Shown here: positions 1-64,000 of the stretch, piece by piece
How the letters are laid out: each line of letters starts with the position of its first letter
How positions within the stretch are numbered: the first letter of the stretch is position 1
Program-made: the position numbers and the translations under genes
The notes under the pieces: generated by a model
Told to the model about the DNA's origin: nothing
Database searches by the model: none
The model's input: only the letters and a program-made list of their open reading frames with translations
Source of the DNA: Devosia sp. Root436
GTDB taxonomy: Bacteria; Pseudomonadota; Alphaproteobacteria; Rhizobiales; Devosiaceae
Assembly (NCBI RefSeq): GCF_001426345.1
Contig: NZ_LMEM01000001.1
Coordinates: 159,700-223,699 of the forward strand
Direction of reading: 5' to 3'
DNA: 64,000 bases

Positions 1-614
<614 letters not shown>

Positions 615-692
615 TCCGGCACTTCCTACCCCCATTCACTTCCTGAAGGAGCGGGCCTCGTGGCCCCTCCCGACGGAAAGAGGAGAGAATTG

Positions 693-4877
<4,185 letters not shown>

Positions 4878-4901
4878 GCGCCGTCAGACATGTGAATGGG
4901 G

Positions 4902-4928
4902 AAGGGGCCTTCGGGCCCCTTTTCTTTT
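4902..4928 (+). terminator. rpoBC intrinsic terminator
   Basis: An 8-bp GC-rich stem (AAGGGGCC paired with GGCCCCTT) with a TTCG tetraloop is followed by TTTTCTTTT. It lies 25 bases after the rpoC stop. Confidence 0.9.
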
Positions 4929-4992
4929 GTCTGGCGTCGAACGCTTGCGGCCCTGCTCGTCGTTCTCCTAGAAAGACACGAGGAGACCGGCC

Positions 4993-5436
4993 ATGAAGTT
5001 CAATACGACAATCTTGCAGACGGGCAACAACACCGGTATCGAGGTGCCGGCCGAAGTGGTCGAGGGGCTGGGTGGCGGCAAGAAGCCGGCCGTGGCGGTG
5101 ACCGTCGGCAGCTACAGCTACCGCTCATCGATTGCGATGATGGGTGGCAAATTCCTGATCCCGCTCAGCGCCGAGCGCCGCGCCGCATCCGGGATCAAGG
5201 GCGGCGATGCGGTCGAGGTGGAACTGGTGCTCGATACGGTGCCGCGCGAAGTCGTGGTGCCGGCGGAACTTGATGCCGCAATGGCGCGGGACGCCGCGGC
5301 CAGGGCGTTCTTCGAGACGCTGTCCTACAGCAACAAGCTGCGCCACGTGCTGTCGATCACCGACGCCAAGACGCCGGAAACGCGGCAGAAGCGGATCGAC
5401 AAGGCTATGGACATGCTGCGGGCGGGAAAGAAGTAA
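4993..5436 (+). CDS. DUF1905 / OmdA (YdeI-type) domain protein
   Basis: A 147-residue soluble protein in two parts. Residues 1-80 form a small beta-rich domain resembling DUF1905 (YRSSIAMMGGKFLIPLS, then GIKGGDAVEVELVLD). Residues 100-147 form a helical tail resembling the bacteriocin-protection YdeI/OmpD-associated domain (FFETLSYSNKLRHVLSI, then KRIDKAMDML). The family has no established biochemical role. ATG 4993 has an AGGAGA ribosome site 6 bases upstream. The gene lies alone between the rpoBC terminator and a palindromic repeat, convergent with the YbjN gene. It therefore interrupts the usual rpoC-rpsL neighbourhood of alphaproteobacteria. Confidence 0.75.
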   Translation: MKFNTTILQTGNNTGIEVPAEVVEGLGGGKKPAVAVTVGSYSYRSSIAMMGGKFLIPLSAERRAASGIKGGDAVEVELVLDTVPREVVVPAELDAAMARDAAARAFFETLSYSNKLRHVLSITDAKTPETRQKRIDKAMDMLRAGKK

Positions 5437-5442
5437 AACTTT

Positions 5443-5532
5443 CCCTCATGGTGAGCTTGTCGAACCATGACTTAGAGCGCGTGGAGGCTTGGGTGCCACG
5501 CCCTCGTGGTTCGCCGGGCTCGCCATGAGGGC
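5443..5532. repeat. REP/BIME-like repeat, family A copy 1
   Basis: A 90-base element bounded by inverted CCCTCATGGTGAG and CTCGCCATGAGGG, containing the core GTGCCACGCCCTCGTGGTTCG. The same words recur at 29185-29316, 47750-47807 and 54902-55036. It separates two convergent genes. Confidence 0.75.
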
Positions 5533-5556
5533 TAGCATCAGGTCATTGAATCAACG

Positions 5557-6024
5557 TCAATTATAGCCGACATGCTCGGCGAACTGGCCGACCACCATGG
5601 CCCAGAGGCCAAACTGGGAATCGAGGTATTCGGCCGTCACTCCCTTGACCATGTCGAGGTCCATCTCGATGCAGGCGTCATTGTCCTGGTCGATATAGGC
5701 GCGGCTGAAACGCTTATTGTAGTTCCAGTCGTTGATCACTTCGAGCGTCGGCTTGAGATCGAGGAAGCCGAGATAGAAGTTGAGATCCTCGCAATCGGCA
5801 TTGTTGGTGCAGTTGCGGAAATAGACCTGGTAGGCGATGCCCCCGATCTTGCCGGTTATCTGGGGATCGCCATTGCTCTGGGTGGTCAGCGTCGCGGCCC
5901 CATAGCCCCGCGCCGCATTGAGGATTTCGCTGGTGTCGGCGCCGGTCAGCAGGGTCTGGGCAAAGGCGGACGAGGTCAGCAGGAGCGCGATGGCGCCGCC
6001 GGCAAATATGGAACTAAGCTTCAT
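5557..6024 (-). CDS. Secreted YbjN-domain protein
   Basis: A 155-residue protein with a clear Sec signal peptide (MKLSSIFAGGAIALLLTSSA, cleavage near AFA-QT at residues 22-24). The mature part matches the YbjN fold: repeated short strands, NFYLGFLDLKP and an acidic DQDNDACIEMDLDMV segment. YbjN proteins are linked to stress and motility phenotypes in enterobacteria, but this is a distant periplasmic version and its role is unknown. The start is set by AAGAGGAGAA just upstream and by the signal peptide. It is divergent from the rpsL operon leader. Two cysteines in the mature part (RNCTNNADCED) could form a disulfide. Confidence 0.72.
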   Translation of the reverse strand: MKLSSIFAGGAIALLLTSSAFAQTLLTGADTSEILNAARGYGAATLTTQSNGDPQITGKIGGIAYQVYFRNCTNNADCEDLNFYLGFLDLKPTLEVINDWNYNKRFSRAYIDQDNDACIEMDLDMVKGVTAEYLDSQFGLWAMVVGQFAEHVGYN

Positions 6025-6472
6025 CGCATTCTCCTCTTGGATATGAAGCGCCGATCCTACACAATTCGCTGCCGGCGAGAAGCGGCTAGTTCGGGGATTG
6101 GCCGTTGGTGGGCCAGGGCGCCGTTTTCCTGTTCGCCGCTGCAAAAGCATTGCAAGGCCACGCATGGCTCCATCGCGGTTTTTTCACGAAAGAATCCTTG
6201 ACGCGCGGGAGAGTCGGCTCTAAACAGCGCCTACCTAAGCGGTCGGTCGTGAATGTCACACCGGGTTCCTGCCATCTTGTGCGGGCATCCAGGACACTCA
6301 AACACACTGTCGGGTAACTAGACGAAGCAAATCCTTGTGCGCATGACTGCCCATTTTACGGGTGGTCCGCTGCAATTAAGGCGCCGCCGTTCCCCTTAGC
6401 TGGGTCGGGCGAGCGCCGTTTTGGTTTGGTTTTTCTAGACCGCAACGAATTTTGGACGATGGAAAGAGCGCA
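6025..6472. other. 448-base intergenic leader between ybjN-like gene and rpsL
   Basis: No credible ORF or RNA gene is seen. It holds the candidate rpsL promoter at 6198-6226 and so an untranslated leader of roughly 240 bases. A GC-rich arm (GGCGC near 6382 with GAGCGCC near 6412), followed by T-rich sequence ending TTTTTCTAG just before rpsL, could form an attenuator-like hairpin, but pairing is weak. Confidence 0.5.
6198..6226 (+). promoter_or_regulatory. Candidate str operon promoter
   Basis: TTGACG, a 17-base spacer and TAAACA fit a housekeeping sigma-70 promoter. The site lies about 250 bases before rpsL. The same architecture (TTGACT-N17-TAAAGA) occurs upstream of rpsM. Confidence 0.5.
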
Positions 6473-6844
6473 ATGCCCACCATTAATCAGCTGATCCGCA
6501 AACCACGCGCCAGCAAGCCAAAGCGGAACAAGGTTCCGGCCATGGAAGCAAATCCGCAGAAGCGCGGTGTTTGCTCCCGCGTTTATACGACGACCCCGAA
6601 GAAGCCGAACTCGGCCCTTCGCAAGGTTGCCAAGGTTCGCCTGACGAACTCGCGCGAAGTCATCTCGTATATTCCGGGTGAAGGCCACAACCTGCAGGAG
6701 CACTCCGTGGTCCTGATCCGTGGCGGCCGCGTTCGCGACCTTCCGGGCGTTCGCTACCACGTGCTCCGCGGCGTTCTCGACACGCAGAGCGTCAAGGACC
6801 GCAAGCAGCGCCGTTCGAAGTACGGCGCGAAGCGTCCGAAGTAA
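6473..6844 (+). CDS. rpsL: 30S ribosomal protein S12
   Basis: A 123-residue decoding-centre protein. The loop [13 protein letters not shown] carries Lys43 and Lys44 as in streptomycin-sensitive bacteria. The second loop reads [13 protein letters not shown], so residue 88 is Arg (codon CGC at 6734-6736), where most bacteria, including related rhizobia as I recall them, have Lys. Lys88Arg (Lys87Arg in numbering without Met) is a known streptomycin-resistance substitution. Asp89 next to it is the target of RimO, whose gene is also in this window at 41744-43075. ATG 6473 gives the family N terminus [12 protein letters not shown]; the in-frame TTG at 6452 is rejected. It is first in the rpsL-rpsG-fusA-tuf run. 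Confidence 0.99.
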
Positions 6845-7327
<483 letters not shown>

Positions 7328-7339
7328 TAGGAGCGCCCA

Positions 7340-9430
7340 ATGGCACGCGAATATCCGATCAATCTCTATCGTAACTTCGGCATCATGGCTCACATCGATG
7401 CTGGCAAGACGACCACGACCGAACGCATCCTCTACTACACCGGCAAGTCCCACAAGATCGGCGAAGTCCACGACGGCGCCGCGACCATGGACTGGATGGA
7501 GCAGGAGCAGGAACGCGGCATCACGATCACCTCGGCTGCCACGACCACGTTCTGGAAGTCACGCGAAGGCGTGATGCACCGCTTCAACATCATCGACACC
7601 CCCGGCCACGTGGACTTCACCATTGAAGTCGAACGTTCGCTGCGCGTGCTCGACGGTGCCGTGGCGCTGCTCGATGCCAATGCCGGCGTCGAGCCGCAGA
7701 CCGAGACCGTCTGGCGCCAGGCCGACAAGTACCACGTGCCGCGCCTGATCTTCGTCAACAAGATGGACAAGATCGGTGCCGACTTCTATCGCTGCGTCGA
7801 AATGATCGGCTCGCGCCTTGGCGCCAAGGCCGTTCCGGTGCAGCTGCCGATCGGCGCCGAGACCGAGTTCAAGGGCGTCGTCGACCTGATCGAGATGAAC
7901 GCTCTGGTCTGGCGCAACGAAGAGCTGGGCGCCCAGTGGGACGTCGTCGAGATTCCGGAAGACCTCAAGGCCTCGGCCGCGAAGTACCGCGAGCAGATGA
8001 TCGAAGCCGCCGTCGAGCTCGACGACGATGCGATGGAAGCGTATCTGAACGGCGACCTGCCGAACAACGACACCATCCGTCGCCTGCTGCGCCGCGGCGT
8101 CATCGACGCCAAGTTTTTCCTGGTGTTCGCCGGCTCGGCCTTCAAGAACAAGGGCGTGCAGCCGCTGCTGGACGGCGTGATCGACTTCCTGCCGGCTCCG
8201 GGCGACGTTCCGGCCATCCAGGGCATCGATGCCCGCACTGAAGCGCCGATCGAGCGTCATGCGGATGACAACGAGCCGCTGGCCATGCTGGCTTTCAAGA
8301 TCGCCAACGACCCGCATATGGGTACGCTGACGTTCTGCCGCATCTACTCGGGCAAGCTCGAGCAGGGCATGATGCTCGAGAATACCGTCAAGGAAAAGCG
8401 CGAGCGCGTTGGTCGTCTGTTCCAGATGCATGCCAATAGCCGCGAGCAGATCACGGAAGCCTATGCCGGCGACATCGTCGCCATCGTGGGCCTCAAGGAC
8501 ACCACCACGGGTGACACGCTCTGCGTGCAGAATGCCCAGGTCATCCTTGAACGCATGATCTTCCCCGAGCCGGTCATCGATATCTCGGTGGAACCCAAGT
8601 CCAAGGCCGACCAGGAAAAGATGGGCCTCGCGCTCAATCGCCTTGCTGCCGAAGACCCGTCCTTCCGCGTCAAGACCGACGAAGAATCCGGCCAGACCAT
8701 CATTTCGGGCATGGGCGAGCTTCACCTCGACATTCTCGTCGACCGCATGCGTCGCGAGTTCAAGGTGGAAGCCAATATCGGCCAGCCGCAGGTGGCCTAT
8801 CGCGAAACCATCACCCGCAAGGCCGATGTGGACTATACCCACAAGAAGCAGTCGGGCGGTTCGGGCCAGTTCGCCCGCGTCAAGCTGACCGTGGAGCCGT
8901 CGGAAGTCGGCAAGGGTCTCGAATTCGTCAATGCCGTCGTTGGCGGCTCGGTGCCGAAGGAATATATCCCCGGTGTCGAAAAGGGCGTGAAGTCGGTCAT
9001 GTCGGCCGGTCCGCTGATCGGGTTCCCGATCGTGGACGTCAAGGTGACGCTGACCGAAGGCGCCTACCATGACGTGGACTCCTCGGTTCTGGCCTTCGAA
9101 ATCGCCGGTCGTGCGGGCTTCAACGAAGCCCTGCGCAAGGCGGCTCCGAAGATCCTCGAGCCGATCATGAAGGTTGAAGTTGTCACGCCCGAAGATTACA
9201 TGGGCGACGTCATCGGCGACCTGAACTCCCGTCGTGGTCAGATCCACGGCACCGAAGGTCGTGGTGTCCTCCAGGTCGTGAATGCCTATGTGCCGCTCGC
9301 GAACATGTTCGGCTACGTGAACTCCCTGCGCTCGATGAGCCAGGGTCGTGCACAGTATTCGATGACGTTCGATCATTACGAGCAGGTGCCGCAGGCCGTC
9401 GCCGACGAAGTCCAGGCCAAGTACGCCTAA
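7340..9430 (+). CDS. fusA: Translation elongation factor G
   Basis: A 696-residue GTPase that drives translocation. The G1 loop AHIDAGKT has Lys23; the switch [10 protein letters not shown] and the base-recognition NKMDK follow. Domains II to V are all present, ending with the domain V stretch [19 protein letters not shown]. No truncation or extra domain is seen, so it is the canonical factor rather than a ribosome-protection homologue. It follows rpsG by 12 bases and precedes tuf by 54. Confidence 0.99.
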
Positions 9431-9484
9431 CTATAAACTGCAACGCAAGGTTGGCCTCCAGGCTAACGAATACGGAGAAAAGCG

Positions 9485-10675
<1,191 letters not shown>

Positions 10676-10689
10676 GCCTCAAGAGACAT

Positions 10690-10719
10690 TCGCGGCGCGC
10701 GGATAGACGCGCGCCGCGA
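10690..10719. other. Perfect 12-bp hairpin between tuf and rpsJ
   Basis: TCGCGGCGCGCG and CGCGCGCCGCGA pair perfectly around the loop GATAGA. The bases after it (TCCATTTTCG) have only a short T run, so a strong terminator is not certain. It may be an attenuator, an mRNA 3'-end stabiliser for tuf, or an RNase site. Confidence 0.7.
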
Positions 10720-10744
10720 TCCATTTTCGTCAGGATTTACAAAG

Positions 10745-11053
10745 ATGAACGGTCAGAATATTCGCATCCGCCTCAAGGCGTTTGACCATCGCGTTCTCGA
10801 CGCTTCGACGCGCGAGATCGTGTCGACGGCCAAGCGTACGGGCGCGCAGGTTCGTGGGCCCATCCCGCTGCCGACGCGAATCGACAAGTTTACCGTCAAC
10901 CGCTCGCCCCATATCGACAAGAAGGCGCGTGAGCAGTTCGAGATCCGGACCCACAAGCGTCTCCTCGACATTGTGGACCCGACTCCCCAGACGGTCGACG
11001 CACTGATGAAGCTCGATCTCGCCGCCGGCGTCGACGTCGAAATCAAGCTCTAA
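10745..11053 (+). CDS. rpsJ: 30S ribosomal protein S10 (NusE)
   Basis: A 102-residue protein of the 30S head that also acts as NusE in transcription antitermination and NusG bridging. The conserved [20 protein letters not shown] loop (residues 40-59) and the C-terminal [11 protein letters not shown] strand are intact. It opens the S10 gene cluster. It is separated from rplC by a 136-base gap with a stem-loop, unlike the tight spacing further down. Confidence 0.99.
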
Positions 11054-11055
11054 AG

Positions 11056-11098
11056 GCGAGATCCGAAAAGTGCCACGCGGTTTTCGGATAGATCTCGC
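11056..11098 (+). other. Stem-loop in the rpsJ-rplC gap
   Basis: GCGAGAT-CCGAAAA pairs with TTTTCGG-(ATAG bulge)-ATCTCGC around an 11-base loop. It begins 3 bases after the rpsJ stop and lies in the 136-base spacer before rplC. It could be an autogenous control site or a processing signal; no known r-protein binding motif is recognised. Confidence 0.5.
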
Positions 11099-11189
11099 GG
11101 CCTAGACAACGAGTTTTCCGCGCGTACCAGACAAGAGGGTCCTCTGAAACCATGACCCGGTACTGCGCCAAGAGAGAAGGTAATAACCG

Positions 11190-11891
11190 ATGCGTTCTGG
11201 ATTGATCGCACAGAAGCTGGGCATGACCCGCATTTTCGCTGAGGACGGCTCGCACGTCCCGGTGACGGTGCTGGGCCTGCAGAACTGCCAGGTGGTGGGC
11301 CAGCGGACCGCTGACAAGGATGGCTACGTCGCCCTGCAGCTTGGCGCTGGCCAGGCCAAGGCGAAGAACACGACCAAGGCCGAGCGCGGCCAGTTCGCCG
11401 TGGCCAAGGTCGAGCCGAAGCGCCACGTCGCGGAATTCCGCGTCGATGAAGCCAACCTCATCGAGGTCGGCGCGCAGCTTCAGGCTGACCATTTCCTCGA
11501 AGGCCAGCTGGTGGACGTCACCGGCACTTCGATCGGCAAGGGCTTTGCCGGCGGCATGAAGCGCTGGAACTTCGGCGGCCTGCGTGCAACGCACGGCGTG
11601 TCGGTGTCGCACCGCTCGATCGGTTCTACCGGTGGTCGTCAGGACCCCGGCAAGACCTTCAAGAACAAGAAGATGCCGGGCCATATGGGCGATCGTCGCA
11701 TCACCACGCAGAACGTCAAGGTCGTCAAGACCGACGTGGAACGTGGCCTGATCATGATCCAGGGTTCGGTTCCCGGCGCCAAGGGCGCCTGGATCATGAT
11801 CAAGGACGCGGTGAAGAAGCCGGCCCCCAAGGGCGCTGCCTTCCCGGGCTCGTTCAAGGCCGCCGCCGAAGTCGCGGGGGAAGGTAACTAA
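11190..11891 (+). CDS. rplC: 50S ribosomal protein L3
   Basis: A 233-residue assembly-initiator protein of the large subunit, longer than the 209-residue E. coli form because of an Ala/Gly-rich C-terminal tail ([17 protein letters not shown]). The central extension near the peptidyl transferase centre is intact ([18 protein letters not shown]) and includes the Gln normally methylated by PrmB. GAGAAGG precedes ATG 11190. Its stop abuts the rplD start with no spacer, implying coupled translation. Confidence 0.98.
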
Positions 11892-12512
11892 ATGGAACTC
11901 AAGGTCACAACCCTCGACGGCAAGGCCGCTGGTTCGATCCAGCTCGCTGACGACGTCTTCGGTCTGGAAGTCCGCCAGGACATCCTGCACCGCATGGTTC
12001 GCTACCAGCAGCTCAAGGCAATGGCCGGCACGCACGATGTGAAGCATCGTTCGGAAGGCACGCGCACGGGCAAGAAGTTCGTGAAGCAGAAGGGCTCGGG
12101 CGGCGCTCGCCATGGCGATCGCAAGGCTCCGCAGTTCCGTGGTGGCGGTCGTGCATTCGGCCCGACCCCGCGCAGCCATGCCATCGACCTTCCCAAGAAG
12201 GTCCGCGCCCTGGCGCTGAAGCATGCTTTGTCGTCCAAGGCCAAGTCGGGCTCGCTGATCGTTGTCGACAGCGTGTCGCAGAAGGAAGCCAAGACCGCCG
12301 GTCTGCTGGCTACCTTCGGCAAGCTCAGCTGGACCAACGCGCTGATCATCGACGGCAATGCCGTGGACCAGAACTTTGCTCTGTCCGCGCGCAACATCCC
12401 GCATATCGACGTGCTGCCGGTGCAGGGGATCAACGTTGTGTCGATCCTCAAGCGCGACAAGCTCGTCCTGACCAAGGCAGCGCTCGAAGCGCTGGAAGCG
12501 AGGTTCGCATGA
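11892..12512 (+). CDS. rplD: 50S ribosomal protein L4
   Basis: A 206-residue protein lining the exit tunnel. The extended tunnel loop [20 protein letters not shown] (about residues 59-78) has no insertions or changes of the macrolide-resistance type that I recognise. In gammaproteobacteria L4 represses its own operon; whether that holds here is unknown. It starts on the base after the rplC stop and overlaps rplW by 4 bases. Confidence 0.98.
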
Positions 12513-12802
12513 ACAAGCTCAGCGCTTACGACATCATCCGCAACCCCGTCGTGACTGAAAAGTCGACGATGGCGTCGGAAGCAAACCAGGTCGTTTTCGA
12601 CGTGGCGATCGATGCCAACAAGACCGATATCAAGACTGCCGTCGAGCAGCTCTTCTCGGTCAAGGTCAAGGCAGTGAACACCCTGGTCCGCAAGGGCAAG
12701 GTGAAGCGCTTCCGTGGCAAGATTGGCACGCGCAACGACGTCAAGAAGGCGATCGTGACCCTCGTCGACGGCCAGTCGATCGATATTTCGACCGGCCTCT
12801 AA
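12509..12802 (+). CDS. rplW: 50S ribosomal protein L23
   Basis: A 97-residue exit-site protein that docks trigger factor and SRP. The VTEKST motif (residues 14-19) and the [20 protein letters not shown] hairpin are typical. It overlaps the end of rplD by ATGA, a translational coupling arrangement, and lies 18 bases before rplB. Confidence 0.98.
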
Positions 12803-12820
12803 GGGAAGAGACAGAACAAA

Positions 12821-13660
12821 ATGGCTCTGAAATATTACAATCCCACCTCCGAAGGCCGCCGTCAGCTCGTGACGACCGATCGTTCGGAACTGTGGAAGGG
12901 CAAGCCGGTCAAGACCCTGACCGAAGGCCTCAGCAAGTCCGGTGGGCGCAACAATCGCGGTCGCATCACCACGTTCCATCGTGGTGGCGGTCACAAGCGC
13001 ACCTATCGCCTGATCGACTTCAAGCGCGTCAAGTTCGACGTCGTCGGCACGGTCGAGCGCCTGGAATATGATCCGAACCGCACGGCCTGGATCGCCCTGG
13101 TGAAGTACGAAGACGGCGAACTCGCCTATATCGTGGCTCCCCAGCGTCTCAGTGCCGGCGACAAGGTCATCTCCTCGACGAACGCCGTCGACGTGAAGCC
13201 CGGCAATGCGATGCCGCTGGAGCGCATGCCGGTCGGTACGATCGTCCACAATATCGAGCTGAAGCCCCGCAAGGGCGGCCAGGTCGCCCGTTCGGCTGGT
13301 GCCTATGCCCAGTATGTCGGTCGTGACCAGGGCTGGGCGATCCTTCGCCTCAACTCGGGGGAGCAGCGCCGCGTGCATGGTTCGTGCCTGGCTACCGTTG
13401 GTGCCGTGTCGAACCAGGATCACTCCAATACCTCGCTTGGCAAGGCCGGTCGTAGCCGTTGGCTGGGCCGCAAGCCCGTCAACCGCGGCGTGACCATGAA
13501 CCCGATCGACCACCCGCATGGTGGTGGTGAAGGCCGTACCTCGGGTGGCCGTCATCCGGTGACCCCGTGGGGCAAGCCGACCAAGGGTAAGAAGACCCGC
13601 AGCAACAAGGCGACGGACAAGTTCATCGTTCGCAGCCGTCACGTGAAGAAGGGCAGGTAA
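12821..13660 (+). CDS. rplB: 50S ribosomal protein L2
   Basis: A 279-residue protein essential for subunit association and peptidyl transferase activity. The signature [20 protein letters not shown] near residues 226-245 contains the conserved His of the family. The N-terminal [23 protein letters not shown]-binding stretch is also present. Length is standard. GGGAAGAGA precedes the start. Confidence 0.99.
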
Positions 13661-13663
13661 GCC

Positions 13664-13942
13664 ATGACCCGTTCAATCTGGAAGGGGCCGTTCGTCGACG
13701 GCTACATGCTCAAGAAGGCCGAGAAGGCCCTCGCATCCGGCCGCAGCGACGTGGTCAAGATCTGGAGCCGCCGTTCGACCATCCTGCCGCAGTTCGTCGG
13801 TATCACCTTCGGTGTTCACAACGGCCAGAAGCACGTTCCGGTCAACGTCACCGAAGACATGATCGGCCACAAGTTCGGCGAGTTCGCCCCGACCCGTACC
13901 TATTACGGTCACGCGGCCGACAAGAAGGCCAAGAGGAAGTAA
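13664..13942 (+). CDS. rpsS: 30S ribosomal protein S19
   Basis: A 92-residue protein of the 30S head that contacts S13 and the A-site finger. It opens [20 protein letters not shown] and keeps the [21 protein letters not shown]-terminal motif. It is 3 bases after rplB and 1 base before rplV, so it must be translated by reinitiation or coupling. Confidence 0.99.
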
Positions 13943-13943
13943 G

Positions 13944-14324
13944 ATGGGCAAGCCAAAAACCCAGCGCGCGCTCAAGGACAACGAGGCCAAGGCTGTGCTG
14001 CGCATGCTGCGCATCAGCCCGCAGAAGCTCAACCTTCTGGCCCAGCTGATCCGCGGAAAGAAGGTCGAGAAGGCTCTGGCCGAACTCGAATTCAGCCACA
14101 AGCGCATTTCCGGCCAGGTCAAGAAGGTGCTCGAGAGCGCCATTGCCAATGCCGAGAACAACCATGGCCTCGACACCGACGCTCTCGTCGTTGCGGAAGC
14201 CTTTGTTGGTAATTCGCTTGTAATGAAGCGCTTCACCGCTCGTGGCCGTGGCCGCTCGTCGCGCATCGAAAAGCCGTTTGCGCATCTGACGATCATCGTC
14301 CGGCAAGTTGAGGAGGCCGCATAA
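13944..14324 (+). CDS. rplV: 50S ribosomal protein L22
   Basis: A 126-residue tunnel protein. The beta-hairpin that reaches the constriction is seen as [20 protein letters not shown] near the C terminus, with no insertion or deletion of the type linked to macrolide resistance. Its stop overlaps the rpsC start by one base (TAATG). Confidence 0.98.
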
Positions 14325-15064
14325 TGGGCCAGAAGATCAATCCAATCGGCTTCCGCCTCGGCATCAACCGTACGTGGGACAGCCGCTGGTTCGCCAACAA
14401 GGGCGAATACGGCACGCTGCTGCAGGAAGACCTGAAGATCCGCACCATGCTGCTGGAAGACCTCAAGGCCGCCGCAGTGTCGAAGATCGTCATCGAGCGT
14501 CCGCACCGCAAGTGCCGCGTGTCGATCCACACTGCCCGTCCGGGCATCGTGATCGGCAAGAAGGGCGCTGACATCGACAAGATCCGCGCCAAGGTGAAGA
14601 AGTTCACCGACAGCGAAGTGCACATCAACATCGTTGAAGTGCGCAAGCCCGAAACCGATGCGACGCTGGTTGCCCAGGGCATTGCCCAGCAGCTGGAACG
14701 CCGCGTGGCTTTCCGTCGCGCCATGAAGCGCGCCGTGCAGACGGCGATCCGCATGGGCGCCGGTGGTATCCGCGTCAACGTTGGTGGCCGCCTCGGTGGC
14801 GCCGACATCGCCCGTACCGAATGGTACCGCGAAGGTCGCGTGCCGCTGCATACGCTGCGTGCCGATATCGACTACGGCACTGCCGAAGCCAAGACCACGT
14901 ATGGCATCATCGGCATCAAGGTCTGGGTCTTCAAGGGTGAAGTCCTCGAGCACGATCCCACTGCCCATGAGCGTCGCGCCACCGAAGGCGCCGATCAGGG
15001 TGGCCAGCGCGCTGAACGCGAACCGCGCCGTGAGCGCGGCGACCGTGACCGCGAACGCGCATAA
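14324..15064 (+). CDS. rpsC: 30S ribosomal protein S3
   Basis: A 246-residue protein at the mRNA entry. The KH type 2 domain has [20 protein letters not shown] around residues 71-90. The C-terminal domain ends in a highly charged Arg/Glu tail ([15 protein letters not shown]), longer than in E. coli but common in alphaproteobacteria. It starts inside the rplV stop. Confidence 0.98.
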
Positions 15065-15079
15065 GAAGGTTAGTTCATT

Positions 15080-15493
15080 ATGCTGCAACCTAAGAAGACC
15101 AAGTTCCGCAAGGCGCACAAGGGCCGCATCCATGGCGTTGCCAAGGGTGGCACGGACCTCGCTTTCGGCCAGTATGCCCTCAAGGCAACCGAACCCGAGC
15201 GCGTCACCGCCCGCCAGATCGAAGCGGCCCGCCGCGCGATCACCCGCGAGATGAAGCGCCAGGGCCGTGTGTGGATCCGTGTGTTCCCGGACGTGCCGGT
15301 TTCCAAGAAGCCGACCGAAGTGCGTATGGGTAAGGGTAAGGGCTCGGTGGAATACTGGGCGGCCCGCGTGAAGCCCGGCCGCATCGTATTCGAAATCGAC
15401 GGCGTCCCCGAGGACGTTGCCAAGGAAGCCCTGCGCCTCGGCGCCATGAAGCTTCCGATCATGACGCGGGTTGTCACCCGCATTGCCGACTAA
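15080..15493 (+). CDS. rplP: 50S ribosomal protein L16
   Basis: A 137-residue protein next to the A-site tRNA elbow. [19 protein letters not shown], the [19 protein letters not shown] motif and the final helix are complete. GAAGG lies about 10 bases before the start. It is 11 bases upstream of rpmC. Confidence 0.99.
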
Positions 15494-15504
15494 GGACCGC
15501 GAGC

Positions 15505-15699
15505 ATGAAAGCCAGTGATGTGCGGAGCAAGACCGCAGACGAACTGAAGGACCAGCTCGTCGACCTCAAGAAAGAACAGTTCAACCTGCGTTTCCAGCGC
15601 GCTACCCAGCAGTTGGAAAAGCCCGCCCAGGTGAAGTCTGTCCGCCGCGATATCGCGCGGATCAAGACGATCCTCGGCGAAAAGAACGCAGCGAAGTAA
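15505..15699 (+). CDS. rpmC: 50S ribosomal protein L29
   Basis: A 64-residue, two-helix protein at the exit tunnel. The family signature [19 protein letters not shown] is followed by [12 protein letters not shown]. It lies between rplP and rpsQ with short spacers. Confidence 0.98.
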
Positions 15700-15711
15700 G
15701 GAGCCGCGACC

Positions 15712-15960
15712 ATGCCAAAGCGCGTTTTGCAGGGGACTGTGGTCTCCGACGCCAATGATAAGACGGTCGTGGTGCGCGTCGAGCGCCGCTTCACGCATCC
15801 GGTGATGAAGAAGACCGTGCGCCGGTCCAAGAAGTACCATGCTCACGACGAGGCCAATGTGGCCAAGGTGGGCCAGGTGGTCTGGATCGAAGAGTGCGCG
15901 CCGATCTCCAAGAACAAGCGCTGGACGCTCGTTCAGGATGCTTCGGCTCCGTCCGCGTAA
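15712..15960 (+). CDS. rpsQ: 30S ribosomal protein S17
   Basis: An 82-residue OB-fold 16S rRNA binder. It begins [20 protein letters not shown] and has [34 protein letters not shown] precedes the start. It is followed by a 67-base spacer with a short hairpin (GAACCGG at 15983 pairing with CCGGTTC at 16002), the first break in tight spacing since rplC. Confidence 0.98.
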
Positions 15961-16027
15961 GAGAATTTAGTTTTAGGTCGGCGAACCGGATGACGGTCAA
16001 GCCGGTTCAACAAGAAGGCATCCAGTC

Positions 16028-16396
16028 ATGATCCAGATGCAGTCCAATCTCGACGTCGCGGATAATTCCGGCGCGCGTCGCGTCATGTGCATCAAGGTGC
16101 TGGGCGGTTCGCATCGTAAATACGCTTCGATCGGCGACATCATCGTCGTCTCGGTCAAGGACGCTATTCCGCGTGGCCGCGTTAAGAAGGGACAGGTTAT
16201 GAAGGCCGTGGTGGTTCGCACCGCCTACGACATTCGCCGCCCCGATGGCACCGTCATCCGTTTCGACAAGAACGCCGCGGTTCTGATCAACAATCAGAAA
16301 GAGCCGATCGGCACTCGTATCTTCGGGCCGGTTCCGCGCGAGCTCCGCGCCAAGAACCACATGAAGATCATTTCGCTCGCACCCGAGGTGCTGTAA
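16028..16396 (+). CDS. rplN: 50S ribosomal protein L14
   Basis: A 122-residue intersubunit-bridge protein. It opens [20 protein letters not shown] and contains [11 protein letters not shown] and [20 protein letters not shown]. Its last base overlaps the first base of rplX, indicating translational coupling. Confidence 0.99.
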
Positions 16397-16707
16397 TGGC
16401 TGCCAAGATCAAAAAGGGCGATAAGGTCGTCGTCCTGGCTGGCAAGGACAAAGGCAAAACCGGCCAGGTCCTGTCGGTCATCCCGACCGAAACCAAGGCA
16501 CTCGTCCAGGGTATCAACCTGGTCCGTCGCCACACCAAGCAGACCGCGTCGACCGATGCCGGCATCTTCACCAAGGAAGCGCCGATCCACCTGTCGAACC
16601 TCGCGATCGCCGACAAGGATGGCAAGCCCAGCCGCGTCGGTTTCCAGATCAAGGACGGCGTGAAGACGCGCGTCGCCAAGTCGACCGGAGATTCGATCGA
16701 TGGCTGA
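16396..16707 (+). CDS. rplX: 50S ribosomal protein L24
   Basis: A 103-residue assembly-initiator protein with an N-terminal KOW motif ([20 protein letters not shown], residues 5-24). It overlaps rplN by one base and rplE by eight. Confidence 0.98.
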
Positions 16708-17257
16708 GACAGCTTACGTTCCGCGTCTTCGTACCGAGTACGAAGGCAATATTCGCAAGGCCTTGCAGGAGCAGTTCTCCTACAAGAACGTCATGCAGTT
16801 GCCCAAGCTCGAGAAGATCGTGCTGAACATCGGCGTTGGCGAAGCGGTGAACGACACCAAGAAGGTGAAGTCCGCTGCGGCCGAGCTCGAGAAGATTGCC
16901 GGCCAGAAGCCGGTCATCACTTACGCTCGCAAGTCGATCGCCGGCTTCAAGGTGCGCGAGAACATGCCGCTCGGCGTGAAGGTCACCCTTCGCTCCACCC
17001 GCATGTACGAGTTTCTTGACCGCCTGGTGAATGTCGCGCTGCCGCGCGTTCGCGACTTCCGCGGGCTGAACCCGAACTCTTTCGATGGCCGTGGCAATTA
17101 CGCCATGGGTATCAAGGAACACATCATTTTCCCCGAAATCAACTATGATCAGATCGATCAGGTTTGGGGCATGGACATCGTGATCACCACGACCGCGAAG
17201 TCCGATGATGAAGCTCGCGCGCTGCTCAAGGCATTCAACTTCCCCTTCCGCCAGTAA
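16700..17257 (+). CDS. rplE: 50S ribosomal protein L5
   Basis: A 185-residue central-protuberance protein that binds 5S rRNA and contacts P-site t[23 protein letters not shown] and the [15 protein letters not shown] motif are intact. It begins inside the last codons of rplX (8-base overlap) and precedes rpsN by 30 bases. Confidence 0.99.
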
Positions 17258-17287
17258 GCGGACAGGGAAGGGAAAAAGGATCAGGAC

Positions 17288-17593
17288 ATGGCAAAGACCA
17301 GCTCCATCATTAAGAACAACAAGCGCGCTGCGCTGGCCAAGCAGTATGCTGCCAAGCGCGCCGCTCTCAAGAAGCAGACCAAGGATCCGTCCATTCCGAT
17401 GGACGAGCGCTTTGCCGCCCAGCTCAAGCTGGCCGAGCTGCCGCGCAATTCCGCCAAGGTCCGCGTGCGCAACCGCTGCGAAGTCTCGGGTCGTCCCCGC
17501 GGCTACTATCGCAAGCTGAAGCTGAGCCGTATCGCTCTGCGTCAGCTGGGCAACCTGGGACAGATCCCGGGTCTCGTGAAGTCGAGCTGGTAA
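17288..17593 (+). CDS. rpsN: 30S ribosomal protein S14 (long, zinc-free form)
   Basis: A 101-residue long form. It lacks the paired CxxC zinc knuckles of the short form; only one Cys ([15 protein letters not shown]) remains. This implies no zinc-dependent paralogue switching at this locus. AAAAAGGATCAGGAC precedes the start. Confidence 0.98.
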
Positions 17594-17605
17594 GGAGAAC
17601 CGAAG

Positions 17606-18004
17606 ATGAGCTTTTCCGATCCAATCGGCGATATGCTGACCCGCATCCGCAACGCCCAGGAGCGTCGCAAGAATTCCGTTTCGACTCCGGCATCGACCCT
17701 GCGTGGTCGCGTGCTGGATGTTCTCCAGTCCGAGGGTTTCATCCGCGGCTACTCGGAGACCAAGTTCGAGAACGGCGCTTCCGAGTACGAAATCGAACTC
17801 AAGTACTCGGATAACGAAGGCGTCATCCGCACGATCGAGCGCGTTTCGCGTCCCGGCCGCCGGGTCTATGCCTCCGTCAAGAATATTCCGCAGGTTGCCA
17901 ATGGCCTCGGTGTTTCGATCCTCTCCACCCCCAAGGGTGTGATGGCCGACCACGAAGCCAAGGCTGCCAACGTTGGTGGCGAGGTACTCTGCCGCGTATT
18001 CTAA
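17606..18004 (+). CDS. rpsH: 30S ribosomal protein S8
   Basis: A 132-residue central-domain 16S rRNA binder, and the autogenous repressor of the spc operon in E. coli. [20 protein letters not shown] and the C-terminal [17 protein letters not shown] signature are present. A small hairpin (AAGGCT-TTCG-AGCCTT, 18003-18018) overlaps the stop codon and lies in the 54-base spacer before rplF. Confidence 0.98.
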
Positions 18005-18058
18005 GGCTTTCGAGCCTTGGAATCCGGGGTAAGACGATTACTCAAGGATTGAACTAGA

Positions 18059-18592
18059 ATGTCACGTACTGGCAAGAAACCGGTCGCACCGGTAAGCGGC
18101 GTCACGGTCACGATCAATGGTCGTACCGTCACCGCCAAGGGCCCGAAGGGTGAACTGAGCATCGAGCTGATGGATGTCGTGAATGCGGAGCAGGGGGACG
18201 ACGGCGTTTCCATTTCTCCGGCAAACGACACCAAGTTTGCCCGTGCCGCCTGGGGCACGACCCGTGCACTGATCCAGAACATGGTCACCGGTGTTTCCAC
18301 CGGCTTCGAAAAGAAGCTGGCGATCCAGGGCGTTGGCTATCGCGCCGCCATGCAGGGCAAGGATATCAAGCTGTCGCTTGGTTTCAGCCACGAAGTGATC
18401 TATGAGGCCCCCAAGGGCATTACGCTTGCCGTGCCGGCGCCGACGGAAATCGTCATCACTGGTATCGACAAGCAGCAGGTTGGCCAGGTTGCGGCGAACA
18501 TTCGTGCATGGCGCAAGCCTGAGCCCTACAAGGGCAAGGGTGTGCGGTACCTGGGCGAACAGGTCTTCCGCAAAGAAGGCAAGAAGAAGTAA
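18059..18592 (+). CDS. rplF: 50S ribosomal protein L6
   Basis: A 177-residue protein with a duplicated fold near the sarcin-ricin loop. It begins [19 protein letters not shown] and ends with the conserved [20 protein letters not shown] signature. It is 12 bases upstream of rplR. Confidence 0.99.
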
Positions 18593-18604
18593 GGAGCGCC
18601 TGCA

Positions 18605-18967
18605 ATGGCTATCAGTGCAAAAGGTGCGGACCGCCGCAAGGCTCGTGTCCGCAAGGCGCTCAAGGCTCGTGCCTTCGGTCGTCCGCGTCTGTCAGTTTTC
18701 CGTTCGGACAAGAATATCTACGCCCAGATCATCGACGACGCGACCGGCCGTACGCTGGCTGCTGCTTCGACGCTCGACAAGGACATCAAGTCCAAGGTCA
18801 AGAATGGCGCAACTTCGGAAGCCGCTGCAACGATCGGCAAGCTGATCGCGGAGCGCGGCACCAAGGCCGGCGTCGCCGAAGTGATCTTCGATCGCGGGGC
18901 ATATATCTATCATGGCCGTGTAAAGGCCCTTGCAGACGCTGCCCGTGAGGGCGGCCTGCAGTTCTAG
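18605..18967 (+). CDS. rplR: 50S ribosomal protein L18
   Basis: A 120-residue 5S rRNA-binding protein. The [20 protein letters not shown] strand region and C-terminal [20 protein letters not shown] are typical. GGAG lies before the start. Confidence 0.98.
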
Positions 18968-18990
18968 GCACGGACAAGGAAAGAAACATT

Positions 18991-19524
18991 ATGAGCAGAG
19001 ACGTTCAAGAACGCGAAAGCGAATTCGTCGATCGCCTGGTCCACATCAACCGCGTGGCCAAGGTGGTCAAGGGCGGCCGTCGCTTCGGCTTCGCCGCACT
19101 CGTCGTTGTCGGCGACCAGAAGGGCCGCGTCGGCTTCGGTCACGGCAAGGCCCGTGAAGTGCCGGAAGCGATCCGCAAGGCCACCGAGCAGGCCAAGCGC
19201 CAGATGATCCGCGTTCCGCTGCGCGATGCGCGTACGCTGCACCATGACGTGCAGGGCCGCCACGGCGCCGGCAAGGTCATTCTGCGTGCCGCCGTTCCGG
19301 GTACCGGCATCATCGCCGGCGGTCCGATGCGCGCCGTGTTCGAGACGCTTGGCATCAACGATATCGTTGCCAAGTCGCAGGGCACTGCCAACCCCTACAA
19401 CATGGTGCGGGCCACCTTCGATGCGCTGAAGCGCGTCGACAGCCCTCGCTCGGTTGCTTCCCGCCGCGGCCTCAAGGTTTCGGAACTCCAGGCTCGCCGC
19501 GGCGAGACTGCAGTCGAAGCTTGA
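18991..19524 (+). CDS. rpsE: 30S ribosomal protein S5
   Basis: A 177-residue protein at the mRNA entry and decoding region. The double-stranded RNA-binding loop [20 protein letters not shown] (about residues 24-43) is unaltered, so no obvious spectinomycin-type change is seen. The C-terminal domain [20 protein letters not shown] is complete. Confidence 0.98.
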
Positions 19525-19548
19525 TTGCCCGAGGTCAGGAGATAAATC

Positions 19549-19740
19549 ATGGCTGAGAAAAAGAAGATGATCACCGTGCAGCAGATCGGCTCGCCGATCC
19601 GCCGCGACAAGGTGCAGCGCGCGACCCTGATCGGTCTCGGGCTCAACAAGATGAACAAGCAGCGCGAGCTGATCGATACGCCCGAAGTTCGCGGCATGAT
19701 CAACAAGCTTCCGCACCTCGTCCGCGTCGTCGGCGAGTAA
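19549..19740 (+). CDS. rpmD: 50S ribosomal protein L30
   Basis: A 63-residue protein. It contains [20 protein letters not shown] and the [20 protein letters not shown] segment. AGGAG lies upstream of the start. It sits between rpsE and rplO as in other bacteria that keep L30. Confidence 0.97.
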
Positions 19741-19756
19741 GAGGGAGCACGTTTCC

Positions 19757-20257
19757 ATGACCCGTTTGAACGAACTTCGTGACAATCCCGGCGCCAACAA
19801 GCTCCGCATCCGCGTCGGTCGCGGTATCGGTTCCGGCAAGGGCAAGACCGGCGGCCGCGGCGGCAAGGGCCAGACCGCACGCTCGGGTGTTGCGATCAAC
19901 GGCTTCGAAGGCGGCCAGATGCCCCTTCACATGCGTATGCCGAAGCGTGGCTTCAACGCGCTCAATCCCAAGGATTGGAACGAAGTCCGCATCGACCGCA
20001 TCCAGGCCTATATCGACTCCGGCAAGCTGGACATCAAGGGTGTGATCGACGCTGAAGCGCTGATCGCCGCCCGCGTGATCCGCCGCGCCAAGGACGGTGT
20101 CCGCCTGATCGGCGCCGCCGGCTTCACGGCCAAGAAGGTCACCTTCAAGGTCAACTACGCGACTGCCGGCGCTGCCGCTGCCATCGAGGCGGCCGGTGGC
20201 AAGGTCGAGCTCATCCCGGCCAAGGCGCCGTGGAAGAAGACCCCTTACGCTGGCTGA
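19757..20257 (+). CDS. rplO: 50S ribosomal protein L15
   Basis: A 166-residue late-assembly protein. The glycine-rich N terminus ([20 protein letters not shown]) and the [17 protein letters not shown] motif are clear. A terminator-like hairpin and a 126-base spacer follow before secY. Confidence 0.98.
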
Positions 20258-20269
20258 TCTGTCAGCATC

Positions 20270-20310
20270 GCGCATCCGGCTCCGGCCGGGTGCGCTGTTT
20301 TGGTTTGTTG
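20270..20310 (+). terminator. Hairpin between rplO and secY (attenuator or partial terminator)
   Basis: An 11-bp stem (GCGCATCCGGC with GCCGGGTGCGC, one G-U pair) with loop TCCG is followed by TGTTTTGGTTTGTTG. It probably lowers read-through into secY rather than ending the operon. Confidence 0.6.
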
Positions 20311-20335
20311 CGTTAGGGACGTAGATCCATATGCT
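20308..20335 (+). promoter_or_regulatory. Candidate internal promoter for secY-adk
   Basis: TTGCGT, a 16-base spacer and TATGCT lie just past the rplO hairpin and about 50 bases before the secY start. Confidence 0.35.
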
Positions 20336-20383
20336 CCCGAAGCGCTCCGAGCGCACCTGGCCTTGAAGCCATAGGAGCGATAT

Positions 20384-21724
20384 ATGGCGTCCGCAGCCGA
20401 ACAGCTGGCACGTAATCTCAATTTCTCGACCTTTTCCAAGGCGAAGGCTCTGCAGCAGCGCATCTGGTTCACACTGGGCGCGCTGCTCGTCTATCGTCTG
20501 GGAACGTTCATTCCGGTTCCGGGCATCGATCCGGATGCCTTCCGTGCGACGTTCGAACAGAGCCAGCAGGGCATTATCGGCATGTTCAACATGTTCGCCG
20601 GCGGTGCCGTCGAGCGCATGGCGATCTTTGCCCTCAACCTCATTCCGTACATCACCGCCTCCATCGTGGTGCAGGTGGTGGCGACCGCTTCTCCGCGCCT
20701 CGAGGCGATGAAGAAGGAAGGTGGCGAGGCCGGCCGTCGCAAGATGAACCAGTATACCCGCTACCTGGCCGTGGTGTTCTGCGCCGTGCAGGCCTATGGC
20801 ATCGCCGTGGGCCTCGAAGCGAGCCAGGGCGTCGTGCTCAATCCGGGCTGGTTCTTCCGCATCTCGACCGTGGTCACCCTGGTCGGCGGCACTATGCTGC
20901 TGATGTGGCTGGGCGAACAGATCACCTCGCGCGGCGTCGGCAACGGCATTTCGCTGATCATCTTTGCCGGTATCGTGGCCAACCTGCCCACGACCATCGC
21001 GCAGACCCTGGAACTGAGCCGCACCGGCGCCATTCCGGGCATCGCAGCGGCCGGCATGCTGGTTCTGGCCCTGGTGGTCATCGCCGGCATCGTGTTCTTC
21101 GAGCGGGCCCAGCGGCGGCTGCTGATCCAGTATCCGAAGCGCCAGGTCGGCAACAAGATGTTCCAGGGCGACAGCTCGCATCTGCCGCTCAAGCTCAACA
21201 CCTCGGGCGTCATCCCGGTGATCTTTGCCTCGTCGCTGCTGTTGCTGCCGGCGACGGTGGCCTCGTTCACCGCCCAGGGCACCGGCATTGGCTGGTTGCA
21301 GACGATCACGGCGCTGCTGGGGCGCGGCCAGCCGCTCTACCTCTTCGTCTATGGCGGCCTGACCATCTTCTTCGCCTTCTTCTATACGGCGATCGTGTTC
21401 AACCCGTCCGAGACGGCCGATAACCTCAAGCGCTCCGGCGGCTTTATTCCGGGCATCCGTCCGGGCGAACGCACCGCGGCCCATATCGACTACGTGCTGA
21501 CGCGCATCACGGTGATTGGCGCTCTCTACCTGACCGTCGTGGCGCTGATCCCCGAAGTGCTGTTCAGCCAGATGGCCATCAGCCAGTTCATCGGCGGCAC
21601 CTCGCTGCTGATCATGGTGACGGTGACCCTGGATACGATCAGCCAGATCCAGAGCCATCTGATCGCCCAGCAATATGAGGGGCTGGTCAAGAAGTCCCGT
21701 CTTGGAGGAGGCAAGCGTCGATGA
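20384..21724 (+). CDS. secY: Preprotein translocase channel subunit SecY
   Basis: A 446-residue inner-membrane protein with ten predicted helices forming the Sec channel with SecE and SecG. The N-terminal [20 protein letters not shown], the plug-region PGIDPDAF and the C-terminal [18 protein letters not shown] cytoplasmic loop are typical. The start is set by TAGGAGCG upstream. It ends in a 4-base overlap with adk. Confidence 0.98.
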
Positions 21725-22290
21725 GGTTGATACTGCTCGGACCGCCGGGAGCGGGGAAGGGGACGCAGGCCAAGATTCTCGTCGATACCTACGGCATCCC
21801 CCAGCTCTCGACGGGTGACATCCTGCGCTCTGCAATCGCCGCCAAGACCCCGCTGGGGCTCGAAGCCAAGGCCATCGTGGATCGCGGCGACCTCGTCTCC
21901 GACGCCATCGTCAACGGCATCGTCTCCGAGCGCCTCGACGCCGAGGACTGCAAGCCGGGCTTCATCCTCGACGGCTTCCCGCGCACCATCGCGCAGGCCG
22001 AAGCGCTCGACCAGATGCTCGTCGACAAGGGCGTCAAGCTCGATGCGGTCATCGAAATCAAGGCCGATGCCGATGAACTGGTGCGCCGGGTGATCCAGCG
22101 CGCCAAGGAATCGGGCGGCGCGCGTGCCGACGATAACGAGGAGGTGCTGCGCAAGCGCCTCGGCGTCTACCAGGAGCAGACTGCTCCGCTGGTGGCCTAT
22201 TATGCCGAAGGGGGTCTGCTCAAGACCGTCAATGGCATGGAGCCGGTCGACCAGGTGACTGCAGCCATCAAGGCTGCGATCGCCCACTGA
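21721..22290 (+). CDS. adk: Adenylate kinase (short-lid form)
   Basis: A 189-residue nucleoside monophosphate kinase converting ATP and AMP to two ADP. The P-loop GPPGAGKGT has Lys13, and FILDGFPRT is the AMP-site motif. The lid between about residues 120 and 140 ([16 protein letters not shown]) is short and lacks the zinc Cys cluster of long forms. It overlaps secY by ATGA. Confidence 0.98.
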
Positions 22291-22311
22291 TTACCGGGCT
22301 GGGTTTGGCAG

Positions 22312-22340
22312 TTGACTCTGCGGAATCGAGCCCTTAAAGA
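22312..22340 (+). promoter_or_regulatory. Candidate promoter for rpsM-rpsK-rpoA-rplQ
   Basis: TTGACT, 17 bases and TAAAGA lie 22 bases after adk, giving a leader of about 120 bases before rpsM. The match to the rpsL promoter candidate supports it. Confidence 0.5.
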
Positions 22341-22467
22341 ACCGCGTCAGTCTCATGGATTATTGGGCTGGATTCGGTTCTCCACATCGTTGGGGGTCGA
22401 AGTCCGGTCCCTTGTTGTTATATGGGCGCCAGCCGTGATGGTTCGCGCTGAATGAAGGAGAGCAGAC

Positions 22468-22836
22468 GTGGCTCGTATTGCTGGCGTCAATATCCCGACG
22501 AATAAGCGCGTTGTCATCGCGCTGCAGTATATCCACGGGATCGGCGACAAGTTCGCCGAGGATATCTGCACCAAGGTTGGCATTCCGGCGGAGCGCCGTG
22601 TGAACGAGCTCACCGACGCCGAAGTCATCCAGATCCGTGAAGCTATCGACCGCGACTATGTCGTGGAGGGTGACCTTCGCCGCAATGTGGCGATGAACAT
22701 CAAGCGCCTGATGGACCTGGGCAACTATCGTGGCCTGCGCCACCGTCGCGGCCTGCCGGTTCGCGGCCAGCGCACCCACACCAACGCCCGCACCCGCAAG
22801 GGTCCGGCCAAGCCGATCGCCGGCAAGAAGAAGTAA
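22468..22836 (+). CDS. rpsM: 30S ribosomal protein S13
   Basis: A 122-residue 30S head protein in bridge B1. [20 protein letters not shown] and the tail [20 protein letters not shown] are diagnostic. The start is GTG 22468 with AAGGAGAG upstream. A 9-bp hairpin (22835-22855) overlaps its stop codon and lies before rpsK. Confidence 0.99.
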
Positions 22837-22855
22837 GAACCCGCTTCGGGTTCTT
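22835..22855. other. Hairpin over the rpsM stop
   Basis: AAGAACCCG and CGGGTTCTT pair around CTT, overlapping the TAA stop. No T run follows, so it is more likely an mRNA processing or stability element than a terminator. Confidence 0.5.
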
Positions 22856-22915
22856 CGATGTAGCTGCCGGGGCACTTTCGCTAACGGCAGCGCTGATATC
22901 GATCAGAGGAATTAG

Positions 22916-23308
22916 ATGGCTAAGACTGAAACCACGCGCGTCAAGCGCAAGGAACGCAAGAATATTACTTCGGGCGTTGCCCACGTGAACGCCTCGTTCA
23001 ACAACACCATGATCACCATCGCCGACATGCAGGGCAACACGATTTCGTGGTCCTCCTCGGGCGTGATGGGCTTCAAGGGCTCGCGCAAGTCGACCCCCTA
23101 TGCGGCCCAGGTTGCTGCCGAAGATGCTGCCAAGAAGGCGCAGGAACACGGCATGAAGACCCTCGAAGTCGAGGTTCGTGGTCCCGGTTCGGGCCGTGAA
23201 TCGGCGCTTCGCGCGCTGCAGGCTGCCGGTTTCAACGTCACCTCGATCCGCGACGTGACCTCGATCCCGCACAATGGCTGCCGCCCGCGCAAGCGGCGCC
23301 GCGTCTAA
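22916..23308 (+). CDS. rpsK: 30S ribosomal protein S11
   Basis: A 130-residue platform protein lining the Shine-Dalgarno path. [20 protein letters not shown] and the C-terminal [18 protein letters not shown] are standard. AGAGGAATTAG precedes the start. Confidence 0.99.
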
Positions 23309-23326
23309 TCTAGACCGATTGAAGAG

Positions 23327-23360
23327 CTCCCGGCCGATAGAATGGGCCGGGAGTCTTATT
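23327..23360. other. Hairpin between rpsK and rpoA
   Basis: CTCCCGGCC (23327-23335) and GGCCGGGAG (23345-23353) form a perfect 9-bp stem followed by TCTTATT. It is terminator-like but weak, and may set the lower dose of rpoA relative to r-proteins. Confidence 0.5.
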
Positions 23361-23416
23361 GCGTTTGCGGCGGTGCGGCTCCGGGGCTGGGGCCGCGATT
23401 TTGAAAGGACATAACC

Positions 23417-24436
23417 GTGACGATCCAGAGGAACTGGCAAGAACTGATCAAGCCGACCAAGCTGGAGATTGTTTCGGGCAGCGACAACGCGCGCGTGGCC
23501 TCGGTGGTTGCCGAGCCGCTTGAGCGCGGTTACGGGCTTACCCTGGGTAACGCCCTGCGTCGCGTGCTGCTGTCGTCGCTCCAGGGCGCGGCAGTTACCG
23601 CAATCCAGATTGACGGCATCCTGCATGAATTCTCCTCGCTTCCGGGCGTGCGGGAAGACATCACCGACCTGGTCCTCAACGTGAAGGAAATCGCGTTGAA
23701 GATGGGTGGCGAAGGCCCCAAGCGCCTCGCCCTCAGCCGCCAGGGTCCGGGTGCCGTGACTGCCGGCGACATCAAGGTCACCGGCGATATCGAAGTGCTG
23801 AATCCCGAGCTGGTCATCTGCCATCTCGATGACGGCGCCGAGATCAACATCGAATTCACCGTCGATACCGGCAAGGGCTATGTCGCTGCCGACAAGAACC
23901 GTCCCGAAGATGCCCCGATCGGCTATATCCCGGTCGATGCGCTGTTCTCCCCGGTTCGTCGCGTCAGCTACAAGGTCGATGCGACACGTGCGGGCGAAAG
24001 CCTCGACAAGGACAAGCTGACCCTGCAGGTCGAGACCAACGGCGCCGTGTCGCCGGAAGATGCCGTGGCCTATGCCGCGCGCATCCTCCAGGACCAGCTG
24101 TCGGTGTTCGTGAACTTCGAGGAGCCCAGCAAGGAAAAGGCACAGGATGCCGTGCCCGAGCTGGCCTTCAATCCGGCCCTGCTCAAGAAGGTCGACGAGC
24201 TCGAACTTTCGGTCCGCTCGGCCAACTGCCTCAAGAACGACAACATCGTCTATATCGGCGACCTCATCCAGAAGACGGAAGCCGAGATGCTGCGGACGCC
24301 GAACTTCGGCCGCAAGTCGCTCAATGAAATCAAGGAAGTCCTGGCACAGATGGGGCTTCATCTCGGAATGGACGTTGCCAACTGGCCACCCGAGAATATC
24401 GATGACCTCGCCAAGCGCTACGAAGATCACTACTGA
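23417..24436 (+). CDS. rpoA: RNA polymerase alpha subunit
   Basis: A 339-residue subunit. The N-terminal assembly domain ([20 protein letters not shown]) runs to about residue 230. The C-terminal domain ([18 protein letters not shown], then [19 protein letters not shown]) contacts UP elements and activators. The start is GTG 23417 with AAAGGA 8 bases upstream. rplQ follows after 30 bases. Confidence 0.99.
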
Positions 24437-24466
24437 TCGCGCTGCCAAGCACTTTAGGAGATAACC

Positions 24467-24892
24467 ATGCGCCACGGTAATTCCGGCCGCAAGCTCAGCC
24501 GAACCGCCAGCCACCGCAAGGCTATGTTCGCCAACATGTCCGCCGCGCTGATCAAGCACGAGCAGATCGTCACCACCCTGCCCAAGGCGAAGGACCTGCG
24601 TCCGATCGTCGAGAAGCTGATCACGCTGGGCAAGCGCGGGGATCTGCATGCCCGCCGCCAGGCCATCGCCCAGATCCGCGACGAAGGCCAGGTTGCCAAG
24701 CTCTTCGCCGTGCTTGGCCCGCGCTACAAGGAACGCCAGGGCGGTTACATCCGCATCCTCAAGGCCGGCTTCCGCTATGGCGACAATGCCCCGATGGCCG
24801 TGATCGAGTTCGTCGACCGCGACGTCAACGCCAAGGGCCTCGACAGCGGCCCGGTGCAGGCCCGCGACGAAGACGAGTTCGAAGCCGCGTAA
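24467..24892 (+). CDS. rplQ: 50S ribosomal protein L17
   Basis: A 141-residue exit-tunnel protein. [20 protein letters not shown] is the family N terminus; the [20 protein letters not shown] core is intact, followed by an acidic C-terminal tail. It is the last gene of the supercluster and is closed by a strong terminator 25 bases on. Confidence 0.99.
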
Positions 24893-24917
24893 GCGAAGGT
24901 TTCGCAAGATGATTTCG

Positions 24918-24953
24918 AGGGCGGTTGCGAGCTTCGCAACCGCCCTTTTCGTT
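24918..24953 (+). terminator. Terminator of the ribosomal supercluster
   Basis: A 13-bp stem (AGGGCGGTTGCGA with TCGCAACCGCCCT) with a 3-base loop is followed by TTTTCGTTT. It makes any start of the next gene before 24954 unlikely. Confidence 0.93.
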
Positions 24954-25016
24954 TGCGCGCAGGGCCCGCCTAGGATTGGATCGACTTTCTACATTCAGTC
25001 AGATTGGGGGAGCAAG

Positions 25017-25550
25017 GTGGCGTCAGATACCAGTTTACTCGGTGCGGCCGGGGAGCACTTTATCATGTGCGAGTTATTGCGGCGGGGGTACATCGCAGCG
25101 TTGGCTCCGCAGGGGGTTCCCAATACGGATATTGTCGTCACGGATTTAACGGGCGCCAGGCTCTGCACCATTCAGGTTAAATCGCGCAGAGAAGTGGGCT
25201 CGGATGGTGGCTGGCATATGGGGCCAAAGCACGAGACGTTAGTTGGCGACCGATTGTTTTATTGTTTTGTCGATTTCGGCAAATCGCCTGAGGCTTGGCC
25301 GTCCGTACACGTCGTTCCTAGCGCGGTTGTGGCCGAGGTGCTGCGTACCTCGCATGCGTCTTGGCTGTCTACTCCCGGCAAATCAGGTCGCCAGCGAAAG
25401 GACAGCAACGTTCGTCGCCTCGTGCCTGATTACAGCAATGTTTACCGTCCCAATCCTACACCGTATCCAAAAGGTTGGCTGGATCGATATCTGGGTGCAT
25501 GGAATTTGTTGGGGCTCGCGCAGAACGATCCTATAGCTACTGGCGACTAA
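25017..25550 (+). CDS. Orphan PD-(D/E)XK nuclease-like protein
   Basis: A 177-residue protein with the layout of a restriction-endonuclease-like fold: an alpha helix with Glu13 (GAAGEHFIMCELLRRG), then NTDIVVTD with Asp38, then the strand TIQVKSR with Gln53-X-Lys55. QxK in place of (D/E)xK is known in Mrr and resolvase relatives. The rest (HETLVGDRLFYCFVDFGKS, WPSVHVVPSAVV) resembles the later strands of this fold. I chose GTG 25017, which has GGGGGAG upstream and lies after the terminator; an upstream ATG at 24909 would put the start inside the hairpin. Codon use is richer in A/T than in the flanking ribosomal genes, hinting at transfer. Its function is unknown: solitary nuclease, repair or defence remnant. 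Confidence 0.6.
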   Translation: MASDTSLLGAAGEHFIMCELLRRGYIAALAPQGVPNTDIVVTDLTGARLCTIQVKSRREVGSDGGWHMGPKHETLVGDRLFYCFVDFGKSPEAWPSVHVVPSAVVAEVLRTSHASWLSTPGKSGRQRKDSNVRRLVPDYSNVYRPNPTPYPKGWLDRYLGAWNLLGLAQNDPIATGD

Positions 25551-25579
25551 GGCCTGTCGCCGCTTTATATGGCTTAAGG

Positions 25580-26143
25580 TTATCCGGTCCGGGCTGCCGA
25601 CGCAGAAGGCCGCGTGAGGCCCCATTCGGAATAGAGCGCATCGAGCTCCTGCTTGCTGCTGGCGAAGACATGCGGCAATCCGGAGCTGAGCGCCAGTTCC
25701 TGGTATTTCCCGATCGAGTTGCGCGTCTTCCAGAGCCAGTTCAGCATCTTCCAGTTGAGGTGATCCTGCCCGCCCTCGAGCGCACCGGCCCGCACCTTCT
25801 GGAACAGCGTCCTGGCGACATAACGCCGATAGCGCGTGGCCAGGCTGTCGGTCACCACGATGATGCCGGTTGCCAGCGCCAGACGCTGTGGCATGACCCG
25901 CGAATAGGCCCCATCGATGATCCATTCTGGCTCGAGGATAGCGGCGTCGTGCAGGGCGGCAAATTCGGCCTCGGGGCGCTGCTCCCAATTGGTGTTGGGC
26001 CGGTGTTGCAACTGGTCGAGGTGAACAGCAGGAATGCCCAGCTTGCCCGACAGGGCCACGGCCAGGGTCGATTTTCCGGAATTGGTCAGACCAAGGACCA
26101 TAATGCGTCGGCCCAGCGCAGCCAGCGGCGGAATGTCGGTCAT
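25580..26143 (-). CDS. P-loop kinase-like protein (FlaR/topology-modulation family)
   Basis: A 187-residue protein with a Walker A loop GLTNSGKST (Lys24), then HLDQLQHRPNTNW and a possible Walker B/LID region EPEWIIDGAYSRVMPQRL. This pattern matches small P-loop proteins annotated as DNA topology modulation protein FlaR or adenylate-kinase-like. The fold suggests phosphoryl transfer to a small molecule, but no substrate is known. ATG 26143 has a GGGGGGT-rich site upstream; a start at 26179 is also possible. It is convergent with the nuclease-like gene, with only 29 bases between stops. Confidence 0.6.
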   Translation of the reverse strand: MTDIPPLAALGRRIMVLGLTNSGKSTLAVALSGKLGIPAVHLDQLQHRPNTNWEQRPEAEFAALHDAAILEPEWIIDGAYSRVMPQRLALATGIIVVTDSLATRYRRYVARTLFQKVRAGALEGGQDHLNWKMLNWLWKTRNSIGKYQELALSSGLPHVFASSKQELDALYSEWGLTRPSASAARTG

Positions 26144-26208
26144 GGCTACCCCCCGGGCTCCCCTATCAAGGGTGTTCATTTTGCATTCTTGATGGCCGCG
26201 GCTTCTTC

Positions 26209-26357
26209 CCCTTCTCCCCTCGTGGGAGAAGGTGCCCGAAGGGCGGATGAGGGGGCTGGAGCCATCCACCAGCATTGAAGCATAGGAGAGCGCAGCCCCC
26301 TCACCCGGAAATCCGCTGAACGCGGATTTCCCCCCTCTCCCACAAGGGGAGAGGGGG
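26209..26357. repeat. REP-like repeat, family B copy 1 (paired palindromes)
   Basis: Two palindromic blocks: CTTCTCCC/GGGAGAAG with CCCGAAGGGCGGATGAGGG, and CCCCTCACCC...CCCTCTCCC/GGGGAGAGGG. They stand in inverted orientation around a 40-base centre. Related words occur at 30682-30785 and 49289-49323. Confidence 0.65.
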
Positions 26358-26368
26358 CCAACACTGCC

Positions 26369-27550
26369 TTATTCCGGCTGCTGGTCCTTGCCGGTATAGA
26401 CTTCCTCGACCCAGAACTGGTCGCGGCGGTCGAAGCCGTTGAACGGGGTCAGCGAGGCCTGGGTATAGGCGCCCATCAGGCCGAACTCGATCCAGTCGTC
26501 CTCGTCGATATCGGAGGGCAGGGTGAACACCTGGGGCAGCACGTCATAGCTGTCGCAGGTGGGGCCCCAGATGGTGAATTCGGAGAATTGGGCATCGTTG
26601 TCATGCACGCGCGCGCCGCGCCACACCCGAACCGGCGGGGTGAAGTGCATGAATTTCACTTCCATCAGGCTGCCATAGGCGCCGTCATTGACATAGACCG
26701 ACTGGCCGCCGCGCTGGTGTTTGACGCGCAGCAGCAGCGAGGTCGAGGAGGTGACGAGGGCGCGGCCGGGCTCGATGATCAGCTCGGGCTTGCGCTTTTC
26801 GCCGAAGTGGTCGTTGACGGCTGTCGCGATGGTCTCGAAATAATAGTCCATCGGCGGCGCTTCGCTAGTCGGGTAGGGGGCCGGGTAGCCGCCACCGATA
26901 TTGAGGCGCTTCAACTCGATATTGCTTTCTTCGACGATGCGCGCGGCGGCCGCGATATGGCGCTCATAGGCATAGGCGTCTTCGCACTGGCTGCCGACAT
27001 GGAAGCACAGGCTGGGCGTATAGCCCATCTGGTCGACCATGGTGACGATCTCGGCCGCGCCCTGTTCCATCACGCCGAATTTGATGCCGAAATCATAGGA
27101 TTTGAGCGCCTTGCCGGCCTTGAAGCGGGTGGTCACTTCCACGTCGCGGCTGGGCGACACGACAGCGGCGAGCTGGTCGAGCTGCTGGGGGTGGTCGATG
27201 GTGAAGCTGCGGACGCCGAATTCCTCATAGGCCCGCTCGATCTCGCGCTTGTTCTTGATCGGGTTGTTGTAGTGCATCACCGCGCCGGGCGCATGGTCGC
27301 GCACCAGTTCCATTTCGGTATTGGAGGCCACGTCGAAGGCCTTCAAACCTTCTTGATGCAGCTGCGCGATGATGTGCGGGGAGGGGTTGCACTTGACTGC
27401 ATAGGTCAGCAGCCCGTCGAAGCCCTTCTTGAACACCTTGACCGCCCTGTGGAACTCACGTTCGGAGAACAGGAAAGCCGGAAAATCTGGGGCTTCCGCC
27501 GCGATCAGCGCAGAGGTGTTCGGGTAAACGTGTTTCGGCTCGGTGGTCAT
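26369..27550 (-). CDS. Ornithine/lysine decarboxylase-type PLP enzyme (fold type III)
   Basis: A 393-residue enzyme of the alanine-racemase-fold decarboxylase family. The PLP lysine is Lys53 (YAVKCNPSP). HVGSQ (184-188), the phosphate-binding GGG (219-221) and EPGR (260-263) follow, and the C-terminal Cys332-Asp333 lies in GPTCDSYD. These match ornithine decarboxylases that make putrescine; a lysine-accepting dual enzyme is possible, and CDS rather than CDG is of the bacterial type. Diaminopimelate decarboxylase is less likely from length and the GPTCDSYD motif. ATG 27550 has GAAAGG upstream. It is transcribed divergently from the HtrA gene. Confidence 0.85.
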   Translation of the reverse strand: MTTEPKHVYPNTSALIAAEAPDFPAFLFSEREFHRAVKVFKKGFDGLLTYAVKCNPSPHIIAQLHQEGLKAFDVASNTEMELVRDHAPGAVMHYNNPIKNKREIERAYEEFGVRSFTIDHPQQLDQLAAVVSPSRDVEVTTRFKAGKALKSYDFGIKFGVMEQGAAEIVTMVDQMGYTPSLCFHVGSQCEDAYAYERHIAAAARIVEESNIELKRLNIGGGYPAPYPTSEAPPMDYYFETIATAVNDHFGEKRKPELIIEPGRALVTSSTSLLLRVKHQRGGQSVYVNDGAYGSLMEVKFMHFTPPVRVWRGARVHDNDAQFSEFTIWGPTCDSYDVLPQVFTLPSDIDEDDWIEFGLMGAYTQASLTPFNGFDRRDQFWVEEVYTGKDQQPE

Positions 27551-27596
27551 CGACGACTGGCCTTTCGGGGCTGGAAATTCAGGAAAATGAGCGCTG

Positions 27597-27625
27597 CATA
27601 TAGGACCATGCACCCTCAGGCGCAA
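27597..27625 (-). promoter_or_regulatory. Candidate promoter of the decarboxylase gene
   Basis: On the minus strand, TTGCGC (27625-27620), a 17-base spacer and TATATG (27602-27597) lie about 47 bases before the start codon. Confidence 0.4.
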
Positions 27626-27727
27626 ACGATAATTTGGTCTCAATTTGTTGCGGCCCCTCCATGCCATTTTCATGACAGAATCCGGGCGTTTGGCTGACCT
27701 GAACGAAGCTGGGGCGAGGTTGGTTCG

Positions 27728-29182
27728 ATGACGATGCGTACACTTTGGCTGGCGAGTGGTGCGGTGATGGTTCTGGCCATCGGCGGCACGCTGGCATTCT
27801 CTCCCTTCAATGCCCCCAGCGTGGCCCAGGTGGCCGCGCCCGCCGAGCCCCGCCAGATCCCCGAGAGCGATGCCCAGATCAAGCTCAGCTTCGCGCCGGT
27901 GGTGCGCGCCGTAGCGCCCTCGGTGGTCAATGTCTATGCCACCCGCATCGAGCAGCAGGCGGTGTCGCCTTTTGCCAGCGACCCGTTCTTTTCGCGCTTT
28001 TTCGGAGAAGGCCAGTTCCAGAGCCGGCCGCAGGAATCCCATGCGCTGGGCTCGGGCGTCATCGTCGATGCCGGCGGGGTGATCCTCACGAACCGCCACG
28101 TCATCGAAGGCGCCACCGACGTTCGCATTGCCCTGTCCGATGGCCGGGAATTTGCCGTCGATGTGGTCATCGAGGATGCGCAGACCGACCTGGCCGTGCT
28201 GCGTGTGCGCCAGCCGGGCGATGTGAACTTCCCTGCCATCACCTTCGCCGATTCCGATGCGCTGCTGGTGGGCGACCTGGTGCTGGCCATCGGCAATCCC
28301 TTCGGCGTCGGGCAGACGGTGACGTCGGGCATCGTCTCGGCCCTGGCCCGTACCGGCGTCGAAAGCAGCGACTACGAATTCTTCATCCAGACCGACGCGG
28401 CGATCAATCCAGGCAATTCGGGGGGCGCGCTGGTCGATCTCGACGGGCACCTGGTCGGCATCAATACCGCCATCTATTCGCAGAGCGGCGGCTCTGTCGG
28501 CATCGGCTTTGCCATTCCCGCCAACATGGCGCGGCTGGTGGCAGATGCGGGCGTCAGTGGCGGCGAAATCGTCCGCCCGTGGTTCGGCGCCAAGATGCAG
28601 GCGGTCAATTCCGATATCGCCGCCAGTCTCGGCATGGTTGCGCCGCATGGCGCGCTCATCGCCGAAGTGGCCCCCGACGGTCCGGCCGCCCGCGCCGGCT
28701 TTGCGGCAGGCGACGTGATCCTCAGCGTCGATGGCGTGGCGGTGGACGACCCCAGCGCCTTCAACTTCCGCCTCGCCACCAAGCCCATTGGCCAGTCCAC
28801 CAACCTGGAGCGGCTGCGCAGCGGCGCGACGGAGGTGATTTCCTTCACCGTGGAGCCGGCTCCGGTGGCGGGGGACGACATGCTGGCCACCATTACCGGC
28901 AGGTCACGCTTCGCCGGCGCCAGCGTTCGCCAGCTCGATGCGGCCCTCGCCGAGGCCAAGGACCTGCCCTATGACGCCAAGGGGGTCATCGTCACCGCCA
29001 TCGAGCCCGGCTCGCCCGCCGAGGCCATGGGTCTGCGCGTCGATGACATCATCCTCGCCCTCAACGACATTCCGATGGACACCGCCGGTGCCTTTGCCGA
29101 CACGGCCAGCAAGAGCGTGCGCACCTGGCAGATCATCCTGCAGCGGGATGGACGGGTGAGCCGGAGCATTGTGAGCGGGTGA
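27728..29182 (+). CDS. Periplasmic HtrA/Do-type serine protease with two PDZ domains
   Basis: A 484-residue envelope protease. It has an N-terminal signal or anchor segment (residues 4-23, TLWLASGAVMVLAIGGTLAF), a trypsin-like domain with His124 (TNRHVIEG), Asp154 (QTDLAVL) and Ser231 (NPGNSGGAL), and two PDZ domains at about 285-370 and 390-480 (the second with GVIVTAIEPGSPAEAMGLRV). HtrA proteases degrade or refold damaged envelope proteins. No sigma-E promoter is evident in the 177-base divergent spacer. A second ATG at 27734 is also possible. A family A repeat follows. Confidence 0.93.
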   Translation: MTMRTLWLASGAVMVLAIGGTLAFSPFNAPSVAQVAAPAEPRQIPESDAQIKLSFAPVVRAVAPSVVNVYATRIEQQAVSPFASDPFFSRFFGEGQFQSRPQESHALGSGVIVDAGGVILTNRHVIEGATDVRIALSDGREFAVDVVIEDAQTDLAVLRVRQPGDVNFPAITFADSDALLVGDLVLAIGNPFGVGQTVTSGIVSALARTGVESSDYEFFIQTDAAINPGNSGGALVDLDGHLVGINTAIYSQSGGSVGIGFAIPANMARLVADAGVSGGEIVRPWFGAKMQAVNSDIAASLGMVAPHGALIAEVAPDGPAARAGFAAGDVILSVDGVAVDDPSAFNFRLATKPIGQSTNLERLRSGATEVISFTVEPAPVAGDDMLATITGRSRFAGASVRQLDAALAEAKDLPYDAKGVIVTAIEPGSPAEAMGLRVDDIILALNDIPMDTAGAFADTASKSVRTWQIILQRDGRVSRSIVSG

Positions 29183-29184
29183 CG

Positions 29185-29316
29185 GTGCCACGCCCTCGTG
29201 GTTCGAGGGTGGCTGCGCTCCCGCCTCACCATGAGGGGCTGATACACCGGGCTCATAGCAGCCCTCATGGTGAGGTGCGAGCCCTTCGCGAGCCTCGAAC
29301 CACGAGGGCGTGGCAC
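29185..29316. repeat. REP/BIME-like repeat, family A copy 2
   Basis: Outer arms GTGCCACGCCCTCGTGGTTC and its complement (ending GGCGTGGCAC) enclose inner arms CTCACCATGAGGG and CCCTCATGGTGAG. The whole is an almost symmetrical 132-base structure between htrA-like and rarA genes. Confidence 0.85.
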
Positions 29317-29345
29317 GGCCGCCCCCAATGGGCTAAAACCCACCC

Positions 29346-30659
29346 ATGTCCGATCTCTTCCCCGCCGATTCATCCGAAACCGACCGCGCCCGCCCGCTGG
29401 CCGACCAGTTGCGGCCGCGCTCGCTCGATGAGGTCATCGGCCAGGGCCACCTGCTCGGCCCTGACGGCACGCTGCGCCGCATGATTGCGTCGGGCCGGCT
29501 TGGCTCGCTGATCCTGTGGGGGCCGCCCGGCACCGGCAAGACCACGGTGGCGCGGCTGCTGGCCGAGCAGATCGATGTGCGGTTCGAGCAGATATCGGCC
29601 ATCTTCTCGGGTGTTGCCGATCTCAAGAAGGTGTTCGAGAAGGCGCGCTTCGAGCGCCTGTCCGGGCATCGCACGCTGCTCTTCGTCGATGAAATCCACC
29701 GCTTCAACCGGGCCCAGCAGGATAGTTTTCTCCCCGTCATGGAAGACGGGACTATCATCCTGGTCGGCGCGACCACGGAGAATCCCTCCTTCGAGCTCAA
29801 TGCGGCGCTGCTGTCGCGCAGCCAGGTGCTGCGGTTCGAGTCGCTGAAGCGCGAAGATCTCGAATTGCTGCTGCAGCGCGCCGAGACCCTGGTCGGTTCA
29901 AACCTCCCGCTCACGCCGGAAGCACGCGATACTTTGCTGGGCCTCGCCGATGGCGACGGCCGGGCTTTGCTTGGCCTGGTGGAGGAAATTCTCGCCTCGG
30001 CGCGGTCAGATGAGACACTCGATGCTAACAGTCTGCTAACCGTAGTGCAGCGCAGGGCCCCCATTTACGACAAGGCGCAGGACGGCCACTACAATCTCAT
30101 TTCGGCCCTGCACAAGACCATCCGCGGCTCCGACCCCGATGCCGCGCTCTACTATTTCGCCCGCATGCTCGATGCGGGCGAGGACCCGCTTTTCCTCGCC
30201 CGGCGCCTCATCCGCATGGCCTCCGAGGATATCGGCCTCGCCGATCCGCAGGCTTTGCAGATGGCGGTCGCGGCACGCGACGCCTACCAGATGCTGGGCT
30301 CCCCCGAGGGCGAGCTGTCGCTGGCGCAGGTGGTGGTCTACCTGGCGCTCGCCCCCAAGTCGAACGCCGTCTACACCGCCTACAAGGGTGCCGTGAGCCT
30401 CGCCAAATCCACTGGCTCACCCATGCCGCCGATGGTCATCCTCAACGCACCCACCAAGCTGATGAAGGGGAGCGGCTATGGCGAGGGTTATATCTACGAC
30501 CACGACACGCCCGAGGCGTTTTCCGGGCAGGAATATTTCCCGGAAAAGATCGGCCGGCAGAAATTCTACGAGCCGGTGGAACGGGGTTTCGAGCGCGATT
30601 TGAAGAAGCGCGTGGACTATTTCGAGCGATTGCGAGCGGCCAAGCGTGGCGAGGGATAG
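29346..30659 (+). CDS. rarA: Replication-associated recombination protein A (AAA+ ATPase)
   Basis: A 437-residue relative of clamp-loader subunits and eukaryotic WRNIP1 that acts at stalled forks. Walker A is WGPPGTGKTT (Lys65), Walker B LLFVDEIHRF (Asp115, Glu116), sensor 1 GATTENPSF. The C-terminal tetramerisation part holds YNLISALHKTIRGSDPDAAL and a lysine-rich end. It starts 29 bases after a family A repeat with no clear strong ribosome site, and ends before a family B repeat. Confidence 0.95.
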   Translation: MSDLFPADSSETDRARPLADQLRPRSLDEVIGQGHLLGPDGTLRRMIASGRLGSLILWGPPGTGKTTVARLLAEQIDVRFEQISAIFSGVADLKKVFEKARFERLSGHRTLLFVDEIHRFNRAQQDSFLPVMEDGTIILVGATTENPSFELNAALLSRSQVLRFESLKREDLELLLQRAETLVGSNLPLTPEARDTLLGLADGDGRALLGLVEEILASARSDETLDANSLLTVVQRRAPIYDKAQDGHYNLISALHKTIRGSDPDAALYYFARMLDAGEDPLFLARRLIRMASEDIGLADPQALQMAVAARDAYQMLGSPEGELSLAQVVVYLALAPKSNAVYTAYKGAVSLAKSTGSPMPPMVILNAPTKLMKGSGYGEGYIYDHDTPEAFSGQEYFPEKIGRQKFYEPVERGFERDLKKRVDYFERLRAAKRGEG

Positions 30660-30681
30660 CCTGGCGCGTTCAGCGGAAGGC

Positions 30682-30785
30682 CAGGGTGAGGGGTGCTGCG
30701 CCGCCCCATGCTTCAATGTCCGGGGATGGCGCAGGACCCTCATCCGCCCTTCGGGGCCCTTCTCCCTCAAGGGGAGAAGGAGAAA
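30682..30785. repeat. REP-like repeat, family B copy 2
   Basis: GGTGAGGG...CTGCGCC pairs with GGCGCAG...CCCTCATCC, and CCTTCTCCC pairs with GGGGAGAAGG. It uses the same words as the element at 26209. Confidence 0.65.
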
Positions 30786-30817
30786 GGCCCCTGCTTCAAT
30801 GCCCAAATCAGATCAGC

Positions 30818-30831
30818 TATAGTGTCACCCA
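30818..30831 (+). promoter_or_regulatory. Candidate -10 element giving a leaderless crcB mRNA
   Basis: TATAGT at 30818-30823 is followed by exactly 7 bases and the crcB ATG, so transcription would start at or next to the A of ATG. No ribosome-binding sequence is seen in these bases. The -35 (TTCAAT, 30795-30800, 17-base spacing) is weak. Confidence 0.4.
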
Positions 30832-31211
30832 TGTACCCCTTCCTCCTCGTCGGCGCCGGCGGCGCCCTGGGCGCCATGTCGCGCTATGGCTTCTCCCTCG
30901 TCATCGGCCGTCTCTGGCCCATGAGCTTTCCGTTGGCCACGCTGCTCATCAACATCCTGGGCTCGCTCGCCATGGGCCTGTTCGTCGGCCTCATGGCCCG
31001 CCTGCTGCCTGCCTGGCAGGCCGATGCCCGTCTCTTCGTTGCCGTAGGCATTCTCGGTGGCTTCACGACGTTTTCTTCCTTTTCGCTCGATGCGATCGTG
31101 CTGATCGAGCGCGGTGAGCTGTGGCAGGCTGCCGGCTATGTGCTGTTGTCGGTTGTGCTCTGCCTCATTGGGCTTTATCTCGGGCTTTTGGTGACCCGAG
31201 GCGTGGCATGA
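30831..31211 (+). CDS. crcB: Fluoride channel CrcB/Fluc
   Basis: A 126-residue, four-helix inner-membrane protein that exports fluoride as an antiparallel dimer. GGALGAMSRYG (residues 9-19), NILGSLAMGLF and the fluoride-path GGFTTFSSFS are all present. A single gene implies a homodimer. I chose MYPFLLVGAG because it is the family start; upstream in-frame codons run into the repeat. No fluoride riboswitch is recognised upstream. It overlaps the pseudouridine synthase gene by ATGA. Confidence 0.93.
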   Translation: MYPFLLVGAGGALGAMSRYGFSLVIGRLWPMSFPLATLLINILGSLAMGLFVGLMARLLPAWQADARLFVAVGILGGFTTFSSFSLDAIVLIERGELWQAAGYVLLSVVLCLIGLYLGLLVTRGVA

Positions 31212-32194
31212 GTGGCGTTCAACAGCGGCAGGTGGATGGCGATGAAGACGGGATGCGTCTCGATCGCTGGTTTGCCCATCACTTCCCCCAGCTCGGCTTC
31301 GGCCGCCTGCAGAAGCTGATCCGCAATGGCGAGGTCAAGGTCGACAAGGCCAAGGTGACCACCAGCACGCGCGTTTCCGCCGGGCAGACGGTGCGTATTC
31401 CGCCCATCGACGATGCCGACGCGGTCAAGCCGGTCAAGCTCAACGAGGCCGACGCGCAGTTCCTGCGCGACCTGATCCTCTATGAGGACGACGATATCTA
31501 CGTGTTCAACAAGCCGCATGGACTGGCCGTGCAGGGCGGCAGCGGCACCAAGCGGCACATGGATGGCCTGCTCAAGAGCCTGCCCAACAAGAAGGGCGAG
31601 CCGCCGCGCCTGGTGCATCGGCTCGACCGCGACACGTCCGGGTGCTTGGTCGTCGCCAAGACCAAGGCTGCCGCCAGCCATTTCGGCACGGTCTTCCGCT
31701 CGCGCTCGGCCCGCAAGATCTATTGGGCCATCGTCGCCGGCAATCCGCATCCGCAACAGGGCGAAATCTCGTGCTTCCTCGCCCGCCAGAGCACGGCCGA
31801 TGGCGAGCAGATGGTGGTGGTCAAGAACGGCACGCCCGGCGCGCAGCATTCGATGAGCTATTATTCGACCACCGACACGGCCAGCCGGCGTTTCGCCTGG
31901 GTCACCCTGAAGCCGGTCACCGGCCGCACGCACCAGCTCCGCGTGCACATGGCCCAGCTCGGTACGCCCATTATCGGCGATCCGCGCTATTTCAACATCG
32001 AGAACTGGCAGGGCGCGCCGGGCCTCAGCGAGGGGCTGCACCTCCATGCCCGGCGCATCGCCATCCCGCTGCGCAGCGGCAAGAAGCTCGATATTTCCGC
32101 GCCGCTGCCGCCGCATATGCGCGCCAGCTTCGAGGCCCTGGGTTTCGACCCCGACCGCTACGATGTCAGCGGCGACCCGGAGGATGGGGCATGA
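31208..32194 (+). CDS. rluC: 23S rRNA pseudouridine synthase, RluC/RluD family
   Basis: A 328-residue enzyme with an N-terminal S4 RNA-binding domain (residues 16-75, RLDRWFAHHFPQLGFGRLQK) and the catalytic Asp140 in LVHRLDRDTSG. The C-terminal GRTHQLRVHMAQLGTPIIGD motif is typical. RluC modifies 23S rRNA at three sites and RluD at the helix 69 loop; operon position and the long basic linker favour RluC, but I cannot separate them firmly. It starts within crcB and ends within the HAD gene, each by 4 bases. Confidence 0.85.
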   Translation: MSGVQQRQVDGDEDGMRLDRWFAHHFPQLGFGRLQKLIRNGEVKVDKAKVTTSTRVSAGQTVRIPPIDDADAVKPVKLNEADAQFLRDLILYEDDDIYVFNKPHGLAVQGGSGTKRHMDGLLKSLPNKKGEPPRLVHRLDRDTSGCLVVAKTKAAASHFGTVFRSRSARKIYWAIVAGNPHPQQGEISCFLARQSTADGEQMVVVKNGTPGAQHSMSYYSTTDTASRRFAWVTLKPVTGRTHQLRVHMAQLGTPIIGDPRYFNIENWQGAPGLSEGLHLHARRIAIPLRSGKKLDISAPLPPHMRASFEALGFDPDRYDVSGDPEDGA

Positions 32195-32853
32195 AGCTGG
32201 TCGTCTTCGACATGGACGGCACGCTGATCGACACCCAGGCGCTGATTTCCGAGCATATGGCGGCCACTTTCGCCGGCCGCGGGCTGGATGCGCCCAGTCC
32301 CGCCCAGTCGCGCCGTGTCATCGGCCTTTCGCTGCCGCTGGCCATGGCCAGGCTGGCGCATACGGACGATCAGGTGCTGATCGACCAGCTTGTCGAGGGG
32401 TATCGCGTGCATTACCGCGCCTCGCTGCTTACCCACGGTAATCGCGAAGGGCTGTTTCCGGGCGCGCTTGAGGCTCTCCATGCCCTGCATGCGCGGCCCG
32501 ATACGGTGCTGGGGATTGCCACCGGCAAGCCCCTGACCGGCGTTCATCGCATTCTGATGCACCATGACCTGTCCGGTCATTTCGTCACCCTGCAGACGCC
32601 CGACCACAATCCCTCCAAGCCCCATCCGGGCATGCTGGAAACCGCCATGCGGGAAACCGGCGCCACGCCGGCCGAGACGGTGATGATCGGCGACACCACA
32701 TTCGATATCGAGATGGGCGTCGCGGCCGGCTGCAAGACCGTCGGCGTCACCTGGGGCTATCACGAGCCGCGCGAACTCATCGCCGCCGGCGCCACCACCA
32801 TGATCGACCGCTACGACCAGCTTGCCGGCGCGGTGCGACAACTCCTGGACTGA
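32191..32853 (+). CDS. HAD-superfamily phosphatase (phosphoglycolate phosphatase-like)
   Basis: A 220-residue hydrolase with the nucleophile motif FDMDGTLID (Asp7, Asp9), motif II in GIATGKP, motif III Lys in PSKPHPGM and motif IV MIGDTTFDIEMG. A helical cap lies between residues 15 and 85. Substrate is not set by sequence; sugar or glycolate phosphates are usual in this subgroup. It is coupled to rluC by ATGA, and the ATP12-like gene starts 5 bases after its stop. Confidence 0.88.
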   Translation: MKLVVFDMDGTLIDTQALISEHMAATFAGRGLDAPSPAQSRRVIGLSLPLAMARLAHTDDQVLIDQLVEGYRVHYRASLLTHGNREGLFPGALEALHALHARPDTVLGIATGKPLTGVHRILMHHDLSGHFVTLQTPDHNPSKPHPGMLETAMRETGATPAETVMIGDTTFDIEMGVAAGCKTVGVTWGYHEPRELIAAGATTMIDRYDQLAGAVRQLLD

Positions 32854-32857
32854 AGCC

Positions 32858-33637
32858 ATGCGCGACCAGCTCGACGATATCCAGAAACACCTTGATGACG
32901 GCTATGGCCGGGCCCAGCATCTCAACAGGGTCGAGCTGCCCAAGCGGTTCTATAAGGATGTCGCGGCTGGCCCGGTCGATGGTGGCTTCGTCGTTACGCT
33001 GGATGGCCGCCCGGTGCGCACGCCGGGCCGGAAGCTGCCGGTCGTGGTGCCGGCTGCCTCGATTGCCACGGCCATGGCGGCGGAATGGACGGGGCAGGGC
33101 GAATTCATCGATCCGGCCACCATGCCAATGGTGCGCCTGGTCAATTCGGCCATCGAAAGCGGCGAAGACATGATCCCGGCCTTCCGCGAGGAGGTCATCA
33201 AGTTCGCCGGCACTGACCTGATGCTCTATCGCGCCGAAAGCCCGCAGGAACTGGTGTCCGAGCAGGAACTGGCCTGGGACAATGCGCTCACCGCCCTGGC
33301 CCGCCATTTCGGCGTCAGCTTCCAGCCGACCATGGGTATCCTCCACCAATCCCAGCCCAAGGCCACGCTCGACAGGCTGGCGGATTCGCTGGTTGGCGAA
33401 AACCTGCTGACCATGACGGCGCTGGTGTCCATTACCGGTCTCACCGGTTCAGGACTTCTCGCTATTGGATTGTGGAACAAGCTTTTTTCGCCCGACCAGG
33501 TGTGGAAGGCCGCCCATGTCGACGAGGATTACCAGATCGCGCAATGGGGCGAGGACGAGGAAGCCGCCGAACGGCGTTCCCGCCGCCGGGTCGAGTTCGA
33601 TATTGCGGTGGCCGTGCTGGACGCGTTTCGGGCGTGA
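32858..33637 (+). CDS. ATP12-family F1-ATPase assembly chaperone
   Basis: A 259-residue protein of the ATP12 family, which in mitochondria binds the F1 alpha subunit during assembly and is widespread in alphaproteobacteria. Conserved stretches include KRFYKDV, DGRPVRTPGR, EWTGQGEFIDPATMPM and the C-terminal WGEDEEAAERRSRR. It is the last gene of the crcB-rluC-HAD-ATP12 operon, 4 bases after the HAD gene. ATG 32858 is preferred over an upstream start overlapping the HAD gene. Confidence 0.9.
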   Translation: MRDQLDDIQKHLDDGYGRAQHLNRVELPKRFYKDVAAGPVDGGFVVTLDGRPVRTPGRKLPVVVPAASIATAMAAEWTGQGEFIDPATMPMVRLVNSAIESGEDMIPAFREEVIKFAGTDLMLYRAESPQELVSEQELAWDNALTALARHFGVSFQPTMGILHQSQPKATLDRLADSLVGENLLTMTALVSITGLTGSGLLAIGLWNKLFSPDQVWKAAHVDEDYQIAQWGEDEEAAERRSRRRVEFDIAVAVLDAFRA

Positions 33638-33646
33638 TCTGTTCCC

Positions 33647-34087
33647 TCAGGGGAGAGGTGGCTTCCGCCCCACGATCCAGTTCGCCACATCCGCATCGAT
33701 CTCCCGCAGTGGCACCAGCACGAAGTCGCGTTCATGCGCATAGGGATGGGGCAGGGTCAGGCGGGGTGTCTGCATTTCGACGCGGTCATAGGCGATCATG
33801 TCGATATCGATGATCCGCGGGCCCCAGACCTCCTCGCGCACCCGCCCCATATCCAGCTCGATGCCCAGAATGACATCGAGCAGCGCAATGGGTTCGAGGC
33901 GGGTCTCCACCTCCAACGCCTGGTTGGCGAAATCGGGTTGGTCGGTCTTGCCCCAGGGCTTGGTGGCCAGCACCGCGGACTGCCTGGTGACGCTGATGGC
34001 TTCATGCGCCCCGATGCGCCGGATCGCCTCGGCGAGCTGGGCCGGGGGATCGCCGATATTGGCGCCGAGGCTCAGCCAGGCCTTCAT
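33647..34087 (-). CDS. folK: HPPK: 6-hydroxymethyl-dihydropterin pyrophosphokinase
   Basis: A 146-residue enzyme that pyrophosphorylates hydroxymethyldihydropterin for folate synthesis. LSLGANIGD (residues 5-13), the RVREEVWGPRIIDIDMIAYD ATP/Mg loop (101-120) and LPHPYAHERDFVLVPL are diagnostic. Its start overlaps the end of folB by 4 bases. It is the last gene of the SLC13-folP-folB-folK transcript and converges with the ATP12 gene. Confidence 0.96.
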   Translation of the reverse strand: MKAWLSLGANIGDPPAQLAEAIRRIGAHEAISVTRQSAVLATKPWGKTDQPDFANQALEVETRLEPIALLDVILGIELDMGRVREEVWGPRIIDIDMIAYDRVEMQTPRLTLPHPYAHERDFVLVPLREIDADVANWIVGRKPPLP

Positions 34088-34464
34088 TGCCGCCGCCGGT
34101 GCAGCTCCACCGCCGCCTCGCCGCGCACCATGGCAATCGGCGCCTCGGGCTTGCGGATGCGGATGATGACCCAGTCGACGCTCTGGAACGCCGCGAAGAT
34201 CGCGTCGATGATGTTCTGGCCGAGTGCTTCCAGCAGCTTGGTGCGCTTGCCCTCGAAAGCGGTCTTCACCACATCGTAGACATCGCCATAGGAGGTGCCG
34301 GTGCTGAGCCGGTCGGTCTTGGCCGGCGCGGAGAGGTCGAGCCCGATTTCAAGGTCGATGAAGAATCGCTGGCCGAGCCGGGCTTCCTCGGCAAAGACGC
34401 CGTGATAGCCGTAAAAGCCCAGGTCTCTCAAGATGATACGGTCGCCTGAAAAGGATTCGGTCAT
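34084..34464 (-). CDS. folB: Dihydroneopterin aldolase
   Basis: A 126-residue enzyme producing hydroxymethyldihydropterin and glycolaldehyde. LRDLGFYGYHGVFAEEARLG (residues 12-31) holds the catalytic region, with FFIDLEIGLDL and TSYGDVYDVV following. The Glu before the C terminus (RKPEAPI) that binds pterin is present. It lies 3 bases after folP and overlaps folK by ATGA. Confidence 0.95.
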   Translation of the reverse strand: MTESFSGDRIILRDLGFYGYHGVFAEEARLGQRFFIDLEIGLDLSAPAKTDRLSTGTSYGDVYDVVKTAFEGKRTKLLEALGQNIIDAIFAAFQSVDWVIIRIRKPEAPIAMVRGEAAVELHRRRQ

Positions 34465-34467
34465 CTG

Positions 34468-35319
34468 CTACCCCCGGTTTTCGGGCGGACCATACAGTGT
34501 TGCCTGCGCCACGCGAAGAGCATCGCTGGCGGCGCGGACGTCGTGGACCCGGAAAATGTGGCCGCCCTTGATATAGCCCAGGACCGTGGTGGCGATGGTG
34601 CCGGCCAGGCGCTCCTCCGGCTGGTTGTCGAGCAGCTTGCCGATCATCGATTTGCGCGAGGTGCCCACCAGCAGGGGCAAGCCCAGCGCTTGCAGTTCCG
34701 CCAGCCTGTCGAGCAGCTGGTAGTTCTCGGCCAGGGACTTGCCGAAGCCGAAGCCGGGATCGAGGATGAGGCGGTCGCGATGCAGCCCCGCGCGTTCGGC
34801 GATGGCGATGCTGCGCGCCAGGTAGTCCATCACCGCGCCGATAAACGGCGCGGCCGGGTCGCGCGCATTGTCCCAGTGCATGACGATGACCGGGGCGCCA
34901 TGCAGGGCCGCGACCTCGGCCATTTCCGGCGCACCTTGCAGGCCATGCACGTCGTTGATGATGCTGGCGCCTGCCTGGATGGCCTGGTCGGCGACCAGGG
35001 GCTTGTAGGTGTCGATGGAAATGGGCGCGGTGATGCCTTCGGCGATCAGCGCATCGATAACAGGCATGACGCGGTCCAGTTCCTCCTGCACGCCCACCGG
35101 CGCGGCGCCGGGCCGGGTGCTTTCGCCGCCGATATCGATGATATCGGCACCCTCGGCCAGCATCTGGCGGACATGGGCGAGGGCGCCAGCGACGCGGTTA
35201 TGCTGGCCGCCATCGGAAAAACTGTCCGGCGTGACATTGAGAATACCCATAACCAGCGGCCTCTGGCCGAGAAGCAGCGGCGGGCGGCCGGGCAGGGAGA
35301 TGGTGTGGGTCGCGTGCAT
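34468..35319 (-). CDS. folP: Dihydropteroate synthase
   Basis: A 283-residue TIM-barrel enzyme and sulfonamide target. The pyrophosphate loop MGILNVTPDSFSDGG (residues 24-38), DIGGESTRPGA, DPGFGFGKS and GTSRKSMIG are intact, so there is no sign of a sul-type insertion. The ATG begins on the base after the SLC13 stop codon, so translation must be coupled to the transporter or use a site inside it. Confidence 0.95.
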   Translation of the reverse strand: MHATHTISLPGRPPLLLGQRPLVMGILNVTPDSFSDGGQHNRVAGALAHVRQMLAEGADIIDIGGESTRPGAAPVGVQEELDRVMPVIDALIAEGITAPISIDTYKPLVADQAIQAGASIINDVHGLQGAPEMAEVAALHGAPVIVMHWDNARDPAAPFIGAVMDYLARSIAIAERAGLHRDRLILDPGFGFGKSLAENYQLLDRLAELQALGLPLLVGTSRKSMIGKLLDNQPEERLAGTIATTVLGYIKGGHIFRVHDVRAASDALRVAQATLYGPPENRG

Positions 35320-37089
35320 CTAGAATGGCCAGACAAGCATGAGCATGGGGACGGCGACGAGGACGACCAGGATCGAAAGCGGCGCGCCCAATCGCCAGTA
35401 ATCGCCGAATTTGTAGCCGCCCGGACCCATGACCAGCGTGTTGCATTGATGCCCGATCGGCGTCAGGAAATCGCAGCCGGCCCCGATGGCCACTGCCAGC
35501 AGGAAGGCTTCGGGCGCGTAGCCCAGCTCGGTGGCGAAGGTGGCGGCGATGGGCGCCATGACCAGCACGGTGGCGGCATTGTTGAGGAAGGGCGTCACCG
35601 CCATGGCCACGACCATGATGAGCGCCAGCGCGCCCCAGCCGGGCAAGGTGGCGGCCGTCATCGACAGGAAGCCGGCGATCAGGTCGGTGCCGCCGGTGGT
35701 GCGCAAAGAATCCGATACCGGGATCAGGCAGGCCAGCATGACCAGGATGGGCGCGTCGAGATGCCCATAGACCTCGCGGATCGGCACGGAGCGGCTGACG
35801 ACCATGGCGACGGCCGCGGCAAAGAAGGCCGGAGCTACCGGCACGAGGCCGATCGCGGTGGCCGCCATGGCGATCAGCAGGATGACCAGCGGCAGGATGG
35901 AATTGCGGACGCTACCCAGCCGCAAACCGCGCTCGACCAGGGGCAGGCAGTCCCATTCGCGCAGCAGTTCGGGCAGGCGCTGGATATGGCCCTGCAACAG
36001 GATCACGTCGCCGTTCTGGAAACGGATTTGTCCGAGCCGTTCGGTGAAGCGCTGGTCGCGGCGGCTGACGGCCAGCAGGTTGAGCCCGGTACGGTCGAAC
36101 AGGGTCAGCTCCTGCGCGGTGGCGCCGATGAGGCCGGAGGTTTCCCCGATCACGGCTTCGATAATGCCGAAATCAGCGGCGTCCCGCGTGGCGGGGCCAC
36201 GGCGCTCGGAAAAGACCAGCCCGGCCTGCGACACCATCTGGTCGAGCGCCACCGGCTCTCCGGAAACCAGCAGGATGTCGCCGGCCCGCAGCTTGGCATC
36301 GGGCAGGGGCGTGCGCGGATGGCCATTGGCGCCGACGATGCGCGTCACCATGGCGCGGCGATCGCCCAAAGCCTGCAATTCGGAAACAGTGAGCCCGATG
36401 GCAGTGGACTCGTCGGTAACGCGAGCTTCGGTGGTGTAGTTCTTGATGTCGATGGCGCTGTCCAGCCCGCCGCGCTCGCGCTGGCGCTCGGGCAGCAGGC
36501 GATAGCAGAAGGCCAGGTAGATAACTCCGGCCACGGCCAGCGCCAGCCCGACCGGGGTATAGTCGAACATGCCGAACGCCTGGCCGGTCATGTCCATGCG
36601 GACGCGGGAGACGATGATGTTGGGTGAGGTGCCGATCTGGGTCATCAGCCCGCCCAGCAGGGCACCGAACGACATCGGCATCAGGAACATCGAGGGCGAG
36701 ACCCCGGAGCGCCGTGCCATCTGGAAGGCGATGGGCATCATGATGGCCAGGGCGCCGATATTCTTGATGAAGGCGCTGAGTACTGTGACGATCAGCACCA
36801 GCAGCACCAGTTGCGCGCGCGGGGTGCTGATATTGGGCGCGAACCGCCGCACCGCGATTTCCATGATGCCGGAGCGCGACACCGCCGCACTCACCACCAG
36901 CGCGCTGCCCACGATGATGACGATATCGTCGGAAAAGCCGCTGAAGGCGGCGGCAGGCGACACGACCCCGAAAGCCATGGCGATGAGCAGGGCGCCGACG
37001 GCCACCACGTCATAGCGCCAGCGGCCCCAGACGAAAGCCGCCACCATGCCGCCGATGATGAGGAAGGCAAGAGCCTGGGGAAGAGTCAT
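35320..37089 (-). CDS. SLC13/DASS-family permease with central RCK_C (TrkA-C) domains
   Basis: A 589-residue membrane protein. Membrane halves at about 1-205 and 395-589 flank two TrkA-C-type regulatory domains (around 210-290 and 300-385; LRAGDILLVSGE and FQNGDVILLQG are the typical strands). The hairpin motifs MTQIGTSPNIIV and TPFLNNAATVLVMAP mark the DASS substrate sites. Related proteins move sulfate, dicarboxylates or other anions, often with sodium. A sulfate ABC importer lies 1 kb upstream, making sulfate plausible but unproven. It heads an operon with folP-folB-folK. Confidence 0.85.
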   Translation of the reverse strand: MTLPQALAFLIIGGMVAAFVWGRWRYDVVAVGALLIAMAFGVVSPAAAFSGFSDDIVIIVGSALVVSAAVSRSGIMEIAVRRFAPNISTPRAQLVLLVLIVTVLSAFIKNIGALAIMMPIAFQMARRSGVSPSMFLMPMSFGALLGGLMTQIGTSPNIIVSRVRMDMTGQAFGMFDYTPVGLALAVAGVIYLAFCYRLLPERQRERGGLDSAIDIKNYTTEARVTDESTAIGLTVSELQALGDRRAMVTRIVGANGHPRTPLPDAKLRAGDILLVSGEPVALDQMVSQAGLVFSERRGPATRDAADFGIIEAVIGETSGLIGATAQELTLFDRTGLNLLAVSRRDQRFTERLGQIRFQNGDVILLQGHIQRLPELLREWDCLPLVERGLRLGSVRNSILPLVILLIAMAATAIGLVPVAPAFFAAAVAMVVSRSVPIREVYGHLDAPILVMLACLIPVSDSLRTTGGTDLIAGFLSMTAATLPGWGALALIMVVAMAVTPFLNNAATVLVMAPIAATFATELGYAPEAFLLAVAIGAGCDFLTPIGHQCNTLVMGPGGYKFGDYWRLGAPLSILVVLVAVPMLMLVWPF

Positions 37090-37173
37090 CGCGGTTCCAT
37101 GGTCACCAGCATCGATCCCAACTCAACCGATGCGGCGCCATGAGACAAGAGACAAAATCGTCACGCGGCCGTG

Positions 37174-37179
37174 TATAAC
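37174..37179 (+). promoter_or_regulatory. Candidate -10 of the phosphotriesterase-family gene
   Basis: TATAAC lies 29 bases before ATG 37209, followed by a GAGGGGAG ribosome site. No good -35 is seen at the expected distance. Confidence 0.3.
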
Positions 37180-37208
37180 GAGGGAACTTTGCAGCGAGGG
37201 GAGACGCG

Positions 37209-38123
37209 ATGAAACACCTGATCACGACGCTGGGGCCGCTGTGCAAGGATCAGCTTGGTCTTATCCTGCCGCATGAGCATGTCTTCGTCGACCTGCGGAC
37301 GCCCGACCAGCCGGGCTATGCCCAGGCCGATGCGCGCGAGGTGGTGGCGCTGATGGCGCCGCAGATCGAGGCCATCAAGGCGCAGGGTGTCACCGCGCTG
37401 GTCGAATGTTCCACCGGCGGCGTCGGCCGGCGGGCCGATTTGGACCTGGCCGTGTCGCGGGCGACCGATTTCCCCATCGTCGTGCCCACGGGCAATTATC
37501 GCGAGCCGTGGATACCCGCCTGGGTCGCCCGGGCGAGCGAGGCCGAGCTCGAAGCCTGGATGCTGAAGGAACTGACCGAGGGGATCGACGATACCGGCGT
37601 CCGGGCCGGCTGGATCAAGCTCAGCGCCGGCGACGACGGCATCACCCCGCTCGAAGCGCGCATCCTGCGGGCGGCCGCTCGCGCGGCGCGGGCGGCCAAC
37701 GCGGTCATCGGCTCCCATACGATCAAGGGACGCGTGGTGATGGATCAACTCGATATCATCGAGGCCGAGGGCTATACGGCCAGGCGCTTCATTTCCATCC
37801 ACACCCAGGCCGAGCCGGATTTCGCCATGCACAAGGCGGTGGCGGCGCGTGGCGCCTGGATCGAATACGACAATATCGGGTATGTGCCGGACGAGGAGAC
37901 GGTTGCCCGCATCCTGCGGGCGCTGGAGGCCGGCCTGGCTGGCCAGCTCCTGCTCAGCCACGATATGGGCTGGTTCGATCCCGCACAGCCCGGCGGCGGC
38001 GTTCCGCGGCCCTATACGCATCTCGTCGACAGCGTGCTGCCCAAGCTGCAGGCAGCCGGGGTGGATGAGGCCACGATCGTCCAACTGACCGAGATCAATC
38101 CTTTCGAGGCATTTGCGCGTTAG
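37209..38123 (+). CDS. Phosphotriesterase-family metal hydrolase
   Basis: A 304-residue amidohydrolase-superfamily protein. The binuclear site is complete: His22 and His24 (LPHEHVF), Lys137 (GWIKLSAG, normally carbamylated), His170 (GSHT), His198 (SIHTQ) and Asp252 (LSHDMGW). Most family members are lactonases or carboxyl-esterases rather than organophosphate hydrolases, so true substrate is unknown. It is divergent from the SLC13 gene, and its stop overlaps that of cysW on the other strand. Confidence 0.85.
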   Translation: MKHLITTLGPLCKDQLGLILPHEHVFVDLRTPDQPGYAQADAREVVALMAPQIEAIKAQGVTALVECSTGGVGRRADLDLAVSRATDFPIVVPTGNYREPWIPAWVARASEAELEAWMLKELTEGIDDTGVRAGWIKLSAGDDGITPLEARILRAAARAARAANAVIGSHTIKGRVVMDQLDIIEAEGYTARRFISIHTQAEPDFAMHKAVAARGAWIEYDNIGYVPDEETVARILRALEAGLAGQLLLSHDMGWFDPAQPGGGVPRPYTHLVDSVLPKLQAAGVDEATIVQLTEINPFEAFAR

Positions 38124-38938
38124 CGCCAGCCGCCTTTGGCTTCGAGCGCCGATTTCAGCACCAGGGTCAGCACGGCCATGAAAGCCAGCGTCGAGGACGC
38201 GGCGAAGGCGCCTGTGACGTTGAAGTCGTTGAACAATTGGCTGATCTGCAGCGGCAGGGTATTGGTCTGGCCGCGGATCGAGCCCGAGACCACCGACACC
38301 GCCCCGAACTCGCCCATGACGCGGGCATTGGTGAGGATGGCGCCATAGAGGATGGCCCAGCGGATATTGGGCAGCGTGACGAACCAGAACATCTGCCAGC
38401 CGCTGGCACCGAGCGAGAGCGCGGCTTCCTCGTCCTCGGAACCCTGCTGCTGCATCAGCGGAATGAGTTCCCGAGCGACAAAGGGCGCGGTGACGAAAAG
38501 GCTCACCAGGATTATGGCGGTGACGGTGAACATCAACTGGATGCCGGCGCCCTGCAAAGCCGGGCCAAGCAGCCCCTGGCCGCCATAGAGGAACAGATAC
38601 ACCGTGCCGGCCACGATGGGGCTGACGGCGGCGGGCAGTTCGACAATGGTGATCAGCAATTGCCTTCCGCGGAAGTTGAAGCGGCTCACCAGCCAGGCGA
38701 CGCAGACGCCGATAACGATATTGACCGGCACCACGACGACAGCCGTCAGCACCGTCAGGCCGATGGAATGCAGCGTCGTCGGCTCGGCGATATTGGCGAG
38801 ATAGACGCCCAGCCCCTCGCGCAGCGCAAAGCTGAAGATGAGGGTCAGCGGAACCAGCAGCAATGCCGCCGCAAACAGGAAGGCGAAGGCGATCAGCGCG
38901 ATTTCGGCCGGAGAGCGGGTGGTGGCTTTGGTGGTCAT
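38120..38938 (-). CDS. cysW: Sulfate/thiosulfate ABC permease CysW
   Basis: A 272-residue inner-membrane permease with six helices. The EAA-type loop EEEAALSLGASGWQMFWFVTL-like segment (about residues 170-190) couples to the ATPase. GEFGAVSVVSG is typical of CysW. I prefer ATG 38938; GTG 38947 is an alternative nine bases upstream. It is the last gene of the importer here: instead of cysA, its stop overlaps a convergent hydrolase gene. Confidence 0.93.
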   Translation of the reverse strand: MTTKATTRSPAEIALIAFAFLFAAALLLVPLTLIFSFALREGLGVYLANIAEPTTLHSIGLTVLTAVVVVPVNIVIGVCVAWLVSRFNFRGRQLLITIVELPAAVSPIVAGTVYLFLYGGQGLLGPALQGAGIQLMFTVTAIILVSLFVTAPFVARELIPLMQQQGSEDEEAALSLGASGWQMFWFVTLPNIRWAILYGAILTNARVMGEFGAVSVVSGSIRGQTNTLPLQISQLFNDFNVTGAFAASSTLAFMAVLTLVLKSALEAKGGWR

Positions 38939-38967
38939 GATGGGCACGAACCAATCACAACCACGAT

Positions 38968-39064
38968 GTCATTCCGGCGGAGGCCGGAATCCATCTTGAG
39001 ATGACTGAACCAGAGGTGACCGTGGATGGACCTCAGGATGGATCCCGGCCTGCGCCGGGATGAC
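38968..39064. repeat. Palindromic repeat, family C copy 1
   Basis: GTCATTCCGGCGGAGGCCGGAAT at one end and ATCCCGGCCTGCGCCGGGATGAC at the other form two hairpins facing each other between cysW and cysT. A related pair is at 39982-40050. Confidence 0.7.
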
Positions 39065-39104
39065 ACCGAGTTTGTTTCGGGCAATGCCCTTCTCAGCCAC
39101 GCCA

Positions 39105-39941
39105 TCACCGGCTCCGCTCCGCATAGCGCACCTGCCAGGCCTGCAGGGCATTGGTCAGCAGCAGCGTCAGGAAGGCGGCCAGCAGCAGCACGAAGGCCAG
39201 AGCCGCGGCGCCCTCATAATTGTACTCGTCGAGCCGGATGAAGATCAGCAGCGAGACGATTTCGGTGAGGCCCGGCAGGTTGCCGGCAATGAACACCACG
39301 GCGCCGAATTCGCCGAGCGAGCGGGCGAAGGACAGGACGCACCCGGCCATGAAGGCGGGCAGGATGGTGGGCCAGATGACGCGGGCAAAGATTTGCCAGC
39401 GGGTGGCGCCGAGCGTGCGGGCCACCTCTTCGAGATCGGTCTGCAACTCCTCCAGCACCGGCTGCACCGTGCGCACTACGAAGGGGATCGAGGTGAAGGT
39501 CATGGCGACGATAATGCCGGCCTGTGTGTAGTTGACCTTGAAGCCGTTGGGCTCGAGGAACTGGCCGTACCACCCGGTATCGGCGAACAAAGTTACCAGC
39601 ACGAGGCCGGCGACGGCGGTGGGCAAAGCGAAGGGCAGGTCGACCAGCGCGTCGAGCATGCGCTTGCCGGGAAAGCTGTAGCGGGTCAGCACCCAGGCCA
39701 GCAGCAGGCCGAAGACGCCATTGAACAGGGTGGCAACCAGCGCCGAGCTGAAGGTGATGCGATAAGCGGCCAGCGAGCGGTTGGACGCCACGATGCGCCA
39801 GAAATCCGCCCAGCCCATGCCCCCCACCTTGAGCAGCATGGCCAGCAGCGGCAGCACGACGATCACGGTGAGATAGAGCATGGAGACGCCAAGCGTCAGC
39901 CCGAAACCGGGCAACAGGTGCTTGCTGCGTTTCTTGGCCAT
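39105..39941 (-). CDS. cysT: Sulfate/thiosulfate ABC permease CysT (CysU)
   Basis: A 278-residue six-helix permease, partner of CysW. DLPFALPTAVAGLVLVTLF, the coupling loop EEVARTLGATRWQIFARVIW and SLGEFGAVVFIAGNLPG are family hallmarks. It is separated from cysW by 166 bases and from the binding protein gene by 158 bases, each holding a family C repeat, unusually wide for a cys operon. Confidence 0.94.
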   Translation of the reverse strand: MAKKRSKHLLPGFGLTLGVSMLYLTVIVVLPLLAMLLKVGGMGWADFWRIVASNRSLAAYRITFSSALVATLFNGVFGLLLAWVLTRYSFPGKRMLDALVDLPFALPTAVAGLVLVTLFADTGWYGQFLEPNGFKVNYTQAGIIVAMTFTSIPFVVRTVQPVLEELQTDLEEVARTLGATRWQIFARVIWPTILPAFMAGCVLSFARSLGEFGAVVFIAGNLPGLTEIVSLLIFIRLDEYNYEGAAALAFVLLLAAFLTLLLTNALQAWQVRYAERSR

Positions 39942-39981
39942 CGATACGTGCCGTCCCTTGATCCTGTGGTCCTTACCGCGA

Positions 39982-40050
39982 CGTCATTCCCGCAAAAGCG
40001 GGAATCCCCCTGCTGGACGAAGGGAGATTCCTGCTTTCGCGGGAATGACG
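39982..40050. repeat. Palindromic repeat, family C copy 2
   Basis: CGTCATTCCCGC-AAAA-GCGGGAAT and ATTCCTGCTTTCGCGGGAATGACG lie in inverted orientation between cysT and the sulfate-binding protein gene. Confidence 0.7.
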
Positions 40051-40099
40051 CACTGAAGGTTGGGTCTCCCCAGTCGTGGGGAGACCATGAGCGGATCGA

Positions 40100-41083
40100 T
40101 CACTGATTGAGGAACACCGTGTCGAGCAGGCCGCCATCGGCGAAGTGCTCGGCGGCGATGGCATCCCAGCCACCGAAGGCTTCCTCGGCCGTCACCAGAC
40201 GGATTTCGGGGAAGGTTGCGGCATGGGCGGCGGCGACGGCCTCGTCATTGGGGCGGTGGAAGTTGGCGGCTGCCACTTCCTGGCCTTCGGGCGAGTAGAG
40301 GAAGTCGAGATAGGCCTTGGCCGCGTCGCGGCTGCCGCGATTGTCCACGACCTTATCGATGATGGCGACCGGGAATTCGGAGAGGAAGCTCACCGAAGGG
40401 GTGACCGGCAGGTACTTGTCGGTGCCCAGCTGGTTGGCAACGGCCAGCGTTTCGGCCTCGAAGGTGATGAGCACGTCGCCCAGCTGGCGCTCGGTGAAGG
40501 CGGTGGTGGCGGCGCGGCCACCGGTCTCGAACACCGGCACATTGTTGAAGAGCTTGGTGAGGAATTCCTCGATTTTCGCGTCGTCGCCGGCATATTCTTC
40601 CACCGCCCAGGCGCGGGCGGCCAGGTAGGTATAGCGGCCATTGCCCGAGGTCTTGGGGTTGGGGAAGATCACCTGCACGCCGTCTTCGGCCAGGTCGCCC
40701 CAGTCATTGATGTCCTTGGGATTGCCTGCGCGCACCAGGAACGAGGGGAAGGAATAGAAGGGCGAGGCATTGTTGGGGAACTGGGTGGCCCAGTCCGCGG
40801 CGACGAAACCGCCTTCCACCAGCTTGGCGATGTCGGTGACCTGGTTGAGGGTGACGACGTCGGCGGGCAGGCCCTCGAGTACGGCGCGAGCCTGGGTCGA
40901 GGAACCGGCATGGGACTGGTTGATCGTCAGCGTCGCTCCCGAAGCGGCATAGGCCGCATTCTCGGCCTCGAACAGCTCGCGGCCGATGTCATAGGAGGCG
41001 TTGAGGATATCGGTGGGCTGGGCGAAAGCCGGGGTGCTGCCGATGGCGACGATTGCGGCGGCGGTGGCGAGAAGCTTGTTCAT
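40100..41083 (-). CDS. sbp: Periplasmic sulfate-binding protein of the ABC importer
   Basis: A 327-residue binding protein with a signal peptide (MNKLLATAAAIVAIGSTPAFA). ILNASYDIGRELFEAENAAY, NQSHAGSSTQARAVLEGLPAD and NPKTSGNGRYTYLAA are the conserved sulfate-cleft segments; they do not separate Sbp from CysP. It is first in the order binding protein-cysT-cysW. A 7-bp dyad lies 14 to 37 bases upstream of the start and may matter for control. Confidence 0.92.
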   Translation of the reverse strand: MNKLLATAAAIVAIGSTPAFAQPTDILNASYDIGRELFEAENAAYAASGATLTINQSHAGSSTQARAVLEGLPADVVTLNQVTDIAKLVEGGFVAADWATQFPNNASPFYSFPSFLVRAGNPKDINDWGDLAEDGVQVIFPNPKTSGNGRYTYLAARAWAVEEYAGDDAKIEEFLTKLFNNVPVFETGGRAATTAFTERQLGDVLITFEAETLAVANQLGTDKYLPVTPSVSFLSEFPVAIIDKVVDNRGSRDAAKAYLDFLYSPEGQEVAAANFHRPNDEAVAAAHAATFPEIRLVTAEEAFGGWDAIAAEHFADGGLLDTVFLNQ

Positions 41084-41096
41084 CTGGCGCGATTTT

Positions 41097-41120
41097 CCAA
41101 CGATTGAGAGAATTCGTTGG
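41097..41120. promoter_or_regulatory. Dyad upstream of the sulfate-binding protein gene
   Basis: CCAACGA and TCGTTGG are separated by 10 bases and centred about 25 bases before the start codon. This may be an operator for a sulfur regulator or a leader hairpin; no known consensus is matched with confidence. Confidence 0.3.
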
Positions 41121-41287
41121 TGGCCAGATGCAATGGCGCTGCTCCAGAGGTCCAGCGGTAAAGCACTGTTTCGGATGACTAATTTACGGGCAGGTGGGAT
41201 TGCCGAAACGCCGTTGCCGAAAGTGACGCCTCGGCGCGATTTCGTTTCTGGAGACGGGCGGCGACCCTGCGGCAGCCGCCCGGCAAT

Positions 41288-41539
41288 TCATCGTGCTACG
41301 GCGCGTCCGATCAAAATGATGATACAGGCGCCGATGAATCCGGCGACCAGGTAGCCGATCCAGCCACCGAACGAAATGCCCAGCAGACCGAAGACCAGAC
41401 TCGCCAGAATGGCGCCGACGATACCCAGAATGACATTCTTGAGCACGCCGCCGCCGGCATTCATGAACATGCTGGCCAACCACCCGGCTAAGCCGCCGAT
41501 GATGATGGCTGCCAGCCAACCTACGCCGTCAAAAGCCAT
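41288..41539 (-). CDS. GlsB/YeaQ/YmgE family small membrane protein
   Basis: An 83-residue, very hydrophobic protein with three membrane segments and Gly-rich helices (GWLAAIIIGGLAGWLAS, LGIVGAILASLVFGLLGI). This is the transglycosylase-associated protein family (PF04226), often stress induced, molecular role unclear. AGGAGAGAGG precedes ATG 41539. It stands alone between the sulfate importer and rimO. Confidence 0.88.
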   Translation of the reverse strand: MAFDGVGWLAAIIIGGLAGWLASMFMNAGGGVLKNVILGIVGAILASLVFGLLGISFGGWIGYLVAGFIGACIIILIGRAVAR

Positions 41540-41675
41540 TCGCCTCTCTCCTGAAAATGGACTCGCAACATGACAAGCCTGTCACAGGTCTGTGAGAATG
41601 CAAAATGGCGAAGCCGGCAGACAAAAGGCACCTTGGCAAGAAGAGTCCGGTATTGCTCGCAAGTGTTTGAATACT

Positions 41676-41719
41676 CACCGCTTGTCACCCTCGGGCAAGC
41701 CCGAGGGTGACAAGCGGTG
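41676..41719. repeat. Perfect 21-bp palindrome downstream of rimO
   Basis: CACCGCTTGTCACCCTCGGGC and its exact complement flank a 2-base AA centre. No T run follows on either strand, so it looks like a mobile palindromic repeat rather than a plain terminator, though it may protect the rimO mRNA 3' end. Confidence 0.7.
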
Positions 41720-41743
41720 GGCGGAAGGCGGGCGCAGCCAGCT

Positions 41744-43075
41744 CTAGTTCAGCGCCTTCACCGGCTCGGCGAACAGGTCGTATTCGTCGCTGTCGGTGAC
41801 CAGCACCTCGACCATGTCGCCCGGCTTGATGCCATCGGCATTGGCGATGATGACATTGCCGTCGATCTCGGGCGCGTCCCACTTGGAACGGGCGATGGCC
41901 TTGTTGGCTTCGGGCTGTACGTCGTCCACCAGCACCTCGATGGTGCGGCCGACCTTCTTGGCGAGTTGCCCCGTAGAGACGTTCTGCGCCACTTCCATCA
42001 GGCGCTCGAAACGGTCCTGCATCACTTCGTCGGGCACGATGCCGTCCAGCTCATTGGCCGGGGCGCCGGTGACGGGCTCATATTTGAAGCAGCCGGCGCG
42101 GTCGATTTCGGCTTCCTCGATGAAGTCGAGCATCATCTCGAAATCGTCCTCGGTCTCGCCGGGGAAGCCGACGATGAAGTTGGAACGCACGGTCAGGTCG
42201 GGCACCTGGCGCTTCCAGTCGAGAATGCGGTTGAGCGTCTTTTCCTGATGCGCCGGGCGGCGCATGGCCTTGAGCACCTTGGGGGAAGCGTGCTGGAAGG
42301 GAATGTCGAGATAGGGCAGCACCAGGCCTTCGGCCATCAGCTCCATCACAGCATCGACATGGGGGTAGGGGTAGACATAGTGCAGCCGCACCCAGGCGCC
42401 GAGCTGGCCCAGTTCCTTGGCGAGATCATAGAACTTCGCCTTGACCGGCCGGCCGCGATAATTGCTTTCGGCATATTTGATATCGACGCCATAGGCGCTG
42501 GTATCCTGGCTGATCACCAGCAGTTCCTTGACGCCCGAGCGGATCAGCCCCTCGGCCTCGCCGAGAATGCCGGCAGCCGGGCGCGAGGCCAGGTCGCCAC
42601 GAATCTGGGGGATGATGCAGAAGGAGCAGCGGTTGTTGCAGCCTTCGGAAATCTTGAGATAGGCGTAATGGCGCGGCGTCAGCTTGAGGCCCTGTTCGGG
42701 CACCAGGTCGACGAACTTGTTGGGCACCGGCGGCAGATGTTCATGCACGGCCGAGACGACATTCTCGTATTGATGCGGGCCGGAAATGGCCAGCACCGAC
42801 GGGTGGGTCTTGCGGATCAGCTCTTCCTCGACGCCCAGGCACCCGGTGACGATGACACGGCCGTTCTCGTTGAGGGCTTCCCCGATGGCTTCGAGCGATT
42901 CCTGCTTGGCGGAATCGAGGAACCCGCAGGTGTTGACCAGCACGATATCGGCCCCGGCATAGTCGCGGCTGAACGAATAGCCCTGCGAACGAAGCGTCGA
43001 CATGATGCGTTCGCTATCGACGAGGGCTTTGGGGCAGCCGAGGCTGACGAGGCCAATTTTTGGCGCTTGGCTCAT
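41744..43075 (-). CDS. rimO: Ribosomal protein S12 methylthiotransferase RimO
   Basis: A 443-residue radical-SAM enzyme that methylthiolates the conserved Asp of S12 (Asp89 in the rpsL of this window). The N-terminal MTTase domain holds Cys14, Cys50 and Cys79 for one iron-sulfur cluster; the radical-SAM Cys146, Cys150 and Cys153 (CNNRCSFC) hold the other. A C-terminal TRAM domain covers about residues 375-443. RimO rather than MiaB fits the N-terminal [16 protein letters not shown] and the absence of the QMN start typical of MiaB. It is monocistronic. Confidence 0.96.
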
Positions 43076-43111
43076 GTGAGCGGAATGTCCGGTGTGGGAA
43101 TTGTTGCGCGC

Positions 43112-43140
43112 GTCATACAGAAAGTTTGACGGTTACGCAA
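43112..43140 (-). promoter_or_regulatory. Candidate rimO promoter
   Basis: Minus-strand TTGCGT (43140-43135), 17 bases, TATGAC (43117-43112), about 37 bases before the rimO start. Confidence 0.4.
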
Positions 43141-43328
43141 TGTGACTGTCTCCCGCGCCACGCGGGGCAGGGCTTCCCATTATGGCGGTCACATGACCTT
43201 GAACGCGCGTTTTAGCGAACAGTGCGTCCGCGACGGGGCCGGTTCTGCGATGCAGCCGATTGCTCTAACCGGCTTTTGCTAGATGCGCCGGAGTGGCGCA
43301 GCATTCCGATGCTCAAAGGAGCCACAAC

Positions 43329-43706
43329 ATGTTCGACCGTCTCTCCGCCTATGCGCCGCAGGCCCTCGCCGTGCTGCGCATCGTCACCGCCCTGCTGTTC
43401 ATTCTGCATGGCACGCAGAAAGTCATCGGCTTTCCGGCCTCCGACATGACGCCGCCGCTGTTCAGCCTGTTCGGTGCGGCCGGCATTATCGAAATCGTGG
43501 CCGGCATCCTGGTGCTGGTCGGCTTCTTCACCCGTCCGGCTGCTTTCATCGCCGCCGGCGAAATGGCCGTCGCCTATTGGATGGCCCATGCCCCGGCCAA
43601 CCTGTTCCCGGCCATGAATGGGGGCGATGCGGCAATCCTGTTCTGCTTCGTCTTCCTCTATCTGGTTTTCTCCGGCCCCGGCGCCTGGAGTATCAACAAG
43701 CACTAA
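43329..43706 (+). CDS. DoxX-family membrane protein
   Basis: A 125-residue protein with four membrane helices. The DoxX signature is seen as LRIVTALLFILHGTQKVIGF, then GIIEIVAGILVLVGFFTRPA and AGEMAVAYWMAHAP. Roles reported for the family include oxidative-stress and quinone-linked functions, none assignable here. AAAGGAGCC precedes ATG 43329. It is convergent with the DUF4282 gene, 11 bases apart. Confidence 0.88.
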   Translation: MFDRLSAYAPQALAVLRIVTALLFILHGTQKVIGFPASDMTPPLFSLFGAAGIIEIVAGILVLVGFFTRPAAFIAAGEMAVAYWMAHAPANLFPAMNGGDAAILFCFVFLYLVFSGPGAWSINKH

Positions 43707-43717
43707 GGCCGGAGCGA

Positions 43718-44254
43718 TCAGCTCACATTCTGGGGCGGCGGCGTGCGCTTGGCCGTGCGGCGGGGCGCCTTGTGCGTCTCGCCTGAAGTGGTGGCCGGGC
43801 CGCGCGGTGCTTCCGGCGTTGCCGGCGGCACATAGGGCGCCGGTTCGGTGGCCGGGGTGATGTATTCGTCCGCCTCGGCGTAGTCGATATCCGCACCTTC
43901 CTCGGCAAGGTCGCGGATGGCGTCGCGCACTTCATCGAGCAGGCTGGCCGAATAGCGCGAGCGGTTGACGGTGTCGCCGCTCGATTCATGCGCCTTGAAC
44001 CACACCAGCAGCGCCTCGCAGCCGATGCGCAGGCCCACCAGCGCCAGCAGGCCGAATACGGCGATTTCCAGCAGGCCCCAGAGTCCGTTGCCGAAACCGA
44101 AGCCGAAGGTCCAGAACAGGTGGCCGACCGCCCAGAGCAGGATGCCGGCAAGGCCCAGCGCGTAGAGGATGGGCACCAGCCGCGGCGACAGGATGGCGTC
44201 GAGCCGGAACAGGGTCTGGCGGGTGAACAGGCGTTTCAGGTCGTCCAAGGTCAT
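43718..44254 (-). CDS. DUF4282 membrane protein with Pro/Thr-rich tail
   Basis: A 178-residue protein. Two membrane helices (about residues 27-50 and 57-78) match the DUF4282 pattern, with LSPRLVPILYALGLAG before the first. An amphipathic acidic segment (LLDEVRDAIRDLAEEGADID) and a disordered Pro/Ala/Thr tail follow. Function is unknown. GGAGGACGCG lies before the start. Confidence 0.7.
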   Translation of the reverse strand: MTLDDLKRLFTRQTLFRLDAILSPRLVPILYALGLAGILLWAVGHLFWTFGFGFGNGLWGLLEIAVFGLLALVGLRIGCEALLVWFKAHESSGDTVNRSRYSASLLDEVRDAIRDLAEEGADIDYAEADEYITPATEPAPYVPPATPEAPRGPATTSGETHKAPRRTAKRTPPPQNVS

Positions 44255-44281
44255 CGCGTCCTCCAGGGCCCGATTCGATAA

Positions 44282-45046
44282 TTATGCAACTTGGCTAGGC
44301 TGGCCCGCGCTGACAAGGCTTTCCTCGGGCATGGCTATGGTTGGGCCGAAGCGGCTCTCGAAGGCGGCGCGCAGCACGGAATCGACCTCTGGCATGGAAA
44401 CGAGCTGGCCGAGATCCTCGAAGCTGGTGACGCCCTGGTCGGTGATGCCGCAGGGCACGATGCCGTCATAATGGCCCAGATCGGGCATGATGTTGAGCGA
44501 AATGCCGTGGAAGGTCACCCATTTGGAGACGCGCACGCCGATGGCGGCGATCTTGTCTTCCTTGCGCGGGCCCTTGTCCGGCCGCTGCACCCAGACGCCG
44601 ATGCGGCCCTCGCGGCGCTCGCCCACGATATTGTGGGCGGCCAGCGTATCGATCACCCAGCCTTCCAGACCCTTGACCAGGCAGCGGATATCGCGGCCGC
44701 GCCGGGTCAGGTCGAGCATGACATAGGCCACGCGCTGGCCGGGGCCGTGATAGGTATATTGCCCGCCGCGCCCGGCGTCATAGACCGGAAAGCGGTCGCT
44801 CAGCAGGTCTTCGGGCAGGGCGGAGGTGCCCGCGGTATAGAGCGGGGGATGCTCCAGCAGCCAGATGGCTTCCTCGGCCTCGCCCGCGGCTATGGCAACG
44901 GCGCGGGCGCGCATGGTCTTGAGCGCCAGGGGATAGGGCACGGGGGCGGCCGAAATGATCCATTCTACCGGCCGCGCGTCGCTGCGTGCCAGTTTGCTAC
45001 TGATTTCGCACGCATCGGTATCGCTCGTTAACGCTTCCATAACCAT
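44282..45046 (-). CDS. lipB: Octanoyltransferase LipB
   Basis: A 254-residue enzyme that moves octanoyl from acyl carrier protein to lipoyl domains. The active-site pair is Cys199 ([13 protein letters not shown]) and Lys175 ([11 protein letters not shown]), with [11 protein letters not shown] near 94-104. Length includes a 28-residue N-terminal extension that is not conserved; ATG 45040 two codons later is an alternative start. It is divergent from the SpoA-domain gene. Confidence 0.95.
45028..45042. promoter_or_regulatory. Near-match CtrA-type site between lipB and the FliN-like gene
   Basis: TTAA-CGCTTCC-ATAA differs by one base from TTAA-N7-TTAA. It overlaps the lipB start codons and lies about 80 bases before the FliN-like gene. 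Confidence 0.25.
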
Positions 45047-45120
45047 GCTTGCCAGAGAGTTACCTGTAAGAGATTCAGCGGCCGCATCATGCCGGCCGGG
45101 TCGGGGTTCGCTATCTATCT

Positions 45121-45354
45121 ATGAGCACATTAGACAATATTGAAGTGGACATCACGGTCGAGCTTGGCGCGACGGTGATGCCGATTCACCATCTGCTGCG
45201 CATGGGCCGTGGCGCGGTGATCGAACTGGATGCCACCGAGAACGATCCGCTCAATATCTACGCCAACAGCACGCTCATTGCCCATGGCGAAGTGAGCGTC
45301 GAGGACGGCCACCTGCGCGTGCTGATCTCCGAGAAGATTTTCCGCCGGGGCTGA
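45121..45354 (+). CDS. Small FliN-type (SpoA domain) protein
   Basis: A 77-residue protein consisting of one SpoA domain: DITVELGATVMPIHHLLRMG, GAVIELDATENDPLNIYANS, LIAHGEVSVEDGHLRVLISE. This is the C-terminal domain of FliN and FliM, which builds the flagellar C-ring switch. No other flagellar gene is near, so it is either an orphan fliN or a related secretion-type component. No clear ribosome site precedes ATG 45121. Confidence 0.8.
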   Translation: MSTLDNIEVDITVELGATVMPIHHLLRMGRGAVIELDATENDPLNIYANSTLIAHGEVSVEDGHLRVLISEKIFRRG

Positions 45355-45393
45355 CCGCTCTCCACAGCCTTCGGCAAATCGCGATTTAAGCGC

Positions 45394-45422
45394 TTGAGGT
45401 TGGCAGAGACCTTTGCTACATC
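45394..45422 (+). promoter_or_regulatory. Candidate tRNA-Leu promoter
   Basis: TTGAGG, 17 bases and TACATC lie about 42 bases before the tRNA. Confidence 0.4.
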
Positions 45423-45463
45423 CCCACTCGCTTCGCCCCCTGGGCGAGGCTCTACCAAAGCGT

Positions 45464-45548
45464 GCGGTCGTGGCGGAATTGGTAGACGCGCAGCGTTGAG
45501 GTCGCTGTGTCGCAAGACGTGGAAGTTCGAGTCTTCTCGACCGCACCA
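45464..45548 (+). tRNA. tRNA-Leu (anticodon GAG)
   Basis: An 85-base class II tRNA. Acceptor arms GCGGTCG and CGACCGC pair exactly, with discriminator A and encoded CCA. The anticodon stem CAGCG/CGCTG encloses loop TTGAGGT, giving GAG, which reads CUC and CUU. A long variable arm and the T loop GTTCGAGTC are present. A terminator follows 28 bases on. Confidence 0.97.
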
Positions 45549-45575
45549 ATCATCCCCTCCGGGGATGAGAAACAA

Positions 45576-45607
45576 AAAAGGCCGTCCTTCGGGACGGCCT
45601 TTTGTCT
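45576..45607. terminator. Bidirectional terminator between tRNA-Leu and the small lipoprotein gene
   Basis: A 12-bp stem (AAAAGGCCGTCC with GGACGGCCTTTT) and TTCG loop, with A run before and T run after, serves both strands. A smaller hairpin CATCCCC/GGGGATG precedes it at 45551-45567. Confidence 0.92.
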
Positions 45608-45762
45608 TAGGTGGCGGGCGGAGCTGCCGGATCGGCGGGCGCCATGGTGTCGGTCGGGGCGGCATCGGCGGGAGGAGCCGTGCTGTTGTCCGGGGCGTCG
45701 CCACAGGCAGCCAGAGCGAGCGCCAGCACGACGGCCAGCGGCGCGAGCAGTTTTCGGGACAT
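45607..45762 (-). CDS. Small predicted lipoprotein (51 aa)
   Basis: A 51-residue precursor with lipobox LALAAC (Cys20), so about 32 residues remain after processing. The mature part is low complexity: Ala, Pro, Asp and Thr only (DNSTAPPADAAPTD). AAGGAGAT lies 6 bases before ATG 45762. Such tiny secreted lipoproteins are usually uncharacterised. The coding end abuts the shared terminator. Confidence 0.7.
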   Translation of the reverse strand: MSRKLLAPLAVVLALALAACGDAPDNSTAPPADAAPTDTMAPADPAAPPAT

Positions 45763-45847
45763 GGGATCTCCTTGGGTGAACCTTGATTGATCTTGGTCTT
45801 CAAACACCCGTGAGCTAATTGCCCCATTGGGGCAAAGATGGGGCTGA

Positions 45848-46234
45848 CTAGCCGCCCATCGGCGCGGTGGTCGGCCGCGCCGATGCCAGTTTCTTCGGCG
45901 CCTTGAAGCGCCATGCATCTTCCAGGCGCAGCGACAGCTCCTCGTCGGCGATGGCGTCGAGCCGGATCAGCACCGCCGGATAGCCGACATAATGGTCGGT
46001 CTCGAAATAGATGTCGGGCGAGATTTCCATCAGCAGCGTCTTCTGCTCGGACGGGCAGAGCAGAACCAGCGTGGCCGAATCCTTGAGCCGCACGAAGCTC
46101 TTGTCGCGCACCTTGAGCGCCGGCGTGCCATAGCTGGTGGATCGCGCCACGCCCGGCAGGCCGCGGGCGCCGGCCAGTTGCTCGATACGGGTGAAAATCT
46201 GGTCGAGATCATTGGTCATTTTGTGCCTAACCAT
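45848..46234 (-). CDS. MmcQ/YjbR-family protein
   Basis: A 128-residue protein of the YjbR fold: PGVARSTSYGTPALKVRDKS, VLLCPSEQKTLLMEISPDIY and the C-terminal LEDAWRFKAPKKL. The fold resembles a double-psi DNA-binding module, but no ligand is established. ATG 46234 has AGAGGGA upstream; ATG 46219 is an alternative. It is divergent from mgtE. Confidence 0.88.
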   Translation of the reverse strand: MVRHKMTNDLDQIFTRIEQLAGARGLPGVARSTSYGTPALKVRDKSFVRLKDSATLVLLCPSEQKTLLMEISPDIYFETDHYVGYPAVLIRLDAIADEELSLRLEDAWRFKAPKKLASARPTTAPMGG

Positions 46235-46325
46235 CTCAAATCCCTCTTCTTAGTCTGGCGCATCGCAGCCTGATTGGCTACAGCTTGGCCTGCCCCCGAA
46301 ACTGCGGACACACAAAGGGCTCCCT

Positions 46326-47741
46326 ATGAGCACAGATCCCGAAATCGTGCCCGGCCCCGAGGCCGGGATTGCTGCCAGCGTGTTCCGCGACGCCGAGGAC
46401 CGTATCAGTCCGCTGTGGCTTGAACGCCTGCGCGCCTATTTGGCTGCCGGCCGGGATGGCGATGTTGCGACGGTGGTGGAGCCGCTGCATGCCGCCGACC
46501 TGGGCGACGTGCTCGAATCGCTCGATGCCGAGGAACGCCTGCACCTGGTGCGGCTGCTGGGCGACCGCTTCGACTATTCGGCGCTGACAGAGGTCGACGA
46601 GAGCGTTCGCGTCGAGCTGATGGAAGAGCTGCCCAATGCGGAAATCGCCCGCGGCGTCAGCGGTCTCGACAGCGATGACGCGGTGGCCATCCTCGAGGAC
46701 CTGGACCACGAAGACCGCGAAGAGGTGCTGGCCAAGCTGCCGACCTTCGAGCGGCTGAGCCTCAAGCGCAGCCTCGATTTTCCCGAAGATTCCGCCGGCC
46801 GGCGGATGCAGACCGATTTCATCGCCATTCCGCCCTTCTGGACGGTGGGCCAGACCATCGACTACCTGCGCAGCGAGCCCGACCTGCCCGATGAATTCTA
46901 CCAGATCTACGTGGTCGATGCGTCCTATCAGGTGCTCGGCACTCTGCCGCTCGACAAGTTCCTGCGGGCGCCGCGCGTGACCTCCATCGAGGCGCTGATG
47001 AACACCAACCTGGTGCTGGTCGATGCCAACGAGGACCAGGAAGAGGCCGCCCGCGACTTCGAGCGCTATGACCTTGTCGAAGTCGGCGTCATCGACGAAA
47101 GCGGGCGGCTGGTCGGTGTGCTGACCATCGACGACATCGTGGACGTGATCCACGAGGAAGCCGACGAGGATATCAAGCTGCTGGCCGGCGTGGGCGACGA
47201 GGATATTTCCGATTCCACCGTCGACACGGTGCGCAGCCGTGTGCCCTGGCTGGTGATCAACCTGGTGACCGCGGTGGCGGTATCCTTCGTCATCGGCCTG
47301 TTCGGCGCGACCATCGACCAGATGGTGGCGCTGGCGGTGCTGATGCCCATCGTCGCCTCGATGGGCGGCAATGCGGGCACGCAGACCATGACGGTGACCG
47401 TGCGGGCGCTGGCCATGCGTGAGCTGGACGGGCGGCGCCTGCGCCGGCTGGTCGGCCGCGAAATGGTGGTGGGCCTGGCCAATGGCGTGATCTTCGCCAT
47501 CCTGATCGGACTGGTCACCTGGGCGCGGTTCAACGATTTGCAGCTCGGAATCGTCATTTCGCTCGCCATGATCATCAACCTGATCGTCGCCGGCACGGCG
47601 GGCATCCTGATCCCGGTCATGCTGGACAAATTCAAGGCCGACCCGGCCATAGCCTCGGCAGTCTTCGTGACCACGATCACCGACATGGTGGGGTTTTTCG
47701 CGTTTCTCGGGATAGCGGGGCTGTGGTTCGGGCTGTTTTAG
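46326..47741 (+). CDS. mgtE: Magnesium transporter MgtE
   Basis: A 471-residue magnesium channel. The acidic N domain (about residues 35-145, HAADLGDVLESLDAEERLHL) and two CBS domains (about 150-280, with FYQIYVVDAS and VEVGVIDESGRLVGVLTIDD) sense cytosolic magnesium; five helices (about 300-471) include GGNAGTQTMTV and the PVMLDKFKADPA selectivity region. No M-box riboswitch is seen in the 91-base spacer to the YjbR gene. Confidence 0.95.
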   Translation: MSTDPEIVPGPEAGIAASVFRDAEDRISPLWLERLRAYLAAGRDGDVATVVEPLHAADLGDVLESLDAEERLHLVRLLGDRFDYSALTEVDESVRVELMEELPNAEIARGVSGLDSDDAVAILEDLDHEDREEVLAKLPTFERLSLKRSLDFPEDSAGRRMQTDFIAIPPFWTVGQTIDYLRSEPDLPDEFYQIYVVDASYQVLGTLPLDKFLRAPRVTSIEALMNTNLVLVDANEDQEEAARDFERYDLVEVGVIDESGRLVGVLTIDDIVDVIHEEADEDIKLLAGVGDEDISDSTVDTVRSRVPWLVINLVTAVAVSFVIGLFGATIDQMVALAVLMPIVASMGGNAGTQTMTVTVRALAMRELDGRRLRRLVGREMVVGLANGVIFAILIGLVTWARFNDLQLGIVISLAMIINLIVAGTAGILIPVMLDKFKADPAIASAVFVTTITDMVGFFAFLGIAGLWFGLF

Positions 47742-47749
47742 CTTCAGGG

Positions 47750-47807
47750 GCACGCCCTCAGGGTGAGGTGCGAGCTCTTGTGAGCCTCGAACCACGAGGG
47801 CGCGGCA
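47750..47807. repeat. REP/BIME-like repeat, family A copy 3 (shortened)
   Basis: It contains GCCCTCAGGGTGAGG, then GCCTCGAACCACGAGGGCG, the right half of the full element, 9 bases after mgtE. The 180 bases after it up to the small ORF at 47992 hold no other feature I recognise. Confidence 0.65.
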
Positions 47808-47991
47808 ACAAGCCTAAAATACCCCCACTCACCATTCCGCCCCCCTTAACCAGCCAGCCCATCCGCGCGCCTGTGGACTGTGGCAACTTCGCCGCTTGCA
47901 AAGCATTTATGACGCAGTTAACGATTTGCTACCGGGTGCTGCCTGCGTGCAACGCTCAAGCCCCGGAGTGAACGGCTGACAAGGAGCGATC

Positions 47992-48099
47992 ATGCGAAGT
48001 CAACCGAAGACCACCGCCACGATGTGGCGAGCAGCGACCTGGACCCTGGTCTGCCTGCTCTCAATGGGACTGGTTTTCTCCGTCGTTGCTGGCGTTTAG
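47992..48099 (+). CDS. 35-residue single-pass membrane peptide
   Basis: A short ORF beginning MRSQPKTTATMWRAATW and ending in a hydrophobic helix TLVCLLSMGLVFSVVAGV. AAGGAGCGATC sits at ideal spacing before ATG 47992, and a terminator follows 38 bases after the stop. This complete gene frame (ribosome site, short basic N terminus, one membrane helix, terminator) argues it is translated. I recognise no family. Confidence 0.6.
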   Translation: MRSQPKTTATMWRAATWTLVCLLSMGLVFSVVAGV

Positions 48100-48136
48100 T
48101 TTGAAACGCTAGAGTTCTTCACTAACAGCAATTCGG

Positions 48137-48172
48137 AAGGGCGCCCGGGCCACTGGGGCGCCCTTCGTTCTT
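48137..48172 (+). terminator. Terminator after the 35-residue ORF
   Basis: AAGGGCGCCC pairs with GGGCGCCCTT around a 9-base loop, followed by CGTTCTT. Confidence 0.7.
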
Positions 48173-48186
48173 CCTGGAGGCATCCG

Positions 48187-48864
48187 ATGAAGCTGCTGAT
48201 CGGCAATCGTAACTATTCGACCTGGTCGCTGCGCCCCTGGCTCGTGCTCAAGCATTTCGACATTCCGTTCGAGGATGAAGTGCTGCAATTGCAGGGCGAA
48301 GGGTTTCGCGATGTGCTGGCGCAGCGTTCGCCCACCGGCAAGGTGCCGGTTTTGCAGGACGGCGACCTCGCCGTGGTGGAAACCATCGCCATCATCGAAT
48401 ATCTGGCCGACCGCTTTCCCGACCGGGCCATCTGGCCCGCCGATATCGGCGATCGGGCGCTGGCGCGGGCTGCTGCTGCCGAAATGCACTCGGCCTTCAC
48501 CGCTCTGCGCAGCCATGCGCCGATGAACCTGCGCGCCTCGCATCCGGGCAAGGTCAGCACCGATGTCGTGGCGCGCGACCTGCACCGGCTCGAAACGCTG
48601 TGGGGCGGGCTGCTGGCGCGCTCGGGCGGGCCATTCCTGTTCGGCGCCTTCACCGCGGCCGACGCCATGTTCGCGCCCGTCGCCACGCGCATCCGCACCT
48701 ATGCCCTGCCGGTTTCCGACATTGCCGCCGCCTATGTGGAAGCCATCTACGGCCTGCCGGCCTTCCAGGAATGGCTGGCTCTGGCATTGCATGAACCCTG
48801 GATCGTCGATGAGGATGAGATCGACGTCATCCAGGGCCGCGTCAAGCCGGGGACACTGGCATGA
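48187..48864 (+). CDS. Glutathione S-transferase-family protein
   Basis: A 225-residue protein with an N-terminal thioredoxin-fold domain (MKLLIGNRNYSTWSLRPWL, then the cis-Pro motif GKVPVLQDGDLAVVETIAII) and an all-helical C-terminal domain. The SLRPW segment near residues 14-18 puts a Ser at the usual thiol-activating position. Substrate is unknown. GGAGG lies 9 bases before the start. It opens an operon: it overlaps the DUF1489 gene by ATGA. Confidence 0.88.
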   Translation: MKLLIGNRNYSTWSLRPWLVLKHFDIPFEDEVLQLQGEGFRDVLAQRSPTGKVPVLQDGDLAVVETIAIIEYLADRFPDRAIWPADIGDRALARAAAAEMHSAFTALRSHAPMNLRASHPGKVSTDVVARDLHRLETLWGGLLARSGGPFLFGAFTAADAMFAPVATRIRTYALPVSDIAAAYVEAIYGLPAFQEWLALALHEPWIVDEDEIDVIQGRVKPGTLA

Positions 48865-49286
48865 TCCACATGATCAAGCTCTGCGTCGGCGTCTCCAGCC
48901 TGGCGGAACTCGAATCCTATCGCAATGAGCGGGCCCATTGGTGGGATGCCGACTATGGCGAGGATGTGCATGTGCACCGCACCCGCATGATGCCCAAGCG
49001 CGCTGCCGAGATGGAGGGCCAGGCCTCGATCTACTGGGTGATAGCGGGGCAGGTGGTGTGCCGGCAGCCGATTCTGCGGCTGGCGCGCTTCACCAATGCC
49101 GAGGGCATCGACTATTGCGATATCATCATGGCGCCGGACATGGTCCGCACCATTCCCTATCCAAAGCGCCCCTTCCAGGGCTGGCGCTACCTGCGCCCCG
49201 AGGACGCCCCGCCCGATCTCGGCGCCAACGAGAATGCCGAATCGCTGGCTTTGGCGGCCGACCTGGCCAAGCTGGGGCTGATCTGA
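48861..49286 (+). CDS. DUF1489-family protein
   Basis: A 141-residue soluble protein that begins MIHMIKLCVGVSSLAELESY and contains HVHRTRMMPKRAAEM, GQASIYWVIAGQVVCRQPIL and the PYPKRPFQGWRYL motif. The family is common in alphaproteobacteria and has no known function. Its start lies within the GST gene, so both are translated together. Confidence 0.88.
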   Translation: MIHMIKLCVGVSSLAELESYRNERAHWWDADYGEDVHVHRTRMMPKRAAEMEGQASIYWVIAGQVVCRQPILRLARFTNAEGIDYCDIIMAPDMVRTIPYPKRPFQGWRYLRPEDAPPDLGANENAESLALAADLAKLGLI

Positions 49287-49288
49287 GA

Positions 49289-49323
49289 TCTCTTACCTCT
49301 CCCCCGAAGGGAGAGGTAAGAGA
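49289..49323. repeat. Perfect 15-bp hairpin (family B-like) after the DUF1489 gene
   Basis: TCTCTTACCTCTCCC and GGGAGAGGTAAGAGA pair without mismatch around CCGAA. No T run follows. Confidence 0.7.
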
Positions 49324-49363
49324 CGCCCTTGCCCAACGGCCCGCCCGCCCACATATTGCATCC

Positions 49364-50083
49364 ATGGTGGACAAGGACCCGATTGCCCGAAGACCGACAG
49401 GCCTGCCCGGACAGGGCAAGGTCAGCGGCGACATTGCCGCTTTCGTCAGCAAGGTTGGCGCCATGGCGCGGCCCAATGCGGCGCAGGATGGGCGCCTGCT
49501 GTTCGCGCTCGATGCCACGATGAGCCGGCAGCCCACCTGGGACCTGGCCTGTTCGCTGCAGGCCGAGATGTTCAAATCCATTCCGAAAGACAGCGCCTTG
49601 CAGGTGCAACTGCTGTATTTCCGCGGCTTTGGCGAATGTCGGGCCTCCAAATGGGTGCTCGACGCCTCTGCGCTGGCGCGGCTGATGACCGGCATTGATT
49701 GCCGCGGCGGCAATACGCAGATCGGCAAGGTATTTGCCCATGGCAGGACCGAGCACGCCAAGCGGCGGATCAATGCGGTGGTCTATGTCGGCGATGCCAT
49801 CGAGGAGAATGTCGACGATCTCTGCGAGAAAGCCGGGCAACTGGGCCTGCTGAACTGTCCGATATTCGTGTTCCAGGAAGGACAGGATAGCAGGGTCGAA
49901 GCGGGTTTCCGCGAATTTGCGCGCCTCACCAAGGGCGCCTATGCCCGCTTCGATGCCTCTGCGCCGCAGGAGCTGGCGGCCTTGCTCAAGGCGGTGGCGG
50001 CCTATGCCAGCGGCGGGCGCGACCTATTGAAGCTCCAGGGCAGCGGGCAGGCACAGGCCCTGCTGGCGCAGCTGCCGCGATGA
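49364..50083 (+). CDS. VWA-type protein
   Basis: A 239-residue protein with a von Willebrand A-like core: RLLFALDATMSRQPTWDLA gives an Asp-x-Thr-x-Ser metal-site motif (DATMS), NAVVYVGDAIEENVDDLCEK supplies a later acidic strand, and PIFVFQEG another. Such domains mediate metal-dependent protein contacts. No signal peptide or membrane helix is seen. ATG 49364 follows a hairpin; no strong ribosome site is visible. It overlaps the J-domain gene by ATGA, so the two products probably work together. Confidence 0.72.
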   Translation: MVDKDPIARRPTGLPGQGKVSGDIAAFVSKVGAMARPNAAQDGRLLFALDATMSRQPTWDLACSLQAEMFKSIPKDSALQVQLLYFRGFGECRASKWVLDASALARLMTGIDCRGGNTQIGKVFAHGRTEHAKRRINAVVYVGDAIEENVDDLCEKAGQLGLLNCPIFVFQEGQDSRVEAGFREFARLTKGAYARFDASAPQELAALLKAVAAYASGGRDLLKLQGSGQAQALLAQLPR

Positions 50084-50778
50084 GCTGGGTCTTTCTCGGC
50101 GGCTTCGTGCTGCTCGGTGCGCTGGCGCTCTACCAATATCTCGGCAAGATGGATCGCCGCCGGCTGATGCGCGGCTTGCGCTGGCTGGTCGGAGGCGGGC
50201 TGGCGCTGGTCGCTGTTTTGCTGCTGCTGGTGCGGCGCTTCGACATCGCCCTGTTTGCCGCGGCCGGCGCCGCCCAGGTCTTTCGCATGGGGCGGCTGGG
50301 GCCGTTTTCCTTCGATGCGGCTGCGGCCGACAAGGGCAATGTCTCGGCGGTGCGCAGCTATTATTTCTCCATGGAGCTCGACCACGATACCGGCGCGGTC
50401 ACCGGCAATGTGGTGGCAGGGCAATATGCCGGCGCCGATCTGATGGATCTGGGGGAGGTCGAGACGCGGCTGCTGCTGGCCGAGGTGGAGGGCGATGCCG
50501 ACAGCATGAGCCTGCTCGAAAGCTGGCTCGATGCCAACAGATCCGGCTGGCGCGAATATTTCGCGGCCCAGGATGCAGGCGAAGCGCCACCGGCCGCGCC
50601 GGCGGGCGATCCCCTGGCCGAAGCCTATGCCGTGCTGGGGTTGAAGCCCGGCGCCAGCGACGAGGATATCCGCTCCGCCCATCGCGAGCTGATGAAGGGC
50701 GTTCACCCCGATCACGGCGGCTCGAGCTACCTCGCCTCCAAGATCAACGCGGCACGAGACTTGTTGCTGAAGCAATAG
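50080..50778 (+). CDS. Membrane-anchored J-domain protein
   Basis: A 232-residue protein with two N-terminal hydrophobic segments (residues 3-18 and 35-52) and a C-terminal J domain (about 172-232) containing the HPD motif in KGVHPDHGG, which stimulates DnaK. The middle region (YFSMELDHDTGAVTGNVVAG) is shared by alphaproteobacterial TerB/DjlA-like J proteins. It is coupled to the VWA gene and lies 108 bases before the first mipZ. Confidence 0.85.
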   Translation: MSWVFLGGFVLLGALALYQYLGKMDRRRLMRGLRWLVGGGLALVAVLLLLVRRFDIALFAAAGAAQVFRMGRLGPFSFDAAAADKGNVSAVRSYYFSMELDHDTGAVTGNVVAGQYAGADLMDLGEVETRLLLAEVEGDADSMSLLESWLDANRSGWREYFAAQDAGEAPPAAPAGDPLAEAYAVLGLKPGASDEDIRSAHRELMKGVHPDHGGSSYLASKINAARDLLLKQ

Positions 50779-50820
50779 CAGGGTCACACCCGCATATGGG
50801 GACCGCCCTCGGATTTGATA

Positions 50821-50835
50821 TTAACCACCCGTTAA
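50821..50835 (+). promoter_or_regulatory. CtrA-type binding site upstream of mipZ1
   Basis: TTAA-CCACCCG-TTAA followed by C matches the TTAA-N7-TTAA(C) consensus of the cell-cycle regulator CtrA exactly. It ends 51 bases before the ATG of the first mipZ gene. Confidence 0.55.
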
Positions 50836-50886
50836 CCATAGCGGCCCTTGTTAGCAGCCTGATGGTGCACTGATTTGGGGGCGGCG

Positions 50887-51726
50887 ATGGCGCGTGATGG
50901 GGCGCATGTCATTGTGGTGGGCAACGAGAAGGGCGGGTCGGGCAAGTCCACCACGGCCTTTCACCTGGCGGTGTACCTGCTTTATGCCGGCCACCGCGTC
51001 GCCACCATCGATGTGGACAGCCGCCAGCAGACGTTGACGCACTACCTGCGCAACCGGCGCGCGCATAGCCAGGAAACCGGGCGCCGCCTGCCAAATCCGC
51101 TGCATTTCCACCTGCCGGCGGCCTGGGGCGATTCCGTCAAGGAAAACCAGCAGGCCGAGTTCGATGTGTTCACCCGCGCCGTGGGCGAGGTCGAGGACAG
51201 CGTCGATTTCCTGGTCATCGATACGCCCGGCTTCGATACCAACCTGACGCGGCTGGCTCATTCGCTGGCCGATACGCTGCTCACGCCGGTCAATGACAGC
51301 CTGATCGATCTCAATGTGCTGGCGCGGGTCGACCCGGAAACCGGGCTGCCGGTCGAGACCAGCCATTATGCCCGGCTGGTGCAGCGCGCCCGCTCCGAGC
51401 GCATGGCCGTCGATGGCGCCTCGATCGACTGGGTACTGGTGCGCAACCGCATCTCCATGCTGGCGTCGCGCAATGCAAGGCAGGTGCAGTCCACGCTCGA
51501 GGGCATAGCCACCCGCTTCGGCTGCCGCGTGGCCGATGGCATTGCCGAGCGCGTCATCTTCCGCTCGCTGTTTCCCAGCGGCACCACCGTTTTCGATCCG
51601 CTGGACGAGGATGGCGAAGCCTCGACCGTGTCCCATGTCAGCGCCCGCCAGGAGTATCGCAACCTGGTCGCCGCGCTGAACCTGCCGTTGCGCGGTGCCG
51701 CCGAGCCGGTGCGCCTCTCGGCCTAG
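50887..51726 (+). CDS. mipZ: MipZ-type division-site ATPase, copy 1
   Basis: A 279-residue ParA/MinD-superfamily ATPase. The deviant Walker A NEKGGSGKST has signature Lys15 and Lys20; DVDSRQQTL is the A' region; VIDTPGFDTNLTRLAH is the switch II and Walker B. These segments and the C-terminal SARQEYRNLVAALNLP match Caulobacter MipZ, which binds ParB near the poles and inhibits FtsZ. ATG 50887 gives the shortest family-like N terminus. An exact CtrA-type box lies 51 bases upstream. It is followed by a close paralogue after 116 bases. Confidence 0.9.
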   Translation: MARDGAHVIVVGNEKGGSGKSTTAFHLAVYLLYAGHRVATIDVDSRQQTLTHYLRNRRAHSQETGRRLPNPLHFHLPAAWGDSVKENQQAEFDVFTRAVGEVEDSVDFLVIDTPGFDTNLTRLAHSLADTLLTPVNDSLIDLNVLARVDPETGLPVETSHYARLVQRARSERMAVDGASIDWVLVRNRISMLASRNARQVQSTLEGIATRFGCRVADGIAERVIFRSLFPSGTTVFDPLDEDGEASTVSHVSARQEYRNLVAALNLPLRGAAEPVRLSA

Positions 51727-51759
51727 GCGGGACGGAAGGCAGTATTTCGCGTTAAGCCT

Positions 51760-51774
51760 TTAACGAATTATTCA
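51760..51774 (+). promoter_or_regulatory. Degenerate CtrA-type site upstream of mipZ2
   Basis: TTAA-CGAATTA-TTCA differs from the consensus by one base; a further TTAA lies just before it at 51752. It may be chance in this AT-rich patch. Confidence 0.25.
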
Positions 51775-51842
51775 CCCTCTGCACTCTTGCCAGTGCGGCT
51801 CGCAGCCACGACAGTCCCGCGCAGGCGTAAACGGGTGGGGCG

Positions 51843-52742
51843 ATGGCTCGGCGGGGCGTGCATGTCATTGTGGTCGGCAATGAGAAGGGCGGGTCGGGCA
51901 AATCGACCACGGCCTTCCATCTGGCCATTTACCTGCTCTACGAAGGCTTCAAGGTTGCCTCCATCGACGTGGACAGCCGGCAGCAGACACTGACCTGGTA
52001 TGTCCGCAACCGCCGTGACTGGGCGCGCAACCGCGGCTTGCGTATTCCACACACCACCCATTTCCACCTGCCGCTGGCGCGTGGCGATTCCGTACGGGAA
52101 AACCACCGCGCCGATTTCGACCTGTTCCGCCAGGCGGTGGCGGAGGTGGAGCACGATGCCGATTTCCTGGTCATCGACACGCCCGGCTTCGATACCAACC
52201 TGACGCGGCTGGCCCATTCGCTGGCCGATACGCTGGTGACGCCGGTCAATGATAGCCTGATCGATCTCAACGTCATGGCGCAGATCGATCCGGTCACCGG
52301 CGAGCCGCGCGAGATGAGCCACTATTCCCGGCTGGTGCAGCGCGCCCGCTCGGAGCGGCTCGCTATCGATGGCAAGACCATCGACTGGGTGCTGGTTCGC
52401 AACCGCATCTCCATGCTGTCGTCGCGCAATATGCGGCAGGTGCAGACCATGCTGGAGCGGATCGCGCTGCGGCTGGGCTGCCGGGTGGCCGACGGCATTG
52501 CCGAGCGGGTGATCTTCCGCTCGCTGTTTCCCACCGGCATGACGGTGTTCGATCCGCTGGACGAGGATTTGCTGGGTGGCCTGCCCTCGATGTCGCATAT
52601 GAGCGCGCGGCAGGAATACCGGAACCTGGTATCGGCGCTGCACCTGCCGACGGCAGAAATAACGGCGGCGCACAAAGCGCAGGCGCCGGCGGACAGCGAT
52701 CCCGTCCACAAGTTCATTCACATGATGCAGACGGACAACTAG
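51843..52742 (+). CDS. mipZ: MipZ-type division-site ATPase, copy 2
   Basis: A 299-residue paralogue of the preceding gene; 49 of the first 60 residues are identical by direct comparison, and both share NEKGGSGKST, VDSRQQTLT and IDTPGFDTNLTRLAHSLADT. Differences cluster in residues 60-105 and at the C terminus, where this copy has an extra tail (EITAAHKAQAPADSDPVHKF). Those surfaces may bind different partners. GGTGGGGCG precedes ATG 51843. Its stop overlaps the convergent 91-residue gene by 4 bases. Confidence 0.9.
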   Translation: MARRGVHVIVVGNEKGGSGKSTTAFHLAIYLLYEGFKVASIDVDSRQQTLTWYVRNRRDWARNRGLRIPHTTHFHLPLARGDSVRENHRADFDLFRQAVAEVEHDADFLVIDTPGFDTNLTRLAHSLADTLVTPVNDSLIDLNVMAQIDPVTGEPREMSHYSRLVQRARSERLAIDGKTIDWVLVRNRISMLSSRNMRQVQTMLERIALRLGCRVADGIAERVIFRSLFPTGMTVFDPLDEDLLGGLPSMSHMSARQEYRNLVSALHLPTAEITAAHKAQAPADSDPVHKFIHMMQTDN

Positions 52743-53014
52743 GCGTCACGCTGTCCGAAGATCAGGTCCACGGCGCGGGCGCCGCCGGGGGCGAAGACGT
52801 CGAGGTCGATGTTCACCGGCTCCTGCACCATGCGCCGGGTGCGGGCAGACAGCGCCAGCACCACGCCCAGCAGATCGCCGACGCCGCGCTTGCGGGGCAG
52901 CATGCGCTGGGTGATGCCTGACAGCGCGCGGTTGCGCACCGCCATGTCTTCCGAGGCAAGGCTGGAGCGGCCGACGAAATTGGCCAGCTCGGTAAGGGCA
53001 GTATTTTCGCTCAT
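52739..53014 (-). CDS. Hypothetical 91-residue protein
   Basis: A small soluble protein, helical in its first 45 residues (TALTELANFVGRSSLASEDM, RNRALSGITQRMLPRKRG), with a hydrophobic centre (DLLGVVLALSARTRRMV). No family recognised. ATG 53014 has TTGGAG upstream. It lies between mipZ2 (convergent) and the carboxypeptidase gene (same strand), so it may be cotranscribed with the latter. Confidence 0.55.
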   Translation of the reverse strand: MSENTALTELANFVGRSSLASEDMAVRNRALSGITQRMLPRKRGVGDLLGVVLALSARTRRMVQEPVNIDLDVFAPGGARAVDLIFGQRDA

Positions 53015-53097
53015 TGGGCTACTCCAAACACAGGCACCAATTTGCTTCCCCAGGGTGGCCGGCACTCACTGGCGCCGGCTCGTTTGTTGTCGGTTGT

Positions 53098-54702
53098 CTA
53101 GCTCTGCATCGCCAGGCAGCTCATATCCTGCTGCTTGAGCTGGTTGCACATGGCCGTGGCATCGTCGCGTCCGCCAAAGCCGATGAAGCGGGCGCGGAAG
53201 AAGATCTGGCCGTTCTTTTCGAAGCGCTCCACATAGGAGCGGAAATCGCCCAGCGTGCCGACCTTGCCGGCAGCGTCGGCGAGCATGGAGCGGGCGCTGT
53301 CCTCGGACGGGCCGGCGCCGATCTGCACCACCCAGCCGCCGGGGGCGGTGCCGGTATCGGCCGTGGTTACCGAGCCGGAGGTCAGGAGGTCGACCGGCTG
53401 GCCACTCTGCTGCGTGCCGACATTGGCCGGCGGCGGCTGGAAGCCGAGCGGGGCGGAAGGTACGGTCTGGCCAAGGGCTGCCGGTGGCGCGCCCAGATTG
53501 TAGCTTTCGCTGAGCCAGGCGCCGATAATGTCCTGGCTCGGATAGGCGGGCTGCGGCGCCTGCGACGGCGCGGCCAGCGTATTGGCGGCCTGCACAGCCG
53601 GCTGCAGGCCGAGATCGGCCGGCATGGGAGCGGGCACCGGCGCCACACTGGCAACCACCACGTCGGGCATGGGCTGCATCGCCGGCGCCTGCGGCTGGGC
53701 GCCATTGGCGGCGACAAGCTGCGCCAGGCGGAAGCCGGGCAGGGGCATGGGCATGACGAAGACCGGCTGGCTGGGCTGGGCAACCGCAACCTGCACGTTA
53801 CCATTGCCCTGGCGGCCCGGCATCGGGATCAGCGCGGTCTGCAGATAGTCGCCGCGGCGGCCCTTGGGCAGGTAGGTGGCGACGAGCTGGCGGACCTTCT
53901 CGTCACGCGCGCCGGCAGTGTTGAAGCCGAAGGCGACGACGACTATGTGGCGGCCGTCCTTGCGGGCAGCGGTCAGCAGGTTGGAGCCGGCGGCGTTGAT
54001 ATAGCCGGTCTTGATACCATCGACGGCGCCCATATAGCCAAGCAGCCGGTTGTGGTTGCCATAGGTGGATTTGCCATAGCTGAAGCTGCGGGTCTGGAAG
54101 AATTCGTAATAGCTGGGATAATGCTGGTAGATGGCGATGCCCAGGATGGCCTGGTCGCGCACCGTGGTCACCTGGGCGCCATCGGGCAGGCCCGAGGCGT
54201 TGCGATAGGTGGTGTTGCGCATGCCCAGGGCCCGGGCCGTGGCGGTCATGCGCTCGGCGAACTTGGACTCGGTGCCCGAGATATGCTCGGCGATGACGCG
54301 GGCCATGTCGTTGGCCGACAGGGTCACGATCGACTTGATCGCGTCCTCCACCGTAATGGTGGCGCCGGCGCGCAGGCCCAGCTTGGTGGGCACGGCGGCC
54401 GCGGCATGGGCCGATACGGTCATCTTGGTGGAGAGCTTGAGATTGCCCGCGCTCAACTCCTGGAACAGAATATAGAGCGTCATCACCTTGGAGACGGAGG
54501 CCGGATAGCGCTTGCTGTCGGCGGCTTCCTCATAGAGCACCTGGCCCGACTTGGCGTCGACCACGATGCCGGCATATTTGCGAAGGTTTTCAATGGCCTG
54601 GGCCGGCGCCACCGTATGGGCGCTGACCACCAGGGCGACAAGGACTGCGGCAAAGGCGCGAACGAACACGACGCGCCATGGGGTTTTCGCCTGGGAAGCC
54701 AC
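53098..54702 (-). CDS. D-alanyl-D-alanine carboxypeptidase with C-terminal SPOR domain
   Basis: A 534-residue class C low-molecular-weight penicillin-binding protein. It has a signal peptide (cleavage near residues 34-36, APAQA), SxxK at Ser69-Lys72 (PASVSKVMT), SxN at 129-131 (SAN) and KTG at 231-233. Residues about 310-460 form a long Pro/Ala/Gln linker, and the last 75 residues are a SPOR domain (GGWVVQIGAGPSEDSARSML) that binds denuded septal glycan. GTG 54702 with GGAG upstream is preferred over TTG 54753. The product trims pentapeptides in the periplasm, probably at the septum. Confidence 0.88.
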   Translation of the reverse strand: MASQAKTPWRVVFVRAFAAVLVALVVSAHTVAPAQAIENLRKYAGIVVDAKSGQVLYEEAADSKRYPASVSKVMTLYILFQELSAGNLKLSTKMTVSAHAAAAVPTKLGLRAGATITVEDAIKSIVTLSANDMARVIAEHISGTESKFAERMTATARALGMRNTTYRNASGLPDGAQVTTVRDQAILGIAIYQHYPSYYEFFQTRSFSYGKSTYGNHNRLLGYMGAVDGIKTGYINAAGSNLLTAARKDGRHIVVVAFGFNTAGARDEKVRQLVATYLPKGRRGDYLQTALIPMPGRQGNGNVQVAVAQPSQPVFVMPMPLPGFRLAQLVAANGAQPQAPAMQPMPDVVVASVAPVPAPMPADLGLQPAVQAANTLAAPSQAPQPAYPSQDIIGAWLSESYNLGAPPAALGQTVPSAPLGFQPPPANVGTQQSGQPVDLLTSGSVTTADTGTAPGGWVVQIGAGPSEDSARSMLADAAGKVGTLGDFRSYVERFEKNGQIFFRARFIGFGGRDDATAMCNQLKQQDMSCLAMQS

Positions 54703-54901
54703 CCGGTACTCCAACTTTACTCTCGGACGCTTCTGCGCCCGTACGCAACACAACTGGCTGGATGATCCCGGGTGAGCCCCACGCGCCCGAAAAGTCCATT
54801 ATTGGAGGAAGATAGCTCCCTGCCGTTACCATTCCGTAAAATGCGAACGAATCTGGCGGCGGTGTGGAAAGCGGGTCACGGATAGGTGAAGGGGGCTAAA
54901 A

Positions 54902-55036
54902 GGTGCCACGCCCTCGTGGTTCGAGGCGCTGAAGAACGCGCACCTCACCATGAGGGCTGCTTTGAGCGCAGTATATCAGTAGCCCTCATGGTGAGGCGGG
55001 AGCGAAACGACCCTCGAACCACGAGGGCGTGGCACC
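54902..55036. repeat. REP/BIME-like repeat, family A copy 4
   Basis: Outer arms GGTGCCACGCCCTCGTGGTT and AACCACGAGGGCGTGGCACC are exact complements; inner arms CTCACCATGAGGGCTG and AGCCCTCATGGTGAG also pair. It is nearly the same layout as copy 2. Confidence 0.85.
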
Positions 55037-55072
55037 GTTTCCGACCTTCACAAAATCGAGACATCATGCCCC

Positions 55073-55102
55073 TTAACACCGGCCATCTTTTGCCTACATA
55101 AT
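55073..55102 (+). promoter_or_regulatory. Candidate clpS-clpA promoter
   Basis: TTAACA, 18 bases and CATAAT lie 46 bases before clpS. Confidence 0.4.
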
Positions 55103-55147
55103 AGTCCTCACCATGCTGCTTCGTTTCCTCACGACAGATGTCCTGCC

Positions 55148-55564
55148 ATGAATATCAATGACCTCCTCGCTTTCACCGACGAGGCTCCGGGCGCCCTGCG
55201 TCTGGTGCCCGTACCCGCCCTTGCGGGGCCCAAGGAGGACGATTCCGACACCGGCGGCGGCAAGGGCGGCACCGAAACCGGGACGATCACCAAGACCCGT
55301 TCCAAGACCAAGCGCCCGAACCTCTATCGGGTGCTCCTGCTCAACGACGACTATACGCCGATGGAATTCGTCATCCTGGTGCTCCAGGACGTGTTCAACA
55401 AATCGCGCGAAGACGCCGAGCAGGTCATGTGGCACGTTCACCAAAAGGGGGTGGGTGAATGTGGCGTCTATCCATACGAAGTGGCCGAGACCAAGGTCAC
55501 GCGCGTCATGGATACGGCACGCAAGAACCAGCATCCGCTGCAATGCGTGATGGAAAAGCAATAG
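55148..55564 (+). CDS. clpS: ATP-dependent Clp protease adaptor ClpS
   Basis: A 138-residue N-end-rule adaptor. The core (residues about 50-138) has [20 protein letters not shown], whose Asn-Asp-Asp and later His (MWHVHQKG) bind N-terminal bulky residues. The first 50 residues are a low-complexity Gly/Asp/Thr extension ([16 protein letters not shown]), longer than usual; the N-terminal tail of ClpS is known to enter the ClpA pore. clpA follows after 9 bases. Confidence 0.94.
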
Positions 55565-55573
55565 GAACATCAT

Positions 55574-57913
<2,340 letters not shown>

Positions 57914-57933
57914 GGATCAGTCGATCCGAAATG

Positions 57934-57963
57934 AAAAAGGCCCGGAGCGATCCGGGCCTTTTT
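57934..57963. terminator. Bidirectional terminator after clpA
   Basis: A 13-bp stem (AAAAAGGCCCGGA with TCCGGGCCTTTTT) with GCGA loop serves clpA and, from the other strand, the SRPBCC gene. Confidence 0.93.
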
Positions 57964-57969
57964 GCTGAC

Positions 57970-58467
57970 TTAGGTGAGGGTGGCGAGCAGTTCGTCCAGC
58001 TGTGCGAACTGTTCGGGCGTCCCGTCGAGCCCGCCCTGCGATGCTTCCAGCGCCTCTTTGGTGGGGTAGACTTCGCTGAAGGTCAGCAGCGTCTTGCCGC
58101 CGTCTTCCACGAAAGTCACCGTGGAGATGCCGCCGTCCTCGCCTTCATCATTGGTCCAGGCCAGCCGCGTCGGCGGCACCACTTCGATATATTTGCCGAA
58201 AAAGGCAAAGGTGCTTGCAGCGTCCGTGCCGAATTCGAGGCGATAGGTGCCGCCGGGGCGCACATCCATCTGGCAGGAGCGGAGCGGTACGCCCATGGAT
58301 TTGGGCGCCCACCAGCGGATGAACAGTTCGGGATTGGTCCACGCCTCGAACACGATCCGGGCCGGAGCATCGAAGATGCGCGTCACCGCCAGTTCGAGTT
58401 CGGATACCCGCTTTACCGTGGTGTTGCCGGCTGCCGGGGCCGGCCCCTTGTCTTGCCTATTGTCCAT
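57970..58467 (-). CDS. SRPBCC (AHSA1/START-like) family protein
   Basis: A 165-residue helix-grip protein: LAVTRIFDAPARIVFEAWTN, RWWAPKSMGVPLRSC, GGTYRLEF and the C-terminal helix GTPEQFAQLDELLATL. AHSA1-like proteins bind hydrophobic ligands; no ligand is known for this type. ATG 58467 is chosen because it follows AGGGAGAAAAGTG. It overlaps the arsR-type gene by 11 bases, forming the common regulator/SRPBCC pair. Confidence 0.87.
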   Translation of the reverse strand: MDNRQDKGPAPAAGNTTVKRVSELELAVTRIFDAPARIVFEAWTNPELFIRWWAPKSMGVPLRSCQMDVRPGGTYRLEFGTDAASTFAFFGKYIEVVPPTRLAWTNDEGEDGGISTVTFVEDGGKTLLTFSEVYPTKEALEASQGGLDGTPEQFAQLDELLATLT

Positions 58468-58810
58468 CACTTTTCTCCCTGTGTTTGAGTTCTTCGACAA
58501 TCTTGTCCAGCTCGTTGAACCGGGCATCCCACAACTGGCGGTACCGCTCGATCCATTCCATTTCCTGCTCGAGGCGGCTGACGCCCAGCCGGCAGGTGCG
58601 CACGCGCCCGACCTTCTCGGTGGTGACCAGCCCCGCCTGTTCCAGGACGCTGATATGCTTCTTCATGCCCGTGAGGGTCATGCGGAACGTCTCGGCAAGG
58701 TGGGTGATCGAGGCGTCGGAGCGCCCGAGCTGCTCGAGCACACCACGCCTCGTGGCATCCGAAAGCGCGGCAAACGAGGTATCGAAGTGGGTTTGCTGAA
58801 ACTGAACCAT
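58457..58810 (-). CDS. ArsR-family transcriptional regulator
   Basis: A 117-residue winged-helix repressor: FAALSDATRRGVLEQLGRSD, the recognition helix TLTGMKKHISVLEQAGLV and the wing EKVGRVRTCRLG. No metal-binding Cys pair (ELCVCDL type) is present, so it is not a metal sensor of the ArsR/SmtB kind; regulators paired with SRPBCC proteins usually lack it. ATG 58810 lies in the middle of a CTGAAC-N6-GTTCAG palindrome and 7 bases after a TATACT box, suggesting a leaderless, self-repressed transcript. Confidence 0.88.
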   Translation of the reverse strand: MVQFQQTHFDTSFAALSDATRRGVLEQLGRSDASITHLAETFRMTLTGMKKHISVLEQAGLVTTEKVGRVRTCRLGVSRLEQEMEWIERYRQLWDARFNELDKIVEELKHREKSDGQ

Positions 58811-58819
58811 ATAGTTCAG
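58802..58819. promoter_or_regulatory. Palindromic operator over the arsR-type start codon
   Basis: CTGAAC and GTTCAG flank six bases (CATATA) that contain the start codon on the minus strand. It also overlaps the candidate transcription start. Confidence 0.5.
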
Positions 58820-58845
58820 TATAGAGGATGAACAGCAATAGGCAA
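58818..58845 (-). promoter_or_regulatory. Candidate promoter of arsR-SRPBCC operon
   Basis: Minus-strand TTGCCT, 16 bases and TATACT, with the -10 box ending 7 bases before ATG 58810. Confidence 0.45.
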
Positions 58846-58983
58846 GGGGTGGGCGCCAGCTCTGGGCTTTCACAACTAGGATCGTCGTTCAGCAAACTTG
58901 CCAATCGCGCCCTGTCAGGCCAATCTGCCATGATCAGACATTTGGGGCTCGGGCGGGATATGTCCAAAGACAGAGAGACCACG

Positions 58984-59643
58984 ATGGCCGCCGGGACCAA
59001 TGCGAGCGCCATGAACCGCCGTACGTTCCTCGCCGGCACCGCCGCCATTGCCGGCGCGGTCGGGCTTGCCGGTTGCTCCACCGGGGGCATGAGCTTTGCC
59101 GAGGCGGAGCGGGTCTATGGGCCGGTTCCTGACGAGCGTTTCGCCATTCCCGCGGTCAATCTCAACAAGGTCGATCCGAAATATCTGCGGCGGACGGTGC
59201 GCTACGCCTCCGACGAAGCCGTCGGCACGATCATCATCGATCCGCGCCACTATTATGTCTACCGTATCGAAGGGGGCGGGCAGGCTACGCGCTATGGCGC
59301 CAATGTCGGCCGCGCCGGGTTCCTGTGGAGCGGCGATGCCTATATCGGCCGCAAGGCCGAATGGCCGATCTGGACGCCGCCCAGGGAAATGATCCTGCGC
59401 CAGCCCGAGGCAGCGCCCTATGCCGGTGGCATGGCGCCGGGGCTCGACAACCCGCTCGGCGCGCGCACGCTCTATCTCTATCAGAACGGCAAATACACGC
59501 TCTACACCATCTACAGCACGATCAAGCCCGAGACGATCGGCCGGGGCGTTTCCAGCGGCTGCGTCGGCCTGCTCACCCAGGATATGCTCGACCTCTACGA
59601 AAAGACGCCGGTCGATACCAAGGTCATCGTCCTGCCGGCATAG
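58984..59643 (+). CDS. L,D-transpeptidase-fold lipoprotein with altered active site
   Basis: A 219-residue protein. A twin-Arg pair followed by a lipobox (NRRTFLAGTAAIAGAVGLAG, Cys31) marks an exported lipoprotein. The YkuD domain (about residues 75-219) includes GARTLYLYQNGKYTLYTIYS and the Cys loop VSSGCVGLL with Cys193. In active family members the segment reads IHGT and SxGCxR; here Tyr177 replaces the His and Gly195 the Arg. It may be inactive, use other residues, or belong to a divergent subgroup. ATG 58984 is chosen for the GAGAG upstream; 58960 and 59011 are alternatives. Confidence 0.75.
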   Translation: MAAGTNASAMNRRTFLAGTAAIAGAVGLAGCSTGGMSFAEAERVYGPVPDERFAIPAVNLNKVDPKYLRRTVRYASDEAVGTIIIDPRHYYVYRIEGGGQATRYGANVGRAGFLWSGDAYIGRKAEWPIWTPPREMILRQPEAAPYAGGMAPGLDNPLGARTLYLYQNGKYTLYTIYSTIKPETIGRGVSSGCVGLLTQDMLDLYEKTPVDTKVIVLPA

Positions 59644-59644
59644 T

Positions 59645-60298
59645 TCAGGGAATGATGCGCGCCGGCCGCCGCAGGACAAAGGCCACCAGGAACCCCAGAT
59701 ACACCGCACCCGGCACCAGCAGCGCATTGACGCCCGCCAGGCCATAGCCCCACGCCCCCAGCAATCCGCCCAGCAGCAATGATGCCCAGACAAGGGCATG
59801 CTGGGCCCAGCGCCAGGGCGGGGCAAGGCCGCGCAGGGCGCGCGCCAGGTCATGCCCAGCCATGAACAGCGTGCCGGTGACGAAGGTCGTGCCCAGCCGC
59901 ACCGAGCCGGTCGAAGGCAGGATGGCGTTTTGCGCGCCGGCGCCGGCGGCGAGGATCAGCATGAACTGGCTCGGCACAAATCCTGCGAAGGCCAGAACCA
60001 TCGTGGCGGCGAAGCAGACCAGCACCAGCCCGGTCACCGCGCTGGCGCCCCAACGCGGGCCGGCCATGATGGCCAGCAGCGAACCGGCGACGCTGCCCAG
60101 GAAGAACAGGGCCACCAGCGATGCTGCGAGCAGCGTCACCGGCCAGGCGCCGGTCGCCAGCGCATCGCCGAGCTGGGTGGTGTTGCCACTCATGAACGAG
60201 GTGAAATGTCCGTTCAGCTCGATGAAGCCGATGACGTCGGCAAAGCCCGCCGCGGCGGTGAGGAGCAGGCCGAGGCTGAGCTGGGGCGTGGGGGTCAT
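59645..60298 (-). CDS. YoaK/DUF1275-family membrane protein
   Basis: A 217-residue protein with six hydrophobic segments. The family pattern is clear: GFADVIGFIELNGHFTSFMSGNTTQLG near the N terminus and a central GAGAQNAILPSTGSVRLGTT motif. It is likely a small transporter; substrate unknown. It is convergent with the L,D-transpeptidase-like gene, with one base between stops. Confidence 0.87.
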   Translation of the reverse strand: MTPTPQLSLGLLLTAAAGFADVIGFIELNGHFTSFMSGNTTQLGDALATGAWPVTLLAASLVALFFLGSVAGSLLAIMAGPRWGASAVTGLVLVCFAATMVLAFAGFVPSQFMLILAAGAGAQNAILPSTGSVRLGTTFVTGTLFMAGHDLARALRGLAPPWRWAQHALVWASLLLGGLLGAWGYGLAGVNALLVPGAVYLGFLVAFVLRRPARIIP

Positions 60299-60347
60299 GA
60301 GGCGAGTTTGGCGAGTCGCCCGGATTCTCGCAAGCGCCGCGTCGATG

Positions 60348-60384
60348 CTAACAGTCCGTGAACGTTTCCTAACGCTTTGCTAAC
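60348..60384. repeat. Four phased YTAAC/TGAAC half-sites
   Basis: CTAAC, TGAAC, CTAAC and CTAAC begin at 60348, 60359, 60369 and 60380, that is 11, 10 and 11 bases apart, about one helical turn each. They lie between the divergent DUF1275 gene and the small ORF promoter, and resemble degenerate CtrA half-sites. Confidence 0.4.
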
Positions 60385-60422
60385 CAGTTCCGCCCAATCC
60401 CCGCTGTTCCCGCTTGTCACAG

Positions 60423-60451
60423 TAGACATGAACAAAAGACGAACGTATAAG
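60423..60451 (+). promoter_or_regulatory. Promoter of the 32-residue ORF
   Basis: TAGACA, 17 bases and TATAAG fit sigma-70 with one mismatch in each box. The predicted start is about 20 bases before the ORF. Confidence 0.55.
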
Positions 60452-60478
60452 AACATTATAGCAACACGGGAGATGCAG

Positions 60479-60577
60479 ATGCTCACTTTCATCAAGGACT
60501 TCGCCGCATTCGTCACGCTCGGCGCCTTCACCATCGGCTCGCTCACCTGGATGGATGTGCTGGCCCGACTCGTGTGA
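60479..60577 (+). CDS. 32-residue hydrophobic peptide
   Basis: A short ORF: MLTFIKDFAAFVTLGAFTIG followed by SLTWMDVLARLV, one likely membrane helix. GGGAGA ends 5 bases before ATG 60479, and a good promoter stands upstream. Longer in-frame starts exist at 60473 and 60428, but the latter would start ahead of the predicted transcript. No family is recognised. dnaE starts 71 bases later and may share the transcript. Confidence 0.55.
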   Translation: MLTFIKDFAAFVTLGAFTIGSLTWMDVLARLV

Positions 60578-60648
60578 TGACACTCCCTTGTGGATTGCGG
60601 CCGGGTGGCGGTATCAGAACCGCGCCGGGCCGGTCATAAAGGCTTGTC

Positions 60649-64000
<3,352 letters not shown>

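Follow-up and report, generated by a model that had tools for sequence, protein, structure and literature searches.

Why does a Devosia genome carry two genes for a division-site inhibitor side by side, and do the two copies do the same work? The question is raised by the genome of Devosia sp. Root436, in a 64,000-nt stretch analyzed here as a whole (the window), where mipZ1 (the upstream copy, paralogue B) is followed by mipZ2 (the downstream copy, paralogue A). The MipZ family is known, as is the idea of two MipZ proteins in one cell (Magnetospirillum), while the anatomy and the wiring of the Devosia pair are new. A literature search that mostly covered papers outside subscription, and so is no proof of absence, found nothing on MipZ in Devosia and no MipZ pair involving this genus.

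Two full-length MipZ genes

The open reading frames, the full-length Pfam matches and the closest solved relatives confirmed the original prediction of two adjacent, complete MipZ genes. MipZ1 and MipZ2 matched PF09140 (MipZ) with 316.7 and 321.0 bits respectively (cut-off 20.7), both covering positions 1–261 of the 262 in the profile, and had Caulobacter MipZ chains as their best PDB relatives (189–203 bits, E about 1e−54 to 1e−59), followed by Soj with 32–37 bits (Soj/ParA E 2e−8 or worse). The ParA, RepA, and MinD models of NCBIfam matched the pair far under their own cut-offs. A plasmid ParA identity was ruled out by the PDB, Pfam, and NCBIfam scores, which put both copies with MipZ, as had been proposed; the trees described below held no ParA rows. 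A search of the whole genome with PF09140 gave five matches, of which only MipZ1 and MipZ2 fell below 1e−40 (the next being 1.4e−9), and a parA-parB pair is present at another place in the genome. The tandem MipZ pair is thereby confirmed as real, chance being excluded. Both genes lie on the forward strand with a spacing of 116 nt, and the ATG of mipZ1 sits within a TTG-started ORF beginning at 50875 (Table 1).

The nucleotide-binding motifs NEKGGSGKST and IDTPGFDTNL, said to be intact, were found in both proteins, which share 73.5% identity (202/275 aligned residues; the repeat at DNA level has 78–83%). The divergence had been placed mainly at residues 60–105 and in the C-terminal tail, in agreement with the 15-residue blocks of lowest identity: 61–75 (6/15), 91–105 (8/15), 241–255 (7/13), and 271–285 (1/11). 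Matches to mipZ2 were found at 42 loci of named genomes; 34 were strong (≥ 72% identity over most of the protein), 29 of them in Devosia with Devosia sp. Root635 as the nearest (96%), and the remaining eight loci were weak P-loop matches. An Rfam search of the 48–56 kb region gave no matches, and a scan for sigma-70 promoters and terminators gave nothing informative.

Table 1. Features at the mipZ locus (window coordinates) and strict CtrA sites in the Root436 genome
Feature	Coordinates	Strand	Description
DnaJ-like neighbor	50080..50778	+	232-aa protein with C-terminal DnaJ domain; upstream context only
CtrA box (predicted)	50821..50839	+	canonical, TTAACCACCCGTTAACCAT; first base 66 nt and last base 47 nt before the mipZ1 start
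mipZ1 (paralogue B)	50887..51726	+	279-aa MipZ ATPase; K15, G16, K20, and D44 intact
MipZ1 C-terminal heptapeptide	51703..51723	+	EPVRLSA, degron-like (putative function); conserved end of clades B and C
CtrA-like site (degenerate)	51760..51776	+	TTAACGAATTATTCACC, upstream of mipZ2; one mismatch to TTAA-N7-TTAACC
mipZ2 (paralogue A)	51843..52742	+	299-aa MipZ ATPase
MipZ2 C-terminal tail	52704..52739	+	VHKFIHMMQTDN, with the F-x-HM motif common in clade A
Strict 19-mer, site 1			at mipZ1
Strict 19-mer, site 2			upstream of the flagellar rod/FliE cluster, opposite FliO
Strict 19-mer, site 3			beside a flagellin gene
Strict 19-mer, site 4			maf–hemE intergenic position; parA-parB about 7 kb away

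Distribution, descent, and constraint

MipZ was present (E ≤ 1e−40) in 127 of the 136 genomes of the family, and 45 had two or three matches (37 of the 75 genomes in the window’s genus and eight in genus g15). Tandem pairs were found in 25 of these 75 genomes, one of them (G023) with a truncated upstream copy; in a 26th case (G061) the upstream copy is in pieces. At the same threshold, the remaining 61 genomes of the family showed no tandem pair. MipZ was found in 215 of 389 alphaproteobacterial genomes drawn (at least nine with more than one, the Root436 genome included) and in 68 of 397 genomes drawn from the order, multi-copy counts being lower bounds in both draws, as scoring stopped at six candidates in each genome. 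A tandem pair also occurs in three genomes of family f14 (G191, G362, and G480), where its position in the tree is apart from the Devosia clades, so that it arose independently.

A quick tree (188 MipZ rows, LG+G4; 58 of 183 inner branches starred and several long branches flagged) left out a short fragment from G129 and copies that were unfetched or lacked a P-loop (e.g., A of G119). It united all 25 upstream Devosia copies, and none of the 25 downstream ones, with dispersed copies in a single clade of 59 rows (SH-aLRT 99). In a careful tree of 77 rows, with five near-duplicate tandem genomes omitted and A and C thinned, this B+C clade was recovered with 33/33 rows (support 100/95), and the dispersed copies, termed C, formed one clade within it (100/100). 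The B rows of G048, G064, and G070 branch basally in the clade and do not descend from the common ancestor that unites the tandem upstream copies. The downstream copies, MipZ2 among them, fall together with the MipZ that other family members have as a single copy (A), the deep family branching being unresolved in the quick tree. The possibility of an old pair, for which a MipZ tree had been suggested, was thus borne out within Devosia by the monophyly of the upstream copies of the 25 tandem genomes with C: one old duplication lies behind B and A. C is a later dispersed copy, present in g15 too, and MipZ2 (A) represents the ancestral MipZ of the family.

Both copies have been held under constraint. 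Mean between-genome identity is 0.804 for the upstream and 0.798 for the downstream copies, dN/dS ranges from 0.02 to 0.11 for either copy in the eight least diverged pairs as judged by downstream-copy dS (0.25–0.28 in the most distant of 15 listed pairs), and the comparison of the Root436 genome with G046 gave 0.074 for mipZ1 and 0.081 for mipZ2. With a higher dN in the upstream copy for 136 of 300 genome pairs, constraint is equal on the two. Gene conversion or concerted evolution was rejected, as the two copies of one genome are on average only 0.25% more alike than copies compared across genomes (2.9% at most, in G027). A recent duplication or an assembly artefact with a decaying copy could be suspected from isolated cases of decay: the truncated or fragmented upstream copies of G023 and G061, the second copy in pieces in G129 and an internal stop in that of G126. 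It was nevertheless rejected, and we give it practically no chance, given the old monophyletic clade, the small own-pair excess, dN/dS well below 1 for both copies and the repetition of the pair in 25 genomes, some of them single-contig (e.g., G014, G022, and G025).

The surroundings of the genes were compared as well. In all 15 loci examined from other genera, mipZ has DUF1489 upstream and an opposite-strand D-Ala-D-Ala carboxypeptidase and ClpS downstream; the tandem upstream copies have DUF1489 in 25/25, the opposite-strand carboxypeptidase in 25/25 and ClpS in 19/25. The tandem pairs thus look to be at the ancestral mipZ place of the family, which suggests that the duplication probably happened in place. 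Among 15 loci of non-tandem Devosia A, the opposite-strand carboxypeptidase and ClpS were found in two each and a same-strand carboxypeptidase in 13, a different neighborhood which indicates that A was mostly rearranged there. The DnaJ-like neighbor has a relative within 6 kb upstream in 11 of the 25 tandem loci; it was rejected as a locus marker, G016 having this gene and mipZ on separate contigs.

The content of intact tree rows could be compared in 99 of the 127 MipZ-bearing family genomes: A only in 53 (some with a broken second copy, i.e., G061, G126, and G129), A+B in 16, A+C in 12, A+B+C in nine, B+C in four, B only in three, and C only in two (G057 and G119, each with a further copy absent from the tree). 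The job of B is not universal, since A alone is present in 30 of the 70 window-genus genomes that the tree covers and three genomes that are 91–99% complete have no MipZ match at E ≤ 1e−15. B occurs without A in seven of the 99 genomes (G018, G038, G048, G058, G064, G070, and G073), and at the ancestral locus in the four of these with enough flanking DNA (G018, G038, G058, and G073). It is the sole MipZ found in G038 and G058 (both 99% complete) and in G064, in whose 90% complete, 370-contig assembly A may simply be missing. MinE had no match in any of the seven genomes (nor in 127 of the 136 family genomes). B alone in three genomes and no MinE match in those without A together suggest that paralogue B can probably serve, and probably works, as a MipZ.

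Promoters and C-terminal tails

The two paralogues differ upstream of their starts. The canonical CtrA box is located in the 108-nt gap preceding mipZ1 and follows the CtrA consensus TTAA-N7-TTAA(C) (PMC7200025, PMC4287350); the gene for CtrA itself is present in the genome (426.9 bits, cut-off 350). TTAA-N7-TTAA occurs ≤ 150 nt upstream in 25/25 tandem B, 4/7 other B, 7/27 C, 0/90 A, and 0/39 other Rhizobiales sequences, and in tandem B it begins 66–72 nt before the start in every case. The half site TTAACCAT, in either orientation, was found in 20/25, 7/7, 24/27, 3/90, and 0/39 of the same classes, while the expectation from mononucleotide shuffles was ≤ 0.2 sequences in any class for both full box and half site. 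A graded CtrA score (out of 12) averaged 11.8 in tandem B, 11.6 in other B, 11.2 in C, 9.0 in downstream A, 8.6 in non-tandem Devosia A, 7.9 in A of other genera, and 6.9 in other Rhizobiales, with reversed controls at 6.9–7.4. B outscores A in 23 of the 25 tandem genomes (G065 and G074 are ties), and a CtrA-like site with 10 or 11 of the 12 letters lies upstream of 16 of the 25 downstream copies. The weaker site kept by A and the two ties make the regulatory split a matter of degree; a CtrA-like element may have predated the duplication, with later sharpening in B or decay in A.

A strict 19-mer has four sites in the 3.92-Mb Root436 genome (Table 1) and none in the reversed control. Two of them are beside flagellar genes (the first ORF of the rod cluster has no Pfam match), and one is next to hemE; in Caulobacter, the hemE/origin region counts among the CtrA loci. 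Flagellar genes are among the known CtrA targets (PMC4287350). Across 32 Devosia genomes there were 143 strict sites (reversed control 0). Of the 27 genomes with B, 23 have such a site at mipZ-B (the misses being G030, G035, G074, and G080), and the five A-only Devosia genomes have none at mipZ. Taken from these site patterns, mipZ1 appears to be wired to CtrA, the master switch of the cell cycle. The direction of control is less plain: activation is a guess made because the box lies where a −35 region could be, and CtrA could instead repress mipZ1, as the half site at the P2 promoter of Caulobacter mipZ has been assigned to the repressor class (PMC4287350) and minCD is repressed by CtrA in Sinorhizobium meliloti (PMC4433202). 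CcrM control of the window’s pair through GANTC was considered and rejected: neither the 108-nt gap before mipZ1 nor the 116-nt gap between the genes holds a GANTC (the nearest sites are intragenic), and the counts in tandem B (5/25 vs. 10.2 in shuffles) and tandem A (9/25 vs. 10.7) are below the shuffle expectation. In non-tandem Devosia A, GANTC was found in 30/37 vs. 16.2 in shuffles.

The second difference is at the C-terminus. The B+C proteins end in Ala in 58 of 59 cases (the exception is the truncated G023) and in LSA in 41/59, often as EP-x-RLSA after a linker of varying length. The ends of A are variable, though F.[HS][MI] is found within the last 25 residues of 50/90 A, and of 0/59 B+C and 0/39 other Rhizobiales. 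The tmRNA tag of the same genome is ANDNHKAPVALAA, ending in -ALAA, and its CtrA ends in -NVA; ClpXP of Caulobacter is said to recognize non-polar C-terminal residues (PMC8973945), and Caulobacter CtrA is stabilized by altering its C-terminal Ala residues (PMC4433202). The simplest reading of the conserved Ala-ended tail of B and C would be a degron, with a docking motif with a free carboxylate as a possible alternative. For the background, 147 of 1053 long ORFs from the fetched loci end in Ala and one in LSA; an Ala end is also found in 15/90 A, 10/28 A of other genera, and 18/39 other Rhizobiales. Ala endings are thus not rare outside B, and -LSA is a putative degron only.

Could these differences be drift between two genes with one simultaneous role, both retained because they secure protein amount or robustness? 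Such a redundant dosage pair would fit the identical catalytic residues, the equal constraint, the occurrence of B alone in three and A alone in 53 of the 99 genomes and the degenerate CtrA-like site retained by A. We regard it as unlikely, because the near-fixed distance of the box (66–72 nt, 25/25) and the persistence of the Ala-ended tail through changes in length look selected rather than drifting, and because some columns have been fixed differently, e.g., Trp80 in all B vs. Arg in 79% of A.

A proposed sharing of the control of one division-site inhibitor

The biochemistry used here to read individual residues comes from the work on Caulobacter MipZ (PMC3355305, PMC7229837; PDB 2xit, 2xj4, 2xj9), which the Devosia proteins resemble in family, full length, catalytic residues and the counterparts of R194 and R221. 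The equivalents of the ATPase residues K13, G14, K18, and D42 (Caulobacter numbering) show no variation among the rows compared (90 A, 32 B, 27 C, 39 other Rhizobiales). Among the residues most needed for non-specific DNA binding in Caulobacter (R194, R198, and R221), R194 and R221 have counterparts in every A and B row, while R198 is Gln in MipZ1 and MipZ2 and Gln or another residue across A, B, and other Rhizobiales. With four ATPase residues and two of three key DNA-binding residues kept, there is no clear sequence sign of a lost MipZ step. R196, R219, and R242 are not kept in A or B (219 is Ala in both Devosia proteins), and in clade C R194 is lost in 6/27 and Ser replaces K197 in 22/27. 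Besides the Gln and Ala at 198 and 219, the tails set the Devosia proteins apart from Caulobacter MipZ.

The most paralogue-specific columns are found at Caulobacter positions 57–95, 143–156, 196, and 202–210 and in the tail. This clustering would suit a specialization like that of Magnetospirillum, with one copy forming the ParB-bound polar gradient and the other acting at midcell or on another partner through the tail or residues 57–95. Caulobacter mutants at 196, 219, and 248 have faint ParB foci (PMC7229837), and 196 and 248, but not 219, differ between A and B, so a difference in ParB binding is possible; moreover, MipZ2 of Magnetospirillum is located at the division site (PMC7022226). 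On the other hand, positions 196 and 219 already deviate from Caulobacter in both MipZ1 and MipZ2, three genomes have B as their only MipZ found, and the AlphaFold2 models (23-row alignments; mean pLDDT 47 and 53) are under the quality usable for placing residues. We hold this specialization to be rather unlikely. The original prediction had raised heterodimers and a split between ParB binding and FtsZ inhibition as possibilities. Mixed MipZ1/MipZ2 dimers with ATP, as a means of adjusting DNA residence or FtsZ inhibition, are a more doubtful candidate still: the signature lysine and the neighboring P-loop are identical in both copies and the genes are adjacent, but this case is only general, four of the 25 tandem genomes have 710–1649 nt of other sequence with an ORF between the copies, and genomes with A+C, B+C, or one paralogue alone are common.

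The divergence in promoter and short C-terminal motif points instead to timing and turnover, and we think it somewhat better than an even chance that the two old paralogues share out the regulation of one division-site inhibitor. The one duplication, the conserved catalytic residues, the CtrA box on B and the tail motifs come from the computation; activation by CtrA, proteolysis of MipZ1, the binding of FtsZ and ParB by each copy and their physiological role are inferred. MipZ2 would be the standing positional signal, bound as a monomer to ParB near the poles and, as an ATP dimer on DNA, destabilizing FtsZ away from midcell. MipZ1, the same ATPase with probably the same biochemistry, would be made while CtrA is active and probably cleared by a ClpXP-type protease through its -RLSA/-AA end resembling the ssrA tag, and would thus add a timed pulse of FtsZ inhibition on top of the constant MipZ2 gradient. 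Put more sharply, and only as a tentative possibility, an always-present, pole-marking MipZ would be the ruler and a CtrA-expressed, protease-cleared MipZ the timer that blocks Z-ring assembly in CtrA-high phases alone, with the timer having replaced a lost ruler at the ancestral locus in some lineages. If true, the positional inhibitor itself would be pulsed by one master regulator, which would gate division in this way.

Known systems offer partial parallels. Caulobacter has a single mipZ with one constitutive and one cell-cycle-regulated promoter (PMC4287350), whereas Devosia has two genes with the full CtrA box on B, so that the two promoter modes appear to be spread, at least in degree, over two genes. 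Magnetospirillum gryphiswaldense has two MipZ-like proteins per cell, MipZ1 and MipZ2, with a partial division of labor (Toro-Nahuelpan et al. 2019, as cited in PMC7022226), and the original prediction had pointed to a second MipZ there; this is a likeness by description, and in the part of that paper available to us tandem placement, a CtrA box or a tail motif go unmentioned. The MipZ homologue of Rhodobacter sphaeroides is essential and linked to ParB and FtsZ, but the available part of its description covers one midcell homologue and mentions no paralogue pair (PMC6315104). In S. meliloti CtrA likewise acts on an FtsZ-positioning inhibitor, minCD, and not on fts genes (PMC4433202); there, however, it is a Min system under repression, while in Devosia the box is on a duplicated mipZ in a family mostly devoid of MinE matches.

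Strongly and weakly CtrA-boxed copies form a natural pair in which MipZ timing and positioning become testable by single-gene deletion, and the varied gene sets of the relatives (A only, B only, A+B, A+C, A+B+C, or no MipZ) are a ready comparative series. In G030 and G080 the second gene begins within about 30 nt of the first, and A may be transcribed along with B there.

Spacing and surroundings of the tandem genes

Adjacency of the two mipZ genes is not obligatory, as an additional ORF of some 210-440 aa separates them in four of the tandem genomes (listed in the table). In G030 (locus L095) and G080 (L110), the stop of the first mipZ and the start of the second lie within ~30 nt, and because of this spacing transcription of the second gene may rely on the promoter of the first, which carries the CtrA box (TTAA-N7-TTAA). 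Downstream of mipZ2, the second gene of the window's pair, a 108-aa ORF has its stop abutting that of mipZ2; it has 81 ORF matches among the fetched loci, with overlapping loci counted too, and no match in Pfam or NCBIfam.

Coordinates and loci of the features discussed
Feature	Position or locus	Strand	Genome	Remarks
108-aa ORF	52742-53065	-	window	between mipZ2 and carboxypeptidase
ORF between mipZ genes	L091		G022	
ORF between mipZ genes	L092		G023	
ORF between mipZ genes	L096		G032	
ORF between mipZ genes	L100		G046	
First flank	L295		G034	relatives of DUF1489, 48938-50080 and DnaJ-like ORFs
Second flank	L295		G034	relatives of 52742 ORF, carboxypeptidase, ClpS
Second MipZ, g47	L153		G305	
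Second MipZ, g47	L154		G285	
Second MipZ, g47	L155		G393	
Second MipZ, g47	L156		G459	
Second MipZ, g47	L157		G483	

Genomes without a MipZ match, and MinE in the genus

No MipZ at E<=1e-15 and no MinE match were found in three genomes of the window's genus, namely G011, G034 and G039 (91%, 99% and 93% complete, respectively). Both flanks of the ancestral mipZ locus are intact in G034, and ~740 nt occupy the place of mipZ between them, in which tblastn detected no MipZ remnant. A MinE match was present in 1 of the 75 genomes of the genus (G031), where Min and MipZ coexist, since this genome also carries a single MipZ copy of the A type (that of single and downstream copies).

Additional and divergent MipZ copies

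The equivalent of R194 (Caulobacter numbering) is lost in 6 of the 27 aligned rows of clade C, the later dispersed copy, and Ser replaces K197 in 22 of them, which together suggest a weaker DNA binding of these proteins.

Divergent tandem mipZ pairs also occur in another family of the same order, f14 (L150 in G191, L151 in G480 and L152 in G362), and, judged by their place in the tree outside the Devosia clades, these are independent of the Devosia pair; the CtrA box was not found at any of the three loci. A second MipZ, both divergent and dispersed, is present in 5 of the 17 MipZ-bearing genomes of genus g47 in the order draw.
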